Below, one piece after another: positions 1-64,000 of a stretch of 64,000 nt of DNA (position 1 is the stretch's first letter; each line of letters starts with the position of its first letter). The stretch lies in assembly GCF_029016485.1 (NCBI RefSeq), contig NZ_CP092106.1, forward strand, positions 2,046,001-2,110,000. The letters are read 5' to 3'. The notes below the pieces were generated by a model. It saw only the letters and a program-made list of their open reading frames with translations. It searched no databases and had not been told where the DNA came from. Position numbers and translations under genes: made by a program. The DNA is from Vibrio sp. JC009. Lineage in GTDB: Bacteria; Pseudomonadota; Gammaproteobacteria; Enterobacterales; Vibrionaceae.

Positions 1-903
1 TTTGAAGTCACTGACACGGGTGTTGGTATTGCCCAAAACGATTACGACAAGATATTTGCCCCCTTTGAACAGGCAGAAGACGGTGCCCGCAAAGAAGGCA
101 GCACAGGGCTCGGACTTTCTATCAGCAGACGCTATGCCCAGTTGATGGGTGGCGACCTTACCTTTGAAAGCGAGCCCGGTAAAGGATCCAGCTTCTATTT
201 TGAAATTAATGCTGTTCAGGGAAAAAGTGAAGATGAAGAGAGCCGTCCGGTTCTGCCAACGGTTGTTTCACTGGCACCCAACCAGGAAGAAGTGCGCGCT
301 CTTGTGGTGGATGACAACGACAGCAACCGCCTGCTTCTGAGCAAGATTCTCAGCAGTACCGGGTTTAAAGTGCGCGAAGCGGAGAACGGCAAAGTGGCCA
401 TGGATATATTCAGCCAGTGGCAACCCGATTTTCTGCTGCTTGATGTGAGAATGCCGGTGATGGACGGTGCCGAAGTGACCCGCCGGATCCGCGCAATGGA
501 AACAGGCAAAGAGACGGTCATCATCATTGTTTCTGCCAGCGTGTTTGAAGAGCAGAAAACCCAGTTACTGGAACTGGGCGCCAATGCCTTTTTGCGAAAA
601 CCGGTGAGAGAAAACCTGCTGTTTACCGAGATCCGTCAGCAACTGGGAATTGAATATCTGTACAGAGAACACCCTGAAGAGCCACACCAGGATAAACTGA
701 GCCGGGCAGAGCTTCAGGAGTTGCCGGAGTCACTACTAAAAGCACTTTCGGATGCGCTGACAGTAGGTGATATCGAAGAGCTGAAAGCGCTCTGCACCAG
801 GGTTTCAGAGCACAACTCAACAACCGGTGAAGCGCTGCGGACACTGGTGGACCATTTTGACCTGAACCATATTCAGGAACTGCTTGATAAGCCTCAAAAG
901 TAA
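1..903 (+). CDS. Hybrid sensor histidine kinase, C-terminal part (5' end outside window)
   Basis: The reading frame is open from base 1, so the gene begins upstream; 300 residues are visible. They start inside the ATP-binding domain: the N/G1 box DTGVGI, an F box (KIFAPFEQ) and the G2 box GSTGLGLS. A receiver domain follows at about residues 98-215, with acidic residues VVDDND, phospho-acceptor Asp in LLLDVRMP and Lys in LRKPV. The last 60 residues are a helical tail that resembles the tail of the small protein at 6391-6870. By family it autophosphorylates on His and passes phosphate to its own receiver. It sits 16 bases before a lone receiver gene and probably shares its transcript. Sensory and HisKA parts are not visible, so the signal is unknown. 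Confidence 0.93.
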   Translation, partial: FEVTDTGVGIAQNDYDKIFAPFEQAEDGARKEGSTGLGLSISRRYAQLMGGDLTFESEPGKGSSFYFEINAVQGKSEDEESRPVLPTVVSLAPNQEEVRALVVDDNDSNRLLLSKILSSTGFKVREAENGKVAMDIFSQWQPDFLLLDVRMPVMDGAEVTRRIRAMETGKETVIIIVSASVFEEQKTQLLELGANAFLRKPVRENLLFTEIRQQLGIEYLYREHPEEPHQDKLSRAELQELPESLLKALSDALTVGDIEELKALCTRVSEHNSTTGEALRTLVDHFDLNHIQELLDKPQK

Positions 904-919
904 TTTAGGAAACAGGGAT

Positions 920-1366
920 ATGAGCATAGATGATAAAAGCACCGCCGTCGTACTGGTTGCCGATGACAACCCGCAAAACCTGCAGGTTGCCTCCTCCATG
1001 CTGACAGAGTGCGGATGGCAGGTCAGAGTCGCCATTGACGGTGAAGCGGCACTGAAAAGCATAGAGCTAAAAGCACCGGATCTTATCCTGCTGGATATTC
1101 ATATGCCAAAACTCAACGGCTACGAAGTTTGTAAGGCGTTAAAGGAGAACCCGCAAACCCGCCACATCCCCATTATCTTCGCCACCGCCGTCTCCGAAGG
1201 CTTCAATAAATCAACCTGCTTTGAGATGGGCGCGGTTGATTACATCACCAAACCCATGCTGCTTGAAGAGCTGCGTAGCCGGATTGGTGTTCATCTTGAG
1301 CTGGCACATGCCAATAAGCTGATTGAGCAGAAAAATGCTGAGATAGCTAAGCTGCGTGCTTGTTAA
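920..1366 (+). CDS. Single-domain response regulator (receiver only)
   Basis: 148 residues. I chose ATG at 920, behind AGGAAACAGGG, rather than the TTG 36 bases upstream that lies inside the previous gene. It is a full receiver domain: DDN acidic pair, phospho-acceptor Asp in LILLDIHMP, Thr/Ala switch residue in FATAVS, Lys in YITKP, then a short charged helix. There is no output domain, so it must act by protein contact or as a phosphate shuttle, as is known for CheY-like proteins. It is strikingly similar to the N-terminal receiver of the large hybrid kinase at 3598-6327 (shared GAVDYITKP, LEEL, RIGVHL), which points to local duplication. Its stop codon overlaps by four bases the stop of the convergent receptor gene. 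Confidence 0.93.
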   Translation: MSIDDKSTAVVLVADDNPQNLQVASSMLTECGWQVRVAIDGEAALKSIELKAPDLILLDIHMPKLNGYEVCKALKENPQTRHIPIIFATAVSEGFNKSTCFEMGAVDYITKPMLLEELRSRIGVHLELAHANKLIEQKNAEIAKLRAC

Positions 1367-3459
1367 AACTCATACCGCACACTCAAAGCCGCCGCTGCCG
1401 CTTCATTTCTGTATTGTCCCATCTGGATAAAGCGGTTGCGTTTATTCAGGTCCTCATCCAGCCAGCCCAGGACGTTATAAAAGTGCAGGCCCGCTTTTAG
1501 TTTGTCATTCACCTGATAGTTCAGGCCGGTGTTCAGGTAAACCGATTCTCTGAATGCTTTTTGCCTGCCGTCACTGATGGTACGGCCGTTAATCTGCAGG
1601 TTCTCCAGATTATATCTGGCGTAATCGGAAGCACCGGGAAATCCCCAGAATACCTGTAGAGACGAGTTCATTGTCAGCTCTGGCTTTATATACCAGCGCC
1701 AGTTCAGCTTGGTGATATGGGGGGACCAGTTGAGAAAATCATTGCCATAGCCATAGGGCTCGCTACTGATGTTCTGGTCGGTTTGACTGGAATCAGTCAG
1801 CTTCAGATCCAGCAGTTGGGTATAGGAATGAGAAAGATTCAGCTCGTGAGCCTGATAGTGGTACTGCAACTCCAGCTCGATACCGGCAGCATTGGCAACC
1901 CCTATCGGCCCCTCCCGTGCAAGCGAGGTGGAGTAGCCCAGCGCTTCCCAGTCGTAGTAAAACAGAGTGTAAGCGTACTCCAGAGCATCGCTGTGGGTGA
2001 TTTCATGCTGTAGCTCTATCTGATCCAGCTCTTCCACTTCCGCAGCGTTTGTCAGATTTTGTGAAATAATTTGCTGCAAAGGTTCATCATCGGTTTTTCT
2101 CACCGAGCCGTTATAAATAAGCTTGATTCTCTGCTCATCGGAAGGAGTCCAGACCATGGCCAGTTTCGGTGAGGACATCCAGTCGGTATGAGTATGCTTA
2201 TCCAGACGGCCACCGGCAAAGAATACCCAGCTGTCATTTAAGCGCCACTGATACTCGCCCAACAAACTGTAGGTATTGGTTGCCCAGGGCTCCCTTTCCG
2301 GACTGCCAACATAGGTGGTTAACCGGTAGTCCCCGATACCGAGGTGGTCCTCGCCAAAAATCTCACGGGAAAACTCGCCACCAAAGGCAAAGCTGTGTTC
2401 AACCGAGGGCGTCCACTTCATCAGGGCTCTTATATTGGCTTCTTCTTCGGGAAAATAGTAATCCACATCGTCCGAGTCATCGGTATAGCGATAGCGTTTC
2501 ACCTCTGTGTAATCCAGACCACCAGACAGCTCAAGGCTGAGCGTATCGCTGTAGGCATGTTTATAGAACAGGTGGGTTGTTAGCTGGGTATAAGTCTGGA
2601 AATAATCCATCTTAAAAAAGTAAGGATTGCGGAATTCTATGCCGCCATAGGTATACCTGAGATAGGCATCGAGTTTATCGCTGCTGTATTCCAGATGGAG
2701 TTTATGCCGCAGATCTTTCGAGCCGTGTTGCGCCGGAAGATCGTAAACATAACCGGGCTGAATACTAAACCGGTCAAACTCATTACTGATATAACCGGGG
2801 GCTTCACTTCCGGATGCGCCGCGATAATCGTCCAGCCCGTAATAGAAAAACCAGCCCCGGTTTCCATCGGCCTGACGGCCCACTTTCAGCTCCATTGAAC
2901 TGAAATCTTCCACCACGCCTTTACGCACGGCAACGCTGGTACCATCAAAGGTTCTGGCACTCTGAGTACGTATGTCAATCACACCGGCAATGGCACCGGA
3001 GCCATATAATGCCGAGCCAGGTCCGCGTATTACATCAATATACTCTATATCCCCCAGCATAGAGATATAGCGCTCGGTAATCACGCCATACACTGCCCTG
3101 TGGTTCATCACCCTTCCGTTTACCAGCAGTATCATCTTGTTATCCAGATCAGAAATAATACCGCGTATCCCCATATGCTGCCCGGCGCCATGGTGCTCTA
3201 ATACAGCCAGGTTCGGCACATAATATTCCAGCAGCTCATCCAGGCTGCGGGCTCCGGAAAGCTCAATCATCTCTTTTGAAATACGGGTGACACTGGCGGG
3301 CACTTTTTGCTTTTCCGTTGAGGTCAGCGTGGCTGATGAGACTACCCTAAGCTTAGTCAGCTCTTCAAGGCTCATCCCTAACAGCTGCTCAATATCAGCA
3401 GCATAGGTATTGTGAATAGATAATGCGAAACAAAGCGCAGCATAAGTCCGGAAACGCAT
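1363..3459 (-). CDS. TonB-dependent outer-membrane receptor
   Basis: 698 residues with a Sec signal peptide ending near NTYAADIEQ. A plug domain occupies about residues 45-165 (PASVTRIS, DNKMILLVNGR, IEYIDVIRGPGSALYGSGAIAGVIDIRT), followed by a 22-strand-type beta barrel rich in aromatic residues and ending in the classical C-terminal aromatic (VRYEF). Such proteins import scarce ligands (iron chelates, cobalamin, glycans) using TonB energy. No ligand can be assigned from the sequence and I saw no clear Fur box. It is flanked by two-component genes; regulation by them is a guess. It ends tail-to-tail with the receiver gene, the two stop codons sharing TTAA. Confidence 0.9.
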   Translation of the reverse strand: MRFRTYAALCFALSIHNTYAADIEQLLGMSLEELTKLRVVSSATLTSTEKQKVPASVTRISKEMIELSGARSLDELLEYYVPNLAVLEHHGAGQHMGIRGIISDLDNKMILLVNGRVMNHRAVYGVITERYISMLGDIEYIDVIRGPGSALYGSGAIAGVIDIRTQSARTFDGTSVAVRKGVVEDFSSMELKVGRQADGNRGWFFYYGLDDYRGASGSEAPGYISNEFDRFSIQPGYVYDLPAQHGSKDLRHKLHLEYSSDKLDAYLRYTYGGIEFRNPYFFKMDYFQTYTQLTTHLFYKHAYSDTLSLELSGGLDYTEVKRYRYTDDSDDVDYYFPEEEANIRALMKWTPSVEHSFAFGGEFSREIFGEDHLGIGDYRLTTYVGSPEREPWATNTYSLLGEYQWRLNDSWVFFAGGRLDKHTHTDWMSSPKLAMVWTPSDEQRIKLIYNGSVRKTDDEPLQQIISQNLTNAAEVEELDQIELQHEITHSDALEYAYTLFYYDWEALGYSTSLAREGPIGVANAAGIELELQYHYQAHELNLSHSYTQLLDLKLTDSSQTDQNISSEPYGYGNDFLNWSPHITKLNWRWYIKPELTMNSSLQVFWGFPGASDYARYNLENLQINGRTISDGRQKAFRESVYLNTGLNYQVNDKLKAGLHFYNVLGWLDEDLNKRNRFIQMGQYRNEAAAAALSVRYEF

Positions 3460-3597
3460 TCCCTTACATCCTGACTAAAAATCATACTGTAAGTAAAGTG
3501 CACCCCCATGCATCCTTCAACTCTAAACGGGATTTTATTGATAATTTACCACATTATAGTTAGCTGAATTTGTTATATTTCATCAAATTAGTTCTAC

Positions 3598-6327
3598 CTA
3601 ATCCAAAGTGGCAACATAGCTACAAACCCGGCTAAACTCATCCAGAACATCTCCAGTCAAAATAGCCGCTTTACCGACATCCCTGCTCTTTGCCACCAGT
3701 TCAAGCTGCAGGCACAGTCCTGACAGATTTTCTGCGCCTACGGCTTTGCTGGAAGATTTCAGCTTGTGCATCAATTGTACCACTTTAACCATATCCTCTT
3801 CTTCGGCTGCGCTTTTTGCAGCTTCAAAGGTGTCTTTACTGTCATTGGCAAACTTATTGAGAAAGTAATGCTGGGTCTCTTTGTCATCGCCTAAAAACCG
3901 CGCCAGAAGCTCAAAATCGATAATATCACTTTTGCTCTCTGACGGTTTTTCCGGCTCAGTACAACCACTCAAGGTGCAACATTTTTCTATCGGCAGCCAT
4001 CTGTCGATGGACTCCTTCAGTTTGGCAAGCTCTACCGGTTTTGCCAGATATCCGTCCATTCCCGCCAGCAGGCAGCGCTCTGCTTCCCCCTGCATGGCAT
4101 TGGCGGTAATGGCAACAATCGGGGTTCTTGATGCGCCGTGCAGCTCCCGCTCTCTTATGGCAGCGGTGAGCTGAAATCCATCTATCCGGGGCATATGGCA
4201 ATCGGTCAACAACAGGCCATAGTGGCGTTTTTTCATCATCTCCAGTGCCATTTCACCATCGTCTGCAACCTCAGCGGCATAGCCAAGAAAGTTCAGCTGG
4301 CGTTTGATCACTTCCTGATTAACCAGATTGTCTTCTGCAATCAGGATCAGGCAGCCTTCGGATTCCGCTTGGCTGATTTCCGGAATCGTCCGCGTCGGAT
4401 CAATCAGCAGTTTTTCTTTCTCAGTGGCCGAAGCGATTCGTCCGGTTGCAATGGCCAGTGCTTTATGAAGCTCCTCTGGCCTGAACGGATTTGCATCCAC
4501 CAGAACGCAGGCAGGGAATTTTTCCTTATCCATCTGCTCCGCTGCCGAAGCTAAAACCACACACCGGCTGGCGGGATAGCGCGTCTGATATTTTTTCACT
4601 AAGACAATTTTTTCATCCGTGCTCCGGTAATCAGTAATTAGAACCAGCTCAATAGCCTGCTCTGGATCTTCAACGTTTTCCGGCAAATCATCTGCGAAAA
4701 TCACTCTGGCTCCCAGCGCGCTGAGATCATCAGCTAAGAAATCTTTCAGGTTCAAATCTGTACTATCCAGCAGCAGGTTACAGCCATCCAGCAACAGTTC
4801 GGTATCCGGCAAGTAAGCCACCTGTTCACAGGGAAGATTAACAATAAACCGGGAGCCACTTCCCTCTTCACTGACACAACTTATTTCACCGCCCATCATC
4901 CCGATAAGGCGCACACAGATAGAAAGCCCTAATCCGGTTCCCCCGTAGCGTCTGTGGGTGCTGCTGTCAGCCTGTACAAACGGCTGGAACAGCGTTTTTA
5001 ACTGCTCCGGACTGATCCCAATGCCATTGTCTTCCACCTCCAAAACCAGTTGCCGCAGACTGTCGGCTTTAAAGTTAAGGCGGATAACAATTACGCCTTC
5101 CTTCTCACCGGTTGATTCAGTAAATTTAATCGCATTGCTGAGTAAATTAAGCAAAAGCTGGCGAAGTCTTTCCTGGTCACCATGCACCCGCTCCGGAACC
5201 GCCGGGTCGACCAGACAATAGAGCCTGAGATCCCGGCTTTTCAATTCGCCGGAAACCATCTCTGCCGCACCATCAATGACACTGCGCCAGGCTACCGGGA
5301 TGGATTCCAGTTTCATCCGTCCGGCTTCTATCTTAGAAAAATCCAAGATGTCATTGATGATATTTAGCAGAGACATAGAAGACATTTTGGCAATATGCGC
5401 CAGCCTTACCTGTTCGCGATCCAGATTGGTCTGATTAAGAAGATCAATAATGCCCACTACCCCGTTCATCGGCGTTCTGATCTCATGACTCATCATGGCA
5501 AGAAATGATGATTTGGCTTTGTTTGCCGATTCTGCCTGCTCCTTCGCTTTGATTAGCTGCTCGCGGAGCTTACGCTGCTCGGTGACATCTTCTTCAATGG
5601 CAACATAACGGGTAAATGCGCCTTCTGTTCCCCTTACCGGAGAGATAACCGCCAGCACCCAGTAAAGCTCCCCGTTCTTTTTCTTGTTACAAAGCTCACC
5701 CCGCCAGACATTTCCCGAGCTGATTGTCTGCCAGAGTTCAGCATAGAATTCATTCTGATGCTCACCACTTTTAAACAGGCTCGGCCTTTCGCCGATAATC
5801 TCCAGCATGGGATAGCCGCTGACTTCCGCGGTGGACTGGTTGGCATACTGAATATACCCGTCCAGATCGGTAGTAAAGATTGAGGTACGGCTCTGCTCCA
5901 CAGCAGCCTGCAAATTACGCAGCTCTCTTGCCTGATGGGCCAGCTTAAGGTGAACACCGATACGCGCTTTTAACTCTTCCAGCTGAAATGGCTTGGTAAT
6001 GTAATCCACCGCGCCCAGTTCAAAGGCTTTCACCTTACTGAACTGTTCATTCATAGCAGAGAGGAAAATCACCGGAATATCTTTGGATTTATCGCTGGAT
6101 TTAAGACGCTCACAGGCCTGGTAGCCATCAATGCCCGGCATATGCACATCAAGAAGAATAAGGTCTGGAAGTTTGAGTGCTACACTCTGCAGCAGCATTT
6201 CGCCATCCCTTGCCAGCCGGACTTCACAGCCAAGTTCTTGTAGCATTGACTCCAGCACCTTTAAGTTAGAGGGGTCATCATCCGCCGCCAGAATCGACGC
6301 ACCTCTGAGGTCATGTTCAATTAACAT
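3598..6327 (-). CDS. Hybrid sensor histidine kinase: REC-PAS-HisKA-HATPase-REC-HPt
   Basis: 909 residues if started at 6327, where GGAGG sits five bases ahead; an ATG four codons upstream (6339) is the alternative. Domains in order: receiver (about 10-130, LILLDVHMP, YITKP), PAS with PAC (about 145-260), coiled linker, HisKA with H box SHEIRTPMNGVVG (about 285), HATPase (DNGIGIS, GGTGLGLSI), a degenerate middle segment, a second receiver (LLLTDCHMPRIDG, about 660-780), and an HPt domain (LMHKLKSSSKAVGA, near 855). No membrane segments, so it is a cytoplasmic phosphorelay kinase of the ArcB/BarA style. The N-terminal receiver implies control by another kinase, possibly the one at 1-903. Divergent from the kinase stub, with a long palindrome between them. 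Confidence 0.93.
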   Translation of the reverse strand: MLIEHDLRGASILAADDDPSNLKVLESMLQELGCEVRLARDGEMLLQSVALKLPDLILLDVHMPGIDGYQACERLKSSDKSKDIPVIFLSAMNEQFSKVKAFELGAVDYITKPFQLEELKARIGVHLKLAHQARELRNLQAAVEQSRTSIFTTDLDGYIQYANQSTAEVSGYPMLEIIGERPSLFKSGEHQNEFYAELWQTISSGNVWRGELCNKKKNGELYWVLAVISPVRGTEGAFTRYVAIEEDVTEQRKLREQLIKAKEQAESANKAKSSFLAMMSHEIRTPMNGVVGIIDLLNQTNLDREQVRLAHIAKMSSMSLLNIINDILDFSKIEAGRMKLESIPVAWRSVIDGAAEMVSGELKSRDLRLYCLVDPAVPERVHGDQERLRQLLLNLLSNAIKFTESTGEKEGVIVIRLNFKADSLRQLVLEVEDNGIGISPEQLKTLFQPFVQADSSTHRRYGGTGLGLSICVRLIGMMGGEISCVSEEGSGSRFIVNLPCEQVAYLPDTELLLDGCNLLLDSTDLNLKDFLADDLSALGARVIFADDLPENVEDPEQAIELVLITDYRSTDEKIVLVKKYQTRYPASRCVVLASAAEQMDKEKFPACVLVDANPFRPEELHKALAIATGRIASATEKEKLLIDPTRTIPEISQAESEGCLILIAEDNLVNQEVIKRQLNFLGYAAEVADDGEMALEMMKKRHYGLLLTDCHMPRIDGFQLTAAIRERELHGASRTPIVAITANAMQGEAERCLLAGMDGYLAKPVELAKLKESIDRWLPIEKCCTLSGCTEPEKPSESKSDIIDFELLARFLGDDKETQHYFLNKFANDSKDTFEAAKSAAEEEDMVKVVQLMHKLKSSSKAVGAENLSGLCLQLELVAKSRDVGKAAILTGDVLDEFSRVCSYVATLD

Positions 6328-6348
6328 CTTCGCCTCCATGCCTTTTGC

Positions 6349-6372
6349 TTAATTATAGACGTCTATAATTAA
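6349..6372. promoter_or_regulatory. 24-bp perfect palindrome between divergent signalling genes
   Basis: TTAATTATAGAC is followed directly by its exact reverse complement. Each half carries TATAAT on one strand, so the site could hold the -10 elements of both divergent genes (hybrid kinase to the left, kinase stub to the right). No good -35 boxes are evident at standard spacing, which would suit an activator or repressor site. Function is inferred from position only. Confidence 0.6.
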
Positions 6373-6390
6373 CCCAAGGTCCAACCTGAA

Positions 6391-6870
6391 ATGTGCAGGC
6401 TTGCTATGAAATCTGAACACCCCAAAGAAATGGCTCAGGATACCAGCCGGTTAACCAGAAAAACGGCGCATGATTTACGTAATCCGCTGAATACTATCCT
6501 CGGCTTTTCTCAGATGCTGATGCTAAAAGAACAGGATGACGAGAAACTTCGCCACCTTGAGGCCATTCAGTTGGCCGGTAATAATCTGCTCAAGCTAATC
6601 GACCAACTAGCAGGCAAGGGCAGTAATGAAGCCCCCCTGCAGGAAGGCACCTCTGACAATAGCGACGTAATTCAGCCCCCTACAGACTCAGTATCAGAAA
6701 TACCTTCAGACATACGCAAGGAAATTCACGAGGCCATCGTCATCGGGGATTTCTCTCATCTCCGGACATTAATTGATCAGCTGGATACCAAACATCAGCA
6801 AATAGCACACACCCTTAACACACTGGCCGAACAGTACGATCAAGCCAGGCTTCTGGAGCTGTTCAAATAA
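6391..6870 (+). CDS. Small HisKA-only protein (kinase stub without ATP-binding domain)
   Basis: 159 residues; ATG at 6406 is an equally good start. Residues 20-75 form a HisKA dimerisation/phospho-acceptor domain with H box AHDLRNPLNTILGFSQML (His27). No HATPase follows. After a Ser/Thr/Pro-rich linker, the last 55 residues align with the tail of the kinase at 1-903 (compare VIGDFSHLRTL with TVGDIEELKAL, and LLELFK with IQELLDK). It therefore looks like a hybrid kinase reduced to its histidine domain and tail. It cannot autophosphorylate alone but could be phosphorylated in trans, act as a phosphotransfer intermediate, or poison kinase dimers. The reading frame is clean, arguing against a decaying pseudogene. 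Confidence 0.8.
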   Translation: MCRLAMKSEHPKEMAQDTSRLTRKTAHDLRNPLNTILGFSQMLMLKEQDDEKLRHLEAIQLAGNNLLKLIDQLAGKGSNEAPLQEGTSDNSDVIQPPTDSVSEIPSDIRKEIHEAIVIGDFSHLRTLIDQLDTKHQQIAHTLNTLAEQYDQARLLELFK

Positions 6871-6951
6871 AAACTAAGTTAAGCAAAGCGTGTACTGCTA
6901 CACTCTAATAAAAACGGAAGTTGGCCTTGTTTTAGTACAAGGAGATACAGA

Positions 6952-8142
6952 ATGCCAGACAACATAGCTCAGCTACCTCTGACAGCTATCGTCATTGATG
7001 ACGATGATTTTATCTTGCAGCAGACCGCCGTTATTCTGAAACAGCTCGGGATTAAAGAGGTAACCGGGTGCATAGACGGCGAGCAGGCTCTAAGTCATAT
7101 TGATTCAGAAATGACTTTCGATATCGCCATCATTGATCTGAACATGCCGGTTATGGATGGCATCGAAGTGTTAAGAAACCTGGCCGAAAGGGATTACTCC
7201 GGCGCAATTATTCTGCTTAGCGGGGAGGATGAACGCATTCTGCGTACTGCCCAGAATCTGGCCAATGCGCATAAACTCAAAGTCATCGGAGCCATCGCCA
7301 AACCACTCTGTCTTGAATCGTTGCAAAACCAGCTTAAGGCGTACCGGCCTCCACAAACATTCTCCAGCAGAAAAACCGATTTCCCCGATACCTATGACGA
7401 ACTGAGCATAGGTCTGGAGCAGCAGGAAATTATTCCTTACTTTCAGCCCCAGGTCAGAGTCTCAGATAAATCCGTTGCATCGGTGGAAATTCTTGCCCGC
7501 TGGATGCATCCGGAATCCGGCCTGGTTCCTCCGGGAATTTTTATTCCTATTGCCGAAGAGCACGGCATTATTGATCTGCTAACCGAACAGGTATTAAAGC
7601 AGGCGCTTGCGGTATACAGCCAGTGGCGAAAAGCGGGTTATGATTTCACAATGGGAATGAACCTGTCGGCGGACAGCCTGGATATAATGGACCTTCCTGA
7701 AAAAATCGCCGCAATGTGCGAAGAACACGAGGTGCCCTGTGAATCTCTGGTGCTGGAGATCACCGAAGGACGGGTAATTCATAGTCAGATCACATCGTTA
7801 GATGTTCTGACCCGGTTACGCCTGAAGGGCTTTAAACTCTCCATCGATGATTTCGGCACTCACTACTCGAATATGGCTCAGCTCAACAATATTCCTTTTA
7901 CTGAACTGAAAATTGACCGGGAATTTGTTCATAAGGCGGCGGATAACCCGGCGACCAGCGCCATTTTAGAAACCAGTATTCAACTGGCTAAAAAGCTGAA
8001 TATGACCACGGTAGCGGAAGGTGTAGAAGATCAGGCAGACTGGGACCATGTGGCCTCAACCGGATGTGATTTAGTTCAGGGGTATTTTATTGCCAGACCA
8101 GCCTCAGCCGAAGATATCACCAGCTGGCTTAAACAACGGTGA
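6952..8142 (+). CDS. Receiver-EAL response regulator, c-di-GMP phosphodiesterase (RocR-like)
   Basis: 396 residues, start ATG behind AAGGAGATACAG. The receiver (about 10-130) has VIDDDD, phospho-acceptor Asp62 in IIDLNMP and Lys in IAKPL. The EAL domain (about 150-390) carries the catalytic set: E-I-L at 179-181, Asn237, Glu269, Asp299-Asp300 in SIDDFG, Lys320, Glu356 in AEGVE and Gln376. EAL enzymes hydrolyse c-di-GMP to pGpG, and in RocR of Pseudomonas the same architecture makes activity depend on receiver phosphorylation. It is 81 bases downstream of the kinase stub, so it is the probable output of this local phosphorelay, lowering c-di-GMP. Confidence 0.93.
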   Translation: MPDNIAQLPLTAIVIDDDDFILQQTAVILKQLGIKEVTGCIDGEQALSHIDSEMTFDIAIIDLNMPVMDGIEVLRNLAERDYSGAIILLSGEDERILRTAQNLANAHKLKVIGAIAKPLCLESLQNQLKAYRPPQTFSSRKTDFPDTYDELSIGLEQQEIIPYFQPQVRVSDKSVASVEILARWMHPESGLVPPGIFIPIAEEHGIIDLLTEQVLKQALAVYSQWRKAGYDFTMGMNLSADSLDIMDLPEKIAAMCEEHEVPCESLVLEITEGRVIHSQITSLDVLTRLRLKGFKLSIDDFGTHYSNMAQLNNIPFTELKIDREFVHKAADNPATSAILETSIQLAKKLNMTTVAEGVEDQADWDHVASTGCDLVQGYFIARPASAEDITSWLKQR

Positions 8143-8190
8143 ATCAGTGTATACTTAACAAATACCACGCAAGACCAAAGGAAGTAACTC

Positions 8191-8685
8191 ATGTTTGCGT
8201 CTACCCGATATTTAACTAAATTTGTTAGCGGACTACTGTCACTACTCTTCTTGATGACCAGTTTTTCAACGGTTGCGGCCTATGAACGAAACAAAGCCGT
8301 CCCGGTAGAAAAGGTCGTCTATGGCCAGGTAGAGTCCATCCGGTATATAACCCGGAAGCAGTTGATAGAAGACCGAAATAGGGGCTGGAAAACCTTTGGT
8401 GGTGCCGTTGCGGGAGGCGTTATCGGACATCAGTTTGGCGGAGGTTCTGGTCAGGATATCGCAACCGTCCTTGGAGCTTTACTGGGTGGTGCCGCAGCCA
8501 GTAAACACGGGAACTCAACACACATTCAGCAATACCAGCTTATTGAAATGCTGATCAATTTAAATGATGGCAGCCAGATAATGGTCCTTCAGGATATTGA
8601 CCCACGTATGCCTTTAACTGCGGGTGATGAGGTGCGTGTTGTATACCTGGCAACCGGGTATGTTCGTGTGGATATTGCTATGTAA
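8191..8685 (+). CDS. Glycine-zipper 2TM outer-membrane protein (SlyB-like)
   Basis: 164 residues. A Sec signal peptide ends near STVAAYERN; there is no lipobox cysteine, unlike SlyB. Residues 70-110 are a glycine zipper (GGAVAGGVIGHQFGGGSG, then GALLGGAAA), the hallmark of the 2TM outer-membrane lipoprotein/Rick-17kDa family. The remainder is a small beta-rich domain (VYGQVESIRYI, GDEVRVVYLATGYVRVDIAM). Family members sit in the outer membrane and influence envelope integrity. Strong Shine-Dalgarno (AAAGGAAG). It lies 48 bases after the EAL gene on the same strand but functionally looks separate. Confidence 0.85.
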   Translation: MFASTRYLTKFVSGLLSLLFLMTSFSTVAAYERNKAVPVEKVVYGQVESIRYITRKQLIEDRNRGWKTFGGAVAGGVIGHQFGGGSGQDIATVLGALLGGAAASKHGNSTHIQQYQLIEMLINLNDGSQIMVLQDIDPRMPLTAGDEVRVVYLATGYVRVDIAM

Positions 8686-8749
8686 TGCTTCAGGACTGAA
8701 AGATATTTTTTCCCAGACTTATCGCACACCTGAATAATTACGCAAAACT

Positions 8750-8781
8750 CTCGTTCCCATGGTCCTCCGTGGGAATGCATA
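8750..8781 (+). repeat. CGTTCCCACGC-type palindromic repeat, copy 1
   Basis: CTCGTTCCCATGG...CGTGGGAATGCATA, a hairpin with arms TTCCCA(T/C)G and CGTGGGAA. Its reverse complement matches the copy at 8871-8902 at nearly every position, and the third copy at 31987-32017 has the same core. Resembles REP-type elements of gammaproteobacteria. Confidence 0.8.
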
Positions 8782-8870
8782 TCAGACTCAAAATCACCAG
8801 CCGGGTATAAACTTTCTCAGAACTTATTTTCTTTGCTTTTAGTATATTGCGTGGACATATTCAGCCGCGG

Positions 8871-8902
8871 TATGCATTCCCACGCTGGAGCATGGGAACG
8901 AG
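8871..8902 (-). repeat. CGTTCCCACGC-type palindromic repeat, copy 2 (inverted)
   Basis: TATGCATTCCCACGCTGG...GGGAACGAG, the inverted partner of copy 1, 89 bases away. Two head-to-head REP-like units with a short spacer resemble the arrangement of a bacterial interspersed mosaic element. Confidence 0.8.
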
Positions 8903-9139
8903 GGTGTGGTGAGTAATTTGACGTTTTTATTGCATAAAGAAAGCATATTATTTCAAATGGTAACGCTCGCTTTGTCCACTTTCGTTCACGAACGGCATCA
9001 CTTAAAGTGGCGCCATTTTGCTATTTGGGGAAAGGTAGAAACCCTCCCTGCCTCCCCTTCGATGTTGCTTCCTCACAAATCCGACCTTATGAGGTTAAGG
9101 GGAGGGGTATTCTTTGTCCCATTAAACTTGTGTATAAAG

Positions 9140-9898
9140 TTAAAGCCCTTTGTCAGCAACAACCTTACGCACCAGCTCCAGATCTTCCGGTGTATCCACG
9201 CCAGCTGCCGGGGCTTCTTTTGCTACTTCGACATGGATTTTCTCGCCATACCAAAGCACGCGTAGCTGCTCTAAAGACTCAATTTTTTCCAGCACGCTAG
9301 GCTGCCAGTTTACATAGGTATTGATAAAACCGGCGCGGTATGCATAGATGCCGATATGACGCATCAGTGGCTGTGCGATGGTTTTCTCTTCCGCTGCAAA
9401 GTTGTCGCGATCCCATGGAATCGTGGCACGGCTAAAGTAAAGCGCGTAACCATCTTTATCGGTAACCACCTTAACCGCATTCGGGTTAAAGGCTTCTGCT
9501 TCGTCGTGAATCTCAACCGCCAGTGTCGCCATTGGCGCGCTGCTGTTTGCAATATTGTCAGCTACCTGGCGGATAATCGACGGCGGGATCAAAGGCTCGT
9601 CACCCTGAACATTGACAATAATATGTTCATCGGACAGACCAAGCTTTTCAACCACTTCAGCCAGACGCTCAGTGCCTGACTGGTGGTCTGGCGAAGTCAT
9701 GCAAACTTCGCCGCCAAAGGCAAGTACAGCCTGCTCCACTCTTTCATCATCAGTCGCGACAATCACCTGATCAGCGCCTGATTTCAGTGACTGCTCGTAA
9801 ACCCACTGAATCATCGGCTTATCACCAATCATCGCCAGAGGTTTTGCAGGCAGACGGGTTGACTGATAACGGGCTGGTATTACAACGGTAAATGACAT
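9140..9898 (-). CDS. kdsB: 3-deoxy-manno-octulosonate cytidylyltransferase (CMP-Kdo synthetase)
   Basis: 252 residues, the usual family length. Activates Kdo with CTP to give CMP-Kdo, the sugar donor for the lipid A inner core; cytosolic. The N-terminal nucleotide-binding signature [17 protein letters not shown] is present, along with [10 protein letters not shown] and RHIGIYAYR motifs of the family. It is last in the comEC-msbA-lpxK-ycaR-kdsB run, and its start ATG overlaps the stop of ycaR by one base (TAATG), implying translational coupling. The pairing with lpxK and msbA makes biological sense, as all three serve lipid A/LPS assembly. Confidence 0.97.
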
Positions 9899-10077
9899 TA
9901 TCTTCCCTCATCCATTGATATGCTTCTGGCCTCTGACTCCAGCAGTACAGGAATCCCCTCGCGGATAGGATACGCCAGTCGATCCAGTTTACAGATAAGT
10001 TCCTGTTTCTCTCTGTCATAAGTAAGCTTTCCCTTACAGACAGGACAAGCTACGATTTCAAGCAGACGGTGATCCAT
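9898..10077 (-). CDS. ycaR: Trm112/YcaR family small zinc-ribbon-like protein
   Basis: 59 residues starting [12 protein letters not shown] at 10077; a start six codons upstream is possible but conservation favours MDHR. The motif CPVCKGKL gives one Cys-x2-Cys pair, followed by the conserved [10 protein letters not shown]. Trm112-like proteins are small partners or chaperones of other enzymes; the bacterial role is not settled. It overlaps the end of lpxK by 20 bases and kdsB by one base, a conserved arrangement in gammaproteobacteria. Confidence 0.93.
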
Positions 10078-11071
10078 AATCTTTCCTAACTTCATTTATT
10101 CTTTTGATAATCTGCTGCTCATCCTCTGGATTAAAGCAGGCAGTGACAGGTAAGTGCCACCAGTTTTCTTCCGCAAACCTGTCGCACTTCACCGCATCCT
10201 TTTCCGTCATAATGACGTTGTCGCCAAGCTTTTGCAATTGCTCAAGCTCAGCCTGATTAAAATCTTTGTGGTCGGCAAATCCCTGAGTTTTAACCAGATC
10301 GGCACCCAGTGACTCCAGTGTTTTGAAAAAACGAGGCGGGTGACCAATTCCTGCAAAAGCAACCACTCTTCCCAGCTCAGTCACCAGCTTTTTTTCACCC
10401 GTAAGCAGATTAACCGCCATTGCCGGTTCAAGCCGCATCGGGAACTCTCCCTGGTGCGCTTCACCGCCATTGGTAATAATAAAGTCCACCTGGTTTAAAC
10501 GCTCAAGCCCTTCTCTTAAAGGCCCAAGGGGAATATAACTCTGATTGCCAAAACGTCTCTGGCCATCCACAACGATAAACTCTATATCCCTTTGCAGGGC
10601 ATAATGCTGAAGTCCGTCGTCAGTCACAATAATATCCACACCGACATCAGCATCAAGCAAGGCTTTCACCGCATTTGAGCGAACGGGATCCACCGCAACC
10701 GGCGCATTGGTCCGGAGGAAAATCAGCTTTGGTTCATCACCACACTGTTTTACTGAGGTATCGGAATCAAGAACCAGCGGATAGCTCTCTGCTTTACCAC
10801 CGTAACCGCGTGAAACGACTCCGGGCTTGTAGCCCATCTGCTGCAGCTTCTCCACCAGCCAGATAACTACCGGAGTTTTTCCATTGCCGCCTGCGGTAAT
10901 ATTGCCAACGACAATAACGGGAACCGGAGCCCGGTAGCTCTTCTTGTCCCCGCTCAGATATTTACTGCGCTTTGACCGGCTAACGGACTTATAGATAAGA
11001 CTGAGCGGCCACAACAGTGGCCACATAAGTTTTCCAAGAATATGGTTCTGAAACCAGATTTTCTCAACCAT
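10058..11071 (-). CDS. lpxK: Tetraacyldisaccharide 4'-kinase
   Basis: 337 residues. Phosphorylates the 4' position of the lipid A disaccharide precursor to lipid IVA, at the inner face of the cytoplasmic membrane. A hydrophobic N-terminal helix (about residues 8-30) precedes the Walker A motif [13 protein letters not shown] (about 54-66) and the SRGYGG and TDDGLQH motifs typical of LpxK. Only five bases separate it from msbA, which flips its eventual product. Downstream overlap with ycaR. Confidence 0.97.
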
Positions 11072-11076
11072 TCAGA

Positions 11077-12828
11077 CTATTCACCAAACTGGATTCTGTG
11101 CAGCTGTGCATAAGCGCCATCTCTTTCAATCAGCTCTTTATGGGAGCCACGTTCGATGATTTCGCCCTCATCCACCACAAGGATTTGATCAGCCTGCTCA
11201 ATCGTTGACAGACGGTGCGCGATAACAAGCACGGTTTTATCTTTCTGCAACTCGTCCAGAGCCGCCTGAATCGCTCTTTCCGATTCAGTATCCAGAGCCG
11301 ATGTAGCCTCATCCAGAATAAGTACCGGCGCATCACGCAGCAGCGCACGAGCAATCGCGATACGCTGTCTCTGACCACCAGAAAGATTCGCGCCATTTTC
11401 GCCGATGATGGTATCAAGCCCGTCATCCATGTTTTCAATAAAGTCCATGGCGTAGGCAAGGCGTGCAGCCTCTTCTATCTGTTCTCGGCTGTAATCTTCT
11501 GTTGCGGCATAGGCAATATTATTCGCGATAGTGTCATTAAACAGATGAACGTTTTGCGAAACCAGAGCGAAATGCGTTCGCAGATTCTCCAACTGGTACT
11601 CTTTAATATCGTGCCCGTCCAGGCAAATTGAACCGCTGTCCACATCATAGAAACGGGTAAACAGGTTGGCGATGGTACTTTTACCAGAGCCGGAGCGTCC
11701 AACCAGAGCAACCGTCTTGCCAACCGGAATATCAAAGCTCACCTCGTTCAGAGCGGGTTTGTCTTTGCCCTGATAAGTAAAGGTGACATCCTGAACCTTA
11801 ATTTCACCCTTAGCACGTTCGGCTGAGTATGTTCCCTTGTTCTCTTCTGTCTCCAGATCCATTAGTGAGAACAGAGTCTGGCTTGCAGCCATACCTCTCT
11901 GGAACTGAGAAGTCACGTTTGTCAGAGCACGCAGTGGGCGCATCAGACCAAACATAGCAGAGAATACTACGGTAAATGTCCCCGGAGTCAGTTCACTTCG
12001 GATGGAATCAATGCTGGCAAGATAAAGCACAACAACAATCGCAATAGAGGCAATCAGCTGAATAATAGGGTTAGCTGCAGCCTGCGCTGAAACCAGCTTC
12101 ATGGACTGCTGACGCATACGGTTACTGACGTTGTCGAACCTTTCGCGTTCCACTTCCTGACCGCCGTAACTGAGCACGACTTTGTGCCCTTTCAGCATCT
12201 GCTCAGCAGAAGAAGATACGCTTCCCATTGCTGTCTGCATGTTTTTCGAGATTTTTCTGAAACGCTTAGAGACAAAGGTGATACCCCAGGCAACAACCGG
12301 AGCAACAGCAAACAGAACCAGAGAGAGCTGCCAGCTGTTCCAGAACATCAGAATAAGAAGACCAATAATACTGGCGCCTTCTCTTACTATGCTAACCAAG
12401 GCACCACTGGTTGCAGAAGCCACCTGCTCAGAGTCGTAGGTGATACGGGACAAGAGTGCGCCCGTTGACTCTTTGTCAAAAAACGCCACCGGCATATGCA
12501 TAAAATGAGCAAAAATCCGGCGTCGCATTATCATAACAACCTGACCCGAAACCCAGCTCAGGCAGTAGGTTGAAATAAAGCCACTGATCCCACGGATAAG
12601 CATCATGACAAAAATGATCACTGGCAGATATTTAAGAAAGTCAGAATCCACACTGCCAAATCCTTCATCAAGAAGCGGTTTAAGCAGGGAAATCATATAG
12701 GTATCGGATGCTGCGTTGATGACCAGCGCAATGATAGCGACAATTAATCCGCTTTTGTACAGACGGATAATTTGCCAGAGTCGCTGAAATGATTGCCAGG
12801 TTGAGGCGTCGTCATGATTTGTAGACAT
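11077..12828 (-). CDS. msbA: Lipid A export ATP-binding/permease protein
   Basis: 583 residues, the standard length for this half-size ABC exporter. Six transmembrane helices lie within about residues 25-310, followed by the nucleotide-binding domain: Walker [11 protein letters not shown]-loop [10 protein letters not shown], signature [15 protein letters not shown], Walker [12 protein letters not shown] and H-loop IAHRLST. It flips lipid A-core from the inner to the outer leaflet of the cytoplasmic membrane. Located 30 bases after comEC and five before lpxK, in one apparent operon. Confidence 0.97.
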
Positions 12829-12858
12829 AGAAATGCAATATTGAGTAATTTAATCTTT

Positions 12859-15102
12859 CTATTCTACCGTCTTACGCAGCATCTGCCTATACCATGCATC
12901 GGTTTGATTTTGTCTCATTTTCTTAATCCGCCACCCTTTTGCACTGAAATAGACTGAAATCTGACCACTATTTCCGGTATCTAGCCAGGCACTGCCTGCA
13001 TCCCGGTATCGTTGAACAACGCGCCCGTCCGGCATATTCCACTGATTACCCTTTGCCAGAGACGCTATCGCAAGCTCTGGTTTTACCTGTTGAATAAAAC
13101 TTTCTGATGATGAACTGTTACTACCGTGATGCGGAGCTAACATCAGATCAGACTCAAGACCGGCTTGCCGCTTTATCAGTAAATACTCACTCACCTTTTC
13201 GATATCTCCGGTGAGCAACACAGAGTTAAAAGGGTCCGAAATCCGGATCACGCATGAGTGAGGATTATAAGAACGCTCAACTAGCTGAGGAGGCCAGAGA
13301 ACATGAAACTTCAGATCATTCCAGTGCCACTTTATCCCTTCAACACAAGGCAGATAACCCTCTGTTATCTGGCTGGACCACTTCAGCCCCGGAGTAAACT
13401 CAGACTCTATAAATGCCTTTCCGCCGGCATGGTCTGAGTCCATATGACTTAAAATCAACCCATCCAATTGACCGATCCCTCTGCGCCGCAAAACCGGGGC
13501 AATAATAGACTGAGCCATACTCCCCGTTTCCCAGCGGTTTCCCGTGTCATACAAGATGGCCTTTTCATCTTTACTGATAAGTATTGCCAACCCCTGACCA
13601 ACATCCAGTACATCAAGCTGCCAGATATGTCTCTTTTCCTGTGACATCAGCCAGACAATACTCAAAACCCAGATAAGCCAGATCTGAGAAGAGCGCAGCA
13701 AAGGCCTTAAAATAACGGTGAGAAGCAAAGCGATAATCGTGATGTAAAAACCATCAGGCAATGAGACCCAGCCACTGACCGAATAACCTATAGCGTGGAG
13801 CACTGGCTTCAGACTCAGGTTCACTCCAGCCCAGAGTAACTCTGCCGGGCCGGGCATTATCAGGGTGACAAACAGAGACAGAAAAATAGCCGGGATCACC
13901 ACCAGACTAAAATAAGGCACGCACCAGATATTAAACAGCGGAGACATAGCGCTAAAGCCACCAAACACCAGTAACGATACCGGCAGCATCAGGATATTCA
14001 GCGCAATCTGAATCACCACAATTTTAAGCAGCACAGGCAACTCTGCTATCCGGGGATGGAACATAATCAGATATACCGCTGCGACCGCGCTAAAAGAGAG
14101 CCAGAAACTGGATGTCATTGCCGACATGGGATCAAACAGAAGCAAGCCAGCCAGAGCGGTTAACAGCTTTAGCCAGTGACTCTGGTTTATCCGGCTCAGT
14201 TCCATAACCGCAAGCAACAGACACATTAAAAAAGCACGCTGCGTCGTCACACTAAATCCGGCTAAATAGGCATAAGTGAAGGCCAGTGCCAGGCCACAGA
14301 AAACGGGCAAGGCAGTTAGCCTGAAAAACACCAGACGAAGACCCCGCCCGCTCATCCAGCCCAGAGAAAAGGCGATACCGATATGTAACCCGGAAATCGC
14401 GATAAGATGGCTTAAGCCGCTATTTTTAAAAAGCTGCCACTGCGTGGAAGAAATGTCATGACGAATACCAAAACTCAGTGCCTTAATGATGCCGTAGTAT
14501 TCCAAGCTACCAGCCGTAGCTTCTACCCGGTTGTAAATTCTACTGCGCAGAGACTGGGTTGAACTGAGCATTTTACCTGCATCCGTTGCCACAGCTCTGC
14601 CCGCCCAGCCCTGACTCGCGTAATAACGTTCTAAGTCAAACCCGGCTTCGTTCAGCCTTCCGTAAACAGGCTTTAGTTTTACGCTGTATTGCCACTTTGT
14701 TCCCGGATGCATCACCTCCCCTTCGGCGACAATCAGACGAACCGTTGGATGGAGAAGATAACCCACTGCTTTTCCGTTAATTTCACCGACTTTGAACGAG
14801 TACTCATAACCATGACTAATTTGCTTAAAAAAACTCTCAATTCGTCCGGTTATGGTAATATTCGCACCGGCATGAAATAATGCTTCAACTTTCTGCTGAT
14901 ATGCTTGTAAATGTACAAAAGCAGAGACCAGGGCAAGGAGCGCACCAATCAACCATCTATAAGTGGTTAATCGGAAGATAACAACGGATAACAGGAGTAA
15001 GACTACCAACCAGTAGCAGTTCGGAATAGCAGGCCAAAACTGGACGGAAACGCTTACAAGAATAAAAACAACCAGATTCCAGCAGTAACATAAGAGAGTC
15101 AT
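12859..15102 (-). CDS. comEC: ComEC/Rec2 DNA-uptake channel protein
   Basis: 747 residues. N-terminal membrane helices and an OB-like domain come first, then the multi-helix competence domain (ISGLHIGIAFSLGW, a family hallmark, near 235), and a C-terminal metallo-beta-lactamase-like domain (LDVLDVGQGLAI, SHMDSDHAGG, LAPHHGSNSS). The protein carries single-stranded DNA across the inner membrane during natural transformation, which vibrios perform on chitin. Its start lies only eight bases from the start of the divergent DUF2062 gene. First gene of the comEC-msbA-lpxK-ycaR-kdsB run, so competence and lipid A genes may be co-transcribed. Confidence 0.95.
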   Translation of the reverse strand: MTLLCYCWNLVVFILVSVSVQFWPAIPNCYWLVVLLLLSVVIFRLTTYRWLIGALLALVSAFVHLQAYQQKVEALFHAGANITITGRIESFFKQISHGYEYSFKVGEINGKAVGYLLHPTVRLIVAEGEVMHPGTKWQYSVKLKPVYGRLNEAGFDLERYYASQGWAGRAVATDAGKMLSSTQSLRSRIYNRVEATAGSLEYYGIIKALSFGIRHDISSTQWQLFKNSGLSHLIAISGLHIGIAFSLGWMSGRGLRLVFFRLTALPVFCGLALAFTYAYLAGFSVTTQRAFLMCLLLAVMELSRINQSHWLKLLTALAGLLLFDPMSAMTSSFWLSFSAVAAVYLIMFHPRIAELPVLLKIVVIQIALNILMLPVSLLVFGGFSAMSPLFNIWCVPYFSLVVIPAIFLSLFVTLIMPGPAELLWAGVNLSLKPVLHAIGYSVSGWVSLPDGFYITIIALLLTVILRPLLRSSQIWLIWVLSIVWLMSQEKRHIWQLDVLDVGQGLAILISKDEKAILYDTGNRWETGSMAQSIIAPVLRRRGIGQLDGLILSHMDSDHAGGKAFIESEFTPGLKWSSQITEGYLPCVEGIKWHWNDLKFHVLWPPQLVERSYNPHSCVIRISDPFNSVLLTGDIEKVSEYLLIKRQAGLESDLMLAPHHGSNSSSSESFIQQVKPELAIASLAKGNQWNMPDGRVVQRYRDAGSAWLDTGNSGQISVYFSAKGWRIKKMRQNQTDAWYRQMLRKTVE

Positions 15103-15110
15103 ATTCAGCT

Positions 15111-15620
15111 ATGCCCAAAAAGTTTATACAGCGTTTTATGCCCGACCACGATCTGATAAAGCGTCAGAAAGCGTTAAAAATTTTTGGCAACGTACTTTAT
15201 AACCCTAACCTGTGGATCCTTAACCGGAAATCGGCCTCAGGTGCTTTTGCTCTGGGGTTATTTATGGCATTTGTTCCGCTGCCAAGTCAGATGATTATGG
15301 CTGCCGGGCTTGCAATCCTTTTCAGCGTTAACCTGCCTCTTTCTGTCGCTCTGGTCTGGATCAGCAATCCTGTTACCATGCCTATTATGTTCTACGGTGC
15401 CTATAAAATAGGTGCCTGGGTTATGAGCACCCCTTCTCAGTCATTTCATTTTGAGCTCTCCTGGAGCTTTATTACTGAGCAGATGAGTACTATCGGGCCT
15501 CCATTCCTTCTGGGCTGCTTTCTGTGCGGCACTGCTTGCGCGGCTTTCGGCTATTTTGGTATCCGGGGCCTGTGGCGCTATTCCGTCGTCCGCAGTTGGC
15601 AAAAACGCCAGACAAGATAA
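15111..15620 (+). CDS. DUF2062 membrane protein
   Basis: 169 residues. Start MPKKFIQRFMPDHD is the conserved N-terminus of the family, which supports this ATG although no clear Shine-Dalgarno precedes it. Signature segments NPNLWILNRKSASGAFALG and WISNPVTMPIMFYGAYKIG are present, with three or four hydrophobic stretches. The function of DUF2062 proteins is unknown. Divergent from comEC with an eight-base gap, so its promoter must lie inside comEC. A strong bidirectional terminator follows directly. Confidence 0.9.
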   Translation: MPKKFIQRFMPDHDLIKRQKALKIFGNVLYNPNLWILNRKSASGAFALGLFMAFVPLPSQMIMAAGLAILFSVNLPLSVALVWISNPVTMPIMFYGAYKIGAWVMSTPSQSFHFELSWSFITEQMSTIGPPFLLGCFLCGTACAAFGYFGIRGLWRYSVVRSWQKRQTR

Positions 15621-15621
15621 A

Positions 15622-15655
15622 AAAAACCGGCCAGATAAACATCTGGCCGGTTTTT
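15622..15655. terminator. Bidirectional rho-independent terminator
   Basis: A 15-bp stem, AAAAACCGGCCAGAT against ATCTGGCCGGTTTTT, with an AAAC loop. A-run on one side and T-run on the other serve both the DUF2062 gene (+) and lolE (-), which converge here. Confidence 0.93.
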
Positions 15656-15700
15656 ATCACTCGTACTGTCTCTGACTAAATCAGTCTAAATTTCATTCTT

Positions 15701-16948
15701 TTACTTAGAACTTAACACGGTTGCCGGATTCATCTGGCTCGCTTTTGTTGCCGGGTACCAGGTCGCCAGCAGGCTCAGAATAATCGCGGTGCCGGAAACT
15801 AAAGCCACGTCAAACAGGCTTACCTGTGAAGGCAGAAAATCGACAAAGTAAATATCACCGGACAAGAACTGGTGTCCCAGCATACCTTCAAGGCCCTTAA
15901 TCAGAGGAGTAAGATTAAGCGCAATCAGCACCCCAATGATACTTCCGGCAATACTTCCCAGCACGCCTGACAATACACCAAGCCAGATAAATACCCGCCG
16001 GATCAAACCGTCCGTTGCGCCCATGGTTCGTAAAATCGCAATCTCAGACGCCCTGTCTTTTACCGCCATCATCAGAGTAGATACGATATTAAAGCAGGCC
16101 ACACCGATCACCAGAACCATAACCAGATACATAATGGTTCGTACCATCTGAATATCCCGGTATAAAAAGCCGTATTTCTGTTTCCAGCTCCTCAGATAAA
16201 CGTAAGCAGGGATACTTTTTCCCAGACTGCGCACAATAAACTGCGCATTGAGCACATCACTAGTCTTAATTGAAACACCGGATATGGCTTCTCCCATACG
16301 GGCATAAGACTGAGCATCTTCAAGCGGGATCAGTGCCAGAGAATGGTCCAGTTGCCCGCCCAGCTCTATCAGAGCCTTAACCGTCACACGAACCCGCCTT
16401 GGCGCCTGTACCTTATTCACACCTGAATTGGTGGTTGGAATCATTAGCGTGACATTGTCACCCAGGGTAACTCCCAGACTATCAGCAATGCCTTTACCAA
16501 GAATCGCCTGCTTCTGTCCTGGCTCAAAACTGTCCCAGTCAAATCCTTTAATAAATTCTGGCAGGGTGGATACCTTTTTCTCATAATCAGAATCAATTCC
16601 CCGAACCTCAATGGCTTTGAGTTGCGTTCCCCGCTCTGCGAGCGCGGTAAAGCGAACATAGGGCGCAGCAGCAACGACCTTCTCATCGGCCTCCACAGCC
16701 GAAATAACCTGCTGCCACTGTTCCAGTTTCCCGTTCACTGCCTCAAACTCTCCGTGAGGAATCACTGACAGCACCCTGCTTTGCAACTCACGCTCAAAGC
16801 CGTTCATGGCAGAAAGGCCGATAATGATCACCGCAACACCAACCGCAATTCCTATGGTGGAAGAGATGGAGATAAAAGAAACCATCTTGTTTCTCTGTTT
16901 GCCCCGGCTAAAACGGCTACCGATAAAAAATGATAATGAAGAAAACAC
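15701..16948 (-). CDS. lolE: Lipoprotein-releasing system transmembrane protein LolE
   Basis: 415 residues with the MacB-type topology: a first helix at about 25-48 (SSTIGIAVGVAVIIIG), a large periplasmic domain, then three helices near 270-400. The SAMNGFERELQSRVL and RDIQMVRTIMYLVMVLVIGVACFNI segments are typical of LolE. With LolC and LolD it extracts outer-membrane lipoproteins from the inner membrane and hands them to LolA. One base separates it from lolD. It is the last gene of lolCDE and is followed by the bidirectional terminator. Confidence 0.96.
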   Translation of the reverse strand: MFSSLSFFIGSRFSRGKQRNKMVSFISISSTIGIAVGVAVIIIGLSAMNGFERELQSRVLSVIPHGEFEAVNGKLEQWQQVISAVEADEKVVAAAPYVRFTALAERGTQLKAIEVRGIDSDYEKKVSTLPEFIKGFDWDSFEPGQKQAILGKGIADSLGVTLGDNVTLMIPTTNSGVNKVQAPRRVRVTVKALIELGGQLDHSLALIPLEDAQSYARMGEAISGVSIKTSDVLNAQFIVRSLGKSIPAYVYLRSWKQKYGFLYRDIQMVRTIMYLVMVLVIGVACFNIVSTLMMAVKDRASEIAILRTMGATDGLIRRVFIWLGVLSGVLGSIAGSIIGVLIALNLTPLIKGLEGMLGHQFLSGDIYFVDFLPSQVSLFDVALVSGTAIILSLLATWYPATKASQMNPATVLSSK

Positions 16949-16949
16949 C

Positions 16950-17645
16950 TTACCCTTCCTTTTCCGCAGAAGAGTCCGTCAGCAAACCATCTTGCATATG
17001 CATCTGCCTGTCCATTTTCGCGGCAAGTTCACCATCGTGCGTTACCACAAGAAAAGCCGTGCCGTACTGCTGATTCAGCTCACGCATCAGGTCGTAAATC
17101 GCCAGAGCGGTTTTATGGTCAAGGTTACCTGTGGGTTCATCGGCCAGAACCAGGTCAGGCTGGTTAACCAGAGCTCGGGCAATGGCAACCCGCTGCCTTT
17201 CGCCTCCGGAAAGCTCCGATGGTCTGTGCTCCATACGATGGCTAAGGCCCACTTTCTCCAGCAGAGCCGCCGCTCGCTGTTTAGCAGAAGCGGTATTTTC
17301 ACCTCCAATCAGCAAGGGCATTGCCACATTTTCCAGCGCAGAAAAATCCGACAGAAGATGGTGAAACTGATAAACAAACCCGATGTGACGATTGCGGATC
17401 TTCGCCTGCTTATTTGAAGACAAAGCCGTTAAGTTCTCACCCAGAAACTCCACGTCCCCCACTGATGCATCATCAAGCGCTCCAAGAATATGCAACAGAG
17501 TACTCTTACCGGAACCAGAGCTGCCGATAATAGAAACCAGCTCGCCCTTTTCCAGATCAAAGCTGACCCCTTTTAGCACCTCGGTCTCCATGGAGCCTTC
17601 GCGGTATGTTTTACAAACAGAACGACATTGTAAAAGGTTATTCAT
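16950..17645 (-). CDS. lolD: Lipoprotein-releasing system ATP-binding protein LolD
   Basis: 231 residues. A complete ABC ATPase: Walker [12 protein letters not shown]-loop YQFHHLL, signature [15 protein letters not shown], Walker [13 protein letters not shown] and H-loop VVTHD. It powers the LolCE complex. The start overlaps the end of lolC by eight bases, indicating tight coupling. Confidence 0.97.
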
Positions 17646-18846
17646 ATCTCAAAGCCTCAGCAGGATTAACAGAAGATGCACGGTAAGAAGGATAAAGTGT
17701 CGCCAACAGGCTAAGCAGTATAGCCAGCACAATGACCATGGCTATCTGAGCAGGTTCAATAACCACGGGCAGTCTGCCGCCAACGCCAAGCAGTGAAACG
17801 CCCATAGCTTCCATAATTTGATTCAGGTTGGAGGCAATCAGGACACCAAGTGCGCCGCCAAGCACTGCGCCTATTACGCCGCTGCTGGCTCCCTGCACCA
17901 TAAAGATGGTCAGGATCTGGCTACTGGCCATGCCCTGGGTTTTTAAGATAGCCACTTCTGACTGCTTTTCCATTACCACCATAATAAGCGCGGAAATAAT
18001 GTTAAATGCCGCAACACCGACAATCAGACCAAGCATCAGCGCCATCATGTTCTTCTCCATGCTTACCGCCTGGAACAGCTCACCACGCTGCTCGCGCCAG
18101 TCACTCCAGTGCCAGCCTTCAGAAAGTTGTGATTTATCGATATCGGCAACAACAAATGGGTCATCAAAGAAAAGACGCCAGCCGGATATCTGGCCGTTCT
18201 TCAGCTTTAGTAACTTCCCGGCATCGGTAATATTGGTCACCATCAGTTGCGCATCAATATCTGAGCCAGTGTTAAATATCCCGGCAACCGTAAAATTTCT
18301 CTGGCTCGGGATCCGGCCCAGCGGGGTAAACTGACTGGCACTGGTTACCAGCAGGCGCACTTTATCGCCCAGGTTCACCTTAAGGGTACGTGCCAGCGTA
18401 TGTCCAAGGAAGACTCTGTATTTACCTGCTTCAAGATTAGACAGGCGACCGGAAATCAGATAATTCGCTACCGGCTCATCACTTTCCGGCTCAATGCCAA
18501 TCATTAACCCGGCCGTTAACTGGCTTGAGCTCTGAATAACGGCTTCACTGCGAACCAGTGGCGTGACTTTCTCTACCTTGTTTATAGCGGAAATAAATGC
18601 GGGAGGCTCAGAGCTGAGTTCTGTTTTTTCTCTGTCCTGATGGACAACAGCCTGAGGTAATACGCCCAGTATCCTGCCCTTCAGTTGAGCCTCAAAGCCA
18701 TTCATCACCGAAATAACGGTAACAAGAGACAGAACACCTATGGTAATTCCGGCGGTGGACATATAGGAAACAAACCGGCTAAAGCGGTCACCTGAGCGTC
18801 CTCTCAGATAACGAAGTCCAATATAAGCCGAAACGGGATGAAACAT
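17638..18846 (-). CDS. lolC: Lipoprotein-releasing system transmembrane protein LolC
   Basis: 402 residues, homologous to LolE over its whole length: N-terminal helix ([20 protein letters not shown]), periplasmic domain, and three C-terminal helices. As the first gene of the operon and the more distant of the two permease paralogues it corresponds to LolC, the subunit that recruits LolA. Promoter presumably lies in the 187-base gap shared with the divergent PilZ gene. Confidence 0.95.
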
Positions 18847-19033
18847 AGTAGAAAAACCAAGGTAAATTATGAGAGTAATGTAACGGTTAATGCGCTGTGA
18901 TTGTAGGTTTATTTATCAGTTTTCCAGAAAATCTTACGAAACGGATAATGAAACATTAACATTCCTTGATTAGTTGGCTTAGTTAGCGATAATCAAAGGG
19001 TTAACGCTGAAGACGCAATATAAGGCCAAAGGT

Positions 19034-19603
19034 ATGGACCAACAAGAATTTTTTACCGTAAATCACAAGCTGACCGTGAACATAGAACCTCTTGAAGACG
19101 GTTATACCCTGCCTGATGAAACTCTGTTTACCTCTGAGATTCCGGCACCTTTTATTGTCGCCAGCGAGTTCAGCCAGCTAGACAGCCTGATGGACGGCGC
19201 TATGGCTGAGCTGAAAAACAGCGATTTCAAAAATCTGGTGCACCTGATCGACCACCAGAACGGTAAGCTGAATCTGCTGCTGACTTTTATGCTGGCACAG
19301 CAGGATGAAGAGTCTTTTCGCAAATACACCACCAGCTTCGGTGCCAGTCAGTTTTCCTATATCTCGGATAAGGAAATGATCCCCGGAACGCTTGCAAGAG
19401 TGAAGCTTTTCCTTGATCATCCTCCGGCAGCAATCTACTGTTACGCCAAAGTTGCTGAAAGCAAAGAACATGAGCTGGGCCATGAGGTCGTGATGGCCTA
19501 TCAGCGATTGCGCGAAGTGGATCAGGATCTGCTTATCAAGGCCGCTCTATACCAGCAACAAAAACTGTTACGACAACGTTCTAAGGAACGTGAACAAAAA
19601 TAA
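19034..19603 (+). CDS. PilZ-family protein, divergent, upstream of mfd
   Basis: 189 residues. Small soluble protein matching in size and position the PilZ-domain gene that precedes mfd in V. cholerae (plzB, from memory of that genome). The canonical c-di-GMP motif pair, RxxxR and D/NxSxxG, is not evident in the sequence, so binding is uncertain. PilZ proteins usually transmit c-di-GMP levels to motility or biofilm functions. It ends five bases before mfd and probably shares a transcript with it. Assignment to PilZ rests on context plus general pattern, hence the moderate confidence. Confidence 0.65.
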   Translation: MDQQEFFTVNHKLTVNIEPLEDGYTLPDETLFTSEIPAPFIVASEFSQLDSLMDGAMAELKNSDFKNLVHLIDHQNGKLNLLLTFMLAQQDEESFRKYTTSFGASQFSYISDKEMIPGTLARVKLFLDHPPAAIYCYAKVAESKEHELGHEVVMAYQRLREVDQDLLIKAALYQQQKLLRQRSKEREQK

Positions 19604-19608
19604 GTAAG

Positions 19609-22600
19609 ATGTCTAAACTCTCATCCATTTTCTCTTTAGTCTCCCCTTCCAAAGCGGGAGACAAAAAATACGCCGGTAACCTAAAGGGAGCCGCACTGCC
19701 CCTTGCTATTGCAGAACTGTCTGAGCAGCATAAAGGCCATACCCTGCTGGTTGTGCCCGATCCTCAGGTAGCATTAAAACTGCAAAGTGAAGCTGAACAA
19801 TTTACCACTGCGGAAGTCAGTCTGTTTCCGGACTGGGAAACACTTCCCTACGATAACTTTTCGCCCCATCAGGATATTATTTCCGAGCGTATCGCTAAAT
19901 TGTATCAGCTTCCAACGCAGACCACCGGCATCACCATAGTTCCGATAGGCACTTTACTGCAAAGACAGTCACCGCGTGACTACCTGATGCAGCATACCCT
20001 GATGGTGAAATCCGGCGATCTGTACTCAATCGAAAGCCTGCGAAACCAGCTGGAAAAGTCGGGTTACCGCCATGTGGATCAGGTCTTCGGTCCGGGTGAA
20101 TATGCCAGCCGTGGCTCGATTATCGACCTTTACCCAATGGGCAGCTCTGATCCGTTCCGAATCGATTTCTTCGATGATGAGATAGACTCTATCCGCACCT
20201 TTGATCCGGAAAGTCAGCGCACCATTGAAGAAATTAAAGAGATCCGCCTGCTGCCGGCTCATGAGTTCCCGACCAGCAAAGAGGCTATCGAAGAGTTCCG
20301 CTCGCGCTGGAGACAGCAGTTTGAAGCCAGACGTGAGCCTGAATCTGTCTATATGCAGGTCACTAAAGGCACCTGGCCTGCGGGTATTGAATACTGGCAG
20401 CCGCTGTTTTTTGACACAACCGAAACCCTGTTTGATTACCTGTCTGAAAGTACTCAGATTCTGACTGTCGGTGATATTGAAGCTTCCATAGATCATTTCC
20501 TGGGCGATGTGGATTACCGCTACGAGCAGAGAAAAGTCGATCCGCTAAGACCGCTGCTGGCACCGGAAACCCTGTGGCAGAGAAAGGATGAACTCTACTC
20601 CAACCTGAAAAATTATCCTCAGGTTCAATTGTCCATTGAACCGGTTGCTGAAAAAGCCGGACGTGTCAATCCGGCTATTGAAGCGCTTCCGGCGCTGGAT
20701 ACAAAAGCTCAGTCAAAAGAACCTCTGGCAGAACTAAGACGCTTCACCGAAAACTTTACCGGTAAGATTATTTTCTCTGTGGAATCCGAAGGCCGTCGTG
20801 AAGCCCTGCTTGAACTGCTGCAAGGCATCAAATTAAAGCCGAGCGAAATCGGTTCTCTGCACGAAGCTATCGAAAGCAATTTAAAACACGCGCTGATCCT
20901 TGGTTCTGCCGAACACGGCTTTATCCATAACGCGCCGGATTTTGCCCTGATCTGCGAAAGCGATTTGCTGGGTGACCGTGTTATTCAGCGCAGGAAAAAA
21001 GACAAACGCGCGGTTAACAGCGATACGGTTATCCGCCATCTGGCCGAACTTAAACCGGGCCAGCCTGTGGTGCACCTTGACCACGGTATCGGGCGCTATA
21101 TCGGCCTGCAGACGCTGGAAGCCGGTGGCCTGACAACGGAATATGTCACTTTAGAATATCAGGACGGCGCCAAACTTTATGTTCCGGTTTCGTCATTAAA
21201 CCTGATCAGTCGTTACTCCGGCGGCGCTGAAGATTCGGCTCCAATACACAAACTGGGCGGTGAAGCCTGGACGAAAGCAAGGCGCAGAGCGGCGGAAAAA
21301 GTCCGCGATGTGGCAGCAGAGCTTCTGGATGTTTATGCCAAGCGTGAGCTCAAACCTGGCTATAAGTTTGAACTGGACCGGGGCCAGTACGCCACATTTA
21401 AATCAGGCTTCCCATTTGAGGAAACCGACGATCAGGCCATGGCTATCAATGCGGTGCTTTCCGATATGTGCCAGCCAAAGGCGATGGACCGGCTTGTCTG
21501 TGGTGATGTGGGCTTTGGTAAGACCGAAGTGGCGATGCGCGCCTCCTTTGTTTCCACCGATAATGGCAAACAGGTTGCGGTTCTGGTTCCCACTACCCTG
21601 CTTGCTCAGCAGCACTTTGAAAACTTCAGAGACAGATTCGCGAACCTGCCTATCCGGGTAGAGGTTCTGTCACGCTTTAAATCGGCCAAAGAGCAAAAGC
21701 AGGTACTGGCTGATGTGGCCGACGGCAAGGTAGACATTGTGGTCGGCACCCACAAACTGCTGCAGAGCGACATAAAATTTAAAGACCTTGGCCTGCTGAT
21801 TGTGGATGAAGAGCACAGGTTTGGTGTTCGCCAGAAAGAAAAAGTGAAGGCCATGCGTGCCGATGTAGACATCCTGACGCTCACCGCAACGCCAATACCG
21901 CGAACCCTGAATATGGCCATGAGCGGCATGCGCGATCTTTCTATTATTGCCACCCCACCGGCAAGACGACTGGCGATAAAAACCTTTGTCCGCCAGAGCG
22001 ATGATGCCGTAGTCCGCGAAGCGGTTCTGCGTGAAATTATGCGTGGTGGTCAGGTCTACTTCCTGCACAATCAGGTTGAAACCATAGAAAAAGTGGCTGC
22101 CGAGCTGGAAAAACTGATCCCTGAAGCCAGGGTGACGGTTGCCCATGGTCAGATGCGTGAACGTGAACTGGAACGCATCATGAACGATTTCTATCATCAG
22201 CGCTTTAATCTGCTGGTGTGTACCACCATTATAGAAACCGGTATTGATGTTCCAACTGCAAACACCATTATCATGGACAGGGCTGATAATCTGGGTCTGG
22301 CCCAACTGCACCAGTTACGAGGACGTGTGGGACGTTCGCACCACCAGGCGTATGCGTATCTTCTGACACCGCATCCGAAAGCCATGACTAAAGATGCCAT
22401 TAAGCGTCTTGATGCAATAGCGTCACTGGAAGATCTTGGTGCCGGCTTTACCCTGGCCACCCATGACCTTGAGATTCGCGGTGCCGGTGAACTGCTGGGT
22501 GACGAGCAGAGCGGGCAAATTCAGTCCGTTGGCTTTACACTTTATATGGAGATGCTTGAGCAGGCTGTAGAAGCACTTAAGGAAGGCAAAGAGCCTTCCC

Positions 22601-23067
22601 TTGATGAACTACTAAGGGAGCAGACGGAAGTTGAGCTAAGACTGCCTGCACTGCTGCCGGATGACTATATCCCGGATATCAACACCCGGCTTTCTATGTA
22701 CAAAAGAGTCGCCAGTGTAAAAAATGAAAATGAGCTGGCAGAAATGAAGGTGGAACTGATTGACCGCTTTGGCCCGCTTCCTGACGCGACGAAAAACCTT
22801 TTATCTGTCAGCGAAGTGAAACTCAACGCTGCTAAGGTGAGTGCTACTAAGATTGAAGCGCATGATAAAGGCGGCTATATCGAATTTTCACCAAATGCAG
22901 ATATAAATCCGGCATTTTTGGTTAAACTATTACAAGGCGAACCAAAAAAATATGGGATGGATGGCCCGACTAAGCTGAAGTTTATGCTGCCACTGGCCGA
23001 TAGAAGAGAAAGAGTCCGATTTGTCTCTGAACTGATTGAGAAGTTCCATAATAACAAGATGCCTTAA
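19609..23067 (+). CDS. mfd: Transcription-repair coupling factor
   Basis: 1152 residues, close to the E. coli length. N-terminal UvrB-like region (PDWETLPYDNFSPHQDI), the RNA polymerase-interacting domain near 490-550 (VVHLDHGIGRYIGL), then a RecG-like helicase: Walker A GDVGFGKTEVA (about 632), DEEH box (about 732), TATPIPRTL and QLRGRVGRS motifs, and the C-terminal regulatory domain. It pushes stalled RNA polymerase off DNA lesions and recruits UvrA. Full length, no breaks. Confidence 0.98.
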   Translation: MSKLSSIFSLVSPSKAGDKKYAGNLKGAALPLAIAELSEQHKGHTLLVVPDPQVALKLQSEAEQFTTAEVSLFPDWETLPYDNFSPHQDIISERIAKLYQLPTQTTGITIVPIGTLLQRQSPRDYLMQHTLMVKSGDLYSIESLRNQLEKSGYRHVDQVFGPGEYASRGSIIDLYPMGSSDPFRIDFFDDEIDSIRTFDPESQRTIEEIKEIRLLPAHEFPTSKEAIEEFRSRWRQQFEARREPESVYMQVTKGTWPAGIEYWQPLFFDTTETLFDYLSESTQILTVGDIEASIDHFLGDVDYRYEQRKVDPLRPLLAPETLWQRKDELYSNLKNYPQVQLSIEPVAEKAGRVNPAIEALPALDTKAQSKEPLAELRRFTENFTGKIIFSVESEGRREALLELLQGIKLKPSEIGSLHEAIESNLKHALILGSAEHGFIHNAPDFALICESDLLGDRVIQRRKKDKRAVNSDTVIRHLAELKPGQPVVHLDHGIGRYIGLQTLEAGGLTTEYVTLEYQDGAKLYVPVSSLNLISRYSGGAEDSAPIHKLGGEAWTKARRRAAEKVRDVAAELLDVYAKRELKPGYKFELDRGQYATFKSGFPFEETDDQAMAINAVLSDMCQPKAMDRLVCGDVGFGKTEVAMRASFVSTDNGKQVAVLVPTTLLAQQHFENFRDRFANLPIRVEVLSRFKSAKEQKQVLADVADGKVDIVVGTHKLLQSDIKFKDLGLLIVDEEHRFGVRQKEKVKAMRADVDILTLTATPIPRTLNMAMSGMRDLSIIATPPARRLAIKTFVRQSDDAVVREAVLREIMRGGQVYFLHNQVETIEKVAAELEKLIPEARVTVAHGQMRERELERIMNDFYHQRFNLLVCTTIIETGIDVPTANTIIMDRADNLGLAQLHQLRGRVGRSHHQAYAYLLTPHPKAMTKDAIKRLDAIASLEDLGAGFTLATHDLEIRGAGELLGDEQSGQIQSVGFTLYMEMLEQAVEALKEGKEPSLDELLREQTEVELRLPALLPDDYIPDINTRLSMYKRVASVKNENELAEMKVELIDRFGPLPDATKNLLSVSEVKLNAAKVSATKIEAHDKGGYIEFSPNADINPAFLVKLLQGEPKKYGMDGPTKLKFMLPLADRRERVRFVSELIEKFHNNKMP

Positions 23068-23103
23068 AAGGCAGTTAAAGATTTACTAACAACTGGAGTA
23101 AAA

Positions 23104-23925
23104 ATGAAAAAGCTGATAACTCTTCTGCTCTCGCTGGCAACCTTCTGCACCTTCGCAGCAGAGCGTGAGTTCGACGTTGAAGTCATTTTATTTAAAAGAG
23201 CGGTAAGCCCTGAAAATGTCAGTGAGTCCTGGCCTGATCAGCTACCTGCCATCGACCTGACCAAAGCCGCTACGCTAAACAACAGCCTCTATCTGGAGAA
23301 AAAAGGCGTAGAGATGCTGCCGTACGAAGATTACCAGCTTACCAACCAGAAACAGAAACTGGATAAACATGCTGGCTTTACCGTGCTGATGCATAAAGCA
23401 TGGCGTCAGGGCGATCAGCCAAAAGGCAGCTCACCGGTTTTCCATATCCGCGCAGGCCGTGACTTCTCTAAATCCTTTAACTCCGACGGTAGCGTAAAGA
23501 TTGAACAGCCGGTTGTCGCCGACGATATCACTCAGGAAACCAGCATAGACCAGCCTATCTACGAGCTGGAAGGCAAGTTCCAGGTCTATGTTCAGCACTA
23601 CCTGTTCCTGGAGTCTGATCTGGACCTGAGATCACCGGGTAAAAGGGAGATCATGATTGAATCCAGCCAGCCTGTTGCAACAGAAGACGCAATGGCTGTA
23701 GAGACTGACTTCAACAACGAACCACTGTTTATCGAGGAGTCCAGCACAGTGGAGATCGGGCGTATGGAGGCAATCAAGCCGGTTGTAAAAGTGGAGGAGT
23801 TCCTCAGAAGCTACCGCCTGTCGCAAAAACGCAGGATGAGAAGTGGTGAGATCCACTATCTTGACCATCCTCTGATGGGCATCATTATTCAGGTTCGTAA
23901 AGCGCCTGTACCGCCAGCATCTTAA
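23104..23925 (+). CDS. csiV: Peptidoglycan-binding protein CsiV
   Basis: 273 residues with a Sec signal peptide (cleavage near TFCTFAAERE). The mature protein begins REFDVEVILFKR, as in the CsiV family, and has a conserved LEGKFQVYVQHYLF segment. In V. cholerae the homologue lies next to mfd, binds peptidoglycan in the periplasm, and is needed for the response to certain D-amino acids through the lipoprotein LpoA. Start ATG is preceded by an AACTGGAG ribosome site. Confidence 0.9.
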   Translation: MKKLITLLLSLATFCTFAAEREFDVEVILFKRAVSPENVSESWPDQLPAIDLTKAATLNNSLYLEKKGVEMLPYEDYQLTNQKQKLDKHAGFTVLMHKAWRQGDQPKGSSPVFHIRAGRDFSKSFNSDGSVKIEQPVVADDITQETSIDQPIYELEGKFQVYVQHYLFLESDLDLRSPGKREIMIESSQPVATEDAMAVETDFNNEPLFIEESSTVEIGRMEAIKPVVKVEEFLRSYRLSQKRRMRSGEIHYLDHPLMGIIIQVRKAPVPPAS

Positions 23926-23935
23926 GCCTATACCG

Positions 23936-23962
23936 GTATCCCCTTCCGTCGGAGGGGGATAC
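23936..23962 (+). terminator. Strong stem-loop after csiV
   Basis: GTATCCCCTTCC pairs with GGAGGGGGATAC (one G-T pair) around a three-base loop. No T-run follows, so it may be a terminator, an attenuator or an mRNA 3' stabiliser. Confidence 0.5.
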
Positions 23963-23981
23963 ATTCAGGCCCCTGCCGTTT

Positions 23982-24527
23982 ATGCATACCGACTTCACCA
24001 TAGTTACCCAAAAGCTGATACTCAGGCTTACCAATACTTCCGAGCTAAACTCGTTCGCCTCTCTGGTTGCACAATCCTACTCTCTTCACCGCTGGATGGA
24101 CTGGACCCATAAAGATTTTAATCAGGCTGAAGCTGAAGAGTTTATTCTCGCCAACCGCTTAAACTGGGCAAAAGGCTCCTCCTACGGGTTTGGCGTCTAC
24201 CTCAAGGCATCGGGGGAGATGATTGGCATGGTGGCAATCACAGAGTTTCAGCGAACCTCTAACATGGCCCAGGTAGGCTACTGGATTGGGGACAGATATC
24301 AGCGCAAAGGGTTCGGAATTGAAGCCCTCAACGCCCTGATAGAATTCTGTTTCGCCAAGCTTGAACTGACACGCCTGGAAATTGTTTGTGACCCGGAAAA
24401 TATTCCGGGCCACATTATTGCGTTAAAGTGTGGCGCTGTAGAAGAAGGCCTGGTCAGGAACCGCTTTATTTATAACGGAAAGCCCAAAGACGGACTGGTT
24501 TTTTCTGTTGTACCGGAAAGCGTTTAA
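23982..24527 (+). CDS. GNAT acetyltransferase, RimJ/RimL type
   Basis: 181 residues. The N-terminus has the RimJ/RimL look (LILRLTN), and the acetyl-CoA loop is YQRKGFGIEAL at about residue 107. These enzymes acetylate N-terminal amino groups, often of ribosomal proteins, or small molecules; the substrate here cannot be read from sequence. The gene ends tail-to-tail with the phosphotransferase, the stop codons sharing TTAA. Confidence 0.88.
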   Translation: MHTDFTIVTQKLILRLTNTSELNSFASLVAQSYSLHRWMDWTHKDFNQAEAEEFILANRLNWAKGSSYGFGVYLKASGEMIGMVAITEFQRTSNMAQVGYWIGDRYQRKGFGIEALNALIEFCFAKLELTRLEIVCDPENIPGHIIALKCGAVEEGLVRNRFIYNGKPKDGLVFSVVPESV

Positions 24528-25303
24528 TGGTGCATAGACTCCAGCAGAATGCCCGTAATTTCATCTTTATTCTGCTTAAGATACTCAATATCTCTCAAAT
24601 AACTCAGGTGATGGCCTTCCTGAATGTCCTGCTTGTATTTTGGCTCCCCCTGATCCGCCTGGGACACCATAAAATAGACCAGAGCCTGAATTCTGAGAAT
24701 TACCCAGTCGACCAAATGAGTATAGTTTCGTGCATCCACCCCATAGGACTCGCAAAATAGCTTAGCGCGGCTGACCTGAACCGGAAGGCTGCCGTGAGAC
24801 TCATAATTACAGGCTTTTAACGGTGCCCAGCAATACACAGAGTAAGCGATATCCCACATACGCGGAGCCGGGTGCGCTGCATCAAAGTCGTATACGCCGA
24901 CCACTTTATTGCCATCAAGCGCAACGTTATAGGGAGCAAAGTCACCGTGGCAAATCACTTCCTCGGGGCCACGCGATGCCAGCATCCAGTGCAGCTTTTT
25001 GCCTTTGTTGGCGTCAAGAAAGCCTTCCGTTGCGTCATGGTATTGGCGCAGTAAAGCAGCAGCCGAGGTAAGCGCCTCCTCTGAAGCAATGGCCCCAATC
25101 AGATGGGAGTCATAGGTCTCACCCTCGACATAGCTCAACTGCTCCCGGTTGTTGTCCGTACCTATTAACTTAGGGGCACCAATAAATCCCTTCTGTTCAA
25201 TATAGTTAAGCAACAGGTGCACTGATTCTGACCATTTTTCCATAGGCCTGTCCACTCTTTTGAGCTCCCTGTTAATAGAAATTCTTCTATTACTTATTTC
25301 CAT
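24524..25303 (-). CDS. Aminoglycoside-phosphotransferase-fold small-molecule kinase
   Basis: 259 residues from the ATG at 25303, which has AAAGG six bases ahead; a longer frame to 25390 lacks a ribosome site. Kinase motifs are HGDFAPYNVAL (catalytic loop, Asp and Asn) and VYDFDAAH (metal-binding DFD). The family phosphorylates antibiotics, choline, homoserine, thiamine and others; the substrate is unknown. The stop overlaps that of the convergent GNAT gene. The 254 bases upstream to 25557 hold no feature I can support. Confidence 0.85.
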   Translation of the reverse strand: MEISNRRISINRELKRVDRPMEKWSESVHLLLNYIEQKGFIGAPKLIGTDNNREQLSYVEGETYDSHLIGAIASEEALTSAAALLRQYHDATEGFLDANKGKKLHWMLASRGPEEVICHGDFAPYNVALDGNKVVGVYDFDAAHPAPRMWDIAYSVYCWAPLKACNYESHGSLPVQVSRAKLFCESYGVDARNYTHLVDWVILRIQALVYFMVSQADQGEPKYKQDIQEGHHLSYLRDIEYLKQNKDEITGILLESMHH

Positions 25304-25557
25304 GATTACCTTTGCCTCAAAGACTTTGCATACTGATTTATGTGCATTAACCTTGCCAACAAGCAAAAAAATCATGTCAAAAGTATGCAAACTGTTAATA
25401 AGGCCAAACTATTAATTCGAGTGACTTCACATTTTGTCAGGCAGAAATAGAGCAACAGAAGTTTAACGACAACTTGTCCATTGGTAACACCGCGACACCA
25501 ATTGGATTTGGCCGATGAGGTGAACGTAAGGCGTAGATATTTCGCCATCAAAGAACA

Positions 25558-26478
25558 TTAAAATTTCACTTTGTGCAAGCCTGCATTGTCCTTGCCACCA
25601 AACAGCAGGCCACCATCGTTAGTGATATAAAAGATCCCGGCTTCTTTTCTGCTCATCTGGATAGCGGTATTGCCCGCAATACCATGATTCAACACCACAG
25701 ATTTCTCTTTTCCAGCGGTCAATTTAATGATTTCGTGATGATGGGTGGTAATAAACCAGGTACCGTCACCATCGATAACAAAATCATCAGCCTGAATACC
25801 GGATTCTATAATCTCGATAGCACCTGCTTTTTGATCCTGCAGGTTTACTTTCCCGAGTAACTGTTTCGCAGAATTCGTGAAATAGAGCGATCCCTTATAT
25901 AGCTGAATACCATTAACACCTGGCAACCCGGGACGATCCTGCTCCGGTTGCAATATCACGTTATCAAGCCAGGTCGTCAATTGGTTGGTTTTCATGTCGA
26001 ACTGGTAGATTTTTCCATTGATAGCATCCGCAATCAGGTACTTACTATTGCCTAGGTAAGCCATACCATTTAAGAAAGCTGGCGACTCAATACCCAGTAG
26101 TCTGGTCAGCTCGCCAGTTTTATTAACCTTGTACAGTGCCATACTGTTGAGAAAGCCTTTGCCTTCTAGTATGGACGTTTCATGTACCGATAGCAGACCT
26201 TCTCCCTTCTCATCGAAACGGATAGAAACAGGGTGACCGTCTACTTTAGACCAGAGTGTCGCCTGACCATCTTCATGATACTTGTACAGCGACATCCCGG
26301 TATAATCGGTCGCAACCAGCTCTTCCTTATTTTGGAAGGTCAGGTTTTCAAAAAAGTGACCGGCAGGTAGTGAAATGACTGACTCAACCGGTTTTTCAAT
26401 AAACTGCGCTTCGGATGCCGATACATTTGCGAAAACAGATACAGATAGTGCTAACGTGGTTAATGTATGCTTAAACAT
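25558..26478 (-). CDS. Periplasmic SMP-30/gluconolactonase-like beta-propeller
   Basis: 306 residues with a Sec signal peptide ending at NVSASEAQF. Repeated blades such as FLNGMAYLGNSKYLIADAI and PGVNGIQLYKGSLYFTNS resemble the SMP-30/strictosidine-synthase-like six-bladed propeller, which often binds a divalent metal and hydrolyses lactones or esters. Divergently arranged with the LysR regulator at 26578, its likely controller. Start has GAGAGAATTTT upstream. Substrate unknown. Confidence 0.75.
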   Translation of the reverse strand: MFKHTLTTLALSVSVFANVSASEAQFIEKPVESVISLPAGHFFENLTFQNKEELVATDYTGMSLYKYHEDGQATLWSKVDGHPVSIRFDEKGEGLLSVHETSILEGKGFLNSMALYKVNKTGELTRLLGIESPAFLNGMAYLGNSKYLIADAINGKIYQFDMKTNQLTTWLDNVILQPEQDRPGLPGVNGIQLYKGSLYFTNSAKQLLGKVNLQDQKAGAIEIIESGIQADDFVIDGDGTWFITTHHHEIIKLTAGKEKSVVLNHGIAGNTAIQMSRKEAGIFYITNDGGLLFGGKDNAGLHKVKF

Positions 26479-26577
26479 AAAATTCTCTCGCTCTCTTGTT
26501 GTGTTGCGGAGAATAGTAGTCTAAGTTTTATTAACCATCTATAAACCATAAATAACACCAAAGTTAACTTAAAGTTT

Positions 26578-27477
26578 ATGAAATCACTTCCAAGCCAGCT
26601 ACCCATATTTATTGAGGTTGCCAAAGAGCAAAGCTTTTCTGCTGCGGCAAGAAACCTGGGGATATCCACTCCGGCCGTGAGCAAAGCCATCAACAAACTG
26701 GAAGATCAGTGGAAACTTAAATTGTTCCATCGCTCTTCACACTCGTTAAGCCTTACCTCTGTAGGACAAACGTTACTCACTGATCTGCAGCCCGCTGTAG
26801 AAGGGATATTCTCCGCTATTGCTTCCAGTCAGGAAGTGAACAACGAGCTTTCTGGCATTGTTAAGATCAACCTGCCCGGAACATCTCTTGGTGTCGATGT
26901 CATATTGCCCCATTTAATGGCATTTTCTGAGCTAAACCCTAACGTCGAATTTGATCTTCATTTTAGTGATGCCAGTGTGGATTTAGTGGCAAACGGCTTC
27001 GATCTTGGTATTGGTACCTATATCAACCAGGACTCCCGGTTGATCGCCCGACGCCTCTTTTCCAGCAAAATTGGTCTGTATGCCTCAGCTCAGTATGTGG
27101 AGAAAAACGGATTACCAACAGCGCCAGCCGATCTGACGCGCCACCAATGTCTGCCTATTCGCTCAATAGAGCGAGGGAAAATACGCAGTGTTAACCTCTA
27201 TGATGACGACCAGGAACTTATATTCACGCCACAGGGTAAGGTAACAGTAGATAGTTTTATTGCCGCCAAAGGCATGTTATGTGCTCACTGGGGAATCGTT
27301 GGCTTAGGCGAATGGATGATAAGAAGTGAGCTGAAAGCTGAAACCGTGGTTCCTGTTCTGAAGAAATACTGGGGACCTTCTATCCCTGTATATCTATACT
27401 TCTCTTCTCGAGACTACATCCCGCAAAGTGTCAGAGCATTGATAGACTATTTATCCGATATGGATTTTTCTCAGTAA
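26578..27477 (+). CDS. LysR-type transcriptional regulator
   Basis: 299 residues. N-terminal winged helix-turn-helix (FIEVAKEQSFSAAARNLGISTPAVSKAINKLE, split here over the classic LysR helices) and a C-terminal periplasmic-binding-like effector domain. Only about 100 bases separate it from the divergent propeller gene, the standard layout for a LysR regulator and its target. Within the family it falls near the CrgA/AaeR-like subgroup by the DLGIGTYINQDSRLIARRL segment. Effector unknown. Confidence 0.92.
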   Translation: MKSLPSQLPIFIEVAKEQSFSAAARNLGISTPAVSKAINKLEDQWKLKLFHRSSHSLSLTSVGQTLLTDLQPAVEGIFSAIASSQEVNNELSGIVKINLPGTSLGVDVILPHLMAFSELNPNVEFDLHFSDASVDLVANGFDLGIGTYINQDSRLIARRLFSSKIGLYASAQYVEKNGLPTAPADLTRHQCLPIRSIERGKIRSVNLYDDDQELIFTPQGKVTVDSFIAAKGMLCAHWGIVGLGEWMIRSELKAETVVPVLKKYWGPSIPVYLYFSSRDYIPQSVRALIDYLSDMDFSQ

Positions 27478-27556
27478 TAACAAAACATAGATTAAAAAAT
27501 CATACCTGCTTAAAGCTTTCATGTTTTATTTACCTTCTTCCAGGGATATAAGTGTT

Positions 27557-28515
<959 letters not shown>

Positions 28516-28581
28516 ATGTCAACAATCAAAATTAATATTTTTCATTGGCTACTTTTAAGTCACTGTTTTAACGAGAAACTT

Positions 28582-29145
28582 ATGTCAAAGAAAATTGCTA
28601 AGACGGAAAAAATTCTAGATGTCGCTCTTGAGCTGCTGAAAACGGAAGGTGATTACGGTGTTACGATGCGTAAAGTCGCCAACTTATCTGAAATGTCCTT
28701 GAGTAACGTGCAGTACTACTTTAAGACTAAAAACGATTTGCTCATTGCGGTTGCTGATCGCTATTTTGCAAAGTGCTTGACGGAGATGCAGGAAATGTCT
28801 GAAGTTAAAAGTGAAGATGAGTTAACGGATTTCGTACGAGCTTTTCTCCAGCATGGACTGGAAATCTCTGAGATGTGCCGAATCTTTCGAGAATACTGGG
28901 CAATATCAACGAGAAACCAAGCAATAAAAGAGTATCTGGATGGCTACTACCAAAGCTACTTTTCGGTCGTTTCTGAGAAACTCAGTCCTTTAGCAAAGAG
29001 TGAGTCGGACTTAACAAACGCGGTTGCTATATTTCTATCTACAACTGAGGGCTATTCGGTAACGGCCTCTTCGATACCCGTAGATTATGAAACGGTCGTT
29101 AGTGTGTTGCATAGAGTGACTTTAGATAGCTTAACTAATGAATAA
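28582..29145 (+). CDS. TetR family transcriptional regulator
   Basis: 187 residues from ATG 28582 (MSKKIAKTEKILDVALELL); a longer frame from 28516 begins next to the operator and is less likely. Helix-turn-helix at about residues 25-50 (VTMRKVANLSEMSLSNVQYYFKTK). The C-terminal ligand domain is not assignable. Divergent from the dehalogenase gene, with two matching operators between, so it probably senses a substrate of that enzyme. Its end overlaps the start of the next gene by eight bases. Confidence 0.9.
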   Translation: MSKKIAKTEKILDVALELLKTEGDYGVTMRKVANLSEMSLSNVQYYFKTKNDLLIAVADRYFAKCLTEMQEMSEVKSEDELTDFVRAFLQHGLEISEMCRIFREYWAISTRNQAIKEYLDGYYQSYFSVVSEKLSPLAKSESDLTNAVAIFLSTTEGYSVTASSIPVDYETVVSVLHRVTLDSLTNE

Positions 29146-29497
29146 ACAAGAATTTAATCAATTTTGCGGGTCATTAAAGGCGACTCATCACGTTGTGCAG
29201 TGGGGAAACTCTGACGTCTGGAAAGTTGGGAAGAAAGTTTTTGCTATTGGTTTTACATTAAAAAATGGAGACCTTGCATACACCTTCAAAGTCTCCGACA
29301 GGAACTATGCTTTTTTAAAAGAATACAGTGGTTATCGACCTGCACCATACTTTGCAAATCGAGGTATGAAGTGGATTCAGCAGATAGAAACTGACGGGAG
29401 CCTGGACGAGGATTTAAAGTACTACATAGGTGAATCCTACCGCATCGTATCAAGCACCCTCAGTAAAAAAGAGCAATTAAGATTAGGTCTGGTTTAA
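29138..29497 (+). CDS. MmcQ/YjbR-like protein
   Basis: 119 residues. The YjbR fold signature is visible: an N-terminal helix (EFNQFCGSLKAT), WGNSDVWKVGKKVFAIG, a central KVSDRNYAFLKEYSGYRPAPYFANRGMKWIQQ, and a C-terminal helix. The family has a double-wing DNA-binding-like fold but no established role. Translationally coupled to the TetR gene by overlap, so likely under the same operators. Confidence 0.82.
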   Translation: MNKQEFNQFCGSLKATHHVVQWGNSDVWKVGKKVFAIGFTLKNGDLAYTFKVSDRNYAFLKEYSGYRPAPYFANRGMKWIQQIETDGSLDEDLKYYIGESYRIVSSTLSKKEQLRLGLV

Positions 29498-29596
29498 CAG
29501 TACCGACCGTGCAAGCTTTTGGACAAGAGCTTCCATCTCCGTACAGCGATGTAATATTTACTTTATGCAGAATTTTTCCAATACAATCATGTTATC

Positions 29597-29649
29597 TTGT
29601 ACAAAATAGCCACTCTGATATACACTAAGAAGTACATAATTAAGTACTT
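29597..29649 (+). promoter_or_regulatory. Promoter and operator of the yafNO module
   Basis: TTGTAC (29597-29602), a 16-base spacer, and TATACA (29619-29624) form a sigma-70 promoter. The inverted repeat AAGTAC-ATAATTAA-GTACTT (29630-29649) covers the expected start site, where an antitoxin would bind to autoregulate. No LexA box is seen, unlike the E. coli dinB-yafNOP operon. Confidence 0.65.
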
Positions 29650-29660
29650 AGGTATGTATC

Positions 29661-29954
29661 ATGAAAACAAGTACCATCTATGCAGAAAAAGCTGTGTCAT
29701 CGAGTGAAGCTAGAAAACATTTCAAGGATTGCTTGTCGGGAGAGCCAGTAGTGGTATTGTCGAACAATGAACCAGCTGGTTATATGATGAGCGCGACCTT
29801 TTTTGAAGGGCTTATGAAAGCTTTAGAGGGCAAAGGTACTGACTCAATTTCTTCATTTAGGCCAATGAGCGCACGCTTAGATGTTATTGCACATCTTAAT
29901 GCTCAAGCATTAGCGGAGCTTGATGAGAACGATTTAGGTGAGTTCCAAGAGTGA
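29661..29954 (+). CDS. yafN: Antitoxin YafN (Phd/YefM family)
   Basis: 97 residues. N-terminal Phd/YefM DNA-binding half (IYAEKAVSSSEARKHFKDCL, PVVVLSNNEPAGYMMSA) followed by a YafN-like tail (FRPMSARLDVIAHL, ending in acidic residues). Binds and neutralises the partner toxin and represses its own promoter. Overlaps yafO by four bases. Confidence 0.92.
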   Translation: MKTSTIYAEKAVSSSEARKHFKDCLSGEPVVVLSNNEPAGYMMSATFFEGLMKALEGKGTDSISSFRPMSARLDVIAHLNAQALAELDENDLGEFQE

Positions 29955-30364
29955 GTGATAAGCTATTAAAAGTTAGAGTTTTCAAGCATAAAATTTTAAT
30001 AGATGCCTTGACTAAAGACGAACTTGAAGGACTGACAAAGGACTTTAGGGTGTATAAGGAAACTGGTCAAAAGCCAGATATTTTTGGTCGAGACGAAGCC
30101 TATGATCATCCTGATACACTACCGATATTGAAATCAGAAGAAGTTAAACATATCCATTTATCAGCCAACGATGCCCCATTCTTGAGCAAAATTCAATTTT
30201 ATCAGACCAGTGATAAGCATCTAGTGTATTGCCAAGGATGGGAAGATCCTAACTGCTTTCTTTTAATTGCAATTCTTGCTCCTAATGCGCATGAGCAGGC
30301 TAGAAACAGAACTATCATGCACAATTTAGGCTTAATTGCTGAGAAGTTTAGACAACAGTTTTAA
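29951..30364 (+). CDS. yafO: Toxin YafO, ribosome-dependent mRNA interferase
   Basis: 137 residues, GTG start overlapping the yafN stop (GTGA). Matches E. coli YafO across its length: RVFKHKILID, LTKDFRVYKETGQKPDIFGRD, HIHLS, HLVYCQGW, LLIAIL and MHNLGLIAEKFRQQF. The E. coli toxin cleaves mRNA on the ribosome. The module ends the accessory block between the core phosphotransferase and ndh and may help stabilise it. Confidence 0.94.
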   Translation: MSDKLLKVRVFKHKILIDALTKDELEGLTKDFRVYKETGQKPDIFGRDEAYDHPDTLPILKSEEVKHIHLSANDAPFLSKIQFYQTSDKHLVYCQGWEDPNCFLLIAILAPNAHEQARNRTIMHNLGLIAEKFRQQF

Positions 30365-30388
30365 TAAGGCAGACTAACAAGCCTCTGA

Positions 30389-30412
30389 AACCGGAGCTTG
30401 CTTGCTCCGGTT
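30389..30412. terminator. Stem-loop between yafO and ndh
   Basis: AACCGGAGC pairs with GCTCCGGTT around TTGCTT, between convergent genes. No long T-run on either side; a modest terminator. Confidence 0.6.
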
Positions 30413-30423
30413 CTAAACCGTAA

Positions 30424-31713
30424 TCAGTGCAATTTTAAGTTTGGCCTAAGAACTCTGTTAATTCTTCCCACCAACATCATCAATGCTGTTTTGACCACTC
30501 CATGCAATGCCATCTGATGCATTCTGTATAACGAAATATACACCATGCGAGCAATACGCCCTTCAACCATCATTGAACCCTTGGTCAAATTGCCCATCAG
30601 GCTACCAACAGTTGAAAAGTTACTTAGTGAAACCAGAGAGCCATGGTCCTTGTAGATATAGGCTTTCAACGATTTATTATTCAGCTTTGCGATGATATTA
30701 CTAAACGCCTGATCTGCCATCTGGTGTGCTGCCTGAGCACGTGGCGGAACAAAAGAACCATCAGGCTGTGTGCACTGAGCCAGATCACCGATGACAAAAA
30801 TATCGTCATCCCGGGTTGTCTGCAGGGTATCTTTTACAACCAGTTGATTAATACGGTTTGTCTCAAGGCCAGCAATATCTTTAATAAAATCAGGAGCCTT
30901 GATCCCAGCGGCCCAGACCATGATTTGTGCGGGGATCTTTTCCCCATCCTTTGTAGTCAGACCATCAGACTCTGCTTTTGTTACCATGGTCGTAGTACGT
31001 ACATTCACACCCAGCCTGGTTAACTCACTATGTGCAGAAGACGAAATACGAGGAGGAAGAGCCGGCAATATACGCTCCCCGGCTTCAATCAGGTTCACAT
31101 TCAGCTTACTCGAATCTAAGTCATCAAACCCATAAGCTTGGAGTTCTTTAATCGCGTTATGAAGCTCTGCGCTAAGCTCAACACCGGTTGCACCAGCTCC
31201 GACAATCGCAATATCTACCGTTCCATTGTAATCCTTCCAGTGAAGCTTGAAGAATTCGTTGTTCATCTCTTCCCGGAAGCGACGTGCCTGTTCTGGACTA
31301 TCAAGGAAGATGCAGTTTTCACGCACCCCGGAAGTATTAAAATCGTTGGAAGTAGAGCCGATTGCCATCACCAGAATATCGTAGGGGAACTGTCTGGTTG
31401 GCATCACCTGCTCGCCTTTTTCATCGTATGCTGCGCTTAGGGTAATAAATTTCCCTTCGCGGTCGATGTTTTCAAGGGATCCTAAGCGGAATCTAAAGCC
31501 GTGATTCTTGGCATGCGCGCGATAGCTAAGCGCATCGACACCTTCATCCAAGGAACCCGTTGCCACTTCATGCAGCAATGGCTTCCACAAATGGCTGGCC
31601 TTACGGTCAATCAGGGTGATTTCCGCTTTGCCTTTACGGCCCAATTTGCGGCCTAGCTTTGTCGCCAACTCCAGACCACCGGCACCACCACCTACTACAA
31701 CAATGCGAGTCAT
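30424..31713 (-). CDS. ndh: NADH:ubiquinone oxidoreductase, type II
   Basis: 429 residues. FAD-binding [14 protein letters not shown] at the N-terminus and NADH-binding [14 protein letters not shown] near 165-180, with the AAGIKAPDF segment of NDH-2 enzymes. Single-subunit, non-proton-pumping, membrane-associated through its C-terminal amphipathic region. It oxidises NADH with quinone under aerobic growth. Two perfect FNR boxes lie upstream, in line with the known FNR repression of E. coli ndh. Confidence 0.96.
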
Positions 31714-31848
31714 AACAATACTCCTTAAGAAGACTAAACCTATATCTGGCCCGGTTTTACCCCAGCCATGAGAATTTTTGATTTACTTAGCTATACCGGG
31801 TGCTTATGCACCTCTTGATTTTGCTGACTTTATTTGCCTCAACTTTTT

Positions 31849-31862
31849 TTGATATAAATCAA
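31849..31862. promoter_or_regulatory. FNR box, ndh-proximal
   Basis: TTGAT-ATAA-ATCAA, a perfect match to the FNR consensus, centred about 142 bases upstream of the ndh start codon. Confidence 0.85.
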
Positions 31863-31914
31863 TAAAAGTAATAATCCGCATTATATACACGGATTTATTT
31901 CGAGCAAGAAAATT

Positions 31915-31928
31915 TTGATGTAAATCAA
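31915..31928. promoter_or_regulatory. FNR box, ndh-distal
   Basis: TTGAT-GTAA-ATCAA, a second perfect FNR consensus, 66 bases further upstream. E. coli ndh is likewise controlled by two FNR sites. Confidence 0.85.
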
Positions 31929-31986
31929 TTTTTAGTTATTTAGAAACTCTTAAAAGATGTGCTGTTGGTGGAAGTTTTTAGTCAGG

Positions 31987-32017
31987 TATGCGTTCCCACG
32001 CAGAGCGTGGGAACGAG
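31987..32017. repeat. CGTTCCCACGC-type palindromic repeat, copy 3
   Basis: TATGCGTTCCCACGC-AGA-GCGTGGGAACGAG: the most regular hairpin of the family, related to 8750-8781 and 8871-8902. It lies between ycfP and the ndh promoter region (the 339-base gap 31714-32052), whose other contents are the FNR boxes. Confidence 0.8.
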
Positions 32018-32052
32018 GAAATCAGGGGTAATTGTTTGAAATAACAGGAAGG

Positions 32053-32595
32053 TTATTCAGCGTCCTTAAACGCCTTCATTCTCTGAAGGTGCTGGGAGAT
32101 TTTCTTAAACTTATGCGTCTGAGTCTCATCCCAGATGATTTCATAATAGTCTTCCAGCTCACCGGCCAGAGCCTTAGTGTCATGAACTTCATTGTTGCTA
32201 GAAAGCACAACCAGACATTTGCCGCTGTTCTTTCTTCTGAATTCAGAAACACATTTAGTGGCAATATCTTCATACTCTTCAGGGCGGTCAATTTTTCCCT
32301 GCATATTCTGCTCAGGGTGCAGATTTGGATTGAATATCACCTGCTTGATCCCGCACAAAAAGCCGACCCTCTCAGACCAGTAACCGCCAAGCCCAACACC
32401 GCAAATAATCGGGTTTGGATCACCGGACTGCTCAATAACTTTATGTACTTCTTTTAACAAGTGTTGCATATCATGCTTAGGATGAAGGGTGCTGTAGTTG
32501 ATAAACCTTACATCATCATCGATAAACTGAAGCTGCAGAACCTTTTCGTGGTTACCAGGGCTTGTTGAGTCAAAGCCGTGTAAATATATAATCAT
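32053..32595 (-). CDS. ycfP: YcfP family alpha/beta-hydrolase-like protein
   Basis: 180 residues, the same as E. coli YcfP, starting [10 protein letters not shown] at 32595 behind GGGAGGTACC; a longer frame to 32664 is not supported. Very high similarity to YcfP, including [11 protein letters not shown] and [10 protein letters not shown]. The nucleophile elbow reads GVGLG, with Gly instead of the catalytic Ser, so it may not be a hydrolase. Function unknown. Downstream of thiK. Confidence 0.93.
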
Positions 32596-32683
32596 GGTAC
32601 CTCCCCACTCCTTGTCGGCACTTATCGTTTGAACTTCTTCACTAAATTTACCACGAATCAACAAGTTTGAAACATTTTATTGT

Positions 32684-33538
32684 TTAAAACTTAAGTTTTA
32701 TCCTGTGGGCCTCTTCCAGGTAGCGCTCATCCTGCCAGATCTGGTGCCCGATAAGGTACCAGAGCATGGCCATCATACGGTTTCTCGGCATCCACTGGTT
32801 TATTCCCACAAGCCAGGCCCCCGTATCTTCGATTCGTCTGATCTTGCAGTAGTTCTCCACCGCACGTGGCATATCAATTTCTGAAATATCGATGGTCATC
32901 GCCAGATCCATTCTCGGGTCAGCAACTCCGGCGTATTCCCAGTCAATGACCCTTATGCCTTTGCTGGTCATAATCAGGTTATAGATACCCAGATCCATAT
33001 GGCAAAGCGTCGGCTCAACCGGCTCGATAATGGGCTGCTCACGATAGGAGAGGTAAATCTCTTCAAACTCTTTTTCCACCGGCTTGCTTTTTAGCTGATG
33101 CCAGTAGCCGTCCACTTTTGCGGTGTAAGAGAAGAGCGGGATCGGTTTGCTGTGAATATCCACGGAATGAATTCTTGCCAGCGTGCTGACCAGTTCAATT
33201 TCCCCGACAGGAAAACTGCTGTCCGGATCGTCCTCCTCTATCCACTCAACCAGCAATCCCGCATGATTAAGATAAGCGGCATCCGGGGCCAGGTGGCACT
33301 CCTCAAGCGACTCAAGCAGTCTGTGCTCTTTCATTCTGGATATGCCAAACGCGTGTGAAGCTGCAGAAACGGGACGCCAGACAAAACTCTCCCCCTGAGT
33401 TGAAGTCACTTTCCAGCAACGGTTGGTAAGGCCGCCGGAAAGCAGTTCTGCCATTTTAGGGGGGGAACGGAAATAGGTTTCCAGAGAAGCGAGAGATTCA
33501 TCAAGAGAAGTGGCTTCATTCCATGTCATTTTTGCCAT
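32684..33538 (-). CDS. thiK: Thiamine kinase-like phosphotransferase
   Basis: 284 residues. APH-fold kinase: CHMDLGIYNLI (catalytic loop) and VIDWEYAG (metal-binding). Position between lpoB and ycfP matches E. coli ycfN (thiK), which phosphorylates thiamine for salvage. Choline-kinase-like activity is the alternative. Start ATG has AGAGGT ahead. Confidence 0.8.
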   Translation of the reverse strand: MAKMTWNEATSLDESLASLETYFRSPPKMAELLSGGLTNRCWKVTSTQGESFVWRPVSAASHAFGISRMKEHRLLESLEECHLAPDAAYLNHAGLLVEWIEEDDPDSSFPVGEIELVSTLARIHSVDIHSKPIPLFSYTAKVDGYWHQLKSKPVEKEFEEIYLSYREQPIIEPVEPTLCHMDLGIYNLIMTSKGIRVIDWEYAGVADPRMDLAMTIDISEIDMPRAVENYCKIRRIEDTGAWLVGINQWMPRNRMMAMLWYLIGHQIWQDERYLEEAHRIKLKF

Positions 33539-33573
33539 TGAAATACCTCTCTGAAAAATCGCTCCCGGTTAGC

Positions 33574-33597
33574 AGCCAGAGCCGGTTGGCCCTGGCT
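33574..33597. terminator. Stem-loop between lpoB and thiK
   Basis: AGCCAG-A-GCC pairs with GGC-C-CTGGCT around GGTT. No T-run; may be an intra-operon processing or attenuating structure. Confidence 0.45.
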
Positions 33598-33617
33598 TCG
33601 GAATGGGTGCAAACGGA

Positions 33618-34208
33618 TTAAAAACCGATCAGGCTTTTTGACTCCTGCTTACGGATTTCTGTTTCGTCAGCCCACTCAATCAGGCCGCTTTGCAGATCCA
33701 TAAGGCGCATCGTCATTTTATAGTATACGTCTTTATCGCTGCCTGCCTGCTTAACAATACTGGACAGGTTACCGTAAAGCATATACTGAGCGCCGACCAT
33801 CTTACCGAACTGAATAGCGTTGCTCTGATCCGCCAGCTCATCGTTGTTCTGGAACTTCAGCTGCTTACGCACAGATTCCACACGACCCATATCCACAAAA
33901 CGGAATTTACCTGAGTTCAGCATTTTAGTACTGACTGAGTCGGTAATGGATTCGGTGTCGATATGCTCACTGGTTTTGTTCTTAATGCGCTCAACAAAAA
34001 CGATTGGGCGGCTGTCTCTGGTGATGACCGCCACAGAGCCGGACATCAGCATGCTATCAACCATATCAACCGCAATTTTCTGCAGATCACTTGAACCAAA
34101 GTCAATTGTCGTTGTTTCTACTGCCTGCGCATCACCGTAACTTACTCTATTGGAACAACCACCCAGGATCACAGCCAGGCCTAGTAACGCAATAATACTT
34201 TTTTTCAT
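33618..34208 (-). CDS. lpoB: Penicillin-binding protein activator LpoB
   Basis: 196 residues. Lipobox LGGC directs it to the outer membrane. The globular domain carries the LpoB features (SSDLQKIAVDMVDSML, FRFVDMGRVESVRKQL, GAQYMLYGNLSSI). In E. coli LpoB reaches through peptidoglycan to activate PBP1B. Sits in the hinT-COG3014-ycfL-lpoB-thiK series, as in enterobacteria. The linker between lipobox and domain looks short. Confidence 0.94.
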   Translation of the reverse strand: MKKSIIALLGLAVILGGCSNRVSYGDAQAVETTTIDFGSSDLQKIAVDMVDSMLMSGSVAVITRDSRPIVFVERIKNKTSEHIDTESITDSVSTKMLNSGKFRFVDMGRVESVRKQLKFQNNDELADQSNAIQFGKMVGAQYMLYGNLSSIVKQAGSDKDVYYKMTMRLMDLQSGLIEWADETEIRKQESKSLIGF

Positions 34209-34224
34209 TATTTGGATTCCTCAA

Positions 34225-34614
34225 TTAATCTGCTTGACGAATTTGAACACGGAACTGCTTACCATTTGGGTTCACAGACACCTCAGAGATCGTCACTGTC
34301 TCAAAGCCTCTAACCAAAGTCTGTTTCCAGGCTGCAAGCTTTGAATTCACCTCAAGACCATCATTGTCATACCAGTAATAACGGTACTGGATATTCTGAT
34401 CGCCTTTGTACTGGCTTGTTAATGTAACGACACCACGGGCGTGTCCATCAACATCTGTGGTTGCGATATTATCGATAATCAGGCGGCCACCCAGAACATT
34501 GTCACCAAACAGGACATTCTGAGTATCCCCTTCCACTCTTAAACCGGCTGTGTTTTTAGTACAACCTGCGATCGCCAATACAGCCACTAACGCCATCATT
34601 ATATTTTTCATCAT
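34225..34614 (-). CDS. ycfL: YcfL family lipoprotein
   Basis: 129 residues with a lipoprotein signal (AIAGC). The mature domain (GGRLIIDNI, RYYWYDNDGLEV, VRGFETVTI) matches the YcfL/DUF1425 family, of unknown role, encoded beside lpoB in many gammaproteobacteria. The ATG overlaps the upstream stop (ATGA), so translation is coupled. Confidence 0.9.
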   Translation of the reverse strand: MMKNIMMALVAVLAIAGCTKNTAGLRVEGDTQNVLFGDNVLGGRLIIDNIATTDVDGHARGVVTLTSQYKGDQNIQYRYYWYDNDGLEVNSKLAAWKQTLVRGFETVTISEVSVNPNGKQFRVQIRQAD

Positions 34615-35999
34615 AATGTCCCCAATTGCTTATGCCAAACTGTGGCACCTTCCCCTTGTCGCGAAATCCAGACCAAAGCAGTGCGCCCGCCTTTTACTGA
34701 AATATCGTAGAGTCTTCCGTTTATGTCCAGCTGGTGCTCACCTGCCGGTACAACCATTGAACTACTGTAAACCTCTGCAGGCAACGTCTGCCAGCTGCGG
34801 GTATCCGGTTGCTCAGTTAAAATGTTCCACACATTAAAGAGCAGATTTCCCAGCTCATCACCGTTAGTGGCCTCTCGCCTTATCTGCTCTTTCATCACCA
34901 GCCTCAGAGCCTGCCGCATCACCATTGCCGGCATACGCTCAGTCAAATCCTGTCTGGCCATCAGGTTCACATCTACAAGTTTAGATTCTGACAGCGTTTT
35001 GTCATCTAATTTCAGGCTGTTATACCTTTCCGTCACCTGATTCGGATAATAGGGCAAAGCTAATGTGTAAAATGCGGTCCCTTTGTGTCCGTATATCGGC
35101 AGTGACTGCTGCCAGCCATCTCTCGCAAATACCGTTCCCTGCTCATCGATAACGATAATCTGAGCCTCATCAGCCGATAAAGCCGCCGGTTCCTGATACT
35201 GACCTCTGAGTTTGGCAAGATCCTGGCTCATCCCCAGTTTCTTCGCCACTCTGATAGCACCTTCGGCAACCTGACGGTTTTGCGGAAGAACCGCCAGCGC
35301 TCTTTTATAGTCAATATAAGCGTCGTTTAGTTCATTTGCCGTTTCATATAAAAGCGCAGAAAGATAGAAAAGATAACCGTTCTGGGTTGCCTGAAGCGTC
35401 TTTCCTGCATCCGGATACTGAGAAAGAACAGAGCCCAGGCTGGCACTCATACCGTTGGATTTCATCTCCTGCTCAGCAGAATCCAATTCATCCTGACGCT
35501 TCTGTTTTGCTCTTTCCTGAACCTGATTGGCTTTTCTTACCTCCACCAGCGCCCCTTCCAGCGAGTTACTCTGAAGGTAGTTCAGGCCCAGATACAGATG
35601 CAAAAAACCTAATTCGTAGTCTGCCGGAGAGTAAGACTGCAGGTTATCGTTAACCGCCAGAGCACCAACGCTGTTTAATGATTCAGACACGGAAACCACA
35701 GCCTGATCCTGTTGCTCCCGCACAGCAATTTCACTCTGCTCAAAATAATCCAGACTGCTTGGATAGGCCTGATTCAGAAAGGTTACCCTTCCCTTTTCCA
35801 TATTATCCAGAATATCACCGGCCGTGGAGTCGGGAAGCAACTCTTCTGCTTCCTGATACTGACCGGACTGAACCGCAGAATAAACCGCATTGTTCTGTGC
35901 GCTGTAGTGACTGAACATATTGCCTGCGGACATGTTCGCACAGGCAGAAATAACAGCAGTACTCAGAGAAATAAAGGCTAAGCGCGTAATATTCTTCAC
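34611..35999 (-). CDS. COG3014 family lipoprotein
   Basis: 462 residues from a GTG at 35999 (VKNITRLAFISLSTAVISAC), which has GAGG six bases ahead and begins a proper lipoprotein signal; the ATG at 36035 would add a misplaced N-terminus. Lipobox VISAC. Mature region has tetratricopeptide-like helices (LYLGLNYLQSNSLEGALVEVRKA) and a C-terminal beta domain. The family co-occurs with lpoB and ycfL; the function is unknown but an envelope role is likely. Confidence 0.85.
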   Translation of the reverse strand: MKNITRLAFISLSTAVISACANMSAGNMFSHYSAQNNAVYSAVQSGQYQEAEELLPDSTAGDILDNMEKGRVTFLNQAYPSSLDYFEQSEIAVREQQDQAVVSVSESLNSVGALAVNDNLQSYSPADYELGFLHLYLGLNYLQSNSLEGALVEVRKANQVQERAKQKRQDELDSAEQEMKSNGMSASLGSVLSQYPDAGKTLQATQNGYLFYLSALLYETANELNDAYIDYKRALAVLPQNRQVAEGAIRVAKKLGMSQDLAKLRGQYQEPAALSADEAQIIVIDEQGTVFARDGWQQSLPIYGHKGTAFYTLALPYYPNQVTERYNSLKLDDKTLSESKLVDVNLMARQDLTERMPAMVMRQALRLVMKEQIRREATNGDELGNLLFNVWNILTEQPDTRSWQTLPAEVYSSSMVVPAGEHQLDINGRLYDISVKGGRTALVWISRQGEGATVWHKQLGTL

Positions 36000-36055
36000 C
36001 GCATACCTCAAATAAAAGAAGGGCACCCAGAACAATCTGTCCTGAGTGCTTTAGA

Positions 36056-36406
36056 TTAACCCAGAATAAGTGGCCCCAGAGGCTTACCACCAAGCAGGTG
36101 CATATGGATATGGTAAACTTCCTGACCGCCATGCGAGTTGCAGTTTACGATTAGACGGTAACCGTTCTCATCGATGCCTTCTTCTTTCGCCAGCTTTTTA
36201 GCCACAGTGAACAGACGTCCCATTGCAAGCTCATCATCGGCTTCAAGATCATTGGTTGTCGGAATAAGTTTATTCGGAACGATAAGAATATGACTCGGCG
36301 CTCTCGGGTTAATGTCTCTGAATGCCGTAACTAAATCGTCCTGATACAAAACATCAGCCGGAATTTCCTTACGAATAATCTTACTGAATATGGTTTCTTC
36401 TGCCAT
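36056..36406 (-). CDS. hinT: Histidine triad purine nucleoside phosphoramidase
   Basis: 116 residues from ATG at 36406 ([14 protein letters not shown]), behind GGAGTTAGAA; ATG at 36418 is less likely. The histidine triad is in [12 protein letters not shown]. HinT hydrolyses AMP-N conjugates such as AMP-lysine. First gene of the lipoprotein series. Confidence 0.95.
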
Positions 36407-36627
36407 TTCTAACTCCAATACTAAGAATCCCTGATTTGTTTTTTAGTATGCGCCATGCGTATATAAATCACAATACAACGACTTACCGGGCGCACAAAAA
36501 ATCAAAACTGAGCACTTAGTCAAGTTATGCATAACGCGCTTCGAGTATCAAATATGTTACAATTTTATCAATTTTTTGGGAGTAAATTACTTCCTGTTAC
36601 CTTCCCTTTTTGATATGGAGAGATTTA

Positions 36628-38619
36628 ATGAAAGGCTCAGTTATCCGGCGAATGTACGCTGGTTTTTCATTAATAGTAATTATGTTTGTTGCCACCATTG
36701 CCCTGATGATAAATGGGATGAACAGCATATACGCTAAGTTTGGTGCGGTATCAGAGAGCTCTCTGCCTTTTGTTTCATTGTCTAATAAGACCAGTGTTCA
36801 GCTGTTATCTTCTGATAAGCTCTTCAAAGATTATCTGACTTCCGATGATCAGGAAAGAATGAAACAGATACGTGAAGAGTTTGTAAAATCGAGACAAACC
36901 TTTAACACAACCCTGGCAGAGCTTGAAAAAGCGAGCCAGATCTATGCCGGTGCGCAAAATAAAATGGCCGACCTAAGGCAGCTCGAAGAGAGCTATTTTA
37001 CAGAAGCAGAAGAAGCCATGGGCAATTTCAGCAGTATGTTTGCTGCTGAAGAAAAAGTCTCTCAGTCCACCAGAGCATTTCAGCGCCTAAATGTCGAGCT
37101 TACCGTGGGAATGAAAGAGCGTGTAGCCAAACAAAAAAGCATCTCTGTAAAACTGATGGCTAAAAGCTATTTCTCCAAACTGGAGGTGGCCTCTGACGTT
37201 ACCGTGGATGCGCTTGCCAGCGCAGATACAGAGCTGGTAAAAAAAGCAGTTGCAGTAAACAAAAAGGCGGTCACTCATCTCAATTACGCTTTCAATGGCC
37301 TGGCAACTCAGTCTCCGGAAATCAAAGCTGAATTTTCAGATTCCGTGGAACAATTTACTCAGGACATAGGCAAACCCGGTGGTGTTCTGGACCAGCACTA
37401 CACCTTCCTTGTATCACAACAAAAGCTCTATCAAAATATTGCCAACCTTACCCGCAAGGTTGATAGCGCAATGGAAATGCTGGATAGTTTTAATCAGCTT
37501 GCGACACAGGATCTGAATAAGTCATTAGAAGAAGCCGGGGAAATCTACGACAACGGTTTACGTAATGCGATTATCATAGGTATCGCCGTGGTACTTATCG
37601 CTGTTGCCATCGGATACCATGTTGCACACAGTGTAAGAGAACCACTGACCCGCATCCTTAAGTCCCTTGAGAGCCTGGCTGAAGGTGATATCACTCAACG
37701 CATTGAAATCCGGTATAACAACGAGTTTTCACGGGTAAGTGGCCACATCAATACGCTGGCAGAAAACCTGCACAGCATTCTTCAAAAGCTGAATGCCGCT
37801 TCCGATAACCTGACTTGTGCAGCCAATACCAATCAGGAAACCTCTGAGTCCGCGCAAAGCCAGCTAAGCCATCAGAGAGAACAAACAGCCAATGTAGCTA
37901 CGGCAATGACAGAGATGGAGCATTCCGTTGTAGAAGTGGCTCAGAGCGCGCAGAACTCCTCAGAAAAAGTTCAGCTAGTCGAAAACGCTTCAGAGTCCGG
38001 CCGCCAGATTATGAGTGACAACATCACCACCATTAACCAGTTGGAAGCCCGGTTAAATGAATCTGTGGATGCGGTCTCTGACGTGCAAAAAATGAGTGCT
38101 GAGATCGGTACAATTCTGGATGTGATTCAGAATATTGCCGAGCAGACCAACCTTCTGGCACTGAATGCCGCCATTGAAGCCGCCCGTGCAGGCGAACAAG
38201 GGCGAGGTTTTGCCGTTGTTGCTGATGAAGTACGGGTTCTGGCTCAGCGCACATCAGAATCGACTTCAGAAATTGAAAATATGATCAGTAACCTTCAATC
38301 CAGCTCCCGCTCTGCCGGTGATGTTATTGAAAGCTGCATGCAGGATATGGAACAGTCTGTTTCGCAGGCTTCTCAGGCCAACAGCGCCATGGAAGAGATT
38401 CAGGCTCTGATCCTGGAGATAAGCCAGTTGAGCACCCACATTTCTCAGGCTGCGGCGGAGCAGACTAAAACCACCTCCGACATAGCAAGAAGCCTGGAAG
38501 ACATTAATCATATTGCGGAAGACAGCCATGAAAAGATGTCTGAAATTACAGCGGTAAACAGTGACCTGACAGGCCTGGCGAAGGAGCAGTCTGACTTAGT
38601 TCATCAATTTAAACTGTAA
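36628..38619 (+). CDS. Methyl-accepting chemotaxis protein
   Basis: 663 residues from ATG at 36628 behind GGAGAGATTTA. First membrane helix at about 8-30, a long all-helical periplasmic sensor (about 31-312), second helix about 313-333 ([19 protein letters not shown]), HAMP, and the cytoplasmic signalling hairpin with tip [20 protein letters not shown]. Glutamine/glutamate pairs suit methylation. The helical sensor suggests an HBM or 4HB_MCP type, ligand unknown. A terminator follows. Confidence 0.95.
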
Positions 38620-38636
38620 ATTGACATTACTTTGAT

Positions 38637-38677
38637 AAAAAACAAGGGCAGATTATTACAATTTGGCCTTGTTTTTT
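38637..38677 (+). terminator. Terminator of the chemoreceptor gene
   Basis: AAAAAACAAGG pairs with CCTTGTTTTTT across a 19-base loop, ending in a T-run. Confidence 0.8.
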
Positions 38678-38695
38678 ATATGGTAAATACCATAT
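38678..38695. promoter_or_regulatory. 18-bp perfect palindrome upstream of the CARF nuclease
   Basis: ATATGGTA-AA-TACCATAT starts right after the terminator and ends 75 bases before the CARF gene. Position and symmetry suggest an operator for a dimeric regulator of that gene. Confidence 0.55.
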
Positions 38696-38770
38696 CTCTA
38701 ATATGTAGGCCGGCGACACCTTTTTTTACCCATTTTCAGCAGGCCATCACTTCTAATAACGAGGACCAAT

Positions 38771-39931
38771 ATGGCCATTCAGGTTGGTATCATAGATCAA
38801 GACCCAATACGACTTGTCACACCGCTGCTGGATCACCGCGCGATATGCGAGCACATCATCTTTATCGGCGACGAAAGTCAGTTCGGTATGTATGAGCGCC
38901 TTAAGCAGGTGCTTGCCCAGAGAGACATCAAAGCTGAGTTTTTTGAGATCCCTTCCATCGTAGACACCGTCCTTATTCGCGAATCTATCCAGAAGCTGGA
39001 GCAGGATCTACTTCAGCGCGGCGATTCCATCAAGCTGAATGCCAGTTGCGGACTTCGGCACAGGCTGCTTACCGTTTACGAGATGTTCCGCAGAAACAGT
39101 TGGGAAATATTTGTGGTAGAACCTAACAGCGACAAGATCTGCTGGCTCTACCCGGAAAACCTGCCTGATATTCAGGTCGCCGACAAAATTACCATTTCAG
39201 ATTACCTCACCATCTTTGGTGCCAGAGCTGAATTTAATGAACAGGAAATCCCGGAGCAGCTTAACCTGAAGCTCTATAAGCTAGGGCAGAAGTGGGCAGG
39301 CAACGCACTTGAATTAGGTCCGGGCCTTGCCACGCTAAACTATCTGGCCACCACCTGTCGTAAAGAGCAAAAACTGGATGTGGCACTGACAGAAAAGCAA
39401 CAGGGCTACCGTGAGCTGAATATGCTGCTGACAGACCTGGTAGACACTGAACTGGCAGACTATGAAAACGGCATTCTGACCTTTAAAAGCGAAGATGCCC
39501 GACGCTTCTCCAACGGCGAATGGCTGGAAACTCTGGTTCACAGCACAGTAAAACAGATCCAGGATGAGCTGCCGACCATTCAGGACCACTCCCTGAATGT
39601 TCAGGTCTACCGCCAGCTTGGCGAGCGCGAAGTCAGAAACGAGCTGGATGTGGCATCCGTGGTCAATAACAAGCTGCATATCATCGAATGTAAGACCAAA
39701 GGCATGCGCGACGACGGCGATGACACACTATACAAACTGGAATCACTAAGAGACCTGCTGGGCGGTCTTCAGGCAAGAGCTATGCTGGTCAGCTTCCGCC
39801 CTCTTCGCCACAACGATATTACCCGCGCAGAAGATCTGGGCCTGGCGCTTATCGGGCCGGATGAGCTAAAGCAGCTTAAGGAACATTTGCATGCATGGTT
39901 TGATGCGGCTGGGGGGCATGAGGGGTTATAG
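38771..39931 (+). CDS. Stand-alone CARF-PD-(D/E)XK nuclease (DUF1887, VC1899/Card1-like)
   Basis: 386 residues, ATG behind GAGGACCAAT. The N-terminal half (about 1-150) is a CARF-type Rossmann domain with the ligand loop LNASCGLRHRLL near 89-100. A linker domain follows, then a PD-(D/E)XK nuclease at about 245-375: Glu250/Glu253 in NGEWLE, Asp293 in NELD, Glu306-Cys-Lys308 in IIECKTK. This is the fold of V. cholerae VC1899 and of CRISPR-associated Card1/Can2, where cyclic oligoadenylate bound by CARF activates DNA/RNA cleavage. No cas gene or CRISPR array is present in the window, so the activator is unknown. Located after the chemoreceptor, as I recall for VC1898-VC1899. Confidence 0.92.
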   Translation: MAIQVGIIDQDPIRLVTPLLDHRAICEHIIFIGDESQFGMYERLKQVLAQRDIKAEFFEIPSIVDTVLIRESIQKLEQDLLQRGDSIKLNASCGLRHRLLTVYEMFRRNSWEIFVVEPNSDKICWLYPENLPDIQVADKITISDYLTIFGARAEFNEQEIPEQLNLKLYKLGQKWAGNALELGPGLATLNYLATTCRKEQKLDVALTEKQQGYRELNMLLTDLVDTELADYENGILTFKSEDARRFSNGEWLETLVHSTVKQIQDELPTIQDHSLNVQVYRQLGEREVRNELDVASVVNNKLHIIECKTKGMRDDGDDTLYKLESLRDLLGGLQARAMLVSFRPLRHNDITRAEDLGLALIGPDELKQLKEHLHAWFDAAGGHEGL

Positions 39932-39933
39932 GC

Positions 39934-39950
39934 CTATGGGGCTATGGGGG
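39934..39950 (-). repeat. CTATGGGG repeat, left side
   Basis: Two copies of CTATGGGG begin three bases after the CARF stop codon. They are the reverse complement of the longer run at 40059-40090, on the other side of the terminator. Confidence 0.7.
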
Positions 39951-39991
39951 CGGTCGCTTCGCTTCCTGCTGGGCCCTGGGAATACGAACAC

Positions 39992-40021
39992 AAAAAGCTC
40001 TGCACTACTGCAGAGCTTTTT
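39992..40021. terminator. Rho-independent terminator, bidirectional
   Basis: AAAAAGCTCTGCA pairs with TGCAGAGCTTTTT around CTAC, serving the CARF gene (+) and udp (-). Confidence 0.92.
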
Positions 40022-40058
40022 TATAACTATAGATCATGCTACTTTCCAGGACCAAGAG

Positions 40059-40090
40059 CCCCATAGCCCATAGCCCATAGCCCATAGCCC
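40059..40090 (+). repeat. CCCATAG tandem heptamer, four copies
   Basis: CCCATAG repeated four times (the first with an extra C), ending in CCC, just downstream of the udp stop codon. Tandem heptamers of this type may vary in number between strains. Confidence 0.85.
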
Positions 40091-40094
40091 AAAA

Positions 40095-40853
40095 TTACAA
40101 CATCTTACGAGCAGCCTCAACCACAACCTTAATCGAACGAGCCTCAGTCTCTTTCAGCGTCGAATGATCTGGGATCTCTTTCTGCGTACGGTTGATGATA
40201 ACACCCGCCACACAACCCGCTTTCAGGCCTGAGCTTGCGCACATAGTCAGAAGGGTTGCGGATTCCATTTCGAAGTTCAGCACACCCATGTCCTGCCACT
40301 CTTGCATTGAGCCCTGGAAACGCTTCACAACGCGGCCGGAGAAGGTGTCGTAACGCTCCTGGCCCGGGTAGAAGGTATCACTTGAAGCTGTCACGCCCAT
40401 ATGTACCGTTGCGCCAGTCTCTTCTACTGCTGCTTTCATTGCTGTTGCTACTTCAAAATCTGCAACTGCCGGGAATTCCATTGGAGCGAAGTGAAGGCTT
40501 GCACCGTCCAGACGTACAGAGCCTGTAGAAACAATCATATCGCCTACATTCACATGCGGCTGAATTGCACCTGTAGTACCAACACGCAGGAATGTACGAA
40601 CACCGCACTGCGCCAGCTCTTCTACGGCGATAGACGTTGAAGGGCCACCGATACCGGTTGAACAGATAACTACTGACTTACCATCCAGTTCAGCACGGTA
40701 AACGTTGTATTCACGATGACGTGCAAGCTGAACAGGATTTTCCATCTCGTTTGCGATCTTTGGCACACGATCCGGATCACCTGGGATAATTGCTACAGTT
40801 GCACCATTTAAATCGGCTTCGGTAATACCCAGATGGAAAACTGGTTGAGACAT
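40095..40853 (-). CDS. udp: Uridine phosphorylase
   Basis: 252 residues from MSQPVFHLG at 40853 behind AAGGAG; a longer frame to 40973 is non-coding leader. Phosphate-loop [10 protein letters not shown], ribose/base-binding STGIGGPST and VGTTGAIQ, and the [12 protein letters not shown] segment identify Udp. It splits uridine with phosphate to uracil and ribose-1-phosphate for nucleoside salvage. E. coli udp is under CRP/CytR; I could not find a convincing CRP site here. Confidence 0.96.
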
Positions 40854-41046
40854 ATTTGACTCCTTTTGTTGGCAATGCCAGTAGTGGTTGTGGGATACAG
40901 AGAAACTGTAGCTGAACATATCCGGAATTATAGTGATCGCATTCACAATACATAATGTTACAAAATGACACATTACAGAATTAATCGGTTTGCATCACAC
41001 TTTTAAGTGAATTTAGATTAGTAATTGCGCTTTTGAACAAGCATAG

Positions 41047-41077
41047 CAGGTATCCGGAAGTTCACCCCGGATACCTG
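41047..41077 (-). terminator. Stem-loop downstream of zntA
   Basis: CAGGTATCCGG pairs exactly with CCGGATACCTG around a nine-base loop, 12 bases after the zntA stop. No strong T-run. Confidence 0.6.
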
Positions 41078-41088
41078 AAATGACACCG

Positions 41089-43401
41089 CTATCTGGCTCT
41101 TAAAAGTCTTAAGGCGTTCAGTGTCACCAGCACCGTGGCTCCGCTGTCCGCCAGAACCGCTACCCAAAGGCCGGTGATACCGAGGATACTGGTCACTAAG
41201 AAAATCCCCTTCAGACCTAACGCCAGAGCAACATTCTGTCGGATATTGGCCAGTGTAGCTCTGGACAGGCGTACCATGGTCGCCACTTCGTCCAGACGGT
41301 TATGAGACAGCGCTGCGTCGGCCGTTTCAAGCGCAATATCGGTGCCACTTCCCATGGCGATGCCCACTGAAGCCGATTTCATTGCCGGAGCATCGTTAAT
41401 ACCGTCACCGACCATAGCCACGTTTTTCTCCGTTGCCAGTTGCCTGATATGAGAGACTTTATCCTCCGGCAGCAGACCGGCAGCATAATCAATCCCAATC
41501 TGGCTGCCGATCACAGCGGCGCTTCTTTGGTTATCTCCTGTGAGCATAACGCAATCAATGCCCTGAGATTTAAGCTCAGAAACCGTTGCCCTGGCTTCTT
41601 CACGCAGCTCATCACGAAAGGCAATAATGCCGATGCATTTATCATCTCTCACCACAACGGCCAGTGTTTTGCCTTCAGACTCCAGCGAAAAGATATGCTC
41701 TTCGATTTCAGCCTTCTCAGGTTCGGGCAGTTTCCCCGGAGCCACTATCAGGTAATGACTTCCGTCCAGACACCCTTGCACTCCTGCTCCGGCTAAATGC
41801 TCTCTCTGCTCAGCCTCCGGTACGGTCAGCTTTTCTTCAAAGGCTTTATTCAGAATCGCCAGAGCCAGAGGATGGGAAGAGCCGGTTTCAATAGATGCGG
41901 CGCTTATCAGCAATTGCTCTTCGCTGACACCGTTTAGCGTAATCACATCTGTGACTCTCGGTTTGCCTTTGGTCAGAGTACCCGTTTTATCAAAAGCGAT
42001 AGCCTGAACGCTTCCCAGTTGTTCCAGCACTGCCCCGCCCTTGATCAGAATACCTTTCCTTGCCGCAGCAGCCAGACCGGACGTAATGGCCGCCGGGGTG
42101 GAAATAACCAGAGCGCACGGACAAGCGATAAGAAGCAGCGCCAGTCCGCGGTATAACCAGGTTTCCCATGGCTGAGCAAAAAGCAGTGGCGGCGTCACAA
42201 TAACCAGAAGGGAAACCAGCATCATTGCCGGCGTATACCATCGGCTGAACCGGTCTAAAAATCGCTCTATTGGTGCTTTATGGGACTCAGCATCCTCAAT
42301 CAGGTGAAGAATACGGTCCACCGCATTTTCTCCCTGCTCAGATGTCACTGTGATCCGGGTCAGCTTATCAACCACCACAGAGCCCGCCATCACCTGTTCT
42401 CCGGCCTGTTTTTCTACCGGGACAGACTCTCCGGTCAGGGCGCTCTCATCAAAGCTTGCCGGGGTCTGAATAATGCCGTCAGCAGGCAGACGATCCCCAG
42501 CCCTGATCTCAATAATATCGCCAGGGATAATGGCACTGGCTGAAACTTCTACTCTTTCGCCAGCAACAATTTTCGTTGCCATTTCCGGGAGCAGTTGCAT
42601 CAGCGCTTTTACCCCGCTCCTTGCTCTGGATGAGGCAAATGCCTCCAGCTTCTCCCCAAGTAAAAACAGCAGCAATACCATCGCCGCTTCTGCAGATTCA
42701 CCAAGATACAGAGCCCCTATGGCTGCGACACTCATCAGTGTTTCGATGGAAAAAGGCGTTCCCGATTTTGCCAGCTGATACGCCTTTTTCAGGATTGGCA
42801 ACAGCCCTGAAAGACAAATGGCAATAAATGAGAAATGACTGAGTTGAGGGAATAGGGGCTCGGCCGCCGCTGCTAATCCCATACCCGCCGCCAGCAGAAC
42901 AACGGGATAGTTCTGCCGCAACAGTTGCGCTGGAGTAATTTTTGTTGCCGAAGCGAGTTCTTTTTCTTCTTTCGCCAGTGAAAAGCCCGTTTCAATAATC
43001 GTTCGCTCAATGGCTTCGGCTATAGGCTGGCTGTCAAAATCTACTACCAGTTTTTCTGTAGCAAAAAGGACTTTTACCTGATGGACACCATCTATTTTGT
43101 TGACGGCGGTTTCAATTTTTTTTGCACAGGATGGGCAATCCATCCCTTCGACTTTCCAGCTTTGCTTATATAAGCCGGGAGAGGTGTGTGTTTCTGAAGA
43201 TAAGGGGGCGGGGTCTGGGTCCTCAGCACCGGGATCATCCGTCGTGCTGCAACATGATTCTTTTGTAGATTCACAGCAGGAGATGGACTGTGTTGTATCT
43301 GCGGTAAGCTTAGTGATTTTAGGAGCGCTGCTGCATCCGCAGGAGCCTGAAATTTTATGTACGCTTATCTTTGAATGACAAGAGCTATGAGTAGTACACA
43401 T
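41089..43401 (-). CDS. zntA: Zn(II)/Cd(II)/Pb(II)-translocating P-type ATPase
   Basis: 770 residues. The first 55 residues are unusually cysteine-rich (Cys 2, 8, 21, 23, 42, 43, 50, 51), then an acidic linker, then one heavy-metal-associated domain with GMDCPSC. The core has TGES, the membrane CPC motif (ACPCAL), phosphorylation loop DKTGTLTKG, SSHPLA, and GDGINDAP. The last helix carries ADSGATV, whose Asp is a zinc ligand in ZntA. It pumps Zn, Cd or Pb out of the cytoplasm. The promoter has the 19-base spacer of MerR-family (ZntR) control. Confidence 0.95.
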   Translation of the reverse strand: MCTTHSSCHSKISVHKISGSCGCSSAPKITKLTADTTQSISCCESTKESCCSTTDDPGAEDPDPAPLSSETHTSPGLYKQSWKVEGMDCPSCAKKIETAVNKIDGVHQVKVLFATEKLVVDFDSQPIAEAIERTIIETGFSLAKEEKELASATKITPAQLLRQNYPVVLLAAGMGLAAAAEPLFPQLSHFSFIAICLSGLLPILKKAYQLAKSGTPFSIETLMSVAAIGALYLGESAEAAMVLLLFLLGEKLEAFASSRARSGVKALMQLLPEMATKIVAGERVEVSASAIIPGDIIEIRAGDRLPADGIIQTPASFDESALTGESVPVEKQAGEQVMAGSVVVDKLTRITVTSEQGENAVDRILHLIEDAESHKAPIERFLDRFSRWYTPAMMLVSLLVIVTPPLLFAQPWETWLYRGLALLLIACPCALVISTPAAITSGLAAAARKGILIKGGAVLEQLGSVQAIAFDKTGTLTKGKPRVTDVITLNGVSEEQLLISAASIETGSSHPLALAILNKAFEEKLTVPEAEQREHLAGAGVQGCLDGSHYLIVAPGKLPEPEKAEIEEHIFSLESEGKTLAVVVRDDKCIGIIAFRDELREEARATVSELKSQGIDCVMLTGDNQRSAAVIGSQIGIDYAAGLLPEDKVSHIRQLATEKNVAMVGDGINDAPAMKSASVGIAMGSGTDIALETADAALSHNRLDEVATMVRLSRATLANIRQNVALALGLKGIFLVTSILGITGLWVAVLADSGATVLVTLNALRLLRAR

Positions 43402-43432
43402 ATCATTTACCTTTGTTGATTAACCTTAACCT

Positions 43433-43463
43433 ATTTTAACTCCAATACCGGACTTTTGGTCAA
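43433..43463 (-). promoter_or_regulatory. MerR/ZntR-type zntA promoter
   Basis: On the minus strand TTGACC (43463-43458), a 19-base spacer, then TAAAAT (43438-43433). The spacer contains AAGTCC-GGTATT-GGAGTT, an inverted repeat with one mismatch. An overlong spacer with a central dyad is diagnostic of promoters activated by metal-bound MerR proteins. No zntR gene is in the window. Confidence 0.8.
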
Positions 43464-43485
43464 GAGGTAAATAAGAATTAGTCAC

Positions 43486-43510
43486 AAAAACGCCCCGCTA
43501 CAGCGAGGCG
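43486..43510 (-). terminator. Terminator of the transporter-kinase-receiver operon
   Basis: On the minus strand CGCCTCGCT-GT-AGCGGGGCG followed by TTTTTG, located 22 bases after the receiver gene. Confidence 0.85.
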
Positions 43511-43532
43511 CTTGCTGACTGCAAATTTAAGC

Positions 43533-44006
43533 TTAACGGAGCCTTTGCAGAACCACAGTCTGATCCAGTTCATTCTGGTAGGCGGTGTAATCCAGTCCCT
43601 TATCAAAAATATACTCTGTAATTAAGGTGCGGACTCTTGCAACCAGTTGTTCAGCAGACCAGGGCTTTTCAAAATAGCTTTCTATGCGCGCCAGATTGAT
43701 AGCCGTTATAGTGTCGTGATGTGTTGCCTGCCCGGTCAGAAGAATCTTTTTCGTCACATCAAATCGGTTGTCCTGAGAAATCTCTGTCAGCAGTTCAACG
43801 CCCGTTTTGCCCGGCATAACATGGTCGGAAATAACCAGAGCAACAAACTCTCCCTCGGCATCAAAGTCATCCATCAGCTCTAAAGCTTCATCGGCTGATT
43901 CACAATCTTCAATATTCACCCAGCTGCTAAGCGGCTCCAGATCCTGCAAAACAGCACTCAGAACTTCTCTCTGATCATCCACACAAATCAGGTTTAACTT
44001 ATCCAT
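43533..44006 (-). CDS. Response regulator, receiver domain with helical tail
   Basis: 157 residues from ATG at 44006 behind GAGGAATAAT, one base after the kinase stop; the frame to 44054 runs inside the kinase. Receiver motifs: CVDDQ, phospho-acceptor Asp61 in VISDHVMPG, Thr in LLTGQ, Lys in YFEKPW. The last 30 residues form a helix with no DNA-binding domain. Partner of the kinase next door. Confidence 0.93.
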   Translation of the reverse strand: MDKLNLICVDDQREVLSAVLQDLEPLSSWVNIEDCESADEALELMDDFDAEGEFVALVISDHVMPGKTGVELLTEISQDNRFDVTKKILLTGQATHHDTITAINLARIESYFEKPWSAEQLVARVRTLITEYIFDKGLDYTAYQNELDQTVVLQRLR

Positions 44007-44007
44007 A

Positions 44008-45333
44008 TTATTCCTCGACTGGCAATTTGATTCGGAAAATGGTCTTTTCTGCACTGCTTTTCACCGCAATGCTGCCACCATATCCACTAATTATTCGTTT
44101 CACTATCGATAGCCCAAGCCCCAGACCAAATGAAAGCCCGCCCTTCTTAGTGGTAAAATTGGGCTGAAAAATCTTTCTTCTGGTCGCCTCATCTATCTCT
44201 GGGCCATTGTTGGTTATCGTGATTAGAATTCGGTTATTTGTGTGCCGCGTAGAGATATCTATCTCTGGAGAAGGTGTCCTCTCCATCGCGTCACAGGCGT
44301 TTTTCATAATATTGGCCCATACCTGAACCAACTCGGTAGAGGAGCCCTTAAACGGCGGCAAAGAGGCCGGACTCAGATGCACAGATACGCGGCGTAAATC
44401 ACTCTGAAGCAATGAAATCGCTTTGTTTATCGACTCATTCACATCCAGCCACTCTTCGGTATCTATATCTGTCCGGCCCAATTGCTTCACGGATCTGACA
44501 ATACCAACAGAATGCTTAGCCGCTAAGCGCATATCTCTTAAATCCCGGCCCACTCCCCAAAACCGGATGGCCTCTTCAACATCATTTAGCCACAGTGGCG
44601 AAAGCTCTCCTTCAGGAACGGCTCTGGCCAGCGACTTTGCTGTCTCTCTGGGGAGCTTATGCACTGATTCCAGTTCCTTAGCCCGCCTGCGGACCTCGGA
44701 CGAACTGGCAACCTGACCATGATTTAACCCCTCTTCCAGAAACGCCATCGCTTCCGGATGCAGCTCCTGAATGAGCTGGGAGATCACCAGTTGCAGTCGC
44801 TCGGTTTTGCTGCTTACCACACCAATTGCATTATTCAGCTCATGGGCAATACCAGCGGCAAGCTGCCCAAGCGTGGTCATCTGCTCCGCCGTATAGAGCT
44901 TTTGCAGTGCCTCTTCTTTTGCGATGGCCTCACGAACTGTTCGCATCTGTCGGTTGGACAGCTCAAGTATAATTACCGGTGCAAACTGCTCGGTAAGATT
45001 ACCGTAGTACTCCGGCTCTATTGGCAAAGTCTCTTTATCAATCCAGGCGACAACGGACTTTTCTTTTGCAATAACCGATGAAGATGAGAGCGTCTTTTCA
45101 GAAAAGAAACTGTATACCCCGATAAACGCCCCTTCTTTAGCGGTAAAGATTTTGGTGGAGCGCATGCCTTCATCATCGGTAAAAAAGCCTTCAAAGCTGC
45201 CGCTAAGTACATAATACAGGCGCTCGTTCGCTACGCCCTGAGTCAGTAGCGGCTTATCTTCCGCGACTTCCATCGTTCGTCCTGTTTCAACGAAGTAATG
45301 GTTAATCAGCCTGTCCAGCTTATCCTGGTCCAT
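44008..45333 (-). CDS. Cytoplasmic histidine kinase with N-terminal cyclic-nucleotide-binding-like domain
   Basis: 441 residues. Residues 1-125 form a Crp-type cNMP-binding-like beta roll (LYYVLSGSFEGFF, AFIGVYSFF) without transmembrane helices. Then HisKA with His164 in GIAHELNNAIGVV, an unusual helical insert of about 80 residues, and HATPase (NNGPEIDE, GLGLGLSIVKRI). The canonical cAMP-binding RxS signature is not evident, so the ligand may differ. Three bases separate it from the upstream DASS transporter and one from the downstream receiver, implying one functional unit. Confidence 0.9.
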   Translation of the reverse strand: MDQDKLDRLINHYFVETGRTMEVAEDKPLLTQGVANERLYYVLSGSFEGFFTDDEGMRSTKIFTAKEGAFIGVYSFFSEKTLSSSSVIAKEKSVVAWIDKETLPIEPEYYGNLTEQFAPVIILELSNRQMRTVREAIAKEEALQKLYTAEQMTTLGQLAAGIAHELNNAIGVVSSKTERLQLVISQLIQELHPEAMAFLEEGLNHGQVASSSEVRRRAKELESVHKLPRETAKSLARAVPEGELSPLWLNDVEEAIRFWGVGRDLRDMRLAAKHSVGIVRSVKQLGRTDIDTEEWLDVNESINKAISLLQSDLRRVSVHLSPASLPPFKGSSTELVQVWANIMKNACDAMERTPSPEIDISTRHTNNRILITITNNGPEIDEATRRKIFQPNFTTKKGGLSFGLGLGLSIVKRIISGYGGSIAVKSSAEKTIFRIKLPVEE

Positions 45334-45336
45334 AAG

Positions 45337-46755
45337 TTAACCTATAAAACCCACCATGTTCAGAATCCAGACAAGCAGGAAGCTGCCCAGCACACCAACC
45401 ACACCAAGAATCACCCCGACCCGGGCCATCTGGCTGCTTTGCACATTACCGGTGGCATGAGCAAGCGCGTTCGGCGGTGTACTGATTGGCAAAGACATAC
45501 CCAAAGATGCTGCGAATGTAACCACAAGAATCAGAGTCATCTCCCCGCCCAGTGGTGCCAGAGAAGTCATGGACGCGCCAAGCGCAGCCATAATCGGCAT
45601 TAACAGGTTTGCCGTTGCCGTGTGCGACATAAAGTTTGCCATAAGCAGACAAAGGAAGGCTGCACCAAACAGCACCACATAAGGAGAGAAGGCATCAAAC
45701 GGAATGCTGTTTACCACCAGCTTCGCCAGGCCTGTTTTATCCAGTGCAAGCCCCAGAGCAATACCACCGGAAACCAGCCAGAGCACATCCCAGGAAATTT
45801 TCTTCAGGTCTTCCTTGTTGATAATGCCGGTGATGGAGAAAATCGCCACAGGAATCAGTGCCACAGTGTAAGAGTTCATACCGTGAGCAGAGCCCATCAG
45901 CCACAGAAGGATGGTAATACCAAAGGTAATATAAACGGTAATGGCTTTAGGCGTTTTCAGGAACTTGCCCTTAATGTTCAGCTCAATGCTCTGCTGATCG
46001 GCTTTATAAAGCGCATTTATCAGGAACCAGGCCAGCGCCATCATAATCACTACAAAAGGAACACCAAATGCCATCCATTCACCAAAGGTGATCAGACTAT
46101 CACCCACCAGATATTTCAGAGCGATAGCATTCGGCGGAGTACCGATTGGAGTACCGATACCACCAATATTGGCAGCGACCGGAATACATAAAGCAAAAGC
46201 CACCCTGCCCGGATCTTTAGGACCAAATACCGCAATTACCGGCGTAAGAATAGAAAGCATCATGGCCGTTGTCGCGGTATTGGACATAAACATAGAGAAA
46301 ATACCGGTAATCAGCATCAGGCCAAGCATGACAAACTTAGGGTCTTTACCAAAAGGCTTTAGCAACACCCTGGCAAGGTTGACATCAAGCCGGTACTTGG
46401 TTGCGGCCATCGCCAGGAAGAAGCCACCTAAGAACAGCATGATGATAGGGCTGGCAAAGGTCGCCATAATATCTTTGTAGCTAAGCAGATCGCCAAACAG
46501 CGGCTCCCCGGCCCCTGAGCGGAAAAAGATAATGCCTTTATTAGAGAGCAGAAGAAGTTCAAGCACAATAATAACCACCGAGGTGGCATAAATAGGAATA
46601 GGCTCAAATACCCAGCACAGTGCCGCCAGCAGGAATATTGCAATCACCCTCTGCTGAATAACCGTTATTCCCTCAAAGGGAAAAGCCGATTGCGGCAAAA
46701 TCAAAATAATGAATGGTATGAGTAACGGGATTATATATTTGATGTACTGACGCAT
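45337..46755 (-). CDS. DASS (SLC13) family sodium/dicarboxylate or sulfate symporter
   Basis: 472 residues, 11-12 hydrophobic helices. The family signature motifs occur in two inverted halves: SNTATTAMMLSI and SHTATANLLMPI (SNT motifs binding sodium and carboxylate), each followed by a GT/ST-P segment (IGTPIGTPPNAIAL and LPISTPPNALAHA). It imports di- or tricarboxylates, or sulfate, with sodium. First gene of a tight three-gene operon with a kinase and a receiver, which suggests substrate-linked signalling. Confidence 0.92.
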   Translation of the reverse strand: MRQYIKYIIPLLIPFIILILPQSAFPFEGITVIQQRVIAIFLLAALCWVFEPIPIYATSVVIIVLELLLLSNKGIIFFRSGAGEPLFGDLLSYKDIMATFASPIIMLFLGGFFLAMAATKYRLDVNLARVLLKPFGKDPKFVMLGLMLITGIFSMFMSNTATTAMMLSILTPVIAVFGPKDPGRVAFALCIPVAANIGGIGTPIGTPPNAIALKYLVGDSLITFGEWMAFGVPFVVIMMALAWFLINALYKADQQSIELNIKGKFLKTPKAITVYITFGITILLWLMGSAHGMNSYTVALIPVAIFSITGIINKEDLKKISWDVLWLVSGGIALGLALDKTGLAKLVVNSIPFDAFSPYVVLFGAAFLCLLMANFMSHTATANLLMPIMAALGASMTSLAPLGGEMTLILVVTFAASLGMSLPISTPPNALAHATGNVQSSQMARVGVILGVVGVLGSFLLVWILNMVGFIG

Positions 46756-46784
46756 GATATTGGTTTATTCCCTGTCCTGATCCT

Positions 46785-46812
46785 AAAAATAAAACCGGCT
46801 GACCTGAGCCGG
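46785..46812 (-). terminator. Terminator of the MATE gene
   Basis: Minus-strand CCGGCT-CAGGTC-AGCCGG followed by TTTTATTTTT, between the MATE stop and the DASS start. Confidence 0.85.
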
Positions 46813-46930
46813 ATTGTCTGTAACTATTATGTTTCTATTTATTTGTCCTTGTATCGGGAGCAGATCAAATTTCCGGGAACCCGATAGGAAAAGTACATTT
46901 TCTATGATTTTCATCATGTTACAAAATTGG

Positions 46931-48391
46931 CTATTTCTGCTCCAAACCCTGCTCAGCCTCTTTCACCGGAAGCTCCTCTGCCGATACACAATCCGATGAG
47001 CAAAATGGTGTCATATTGACAGAAGTGGTGGCCGGATCTTCCTCTTCCAGCTCAATTTCTGCGTGCTGGACTAAGTCCGAAATATGCTTACGCAATACCA
47101 GATAGCCTAAAATGCCAAATAACACACTTCCCGCTGCCTGACCGTAAATTACGCCCACGGCACCGGACAGCTCTGAACCAAGGTAGACAAACGGCAAAGT
47201 ACCCAGTGTCGCTTTTCCAAGGTTAAGCATAGTTGAGTAAAGAGGCTTGCCAAGGTTATTAAAGGAAGCATTGGCAACAAACAGGGAGCCGTTAAAGACA
47301 AAGGTAACGGCTACATAAGTACAGAATGCTGACAGAATAATGGCAGCATCGCCGGTAAGGCTGAATCCTGCAATAATCGGCTGCTGAAGCAGGAACAAAA
47401 TAACCGAGACAGAAATACAGTAGAGGCTGACAAAAAGCAGCGCGTTATTCAGCGTCTGTTTTACTCTGTCGTATTTTTCAGCGCCATAGTTCTGACCGAT
47501 AATCGGCCCCACAGCTCCGGACAGAGCAAAGATTGCAGCAAAAGCTACCGGCATAATCCGGCCAATAACCGAAAAACCGGCGACATAGTCTTCGCCGTAC
47601 TGGGCAATGCTTGTGGTCACAATTGCGTTACCAATTGGTGTCGCTGTGTTGGTGATAATCGCCGGAACCGCAATACTGACAATAGCCCGGATATCCCGTC
47701 TGATAGTTGCAAACTCCGGCATCGCCACCAGCTTATGAATTCTGATAAGCGGAACCAGAGAGAAAATAAGTACGGTAAACCGTGCGCAAACTGAGGCCAG
47801 AGCAGCCCCTTCAACATTCCAGCCAAACCCGAAAATAAAGATAGGGTCTAAAATCGCATTCACAATCCCGCCAAACAGCGTAGCCCACATAGAACGTTTT
47901 GCATCACCCACAGCACGCAACCCGGCACCGGCAGCCATACCCATGGCAATAACCGGGCTACTTGGAAGCAAAATTCTTAAATAGGCTTCAGCCCTTTCTG
48001 CGGCATAACCTTCCGCCCCGATTGCTGAAAGCAGTTCAGGAATATGCAGGTACATCACAAATGTCACCAGCAGGCTGATAAAAAACGCGACGCTCAGAGT
48101 GCTGGCAGCAATCTCTCTGGCATAGTCGCGTTTCTGCGCGCCCAGGGCTCTGGAAACCAGAGCTCCCATAGCAATGGAGCTGCCAATGGAGACGGAAGTG
48201 GAGAAAAAGATAAGCGTTCCGGCAAAGCCAACCGCTGCAGCCAGTTCAACCTGACCAAGCATACTGATAAACAGCATGTCTACCAGGTCAACAACAAACA
48301 GCGCCATCAAACCAATAGACGCCGATCCTGTCATCACCAGGATATGCTTCATTGTTGAACCTTCAACAAACTTTGCAGAATTGTCTGCCAT
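46931..48391 (-). CDS. MATE family efflux transporter
   Basis: 486 residues from ATG at 48391 behind GGAGAAAATA (ATG at 48403 lacks a site). Twelve hydrophobic helices in two MatE repeats; the second begins near PVAFAAIFALSGAVGPIIGQNYGA, a typical MATE segment. Exports cationic compounds in exchange for Na+ or H+. The 35-residue C-terminal tail (ELEEEDPATTSVNMT) is acidic and longer than usual. Substrate not assignable. Confidence 0.92.
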   Translation of the reverse strand: MADNSAKFVEGSTMKHILVMTGSASIGLMALFVVDLVDMLFISMLGQVELAAAVGFAGTLIFFSTSVSIGSSIAMGALVSRALGAQKRDYAREIAASTLSVAFFISLLVTFVMYLHIPELLSAIGAEGYAAERAEAYLRILLPSSPVIAMGMAAGAGLRAVGDAKRSMWATLFGGIVNAILDPIFIFGFGWNVEGAALASVCARFTVLIFSLVPLIRIHKLVAMPEFATIRRDIRAIVSIAVPAIITNTATPIGNAIVTTSIAQYGEDYVAGFSVIGRIMPVAFAAIFALSGAVGPIIGQNYGAEKYDRVKQTLNNALLFVSLYCISVSVILFLLQQPIIAGFSLTGDAAIILSAFCTYVAVTFVFNGSLFVANASFNNLGKPLYSTMLNLGKATLGTLPFVYLGSELSGAVGVIYGQAAGSVLFGILGYLVLRKHISDLVQHAEIELEEEDPATTSVNMTPFCSSDCVSAEELPVKEAEQGLEQK

Positions 48392-48453
48392 TATTTTCTC
48401 CAAAAGAAAAGGCGCACTATGCGCCTCCGTTTATTGACGAAACTCAATTCAGG

Positions 48454-48561
48454 GTCATTCCTGTGCAGACAGGAATCTACTCTCAGCGTGTTGTAGAATT
48501 AGTCGTTAAATTTTTATCTTACAGCGCGCAGAAAGTAGATCCCCGCCTTCGCGGGGATGAC
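48454..48561. repeat. GTCATCCC / ATCTACTTTC palindromic element, copy 1
   Basis: 108 bases bounded by GTCATTCC and GGGATGAC. Each end folds into a hairpin (TTCCTG..CAGGAA; CCCCGC..GCGGGG) followed inward by ATCTACT and a GCGxGxTGTA block, giving long imperfect inverted arms. Related to 51713-51831. Non-coding. Confidence 0.75.
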
Positions 48562-48617
48562 GTCATATAAGTTTGTCTGCAATATAAAGCACATCGAGCG
48601 CCTTTCTCCAGATTGTT

Positions 48618-49037
48618 TTACACCGGGTGTTTGAAACACTTGTCCAAACTCTGGCCCACAGCATTTAGAACATCACGTCTGGTTATTATACCAACTAATT
48701 TATTATCTTCACCAACAACAGGATACACTTTTGGCTTACCAACCTTCATCATTTCAGCCAGTTCAATGATGCCTGTCTCCGGAGATACGGTTAATACCTC
48801 TTTGTACATAAGATCGCTGACAATGTGTGTATCCTGGCAGTAGTAACTGACCTTAACCAGCTTATCCAGCAGATCCTGCTCAGAAATAAAACCAATTACC
48901 TGCTTCTTATCATTCACAACCGGGCCACCAGGATGTCCGGATTTTAGTACTTTATCTAATGCTGCCGTAAGCGACATTTCCGCTGTAAAGCTTACCGCCT
49001 GCGGATCCATAAAATCTTTAACCTTTATCGAGTCCAT
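48618..49037 (-). CDS. CBS-domain pair protein
   Basis: 139 residues from ATG at 49037 (MDSIKVKDFMDPQAV) behind AAGGGG. Two CBS repeats (VSFTAEMSLTAALDKVL...VIGFISEQDLL; VLTVSPETGIIELAEMM...LVGIITRRDVL) form one Bateman module with no other domain. Such proteins bind adenine nucleotides and regulate partners. No partner is evident next to it. Confidence 0.92.
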   Translation of the reverse strand: MDSIKVKDFMDPQAVSFTAEMSLTAALDKVLKSGHPGGPVVNDKKQVIGFISEQDLLDKLVKVSYYCQDTHIVSDLMYKEVLTVSPETGIIELAEMMKVGKPKVYPVVGEDNKLVGIITRRDVLNAVGQSLDKCFKHPV

Positions 49038-49273
49038 TTTTTTCCCCTTAACGCTACTCAATGGCTTTGATTCTTACACTCTATAAGTGTCGTCTAAATT
49101 CTTGATTTTGCTAAATCGGAATTACCAATTTTATTGATAGGAATAAATAATAAGCACTTAGCGGCAAAATTGATTAAGTTATCGACAGGCTTGTAATGTG
49201 ATTTTATTCACTTTTTGGATGAAAAATACTTGCCTTGAACAAATCTGTGCGTGATATTCAATCAGGTACCTAA

Positions 49274-49375
49274 ATGACCAAAAATATAAAAAGTGAACTG
49301 AAAATGAAAAAAACAAGAAAATTGCAGCTACAGCGCTGCAGACACCGTTACTGGAAAGACCACGCTAAGAAGTAG
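49274..49375 (+). CDS. Very small basic protein (33 residues), putative
   Basis: ATG with AGG seven bases ahead; a second ATG at 49304 gives 23 residues (MKKTRKLQLQRCRHRYWKDH and three more). Extremely rich in Lys and Arg. A hairpin at 49390-49413 ends the unit. I do not recognise it. The 700-base stretch 49038-49774 holds only this, the hairpin and the 58-codon gene opposite. Confidence 0.45.
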   Translation: MTKNIKSELKMKKTRKLQLQRCRHRYWKDHAKK

Positions 49376-49389
49376 TCTTCCTGAGATAG

Positions 49390-49413
49390 GGGCTAATTTA
49401 TTCTGATTAGCCC
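49390..49413. terminator. Stem-loop after the basic micro-ORF
   Basis: GGGCTAAT pairs with ATTAGCCC around TTATTCTG, between two convergent small genes. Confidence 0.6.
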
Positions 49414-49437
49414 TGTATACTTCGCCAAATCCGCACT

Positions 49438-49614
49438 CTATTTATCTTTACTCTGATAGCCCTGCCCCGGCAACGAATCAGTTTCAATCCGGCTCTTTTC
49501 TTCTTCAAGTTTTTGTTTTTCATGCATGGCTTCAATAAGCTGCTTATCCAGCTCAGCAAAGAAACGATCCTCTTCGGCTTTTCCGCGCAAGCGCAGTTTT
49601 TCCATAAAGTCCAT
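49438..49614 (-). CDS. Small charged coiled-coil protein (58 residues)
   Basis: Starts MDFMEKLRLRGKAEEDRFFA with GAGGGGGC upstream, and continues as a charged helix (ELDKQLIEAMHEKQKLEEEK) before a polar tail. The heptad-like pattern suggests a coiled coil. No known family recognised. Codon use is ordinary for the window. Confidence 0.7.
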   Translation of the reverse strand: MDFMEKLRLRGKAEEDRFFAELDKQLIEAMHEKQKLEEEKSRIETDSLPGQGYQSKDK

Positions 49615-49774
49615 CACTAAGCCCCCTCTTCAGATGCTTAATAATATAAGTATAGATTAGAACAAAAAATGCGCAGCAATATGCGCCGTGTAGCAATCTG
49701 GAGATTCCGCCATGTCTTGAGGTGGAAAATTTTCTATAATTCAGAGTAATACAAGGCTCAACACAGACACAGTT

Positions 49775-50578
49775 ATGCGAAATCCACTATGCCTTTTTTT
49801 GCTGCTTATCCCGGTTTTATTCTCTTCTTTCCTTTCAGCTAAGGAAGGGAAGACAATAAATATCACTAGTGGAGAGTGGCCACCATACCTCTCATCCAGC
49901 CTTAAGCATGGTGGATTTGCCGCACACATCGTTTCAGAGGCTTTTGCAGCAGTGGGAGTGAAGGTTAAGTACGGCTATTATCCATGGAAGCGCTCCTATA
50001 ATTACGCGCTCAAAGGAGAGGATATTTATGGCGGGAAATGGAATGGCACGGTTGTCTGGGTAAAAACACCGGAAAGAGAACAGGATTTTTACTATAGCGA
50101 TCCTGTTATTATCGATGATGAAGTTCTGTTTTTCTTAAAGGAGAAAGGGATTCAATGGGAAAATGTTAATGACCTGAAGGGACTTAAGATTGGCGGTACT
50201 GCGCACACTGCATATCCAATTTTCGATGAAGCGATAAAACGAGGCATTATTACACTGGAAAGAGGAGGCAATTACGATGCCCTGTTAAAGCGGGTTTATC
50301 ACCAGAAAATTGATGCTGCTCCTCTGGTAAAACATGTAGGCTTCTATTACCTGACTAAAAGTTTCTCTGTCACAGAAGCGTTAAGCTTCACCTATTCACC
50401 AACCGTCATCGAAACCCGCCAGTATCACTTGATACTCTCTAAACAGAAGCCTGAAAACCAGGAGTATATTAAACTGTTTAATCAGGGCCTAAAGAAAATC
50501 CGCGCTAACGGGTTATATAGCAAACTATACTCCAGGCTTGAGAATGGTTTTTACTCCCTTCCACTGCGTAGCAAATAA
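49775..50578 (+). CDS. Periplasmic solute-binding protein, family 3-like
   Basis: 267 residues with a Sec signal peptide (cleavage near LSAKEG). ITSGEWPPYLS at the start of the mature protein and the two-lobe pattern (RAxxYALKG, DLKGLKIGGTAHTAY) match the amino-acid-type SBP_bac_3 proteins seen as orphans in vibrios. There are no permease or ATPase genes nearby, so it may be a sensor-linked or vestigial binding protein. Confidence 0.87.
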   Translation: MRNPLCLFLLLIPVLFSSFLSAKEGKTINITSGEWPPYLSSSLKHGGFAAHIVSEAFAAVGVKVKYGYYPWKRSYNYALKGEDIYGGKWNGTVVWVKTPEREQDFYYSDPVIIDDEVLFFLKEKGIQWENVNDLKGLKIGGTAHTAYPIFDEAIKRGIITLERGGNYDALLKRVYHQKIDAAPLVKHVGFYYLTKSFSVTEALSFTYSPTVIETRQYHLILSKQKPENQEYIKLFNQGLKKIRANGLYSKLYSRLENGFYSLPLRSK

Positions 50579-50691
50579 GCCCAAAAACGGCTTATACATT
50601 AATTAAGATTTTACTAATATAGGATTTAGCGTTATAGTCTCCATGTTTTTGGCATTAGCCAATAATTATCATCTACAGGAAGTGAAGACAT

Positions 50692-51663
50692 ATGAGCACA
50701 CAAGAACAGGAACTTAGTGCAGACCAGCCGCGCTTAATCCACTTTCCAATCTCTTTTTTCGCCGTGGTTATGGGGCTGAGCGGACTGACGCTGGCCTGGA
50801 AATCCGCCGGTAGCAGCTTTGCACCCGGGCTTTATCTGCTATTTGGCACATTAGCTTCGCTGGCTATGGTCATTATCTGCGGGATCTATTTTCTTAAAGT
50901 AGTAAAACACCCCAAAGCGGTAATTAGCGAAACCAGGCACCCAATCCGGCTGAACTTCTTTCCCGCTTTTTCTATCAGCCTTTTATTGCTGTCTGCTGTG
51001 TGGGATTCCAGCCCGGCATGGTCCTACGCACTATGGTTTGTTGGCGCAATTGTTCAGGTAAGCCTTACCGTTTATGTAATGAGCAGCTGGATTCACCATA
51101 CGCATTACACCCTGGCGCATGCAAACCCGAGCTGGTTTATCCCGGTTGTGGGCAACATCATAGTACCGATTACCGGCTCGCACCTTGGCTATACAGAAAT
51201 CAGCTGGTTCTGTTTCAGTATCGGTATTGTTTTCTGGGTTATTCTGCTGACGATAGTGATGTACCGGCTGTTTTTCCATGAGCCACTCCCGGCGAGAATG
51301 ACGCCCATGCTGTTTATCCTGCTGGCGCCACCCTCAGTTGGTTTTGTTTCTTACACTAACCTGACCGGAGAGCTGGATACTTTTGCCCGCCTGCTTTACT
51401 ACATCGCACTGTTTCTCAGTATTCTGCTGATCTCCAATGCCGGCAGATTTATGAAAGTACCGTTCTTTATTTCATCATGGGCTTATTCATTTCCTATGGC
51501 CGCTATTACTATCGCGACAGCAAAAATGAAAGGTTTTGTTCCTTCGGCGTTTTTCAATGTGCTTTCGGGCGTATTTCTGATACTGGTGACAGTGATTCTG
51601 ACCTGGCTGGTCGTGAGGACGGTTAAGGCGATAATCAGGAAGGAGATTTGTTTGCCTGAATAG
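50692..51663 (+). CDS. TDT/SLAC1 family transporter (TehA-like)
   Basis: 323 residues, ten hydrophobic helices. N-terminal PISFFAVVMGLSGLTLAWKSA and WFIPVVGNIIVPITGSHLG are features of the TehA/SLAC1 fold, an anion channel gated by a pore Phe; E. coli TehA gives tellurite resistance when overproduced. Ribosome site AGGAAGTGAAGACAT. No tehB methyltransferase follows. Confidence 0.88.
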   Translation: MSTQEQELSADQPRLIHFPISFFAVVMGLSGLTLAWKSAGSSFAPGLYLLFGTLASLAMVIICGIYFLKVVKHPKAVISETRHPIRLNFFPAFSISLLLLSAVWDSSPAWSYALWFVGAIVQVSLTVYVMSSWIHHTHYTLAHANPSWFIPVVGNIIVPITGSHLGYTEISWFCFSIGIVFWVILLTIVMYRLFFHEPLPARMTPMLFILLAPPSVGFVSYTNLTGELDTFARLLYYIALFLSILLISNAGRFMKVPFFISSWAYSFPMAAITIATAKMKGFVPSAFFNVLSGVFLILVTVILTWLVVRTVKAIIRKEICLPE

Positions 51664-51712
51664 ATGAAATTCAACACTCCCGGAAATACGCAGGCATACA
51701 AGCGCCCTCCGC

Positions 51713-51831
51713 GTCATCCCGGAAATTGCAAAGCAATTATCCGGGATCTACTTTCTGAGTGTTGTAGAGTGAACAAGAAACCTCTGCTTTACAACGCGCT
51801 GTAATCAGATTCCCATTTTCATGGGAATGAC
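51713..51831. repeat. GTCATCCC / ATCTACTTTC palindromic element, copy 2
   Basis: 119 bases, GTCATCCC to GGAATGAC, with terminal hairpins and the inner ATCTACTTTCTGAG-GTTGTAGAG block shared with copy 1. It fills the gap between the convergent TDT and MBL genes. Confidence 0.75.
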
Positions 51832-51866
51832 GAGGGAGTGGAAGCCGACTACCACTCTACAACCTG

Positions 51867-52967
51867 CTACTGCTCCAGAACCAGCTTTTCAGAGCTGAAT
51901 TTCTCTTCAACATCCCGCCACCAGGCGTAATACCTGCGCGGCTCATGAACTGATACGGCTTCACCAAACACCGGAGCCACTAACTGCACGTTGTCAGCCT
52001 CAGCAATATCGGCAATTCTTTCAAAAGGTTCATACCATTCATGCATTGCCAGATCGAAAGTACCGTTATGGATTGGCATCATAACCTTACCTTTTAAATC
52101 CAGATGCGCCTGCATGCTGTGTTCCGGCATCATATGGATATCAGCCCAGAGTTCATTGTAGGCACCGGTCTCAATCATCGTCAGGTCAAAGGGACCATAA
52201 CGCTCACCAATCTCTTTGAATCCGTTAAAATAGCCGCCATCTCCGCTGAAGAACAGCCTGGAAGCTTTACTCTGAATAACCCAGCTCGCCCAGAGGGTTT
52301 CATCCCGGTCAAACAGGCTGCGCCCTGAAAAGTGCTGAGCTGGTGTCGCAGCTATCTTAAACTCATCAACCTGAGTCTCCTGCCACCAATCAAGCTGCAC
52401 CACCTTTGATGGCTCAACTCCCCACTTAATCAGATAGTCACCTACTTTTAGCGGAGTAATAAACTTTTCTACCTTCGGAGCCAGCTTTTTCACTGCAGCC
52501 TTATCGAGGTGGTCATAGTGGTCATGACTGATAATCACCACCTTAATATCCGGTAGTTCATCAATGCTGATAGGAGCCTGATGAAAGCGCTTTGGTCCGG
52601 CCCACTGCACCGGAGAAGCTCTGTCGCTGAACACAGGGTCTGTCATGATAAATTCACCGTCCAGACGCATCAGAATTGTCGAGTGACCCAGACGGTAAAC
52701 CGCATCCTCACTACTTGCTTCCAGCTCTGCTCTGCTGAGCTCTTGCACAGGAATCGCGCTATTGGGTTTAGCGGCTTCGCGCTTTAACTCAATCTGCGCC
52801 TTAATAATGTCCCAGATATTGGCAAGGGATGGTGAATAACGCATTTCTGTATTTACAAACTTCCCTTTATCCTGCTCTGCTCCTTTATCCATAGTGCAGT
52901 TGGTAATGATAGCAGTTGACATAAGTAACACTCCTACTAAGGCTCGTCGCCGGGTAAAGACTTTCAT
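51867..52967 (-). CDS. MBL-fold metal-dependent hydrolase (UlaG/NAPE-PLD-like)
   Basis: 366 residues from ATG at 52967 behind GAGAGAACG. An N-terminal hydrophobic segment ending in TNCTMDK may be a lipoprotein or Sec signal. Metal-binding HxHxDH is in SHDHYDHLD, with GHSTILMRLDG and SGDGGYF further motifs of the NAPE-PLD-like branch. The substrate, perhaps a phosphodiester or lactone, is unknown. Divergent from a TetR regulator with a long inverted repeat between. Confidence 0.88.
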   Translation of the reverse strand: MKVFTRRRALVGVLLMSTAIITNCTMDKGAEQDKGKFVNTEMRYSPSLANIWDIIKAQIELKREAAKPNSAIPVQELSRAELEASSEDAVYRLGHSTILMRLDGEFIMTDPVFSDRASPVQWAGPKRFHQAPISIDELPDIKVVIISHDHYDHLDKAAVKKLAPKVEKFITPLKVGDYLIKWGVEPSKVVQLDWWQETQVDEFKIAATPAQHFSGRSLFDRDETLWASWVIQSKASRLFFSGDGGYFNGFKEIGERYGPFDLTMIETGAYNELWADIHMMPEHSMQAHLDLKGKVMMPIHNGTFDLAMHEWYEPFERIADIAEADNVQLVAPVFGEAVSVHEPRRYYAWWRDVEEKFSSEKLVLEQ

Positions 52968-52990
52968 TTCGTTCTCTCGAATCAATCTAC

Positions 52991-53036
52991 ACTGTGTAGT
53001 TTACTAATGAATTTGGAAAAGTAAACTATAAAGTGT
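52991..53036. promoter_or_regulatory. Extended inverted repeat, probable TetR operator
   Basis: ACACTGTGTAGTTTAC, 14-base spacer region of 16 minus overlap, then GTAAACTATAAAGTGT: 14 of 16 positions match in inverted orientation. A second small palindrome, CTACAC-T-GTGTAG, overlaps the left arm (52987-52999). It spans the gap between the divergent MBL and TetR genes. Confidence 0.7.
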
Positions 53037-53076
53037 AAAATAAGGGCACTTTTTATTTTTACGGTAATTTACTCAC

Positions 53077-53682
53077 ATGGTTAAGAAGACACGAAGCGAG
53101 CTAAAACGCGAAGCAATAGTCGAAGCGGCGAAGCTGGCCTTTATTGAATCTGGCGTGCAAGGCACAAGCATGGATGCCATCTCAGAGAAAGCTCAGGTTT
53201 CAAAAAGAACGGTTTACAACCATTTTGAAACCAAAGAAGCGCTTGTTATGCACATAATCAATGAACTATGGCGAAAGGCCATAATGCAGATTGACGTAAA
53301 ATACAGCGCAGAAAAACCGCTGCATGAGCAACTTAGTCAGTTACTGCTTATTGAGGCACAGCTTATTTCATCCAGTGAGAACATTGAACTTTCCCGGGTG
53401 GCATTCGGTCACTTTTTCTATAACCCGGACGCGCTTAAAAAAGAGATGGTCAAATACTCGGCTCGGGAGACGGCGCTCTATCGATGGCTGGAAGCGGCGG
53501 TTGCCGATGGAAAGTTAAAGCCTATGGACTTTGAATTTGCCAACGATCAGTTGCATCATATGCTTAAGGGCGCTTGTTTCTGGCCTTTGCTTTTAGATAT
53601 GGGATGTAAGCCGGAAGAAGAAAATCTGCAAAGACTGGCAAATGAGAGTGCAGCAATGTTTTTAAGTTATTACCAAAAATAA
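53077..53682 (+). CDS. TetR/AcrR family transcriptional regulator
   Basis: 201 residues. Helix-turn-helix at about 28-52 (GTSMDAISEKAQVSKRTVYNHFETK), then an AcrR-type C-terminal domain (TetR_C_7-like, RVAFGHFFYNP). Divergent from the MBL hydrolase; the inverted repeat in the 109-base gap is the likely operator for both genes. Confidence 0.93.
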   Translation: MVKKTRSELKREAIVEAAKLAFIESGVQGTSMDAISEKAQVSKRTVYNHFETKEALVMHIINELWRKAIMQIDVKYSAEKPLHEQLSQLLLIEAQLISSSENIELSRVAFGHFFYNPDALKKEMVKYSARETALYRWLEAAVADGKLKPMDFEFANDQLHHMLKGACFWPLLLDMGCKPEEENLQRLANESAAMFLSYYQK

Positions 53683-53693
53683 ACTCAGAAGTA

Positions 53694-53855
53694 ATACCAA
53701 TACCAGTAATTAGCTGTTCAGTGATTGCGCAGGAAAAATCGCTAAGAGCAAGGCAAAATTTGCAGTAACTAGTGGATCTAATTACAAAAATTTTAACGCA
53801 GCTATTAGCGATTTTAACAAGCAAGGATGAACAGATAATTGCTGGGATTGGTATA
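53694..53855. mobile_element. MITE-like element, full copy (copy A)
   Basis: About 160 bases with terminal inverted repeats: ACCAATACCAGTAATTAG.. at the left and, reverse-complemented, ACCAATCCCAGCAATTAT.. at the right, 22 of 25 positions identical. A second inner pair (AAAATCGCTAA.. and TTAGCGATTTTAAC) extends the symmetry. No coding capacity. Related copies at 60421-60468 and 61194-61245. Confidence 0.8.
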
Positions 53856-53877
53856 ATACTTGTGCAAAGTACTACCT

Positions 53878-54087
53878 CTATAGTTTGTCATCAGAAACGT
53901 TGAACATGAAATTTCCCCAGATATCCAGGGCTACGTCATGGTCAAGCTCTCCAACCAATCGTGAAGGGAACTCTGTTGTATAGATCTGATTGCTCTTAAC
54001 CTGAAAGAGCTTCTGTCCATCTAAGCCCTTTACGGTTTCACCATCAAAGGTGCCAACCGGATTCCCGTCTGAATTTGTTACTTGCAT
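53878..54087 (-). CDS. Small beta-rich hypothetical protein
   Basis: 69 residues from ATG at 54087 behind AAGG; a GTG two codons earlier is possible. Repeating short beta segments (VTNSDGNPVGTFDG, TVKGLDGQKLFQVKSNQIY, VALDIWGNFMF) suggest a small beta structure, perhaps of the 4-fold beta-flower type. Unknown function. Confidence 0.75.
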   Translation of the reverse strand: MQVTNSDGNPVGTFDGETVKGLDGQKLFQVKSNQIYTTEFPSRLVGELDHDVALDIWGNFMFNVSDDKL

Positions 54088-54188
54088 TCTCACCTTCTGA
54101 ACCGCCCCAATAGTCGTATATACATATAATATATCAAAGACTCACTTTGTATATACAAAAACAAAAGATTCATCAGATGTTCATAAAA

Positions 54189-55280
54189 TTAAACTTCCGC
54201 TTCTGAAAGTGAGTTTTGCGCTCCGTTCTCAAGCATATAGCTGGCAATCCAGGCCGTAACCGGAGCCACGATAATCAAAGCTAAGCTACCAATCAGAGTA
54301 CGGCAGATCTCAGAGGCCACTAACTTCATATTTAGTATCTGCATAAGGTCGTTGCCTCTGGTGGCAAAAAGCATCAGGAGCGTTAAAAAGCCACCGGCAT
54401 AAGCAAGAAGCAGAGTGGTTGTCATGGTGCCAATAACCGCATTACCCACCCGAAGGCCGGATCTTAGCAGGTTTGTCCGGCTGATCTCCGGGCTGTTTAA
54501 TTTCACTTCTTCCATGGTGGCCGCCATTTCCATTGCCACATCCATCGCCGCGCCACTGGCGCCTACCAGAATTGCAGCATACAAAATCCCGACCATATCC
54601 AGCTTCAGACCATTTTCAAACAGCAGCGGCTGAGCCAGTGGCTGAGTCATACCATCAAGGTGGAGCAATCGGCCAACCATGACGCATAAAAAGGTCGTAA
54701 CCAGCAGGCCTACTGTGGTCCCGGCAAGGGCGGCTTTGCCCTTCGTTGTCCAGCCGGCCACTGAAAGAATTATCATGCTGCTGAGAACAAAAACCGTAAT
54801 ACCGGTTATCAGGATAGGTGAAAAACCGGCTAACAGCCCCGGGATCAGAATACCGAAAATAATGGCGACAGAGCCCATAAATGAAAGCAGTGCATAAAAA
54901 CCCACCTTACGGGCATACGCCAGCAGGCCAACAGCAAACAGAAGCACCAGACCTAACAACACTGGTAAACGGAATAGCGCTACAGCGTGATAGCGCCCGC
55001 TGTTTTCAGCCACAACAATCGTATCGCCCACCTCATAGAACTCATCGTATTCCATAGCGCCGGTAAGCAGATTGGTTAGCGCCACTTCTCTGCCATCTAT
55101 CTCCGCCATCAGCTTTTGATCACCAAGCTTGCCGGTTCCGATAATGGTGACTCTTTCATTATTTACCGAAGTCACTTTTGCAATGTGGTGACGAACCGGA
55201 TTATTACCACCGGAGGCAAAAACAAAATTATAAACAATGGCAGCCAGAAGGGTTGCTAACAAAAGAGATAGCCCGCGCAT
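54189..55280 (-). CDS. YibE/F-like membrane protein
   Basis: 363 residues: N-terminal signal-anchor helix, a small extracytoplasmic beta domain (HHIAKVTSVNNERVTIIG), then seven or eight helices containing GILYAAILVGASGAAMDVAMEMA, the YibE/F signature. Family function unknown. It follows the alkaline phosphatase by 91 bases on the same strand and may be co-transcribed. Confidence 0.88.
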   Translation of the reverse strand: MRGLSLLLATLLAAIVYNFVFASGGNNPVRHHIAKVTSVNNERVTIIGTGKLGDQKLMAEIDGREVALTNLLTGAMEYDEFYEVGDTIVVAENSGRYHAVALFRLPVLLGLVLLFAVGLLAYARKVGFYALLSFMGSVAIIFGILIPGLLAGFSPILITGITVFVLSSMIILSVAGWTTKGKAALAGTTVGLLVTTFLCVMVGRLLHLDGMTQPLAQPLLFENGLKLDMVGILYAAILVGASGAAMDVAMEMAATMEEVKLNSPEISRTNLLRSGLRVGNAVIGTMTTTLLLAYAGGFLTLLMLFATRGNDLMQILNMKLVASEICRTLIGSLALIIVAPVTAWIASYMLENGAQNSLSEAEV

Positions 55281-55371
55281 AAGATCTGTTCCTGAAATAA
55301 GTTGTCTGGAAAAATAGAAAAGGCAGAAGCGAGCCCGCCCCTGCCTGTGGTGCTAATCAGATAAGTAAAAA

Positions 55372-56775
55372 TTACTCACCAATTTTAACGTCCATCAGCT
55401 TAGCCAGTTTCTTAGCAACGTCTGTGTTGTCACTGAAACCGCCAAAGTCAGCAGAAGCAACACCCGTTGCAGAAACAGGCAGTTGAATTGCTGTGTGAGC
55501 GTAAGAAGTCCAGTAAACACCAGCGCGCTTAGAAGTTACGTGAGCAACAGCCATTGCGACAGGATCGTAACCACCCCAAACTTTCTTCGTGTCTTTCTGA
55601 CCGGCGTCAACAAAGTCCATTGCTTTTTCGATGCTTGCTTTTTCTTCTGCAGTCAGGTCAGTAAGGGCAAACTTGTCAGCAATGTGGTTGTAGAATGCCG
55701 CGCGATCTTTGTTTAGCTTTTTCTTATAAACGTGCTCAAGACCATCATCGATAGACTCTTTGTAGTTCGCTACACGGTCAAGGTTCATAAAGTACTGCTT
55801 ACCAAGACCAAGACCCATACCACCGGTTTCGTGGTCGCCAACAACAACGACCAGAGTCTCTTTAGGGTGCTTGTTGTAGAAATCAAGCGCAGACTTAACC
55901 GCGTTATCGAACGCGATAGTGTCGTGGATGTTACCCGCGATATCGTTAGCGTGACCAGCGTGGTCAATACGGCCGCCTTCAACCATCAGGAAGAAACCGT
56001 CTTTGTCTTTAGCCAGAAGCTCGATGGCTTTATCTGTCATATCCGCAAGAGAAGGAACATTAATGTTTGCGTTGATACGGTCAACTTCGTAAGGCATGTG
56101 AGACTTAGTAAATGCAGCGAATACTTTGTCACCGGCCTTAGGAGACATCTTCATAAAAGAAGAAGTTGAATCTTTACCGATGAAAGTTTTGTAGCCATCC
56201 GCTTCAAACTCTTTAACCAGGTTGCGGTCGTCTTTGCGCTTAGAACCTTCACCAGTGATGAAGTTGCGGAAACCACCGCCAGCGAAAAAATCAACGCCTG
56301 AATCAACAAAGTCTGCCGCGATTTCGTTCTCGTTGCCACGGTTTTCATTCTTCGCAGCAAATACAGCCGGAGTGGCGTGAGTCAGACGAGTAGTAGAAAC
56401 CAGACCCGTCGCCCAGCCATTCTTCTCAGCACCTTCAAGAAGTGTCGCAAGCTTTTTGCCGTCCGGAGTCATGGAGATAACGCCGTTGTCAGTTTTCACA
56501 CCGGTTGCAAGAGCAGTACCTGCTGCTGCAGAGTCAGTGATCAGAGAGTCTGAAGACTGAGTTGTGATGATACCGGTTACAGGCAGAGAGTTGATTGCCA
56601 GGTGGTAGTCAGGATCATTCTTCTCACCCTGAACATAGTATTCTGCGATCTGACGCTGAGCAGAGCTCATGCCGTCACCAATCATGTATAGAACATATTT
56701 TGGCGTTTCTGACGCATTAGCTGCTGCACTTAGCATAATAGAAGTTGCAATAAGTGCCTTATTAAATTTAGACAT
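55372..56775 (-). CDS. phoA: Alkaline phosphatase
   Basis: 467 residues with a Sec signal peptide (SAAANASE). Metal and active-site motifs: MIGDGM, nucleophile Ser in TDSAAAGTALATG, THATPAV, EGGRIDHAGH, VVGDHETGG and SYAHTA. It hydrolyses phosphomonoesters in the periplasm. The length is short of insert-carrying Vibrio AP forms, nearer to plain PhoA. No Pho box was found upstream; a perfect FNR-type box was. Confidence 0.94.
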   Translation of the reverse strand: MSKFNKALIATSIMLSAAANASETPKYVLYMIGDGMSSAQRQIAEYYVQGEKNDPDYHLAINSLPVTGIITTQSSDSLITDSAAAGTALATGVKTDNGVISMTPDGKKLATLLEGAEKNGWATGLVSTTRLTHATPAVFAAKNENRGNENEIAADFVDSGVDFFAGGGFRNFITGEGSKRKDDRNLVKEFEADGYKTFIGKDSTSSFMKMSPKAGDKVFAAFTKSHMPYEVDRINANINVPSLADMTDKAIELLAKDKDGFFLMVEGGRIDHAGHANDIAGNIHDTIAFDNAVKSALDFYNKHPKETLVVVVGDHETGGMGLGLGKQYFMNLDRVANYKESIDDGLEHVYKKKLNKDRAAFYNHIADKFALTDLTAEEKASIEKAMDFVDAGQKDTKKVWGGYDPVAMAVAHVTSKRAGVYWTSYAHTAIQLPVSATGVASADFGGFSDNTDVAKKLAKLMDVKIGE

Positions 56776-56875
56776 AACATTCCCTGAAAATTAAAAAGCG
56801 AGGGAATTTATAAATCTGAATTATTACATTTATATTTAGATCAGTTTTAATTTTTGTTGTACTTATTTTTACTCT

Positions 56876-56889
56876 TGATTCAAATCAAA
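56876..56889. promoter_or_regulatory. FNR-type box upstream of alkaline phosphatase
   Basis: TTGAT-TCAA-ATCAA matches the FNR consensus perfectly, about 107 bases upstream of the phoA start codon. A likely -10 (TATAAA region near 56830) would place it about 55-60 bases before the transcription start. Confidence 0.55.
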
Positions 56890-56990
56890 TAAGCTCAAAA
56901 TAACACATAAAGGTCAAACAATTGAAACAAACAGCACAAATTTATATTTATCAATACACAGTTTGAGTTAGAAATAAGCAATCGCCTCCT

Positions 56991-59000
56991 TCAGCTACGC
57001 TTAAATTCAATGATATTGCCTTTCTTCCCCTTAGCAAAATACGACTCCAGTACGGAAACCTCCATGGGCTCAGCCAGCATGTAACCCTGTCCGACTTTAC
57101 ACCCCATCGCGCGCAATCTGTCTTTCTGCTCCATGGTTTCAATGCCCTCTGCTACCACTTCAATTCCCAACTCACCGGCAATTTTTACTATGTTCTCCAG
57201 CAAAATGGCTGTGGTTTTGCTTCTCATTTGATCAGAGGTATAGCTTTTATCTATCTTCAGCGTGTTAAACGGGTAGCTCTTCAGATGCTTCAGCGAGATA
57301 CTGTCTGTACCGAAATCATCCAGAGAAAGTCTAAGGCCAAGCTTTTTAAAGCGGGAAAAAGCGTTGTGGAAATACTTATCTTCCGTCAGTACCTGCTCTT
57401 TTATTTCAATCTCAAGATCCCGCGCTCCGACATCTGAGTCGCTGATCACTGAGCACAGACTCTGAAGGAACGACTTCTGTTTAAAGCTGTAAGGTGAAAT
57501 ATTGACTGAAACCACGACAGATTTAATCTGCTTCTCATGCCAGATTTTTTGCTGGTTCAGCACCTTCTGAGTCACCAGAAGATCTATTTCATGTATCAGC
57601 CCCAGATATTCAGCTGTAGGAATAAAGTCAGCCGGATACAGTAAGCCCTTTTCAGGGTGGTTCCAGCGAACCAGGGCTTCTATGCCTGACACTTCACCGG
57701 AAGCAAAGGTCCAGCGAGGCTGATAGTGCAGTACGAACTGATCATTATCTATGGCGACTCTTAAATCACCCTCTAAATCGGCCTGCTCCATCGAGCGCTG
57801 GTTCAGCTCTTTAGAGTAAAACTGATAGTTATTTTTGCCCCTGGACTTCGCATAATACATCGCATTATCAGCAAACCTGACCAGCTCTTCCTCGCACCGT
57901 GTATCGTCTGGGTATATGGCGATGCCGATACTGGCTGATACATGCACCGATTTATCATCAATCTGATAGGTATTCGACAGGCTTTCTATCAGGGTTTCAG
58001 CAATCTTATTCGTCACCCTGACCGACGAAACCGAGTCCACCATGCCTTCGAGCACCACCATAAACTCGTCACCACTGATGCGGGCTGCTGTGTCTGTTGC
58101 ACGGATGGTATTCTGAATCCGCTTAGCGACCATTTTCAGCAAGGTATCACCGGTATGATGACCAAAGCGGTCATTCACTTCCTTAAAATGGTCCAGGTCG
58201 ATAAACAGAACGGCCAGTTTATGCTCTGCCCTCTCGGCATGCAGTCTGGCTTGTTCAAGCCTGTCCAGCAAAAGAGCCCGGTTTGGAAGTCCGGTTAACA
58301 GATCAAAATGCGCCTGATAGTGAAGGTTTTTGTTTTTCTCTTCTATCTGTTTATTGGCTTTGGTGAGAGATTCCAGAAGATTATCCTGGTTTGCTTCCTG
58401 ACGATTAAGAAAACGAAATAAGAAAGCAGCCCCTATAGTGGATATGCAAATTAGCAAAACGCTGATGACCTGAAATCTGAAAATATCAGAATTCAGCTCT
58501 TGTTTTATCCTTTCCTCCAGCCGGTCAATGGTTGCATTGAGGCGGAAAAACTGAGTATCAAACTGTTCGTCCAGTAAAGTGCCGGCAAAAGCAGACTGCC
58601 TTTTTGCATAGCGGATTTCTGCGATAGTACGAAATTCAGCAAGCTCATTTTTTATCTGGACAACTGTCTGGCGGCTGGTAATGCTTTCTATGCGGGAAAA
58701 TGAACTGCCGTCAACCTCTCCCCCGGTCAACAAGGCATCTGCATGACTTTGTGCCCGGTCAAGATAGTTCCAGACATCGGCGATATTCTCACTGGTATCA
58801 CCGGAAAGAATTTCCTCAAACCACAGGTGAGCCGTAGAGGTGTCAACTTTTATCTCTTCCGCGACCTCTATCAGTGAAACCCGCTTTACTAAAAGATCGT
58901 TTCCAAGGTAGAAAAGAAAGCCCATCATTACAATCAGTAACGATGCGAACGAAAATGCTCTGGCTGAATGTCCCCTGAAAACTAGCCTCATTGCACTCAC
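56991..59000 (-). CDS. Membrane GGDEF-EAL c-di-GMP protein
   Basis: 669 residues (GTG at 59000 or ATG at 58991). TM1 about 14-34, a periplasmic helical sensor of about 140 residues, TM2 about 180-198, a short coiled coil, GGDEF about 230-395 and EAL about 405-655. The synthase motif reads SGDEF (first Gly replaced), preceded by an RATD I-site. EAL residues are intact: EAL, VNIS, Glu in IEIKEQ, LDDFG, LKIDK, AEGIE, GQGY. By sequence it is probably a phosphodiesterase, perhaps GTP-regulated, but a weak cyclase cannot be excluded. Confidence 0.93.
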   Translation of the reverse strand: MSAMRLVFRGHSARAFSFASLLIVMMGFLFYLGNDLLVKRVSLIEVAEEIKVDTSTAHLWFEEILSGDTSENIADVWNYLDRAQSHADALLTGGEVDGSSFSRIESITSRQTVVQIKNELAEFRTIAEIRYAKRQSAFAGTLLDEQFDTQFFRLNATIDRLEERIKQELNSDIFRFQVISVLLICISTIGAAFLFRFLNRQEANQDNLLESLTKANKQIEEKNKNLHYQAHFDLLTGLPNRALLLDRLEQARLHAERAEHKLAVLFIDLDHFKEVNDRFGHHTGDTLLKMVAKRIQNTIRATDTAARISGDEFMVVLEGMVDSVSSVRVTNKIAETLIESLSNTYQIDDKSVHVSASIGIAIYPDDTRCEEELVRFADNAMYYAKSRGKNNYQFYSKELNQRSMEQADLEGDLRVAIDNDQFVLHYQPRWTFASGEVSGIEALVRWNHPEKGLLYPADFIPTAEYLGLIHEIDLLVTQKVLNQQKIWHEKQIKSVVVSVNISPYSFKQKSFLQSLCSVISDSDVGARDLEIEIKEQVLTEDKYFHNAFSRFKKLGLRLSLDDFGTDSISLKHLKSYPFNTLKIDKSYTSDQMRSKTTAILLENIVKIAGELGIEVVAEGIETMEQKDRLRAMGCKVGQGYMLAEPMEVSVLESYFAKGKKGNIIEFKRS

Positions 59001-59125
59001 TCATCCTCTGAATTTGTGAATTCTTTTTTAACATATGAAAGTATAACTTAAACAGAATACCCTATTGTTATGTGCATGTTAAATAATACAAACATTCTCG
59101 ATCACATTTTGCTTCTTAAGACGGT

Positions 59126-60004
59126 TTACTGAGTTATCCTCCAGCAAATAAGTGAGCCAAGTGTCACCATGGCAACCCCCTGCCAGAACGTACTGCTTAA
59201 GCTGACCCCAAGAATGAGCATGGACAAAAATGTTGAAAGAACCGGTGTAAAATAGGAAAGTGTCGCCAGAAAAACCATATTTCCGCCAATAATGGCGATA
59301 TTCCACAGACCGTACCCTCCAGCCATAAAAGCACTGGCTAATACCACATCAAATACATTTTTCACCGTATACTTCATTGGAGGGGCATCCACAAATGCGT
59401 AGTGAATCCACAATGTTACAGCGGTAAATATAAAGAATAGCGTAATGCCATTTTGCCCGTTTGAGAGGCGTCTGGTCACATTGCAATATATTGCCCAGAT
59501 AAATGCGCCTGAAAATGCCAGAAAATACGCAACAGGATTTGATGCAATATTTGATAATAATTGTGGAAGTGAAAACCCTTCGTCACCGGTAATACTCCAG
59601 ATCACACCCAAAAACGCCACGGCTATCGCCGGATATATCCAGGCGCTCACTTTCTTCGGGCTTCCTATCACAGCAAGCAATACCGTTAGTGAGGGCCATA
59701 AGTAATTGATGATAGCCATCTCCAGTGTCTGCTGCCTGTCATTGGCAAAGCCCAGGGCAAGTGAGAAAAACACCTCATAACAGGCGAATAACCCGCCCCC
59801 GATAACAATGTAGGATAAAGAAAACTGCCTTAGCTTTGGGATCCCGAGCGTAACCAACAGCAGCACAGAGGCAACTGTGTATATGGTTGCCGCGCCACCA
59901 ATCGCACCAAGTTGCTCAGCAACACTCCGGGTAAGGGCAACCAGACAACTCCAGAGCAGAATGGCAGTTGCTCCGAAGAATGTATATCGGTAAGTAGTAA
60001 ACAA
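59126..60004 (-). CDS. yddG: EamA/DMT family exporter, YddG-like
   Basis: 292 residues, ten hydrophobic helices in two EamA halves. N-terminal YTFFGATAILLWSCLVALTRSV and the first-half NYLWPSLTVLLAV closely match YddG, which exports aromatic amino acids and paraquat. Second half contains FTPVLSTFLSMLILG. Substrate by homology only. Confidence 0.87.
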   Translation of the reverse strand: MFTTYRYTFFGATAILLWSCLVALTRSVAEQLGAIGGAATIYTVASVLLLVTLGIPKLRQFSLSYIVIGGGLFACYEVFFSLALGFANDRQQTLEMAIINYLWPSLTVLLAVIGSPKKVSAWIYPAIAVAFLGVIWSITGDEGFSLPQLLSNIASNPVAYFLAFSGAFIWAIYCNVTRRLSNGQNGITLFFIFTAVTLWIHYAFVDAPPMKYTVKNVFDVVLASAFMAGGYGLWNIAIIGGNMVFLATLSYFTPVLSTFLSMLILGVSLSSTFWQGVAMVTLGSLICWRITQ

Positions 60005-60243
60005 TTAATCATCACTCATAAATATTATTAGCAGTGAAGTATTATAAATATGCCAGGCATTTGCAAGACAAATAAAAGCAAGTCCAAATAATTATACAAA
60101 CTATGAAAACCTTATTTAAATTGGAGCGAACTCTAACTATTAATAATTTAAATTCGTTAATTTCCATTAACCTATTCACTTCTCATTTTATTATTTCACC
60201 TGGCGTAAAATACAAATACCGTTTAAGCAAAGAGGGAAATTAT

Positions 60244-60387
60244 ATGGAACGAGCTATTAATGCGCTAGGATTATCAATTATCGCCTGTAAATACGCTGCT
60301 GTTATATTATTGGCAGGTCTGTCACTTTCCACCGGAGCGATTGCAGCAGAGGTTATGCTGCTAACCGGTGCAGAAGGAAACGAATAA
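60244..60387 (+). CDS. Small membrane protein (47 residues)
   Basis: Starts MERAINALGLSIIACKYAAV behind AGAGGGAAATTAT; a longer frame from 60103 is AT-rich leader. One hydrophobic helix of about 25 residues (KYAAVILLAGLSLSTGAIAA), then a short polar tail. No family recognised. A MITE-like remnant and a strong terminator follow. Confidence 0.6.
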   Translation: MERAINALGLSIIACKYAAVILLAGLSLSTGAIAAEVMLLTGAEGNE

Positions 60388-60420
60388 TACACTCTGTTTT
60401 CAACCATCTATTCGTTTGTA

Positions 60421-60468
60421 ATACCAACCCCAGTAATTAACTGTTCAGTGATTGCCGGGATTGGTATA
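60421..60468. mobile_element. MITE-like element, internally deleted (copy B)
   Basis: ACCAACCCCAGTAATTAACTG-TTCAGTGATTGC joined directly to GGGATTGGTAT: left end and extreme right end of the element at 53694-53855, with the middle missing. Confidence 0.75.
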
Positions 60469-60471
60469 AGG

Positions 60472-60506
60472 ACTGGCAACGTAGAACTACGTTGCCAGTT
60501 TGTTTT
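60472..60506 (+). terminator. Strong terminator after the small membrane protein
   Basis: ACTGGCAACGTAG pairs perfectly with CTACGTTGCCAGT around AA, followed by TTGTTTTCT. Confidence 0.9.
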
Positions 60507-60521
60507 CTAAAACCTCAAGAC

Positions 60522-61172
60522 TTATACCAGAGAGGTGACTTCGGCAACCAAAGCGTCTATCCCTGATTTGGCTTCCATCAGATTCTCAGCCAACATATAT
60601 GCCGGTGTGGAAACGACCTTATATTTGCTGTCAAACGCTATCTCATTTACCTGACACGGAATATGCCTGCCACCAAGTGCTTCGATTACGCCTGCTGTCT
60701 CTGAGTCTGTGCCTATCGTGCATTCAATCCCGTCAAACACTTTAGGAAGCATCACCGGAGCGATACATAAATATCCGGAAGGCTTACCTGCTTCAGAGAA
60801 GGCTTTCATTTTTTCTGCCAGTAACGGCAATACTTCAAACTCCCTGCCATCAAAAGCAAAGCTTGAGAGATTCTTAGCCACGCCAAATCCCCCCGTAACA
60901 ATCAATGCGCAGTATTCTTCTGTGCCAAGTTCATCCAGAGGCTTCACATTTCCTCTGACGATACGAGCAGATTCATGCAACACATTTCGTTTCTCGCCGT
61001 TGTCGCCACCATTAAAATGGTCGATAACGTGTGCCTGCTCCATATCAGGAGCAAAGCACTGATATTTCAGATAGCTTTCTTCCAGCGCCAACAAAGTCAG
61101 AACCACTTCATTAATCTCGGAGCCATCGTAGACTCCACACCCAGCCAGGACAACAGCAACAGTTTTAGGCAT
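60522..61172 (-). CDS. elbB: Isoprenoid biosynthesis glyoxalase ElbB
   Basis: 216 residues. DJ-1/PfpI-like protein with the ElbB features GCGVYDGSEINEVVLTLLAL at the N-terminus, VTGGFGVAKNLSSFA, and GYLCIAPVML. E. coli ElbB shows glyoxalase activity and has been linked to carotenoid yield; its true role is unclear. Ribosome site AAAGGATA. Confidence 0.94.
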   Translation of the reverse strand: MPKTVAVVLAGCGVYDGSEINEVVLTLLALEESYLKYQCFAPDMEQAHVIDHFNGGDNGEKRNVLHESARIVRGNVKPLDELGTEEYCALIVTGGFGVAKNLSSFAFDGREFEVLPLLAEKMKAFSEAGKPSGYLCIAPVMLPKVFDGIECTIGTDSETAGVIEALGGRHIPCQVNEIAFDSKYKVVSTPAYMLAENLMEAKSGIDALVAEVTSLV

Positions 61173-61193
61173 ATCCGTATCCTTTTGTTATTT

Positions 61194-61245
61194 ATACCAA
61201 TCCCAGCAATTATCTGTTCATCCTTGCTGGTTAAAATCGCATATT
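61194..61245. mobile_element. MITE-like element, one end only (copy C)
   Basis: ACCAATCCCAGCAATTATCTG and the following 30 bases (TTCATCCTTGC, GTTAAAATCGC) match the right end of copy A in reverse complement with about one mismatch, then similarity stops. Confidence 0.75.
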
Positions 61246-61270
61246 CGGTTAAATCATAGTCGAAATAAAT

Positions 61271-61292
61271 CAAGCCAGCAGGAGCTGGCTTG
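61271..61292 (-). terminator. Stem-loop after the 58-residue gene
   Basis: CAAGCCAGC pairs with GCTGGCTTG around AGGA; on the minus strand it is followed by ATTTATTT. Located 21 bases after the small gene at 61313-61489. Confidence 0.75.
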
Positions 61293-61312
61293 AGAAATCA
61301 GGGTTATCGGTA

Positions 61313-61489
61313 TCAATCTTCAGGAAAATCTTTTCTCTGTTTCATTTCCTGACCTTCGATTTGCCAATGTTCATTTGGGTCAAAGGTTCTGTCACAAATA
61401 TCAATAGAGAAACCCATATCTACCACTTCTTTAAGAGTCAGGTTATCAGCCAATTTGGTTGTTTCACCTTTGCTATTACGTAATTCCAT
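61313..61489 (-). CDS. Small hypothetical protein (58 residues)
   Basis: Starts MELRNSKGETTKLADNLTLK with a strong ribosome site (AGGAGCGAGTA); continues EVVDMGFSIDICDRTFDPNEH, then a charged tail. One Cys, no membrane segment. A good start signal and a terminator support it as a gene. Family unknown. Confidence 0.72.
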   Translation of the reverse strand: MELRNSKGETTKLADNLTLKEVVDMGFSIDICDRTFDPNEHWQIEGQEMKQRKDFPED

Positions 61490-61594
61490 TACTCGCTCCT
61501 GTACTTACCTAGAACTCCACTATAAATATAGTCGCCGGATCTGCGCTTTGCCTGATCAGATCTTTCAATTTTGAGCTTCACCTCAAACTTAGCA

Positions 61595-61660
61595 CTGTTT
61601 ATATAAACAGTATTTTATTGACATAACCAAAACTCAGGAACATACTGTATATAAACACAG
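61595..61660 (+). promoter_or_regulatory. Two LexA-type boxes around a sigma-70 promoter
   Basis: CTGT-TTATATAA-ACAG (61595-61610, fully palindromic) and CTGT-ATATAAAC-ACAG (61645-61660) both fit the CTGT-N8-ACAG SOS box. Between them lie TTGACA (61618-61623), 17 bases, and CATACT (61641-61646), so the second box overlaps the -10. They precede the gene at 61717. Confidence 0.8.
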
Positions 61661-61716
61661 CATCAAATTCCCTCTGATGTCTGGTTGATTTTTCAGTAAC
61701 GAATGTGGAGGTCTCT

Positions 61717-61947
61717 ATGTTAACGCTTACAGAAAAACTTCATGAAATTAATGAACTGCGAAAAAAAGCGCTAGCCGATCCCGAGTTTATCCGCTCAGCA
61801 AAGGCTCATGAAAGTGCAATCAAAGAACAGAGCCGCAGCCACACTCCCCAAAAGGTAAAGAAAAGAGAAAAAGCAAAACAGAAAAGTTTTGCGGATGTCT
61901 ATCACGAGACAAATTTCAGCGTCAGCCCGGTCGGTATGCAGCACTAA
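61717..61947 (+). CDS. Small charged protein, probably SOS-regulated
   Basis: 76 residues from ATG at 61717, behind GGAGG; an ATG four codons upstream lacks one. Predicted helical N-terminus (MLTLTEKLHEINELRKKALA), a Lys/Arg-rich middle (PQKVKKREKAKQK) and a short tail. No membrane segment or known domain. LexA-type boxes upstream suggest DNA-damage induction. It could bind nucleic acid, but that is only inferred from charge. Confidence 0.82.
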   Translation: MLTLTEKLHEINELRKKALADPEFIRSAKAHESAIKEQSRSHTPQKVKKREKAKQKSFADVYHETNFSVSPVGMQH

Positions 61948-62109
61948 GTCAGCACAAAAATCTTTATTGCAGTTATATGACAGTAATATTGCACTTTTCT
62001 GACAGAAATCACACATACATATACACTTTGGGATTGCATTCGAAATACAATGTATATACCATGTATATGAAATGTTTAGACAGTCGTCAGTTGCAATAAA
62101 GGGGTCAAT

Positions 62110-62250
62110 ATGCCAGTAAACAAAGATTTAAACAAAGCTCTAAAGTCATGGAACAAGCGCGAACTCACTGAGTTTAGTGAAGCACCACTATTGGTTCGAA
62201 TCTCAGGTCTGATCATCGTATCAATCTCTGCTGTTCTTGCACTTATCTAG
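62110..62250 (+). CDS. Small single-helix membrane protein (46 residues)
   Basis: MPVNKDLNKALKSWNKRELT begins a charged amphipathic part; the end (LVRISGLIIVSISAVLALI) is one transmembrane helix running to the stop. Ribosome site GGGG nine bases ahead. Upstream, ATGTATAT occurs twice with an 11-base period (62050-62070). No family recognised. A terminator follows. Confidence 0.65.
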   Translation: MPVNKDLNKALKSWNKRELTEFSEAPLLVRISGLIIVSISAVLALI

Positions 62251-62272
62251 TAAAACCCTGTATAGAACTAAG

Positions 62273-62292
62273 CCCCTGTTTATCAGGGGTTC
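62273..62292 (+). terminator. Terminator between small membrane gene and GGDEF gene
   Basis: CCCCTG pairs with CAGGGG around TTTAT, with outer GAAC/GTTC pairing and a T-rich tail. Confidence 0.65.
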
Positions 62293-62315
62293 TATCATTT
62301 AGCACTTTATATTTC

Positions 62316-64000
62316 TTACTTTCTGCACACTCTGTTGCGTCCCGCGTTTTTTGCTTCATATAGCGCAATATCAACCCGCTTTAAGAACTCAGCAATATCC
62401 TCTTCTGCCTTGTAAGTTGTTGTTCCAAAACTTGAAGTTAGCTGCTCAACCGGAGAAAAGTCCTGCTGCTCAATTAAAACTCTGAGTTTTTCAGAGGCTT
62501 CATCAACATGCTCCGCATCCACTCCGGGCAAAAGAATCATAAACTCTTCCCCACCCCATCTTGCGAAAATATCTGATACACGGATATGCTGCTGAATCAA
62601 ATCTGCAACCAGGATTAATACCTGATCACCCACATCGTGCCCATACTCATCATTTACTGCTTTAAAGTGATCCAGATCCAGCATAATTAAGCCAAGTGGC
62701 AGTCCCATACGGTTAGACAGCTCAGTGTACTTTTTAAGCTCAAATTCCAGCTTTTGCCGGTTGCTGATATTGGTAAGCCTGTCAGTTTCAGCCAGCTTCT
62801 GAAGCTGCTCTTCCAGTTCCTTCATCAGGGTAATATCTTTTACATTCAGCAGGATTCTCTCGTTATCCGGAAGTATTACCGCACTCAGAATCGTGTGAAC
62901 AATCGTACCGTCTTTCCGGTGGCAGGTTTTAGTGACATCGTTAACGGCCCCGCCAGAGAACAGAGCCTTCATCTGATCTTCTATGCTTGTACCGTCATCA
63001 TCCTCGACAAAGCGCAACTCCAGCAGTGACATGTTCAGAAGCTCTTCCCGGTGGAATCCCAGCCCTTTGCAAAAGGCATCATTAAACTCAAGAACATTAA
63101 ACTCTAAATCAACCAGAGCAATGCCCGACTGAGAGTAATTAAATACCGCTTCAAGCTCTCTTTTCTGCTGCTCTATTTTTTCGTAGTTTTTCTTTCTCTG
63201 AGATATATCGCGAATCAAAGCAAAAAACCGCCCACCTTCAATGTCGGCATAACTGACGGAAACATCCACGTCAAACTCTTCACCACTTTTGCGTCTGTGT
63301 TTTGCCTCAAAGCTGGCTTTTCCCTGTTGCTTAACCATAGCGATATTGTCGCGGATCATCTCATCGCTATGTGCCATTTCAACAAAGGCAATTTTTCTGC
63401 CTATTAACTCCTGTTCAGAATAACCACTCATCTGGCAGTAGGATTCATTCACATCTAATATTTCGCCATAAGCATTGATAAGCCAGTACCCATCCTGAGT
63501 AGACTCAAGAAGTGAATTAAACCTGAGTTTCTCTGCCTCAATGGCCTGTTCTTTCTCTTTTCTGTCAGTGATATCTCTGAAGGCGGATACCGAATATTTC
63601 TTTCCTGAAATATGGCGGAATGACTTACTGGTTATCTCCACAAGGGCCAGGCTTCCGTTCTTGTGTGTGAAAAGCTCCTCCCCCTCAAAAATCCAGCCAT
63701 TTTGCAAAGACTTATAGATGGGGCACTCCTTTAAAGGCTGCGTTTCCTCCTCGCCCTGATGAGCATGGAAAATATCGTGGCCGATTTTTCCGATTATCTC
63801 TTCCGGCCGATACCCCAGAATTTCAGTAAATGTCGCATTGACATGAGTCACTGCTCCTCGTTCATCCATAACATAGAGGCCATCGCCGATGGTATCGTTA
63901 ATCACTTCCAGATGGTTTTTCTGGGAAATCAGCGTATCTGTAGACCTAATAAGCAACCTTGCTACGAAAAACAGTACCAGCAAAAACAGAGTACCTAAGA
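62316..64000 (-). CDS. PAS-GGDEF diguanylate cyclase (N-terminus outside window)
   Basis: The frame is open to base 64000, so at least 561 residues are visible and the start lies beyond. A hydrophobic stretch at the visible N-terminus is the end of a membrane helix. Then three PAS/PAC repeats (near 40-155, 160-275 and 285-395 of the visible part) and a GGDEF domain with RWGGEEF and an RVSD inhibitory site. This should make c-di-GMP from two GTP, with product feedback. Probably a membrane or periplasmic sensor controls it. Confidence 0.93.
   Translation of the reverse strand, partial: LGTLFLLVLFFVARLLIRSTDTLISQKNHLEVINDTIGDGLYVMDERGAVTHVNATFTEILGYRPEEIIGKIGHDIFHAHQGEEETQPLKECPIYKSLQNGWIFEGEELFTHKNGSLALVEITSKSFRHISGKKYSVSAFRDITDRKEKEQAIEAEKLRFNSLLESTQDGYWLINAYGEILDVNESYCQMSGYSEQELIGRKIAFVEMAHSDEMIRDNIAMVKQQGKASFEAKHRRKSGEEFDVDVSVSYADIEGGRFFALIRDISQRKKNYEKIEQQKRELEAVFNYSQSGIALVDLEFNVLEFNDAFCKGLGFHREELLNMSLLELRFVEDDDGTSIEDQMKALFSGGAVNDVTKTCHRKDGTIVHTILSAVILPDNERILLNVKDITLMKELEEQLQKLAETDRLTNISNRQKLEFELKKYTELSNRMGLPLGLIMLDLDHFKAVNDEYGHDVGDQVLILVADLIQQHIRVSDIFARWGGEEFMILLPGVDAEHVDEASEKLRVLIEQQDFSPVEQLTSSFGTTTYKAEEDIAEFLKRVDIALYEAKNAGRNRVCRK

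What the first reader, a model, noticed from the sequence alone, without database searches (positions are those of the whole stretch)
38771..39931. Stand-alone CARF-PD-(D/E)XK nuclease outside any CRISPR locus
The sequence shows a CARF-type N-terminus and a complete nuclease core (Asp293, Glu306-x-Lys308) of the Card1/Can2 architecture. In type III CRISPR these enzymes are switched on by cyclic oligoadenylates. No cas gene is visible within 25 kb on one side or 38 kb on the other, and the neighbours are a chemoreceptor and udp. Either an unknown cyclic nucleotide source activates it, or it senses viral or cellular nucleotides independently. That makes it a candidate anti-phage or stress nuclease in vibrios.
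Basis: partly seen in the sequence, partly recalled or inferred. Interest (0 to 1): 0.8.

Follow-up and report, generated by a model that had tools for sequence, protein, structure and literature searches.

The report
Core Vibrio CARF nuclease, VC1899 ortholog
This gene encodes a nucleotide-sensor domain joined to a nucleic-acid-cutting domain, a pair best known from CRISPR immunity; in vibrios it is a chromosomal gene kept by nearly every species without the CRISPR enzyme that would normally switch it on, and its sensor pocket has been rebuilt and then frozen, so it may answer to a different, still unknown signal.

Summary
In detail: 38771-39931 (+) encodes a 386-aa CARF plus PD-(D/E)XK protein with D293, E306 and K308 in place. 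The protein is not new. It is the ortholog of V. cholerae VC1899 (PDB 1XMX, about 75% identity over its full length), the founding DUF1887 protein, already published as an orphan that cA4 does not activate and that may be a degenerate enzyme "cast adrift" from CRISPR.

Evidence here speaks against "degenerate". The gene is in 156 of 159 sampled Vibrionaceae genomes; median dN/dS is about 0.02; catalytic residues and pocket residues D9, D11, R14, R96, V115, P118 and Q334 are identical in 114 of 114 distinct orthologs (D34 is not). Relatives with a Can2-type pocket mostly have S, Q, P, K, Y at 9, 11, 14, 96, 115, and 12 of 17 such genomes carry Cas10. The window's genome has no Cas10 by the models used (its six best candidates are GGDEF proteins) and no SMODS CD-NTase; at least 5 of 159 Vibrionaceae have Cas10.

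Best reading: a vertically inherited, working nuclease whose CARF sensor was re-specified away from cA4. Ligand, substrate and biological role are not shown.

The parts
38771..39931 (+). Whole gene: CARF plus PD-(D/E)XK nuclease, 386 aa, VC1899 ortholog
38771..39211 (+). CARF domain, about residues 1-147; ligand loops with D9, D11, R14 (after strand 1), R96 (after strand 4), V115, E117, P118 (after strand 5)
   Evidence: Weak match to PF23400; strands and helices of the model; conservation; residue roles as modelled for VC1899 in PMC7969007 (passages). Domain border is mine.
39212..39475 (+). Middle part, about residues 148-235, mostly helical, with the conserved stretch ELGPGLATLNYLATTCRK
   Evidence: 44% of positions at least 99% conserved; secondary structure
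39476..39928 (+). PD-(D/E)XK nuclease domain, about residues 236-386; E253, E291, D293, E306, K308
   Evidence: PF09002 residues 241-379; 58% of positions at least 99% conserved; dN/dS 0.012
38708..38745 (+). Inverted repeat just before the Shine-Dalgarno: arms 38708-38714 and 38739-38745, loop 24 bases; in the window 6 of 7 pairs form; likely a 5'-UTR hairpin or an operator, role unknown
38637..38677 (+). Terminator-like stem-loop with T-run between the chemoreceptor gene and this gene
   Evidence: read from the sequence; not scored by a terminator program
36610..38619 (+). Upstream neighbour: chemoreceptor (HAMP, MCP signal domain); missing from 5 of 77 Vibrio loci that extend far enough
40095..40973 (-). 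Convergent downstream neighbour: uridine phosphorylase-like (PNP_UDP_1); near the gene in 32 of 80 Vibrio loci and 16 of 20 further loci

Best explanation
The gene is the VC1899 ortholog, a core, vertically inherited gene of the Vibrionaceae. It most likely encodes a working, dimeric, ligand-gated nuclease. Shown: the PD-(D/E)XK domain is intact and strongly constrained; the CARF keeps its fold, but its ligand-loop residues differ as a set from those of Can2-type relatives (S, Q, P, K, Y at 9, 11, 14, 96, 115) and are D, D, R, R, V in every Vibrionaceae ortholog examined. Inferred: the sensor was re-specified, before the family diversified, for a ligand other than cA4 that comes from a chromosomal, Cas10-independent source or arises during infection or nucleic-acid stress; binding brings the two nuclease domains together on DNA or RNA, as in Can2. 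Ligand, substrate and benefit to the cell are unknown.
For: Ortholog of VC1899 by sequence and fold. Present in 144 of 148 genus genomes and 156 of 159 family genomes. Conserved place: upstream block in 77 of 80 Vibrio loci (the other three are cut by contig ends); udp nearby in 16 of 20 further loci, 19 of them from other genera. Vibrionaceae copies form one group with support 100, which also holds one metagenome protein, P0186. D9, D11, R14, R96, V115, P118, Q334, D293, E306, K308 identical in 114 of 114 distinct proteins. Median dN/dS 0.020 over 249 pairs; CARF 0.026, nuclease 0.012. Of 19 positions conserved in Vibrionaceae (99%) and as another residue in 79 Y115-type proteins (80%), 13 lie in the CARF, against 10 of 49 positions conserved as the same residue in both; Fisher p 0.0004, or 0.0008 without position 115. 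Six of nine CARF pocket positions named for VC1899 are invariant, against 40 of 147 CARF positions overall, p 0.013. No Cas10 or SMODS in the window's genome by the models used. Published: VC1899 is not activated by cA4 and lacks the cA4-contact residues (PMC7969007).
Against: No ligand or regulated activity has been shown; published in vitro RNase activity is weak and DNase activity absent, which a weakly active or relic enzyme would also show. The pocket is not frozen throughout: D34 is D in only 70 of 114 and Q10 is Q in 106 of 114, and the CARF is the least conserved of the three parts (27% of positions at least 99% conserved). The outgroup protein L118/P0121 with a D9/E11/H96/I115 pocket lies beside type III-D cas genes, so a D-type pocket may bind a cyclic oligoadenylate. 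At least 5 of 159 Vibrionaceae do have Cas10, and sub-cut-off matches were mostly not followed up. The position statistics ignore shared ancestry.
Confidence: 0.55

Rival explanations
1. Housekeeping nuclease without a ligand: the CARF is now only a dimerisation scaffold, and the enzyme acts in DNA or RNA metabolism under other control (partner protein, expression, substrate structure).
For: Core gene, conserved place, nuclease part more constrained than the CARF; two changes beside the active site found in Vibrionaceae but not in most relatives, R245 and E250; conserved hairpin before the start codon suggests control of expression.
Against: The ligand loops, not the rest of the CARF, hold most of the lineage-specific fixed changes, and residues lining the pocket are invariant, which a mere scaffold would not need.
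Confidence: 0.2
2. Accessory of passing type III CRISPR systems: the protein waits for a cyclic oligoadenylate other than cA4 (cA3, cA5 or cA6) made when the strain or a mobile element brings a Cas10.
For: Five of 159 Vibrionaceae genomes have a confirmed Cas10 and all five also carry the CARF gene. A relative with a D-type pocket sits in a type III-D locus. In the parts of PMC7969007 that I read, cA4 is the only activator named for VC1899.
Against: Most of the 156 carriers have no Cas10 over cut-off; selection this strong and even is hard to explain by a rare partner.
Confidence: 0.15
3. Degenerate relic of a CRISPR effector, as PMC7969007 suggests.
For: cA4-contact residues lost, no cA4 activation, weak activity in vitro (PMC7969007).
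Against: Catalytic and most pocket residues invariant in 114 of 114; dN/dS near 0.02; 156 of 159 genomes. Damaged copies look few: among 144 genus genomes with a match G010 is split between frames and G117 lies in pieces in a poor assembly; a few match ranges hold one stop and I did not examine them one by one.
Confidence: 0.06

Closest known systems
VC1899 of Vibrio cholerae (PDB 1XMX; DUF1887 founding member)
   Same: Ortholog: full-length match E 2e-197, about 75% identity, 1.0 A overlay of the predicted model; same catalytic residues; same pocket residues as named in PMC7969007.
   Different: No functional difference known. The published reading (degenerate) is disputed here.
Can2 (7BDV) and Card1 (6WXW), type III CRISPR nucleases activated by cA4
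   Same: CARF plus PD-(D/E)XK architecture and fold; D, E, K of the active site.
   Different: 22-23% identity to Can2 in the overlay; pocket S/Q/P/K/Y type in relatives against D/D/R/R/V here; gene not in a type III locus; VC1899 not activated by cA4.
Cdn1 (9U49, 8Z4I), DUF1887-family CARF protein
   Same: Same architecture. By the section heading and one passage that I saw it binds three cyclic oligoadenylates and is activated by cA4 and cA6 (PMC12825302), so ligand range varies inside this family.
   Different: Lies in a type III-B cluster (same passage); 16% identity in the overlay.
Neiella-type DUF1887 protein (P0121, L118)
   Same: Lacks Y115 and has D9, as the Vibrionaceae proteins do; 36% identity.
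   Different: E11, S14, H96, I115; lies beside Cas10, Cas5, Cas7 and Cas6 of type III-D.

Membership tests
VC1899 / DUF1887 (PF09002) orthologous group | PF09002 nuclease domain over its cut-off | tested here: met
   213.3 bits against 26.4
VC1899 / DUF1887 (PF09002) orthologous group | Full-length match and same fold as 1XMX | tested here: met
VC1899 / DUF1887 (PF09002) orthologous group | Same place in the chromosome as in relatives of V. cholerae (V. metoecus L075, V. mimicus L081) | tested here: met
   LpoB-like, YcfL-like, COG3014-like, HIT and chemoreceptor upstream in both; V. cholerae itself was not among the loci fetched
Can2/Card1 type III CRISPR effector | CARF plus PD-(D/E)XK architecture with intact active site | tested here: met
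Can2/Card1 type III CRISPR effector | Can2-type cA4 pocket (S9, K96, Y115 in window numbering) | tested here: not met
   D9, R96, V115 in 114 of 114 orthologs; S, K, Y in most Can2-type relatives
Can2/Card1 type III CRISPR effector | Type III locus nearby or Cas10 in the genome | tested here: not met
   (capped list)
Can2/Card1 type III CRISPR effector | Activation by a cyclic oligoadenylate | not testable with these tools
   Published for VC1899 with cA4 only, negative (PMC7969007)
CBASS effector | CD-NTase in the genome | tested here: not met
   No PF18144 (SMODS) match in the window's genome; the same search rings in 3 of 14 control genomes. Other CD-NTase models were not tried.
Mobile defence gene | Patchy presence, close copies on plasmids or phages, variable place | tested here: not met
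   156 of 159 family genomes; one 25% match in 72,556 plasmids, none in 50,697 phages, none in the viral contigs; conserved place
Anti-phage defence protein by function | Protection of cells from phage | not testable with these tools
   No phage data for this protein found in searches

The most novel reading that the evidence does not exclude
The Vibrionaceae have a core-genome, Cas10-independent CARF signal pathway: a chromosomal enzyme or an infection makes a signal unlike cA4 that fits the D9/D11/R14/R96 pocket and switches on a resident DNA or RNA nuclease. CARF signalling would then be a standing cellular system and not only an arm of CRISPR.
Probability: 0.3. Interest if true: 0.8.

Novelty: new variant of a known kind. 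Interest (0 to 1): 0.5.

Why it matters
CARF domains are best known as sensors of type III CRISPR signals, and the one published account of this orphan suggests a degenerate leftover. Its near-universal, syntenic and strongly selected presence in a whole bacterial family, with ligand loops changed as a set and then kept, says that it works. That makes an open question testable: what does a CARF nuclease sense when there is no Cas10? The pocket residues (D9, D11, R14, R96), the nuclease residues (E291, D293, E306, K308) and two lineage-specific residues near the active site (R245, E250) give ready mutants.

Tried and rejected
Cas10 in the window's genome: the palm-domain model PF22335 gave six matches, three over cut-off. 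I followed all six; each carries a GGDEF domain and none matches a PADLOC model at 1e-10. PF22335 alone therefore cannot answer the question, so I used Csm1 and Cmr2 models for the family. Those can miss type III-D Cas10: the candidates in G236 and G454 were below cut-off but are Cas10 by PADLOC. Hence 5 of 159 is a lower bound: 28 of 159 genomes have some Csm1 match and 11 of 159 some Cmr2 match at E 0.001, and of the Vibrionaceae candidates I scanned only L154 and L155 further.

Regulatory motifs: exact patterns for LexA, CRP, PurR, Fur and NrdR (recalled) found nothing in the 200 bases upstream of 131 orthologs. Rfam at E up to 1 gave one match below its cut-off, a miRNA family, taken as chance.

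Partner genes: HIT, udp, zntA and the chemoreceptor were considered as partners. HIT, udp and zntA are on the other strand, a terminator-like hairpin separates the chemoreceptor, 5 of 77 Vibrio loci lack it, and the upstream block is found in only 1 of the 20 loci (L149, the one from the genus itself). I take the order for linkage.

Mobile origin: plasmid, phage and viral-contig searches and an alignment-based viral scan (32 pattern matches, none a relative) gave no close copy.

Functional literature: searches listed no study of VC1899 in cells; one search looked for CARF classification papers. Papers opened: PMC7969007 (passages by term and one whole section), PMC4012209, PMC6981274, PMC3974666, PMC12669027, PMC12825302 (passages by term only).

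Tree: a quick one, 31 of 121 inner branches weak; L120, L128 and L129 may be joined by long branches. I use only its large groups. Dropped before it: L167, L172, L175, L176 and about three quarters of the proteins from P0187 on, to thin them.

Hairpin controls: simple shuffles also reached the score threshold in 77 of 131 cases (126 of 131 observed), so that control is weak; the count of further pair types is not above the shuffles (238 of 500 as high).

Full report
What is there. The ORF at 38771-39931 (+) encodes 386 aa and gives one match in its 5.21-Mb genome. The genus is Vibrio by its nearest named proteins (88% to V. hannami and Vibrio sp. HN007); the species is not identified. The nuclease domain is Card1-like (PF09002, E 1.1e-63), the CARF half scores just below the Pfam Card1 CARF cut-off, and PADLOC's CARF_PDDEXK model covers 378 residues. 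By sequence its nearest solved structure is VC1899 of V. cholerae (1XMX, E 2e-197), then Can2 (4.3e-27) and, weakly, Cdn1 and Card1. The predicted model (mean pLDDT 91.2) overlays 1XMX at 1.0 A with 75% identity and the cA4-bound Can2 7BDV chains at 3.4-4.0 A with 22-23%.

What was known. VC1899 has been purified and tested: no plasmid cleavage, very little RNase activity, no regulation by cA4; the site where cA4 would sit is largely negative and hydrophobic. [quoted passage not shown] passages; section on activity). In the parts that I read, cA4 is the only activator named for VC1899. The earlier Can1 paper had judged that VC1899 could accommodate cA4, with the caveat that this was not demonstrated (PMC6981274, passages). 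[quoted passage not shown] Searches listed no study of it in cells.

Distribution. The gene is in 144 of 148 sampled genomes of the genus. Of the four misses two are genomes of 1.0 and 1.1 Mb, one is 65% complete, one is a 3.1-Mb genome. It is in 156 of 159 sampled family genomes at least 90% complete (12 of 13 genera); the misses are genomes of 2.1, 2.6 and 4.4 Mb. Outside the family it is rarer and distant: in an order sample 35 of 295 genomes match, 25 of them Vibrionaceae and the other ten at most 36% identical; in a class sample 19 of 295, of which only the window's own genome is close. Plasmids: 1 record of 72,556, at 25%; phages: none of 50,697; viral contigs: none.

Place in the genome. 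In 80 named Vibrio loci the upstream block LpoB-like, YcfL-like, COG3014-like and HIT is present in 77 (the second and third names are recalled, not from a call); the other three are cut by contig ends. The chemoreceptor is present in 74 of 80, and 5 of the 77 longer loci lack it. udp follows in 32 of 80 and zntA in 29 of 80. In 20 further loci, 19 from other genera of the family, udp is nearby in 16, but the upstream block only in the one from the genus itself. So the gene is inherited in place, with one flank kept across the genus and the other, less strictly, across the family. A terminator-like hairpin lies between the chemoreceptor and this gene. Closer to the start codon the genus has a conserved inverted repeat, GGCTTGC and GCAAGCC around some 24 bases, just before the Shine-Dalgarno. 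On 38 loci 95% of cells pair, with 3 pairs and 4 cells changed on both sides (16 and 5 of 500 shuffles as high), while the number of further pair types is no higher than in shuffles (238 of 500); sliding the partner by one to three columns drops pairing to at most 43%. In the window 6 of 7 pairs form. Its role is unknown.

Selection. Among 131 orthologs (114 distinct proteins) D9, D11, R14, R96, V115, P118, Q334, D293, E306 and K308 are identical in 114 of 114; L95 in 111, Q10 in 106 and D34 in only 70. Positions at least 99% conserved make up 27% of the CARF, 44% of the middle and 58% of the nuclease part. Pairwise dN/dS (own Nei-Gojobori script, 249 pairs with dS 0.15-1) has a median of 0.020: CARF 0.026, middle 0.015, nuclease 0.012. 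These numbers do not fit a non-functional relic.

Pocket type and Cas10. Distant relatives show two kinds of pocket. In 79 proteins with Y115, position 9 is S in 94%, 11 is Q in 86%, 14 is P in 85% and 96 is K in 87%. Of 17 genomes from the order and class samples whose copy has S9, K96 and Y115, 12 have a Csm1 or Cmr2 over cut-off, in 10 of them within 10 kb on the same contig. Of the other five, three (G281, G541, G648) have only sub-cut-off matches, two of these within about 10 kb of the gene, and two have none. I passed 28 genomes; the remaining 11 are 5 Vibrionaceae with extra copies, 3 with other pocket types outside the family, and 3 with truncated or odd copies; one of these 11, G547, has Cas10 over cut-off. 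Five genomes with weak or partial matches (G164, G386, G424, G737, G746) were not passed. The other kind of pocket lacks Y115; on the tree the Y115 proteins are one side of a branch with support 94, and the Vibrionaceae proteins, with the metagenome protein P0186 among them, form a group with support 100. Nineteen positions are conserved at 99% in Vibrionaceae and at 80% as another residue in the Y115 group; 13 are in the CARF (7, 9, 11, 14, 15, 33, 92, 93, 96, 99, 100, 115, 117), against 10 of 49 positions conserved as the same residue in both groups (Fisher p 0.0004; 0.0008 without position 115, which defines the groups). Shared ancestry makes such p-values optimistic. So the sensor loops differ as a set and were then kept. 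The nuclease core was kept, except for a few positions such as R245 and E250, which stand in the Vibrionaceae where the other groups mostly have F and G.

Cas10 in the host. The window's genome has no Cmr2 match and one sub-cut-off Csm1 match, at the place of one of the GGDEF proteins. Its six Cas10-palm matches are GGDEF proteins, and there is no SMODS match. In the family 4 of 159 genomes pass the Cmr2 cut-off, none the Csm1 cut-off, and one more candidate is a Cas10 by PADLOC; all five carry the CARF gene. The true number may be higher, because type III-D Cas10 can score below those cut-offs and most sub-cut-off matches were not followed up.

Results that cut the other way. The best match outside the family in the order sample, L118 (identical to a Neiella protein, P0121), has a D9/E11/H96/I115 pocket and lies beside Cas10, Cas5, Cas7 and Cas6 of type III-D and a CARF-membrane protein. 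A D-type pocket can therefore live with a Cas10, and the ancestor of this side of the family may have sensed another cyclic oligoadenylate. On the other hand two copies in another genus of the order (G867, G883; pocket G9, D11, R96, I115) lie beside the same housekeeping genes (EPSP synthase and a family 3 glycosyl hydrolase), with no PADLOC match among the six neighbours scanned; L119 lies beside a type IV secretion coupling protein gene and L120 beside ordinary genes, with no cas gene among the few neighbours scanned. Stand-alone life is thus not unique to Vibrionaceae.

Mechanism. By analogy with Can2 (same fold) the protein should be a dimer in which ligand binding at the CARF interface brings the two nuclease domains together. 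Shown here: architecture, intact active site, constraint, re-specified pocket, no Cas10 by the models used. Inferred: that the pocket binds something, that this gates the nuclease, and that the signal comes from a chromosomal or infection-derived source. Not known: substrate and benefit.

Verdict. The published suggestion of degeneracy is hard to keep. I put 0.55 on a working, re-specified, ligand-gated core nuclease and 0.3 on the bold form, a Cas10-independent CARF signal pathway in the Vibrionaceae.

Noticed in passing
window 38708-38745; 38 Vibrio loci: Conserved inverted repeat (7-base arms, loop about 24) directly before the Shine-Dalgarno of this gene, with a few double changes; hairpin or operator of unknown role.
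   Followed up: partly
L125 (G134), L126 (G043), L127 (G521): Second copies at 55-63% identity elsewhere in the genome, with the same D9/D11/R14/R96/V115 pocket; in L125 between a Na/Ca exchanger gene and a DUF898 gene, in L127 near a subtilase and a 2HCT transporter gene.
   Followed up: partly
L128 (G090), L129 (G001): Two genomes of the genus carry a further, distant CARF nuclease (28-30% identity) with a third kind of pocket (T or N at 9, P or M at 96, W115).
   Followed up: no
L154 (G454), L178 (G236): Cas10 proteins that score below the NCBIfam Csm1 and Cmr2 cut-offs but are Cas10 by PADLOC (E 7.5e-93 and 4.2e-68); surveys that rely on those cut-offs undercount type III systems.
   Followed up: partly
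window 36610-38619; L011, L061, L074, L084, L086: The chemoreceptor upstream is missing in 5 of 77 Vibrio loci; in the aligned ones part of the terminator-like sequence still precedes the CARF gene, which looks like a scar of a loss.
   Followed up: no
L214 (G867), L215 (G883): Another genus of the order keeps a related CARF nuclease beside EPSP synthase and family 3 glycosyl hydrolase genes: a second possible stand-alone lineage.
   Followed up: partly
window, one ORF of the 52 scanned: Two Cas3 models match weakly (E 1.1e-9 and 8.5e-9); probably an ordinary helicase, not identified.
   Followed up: no
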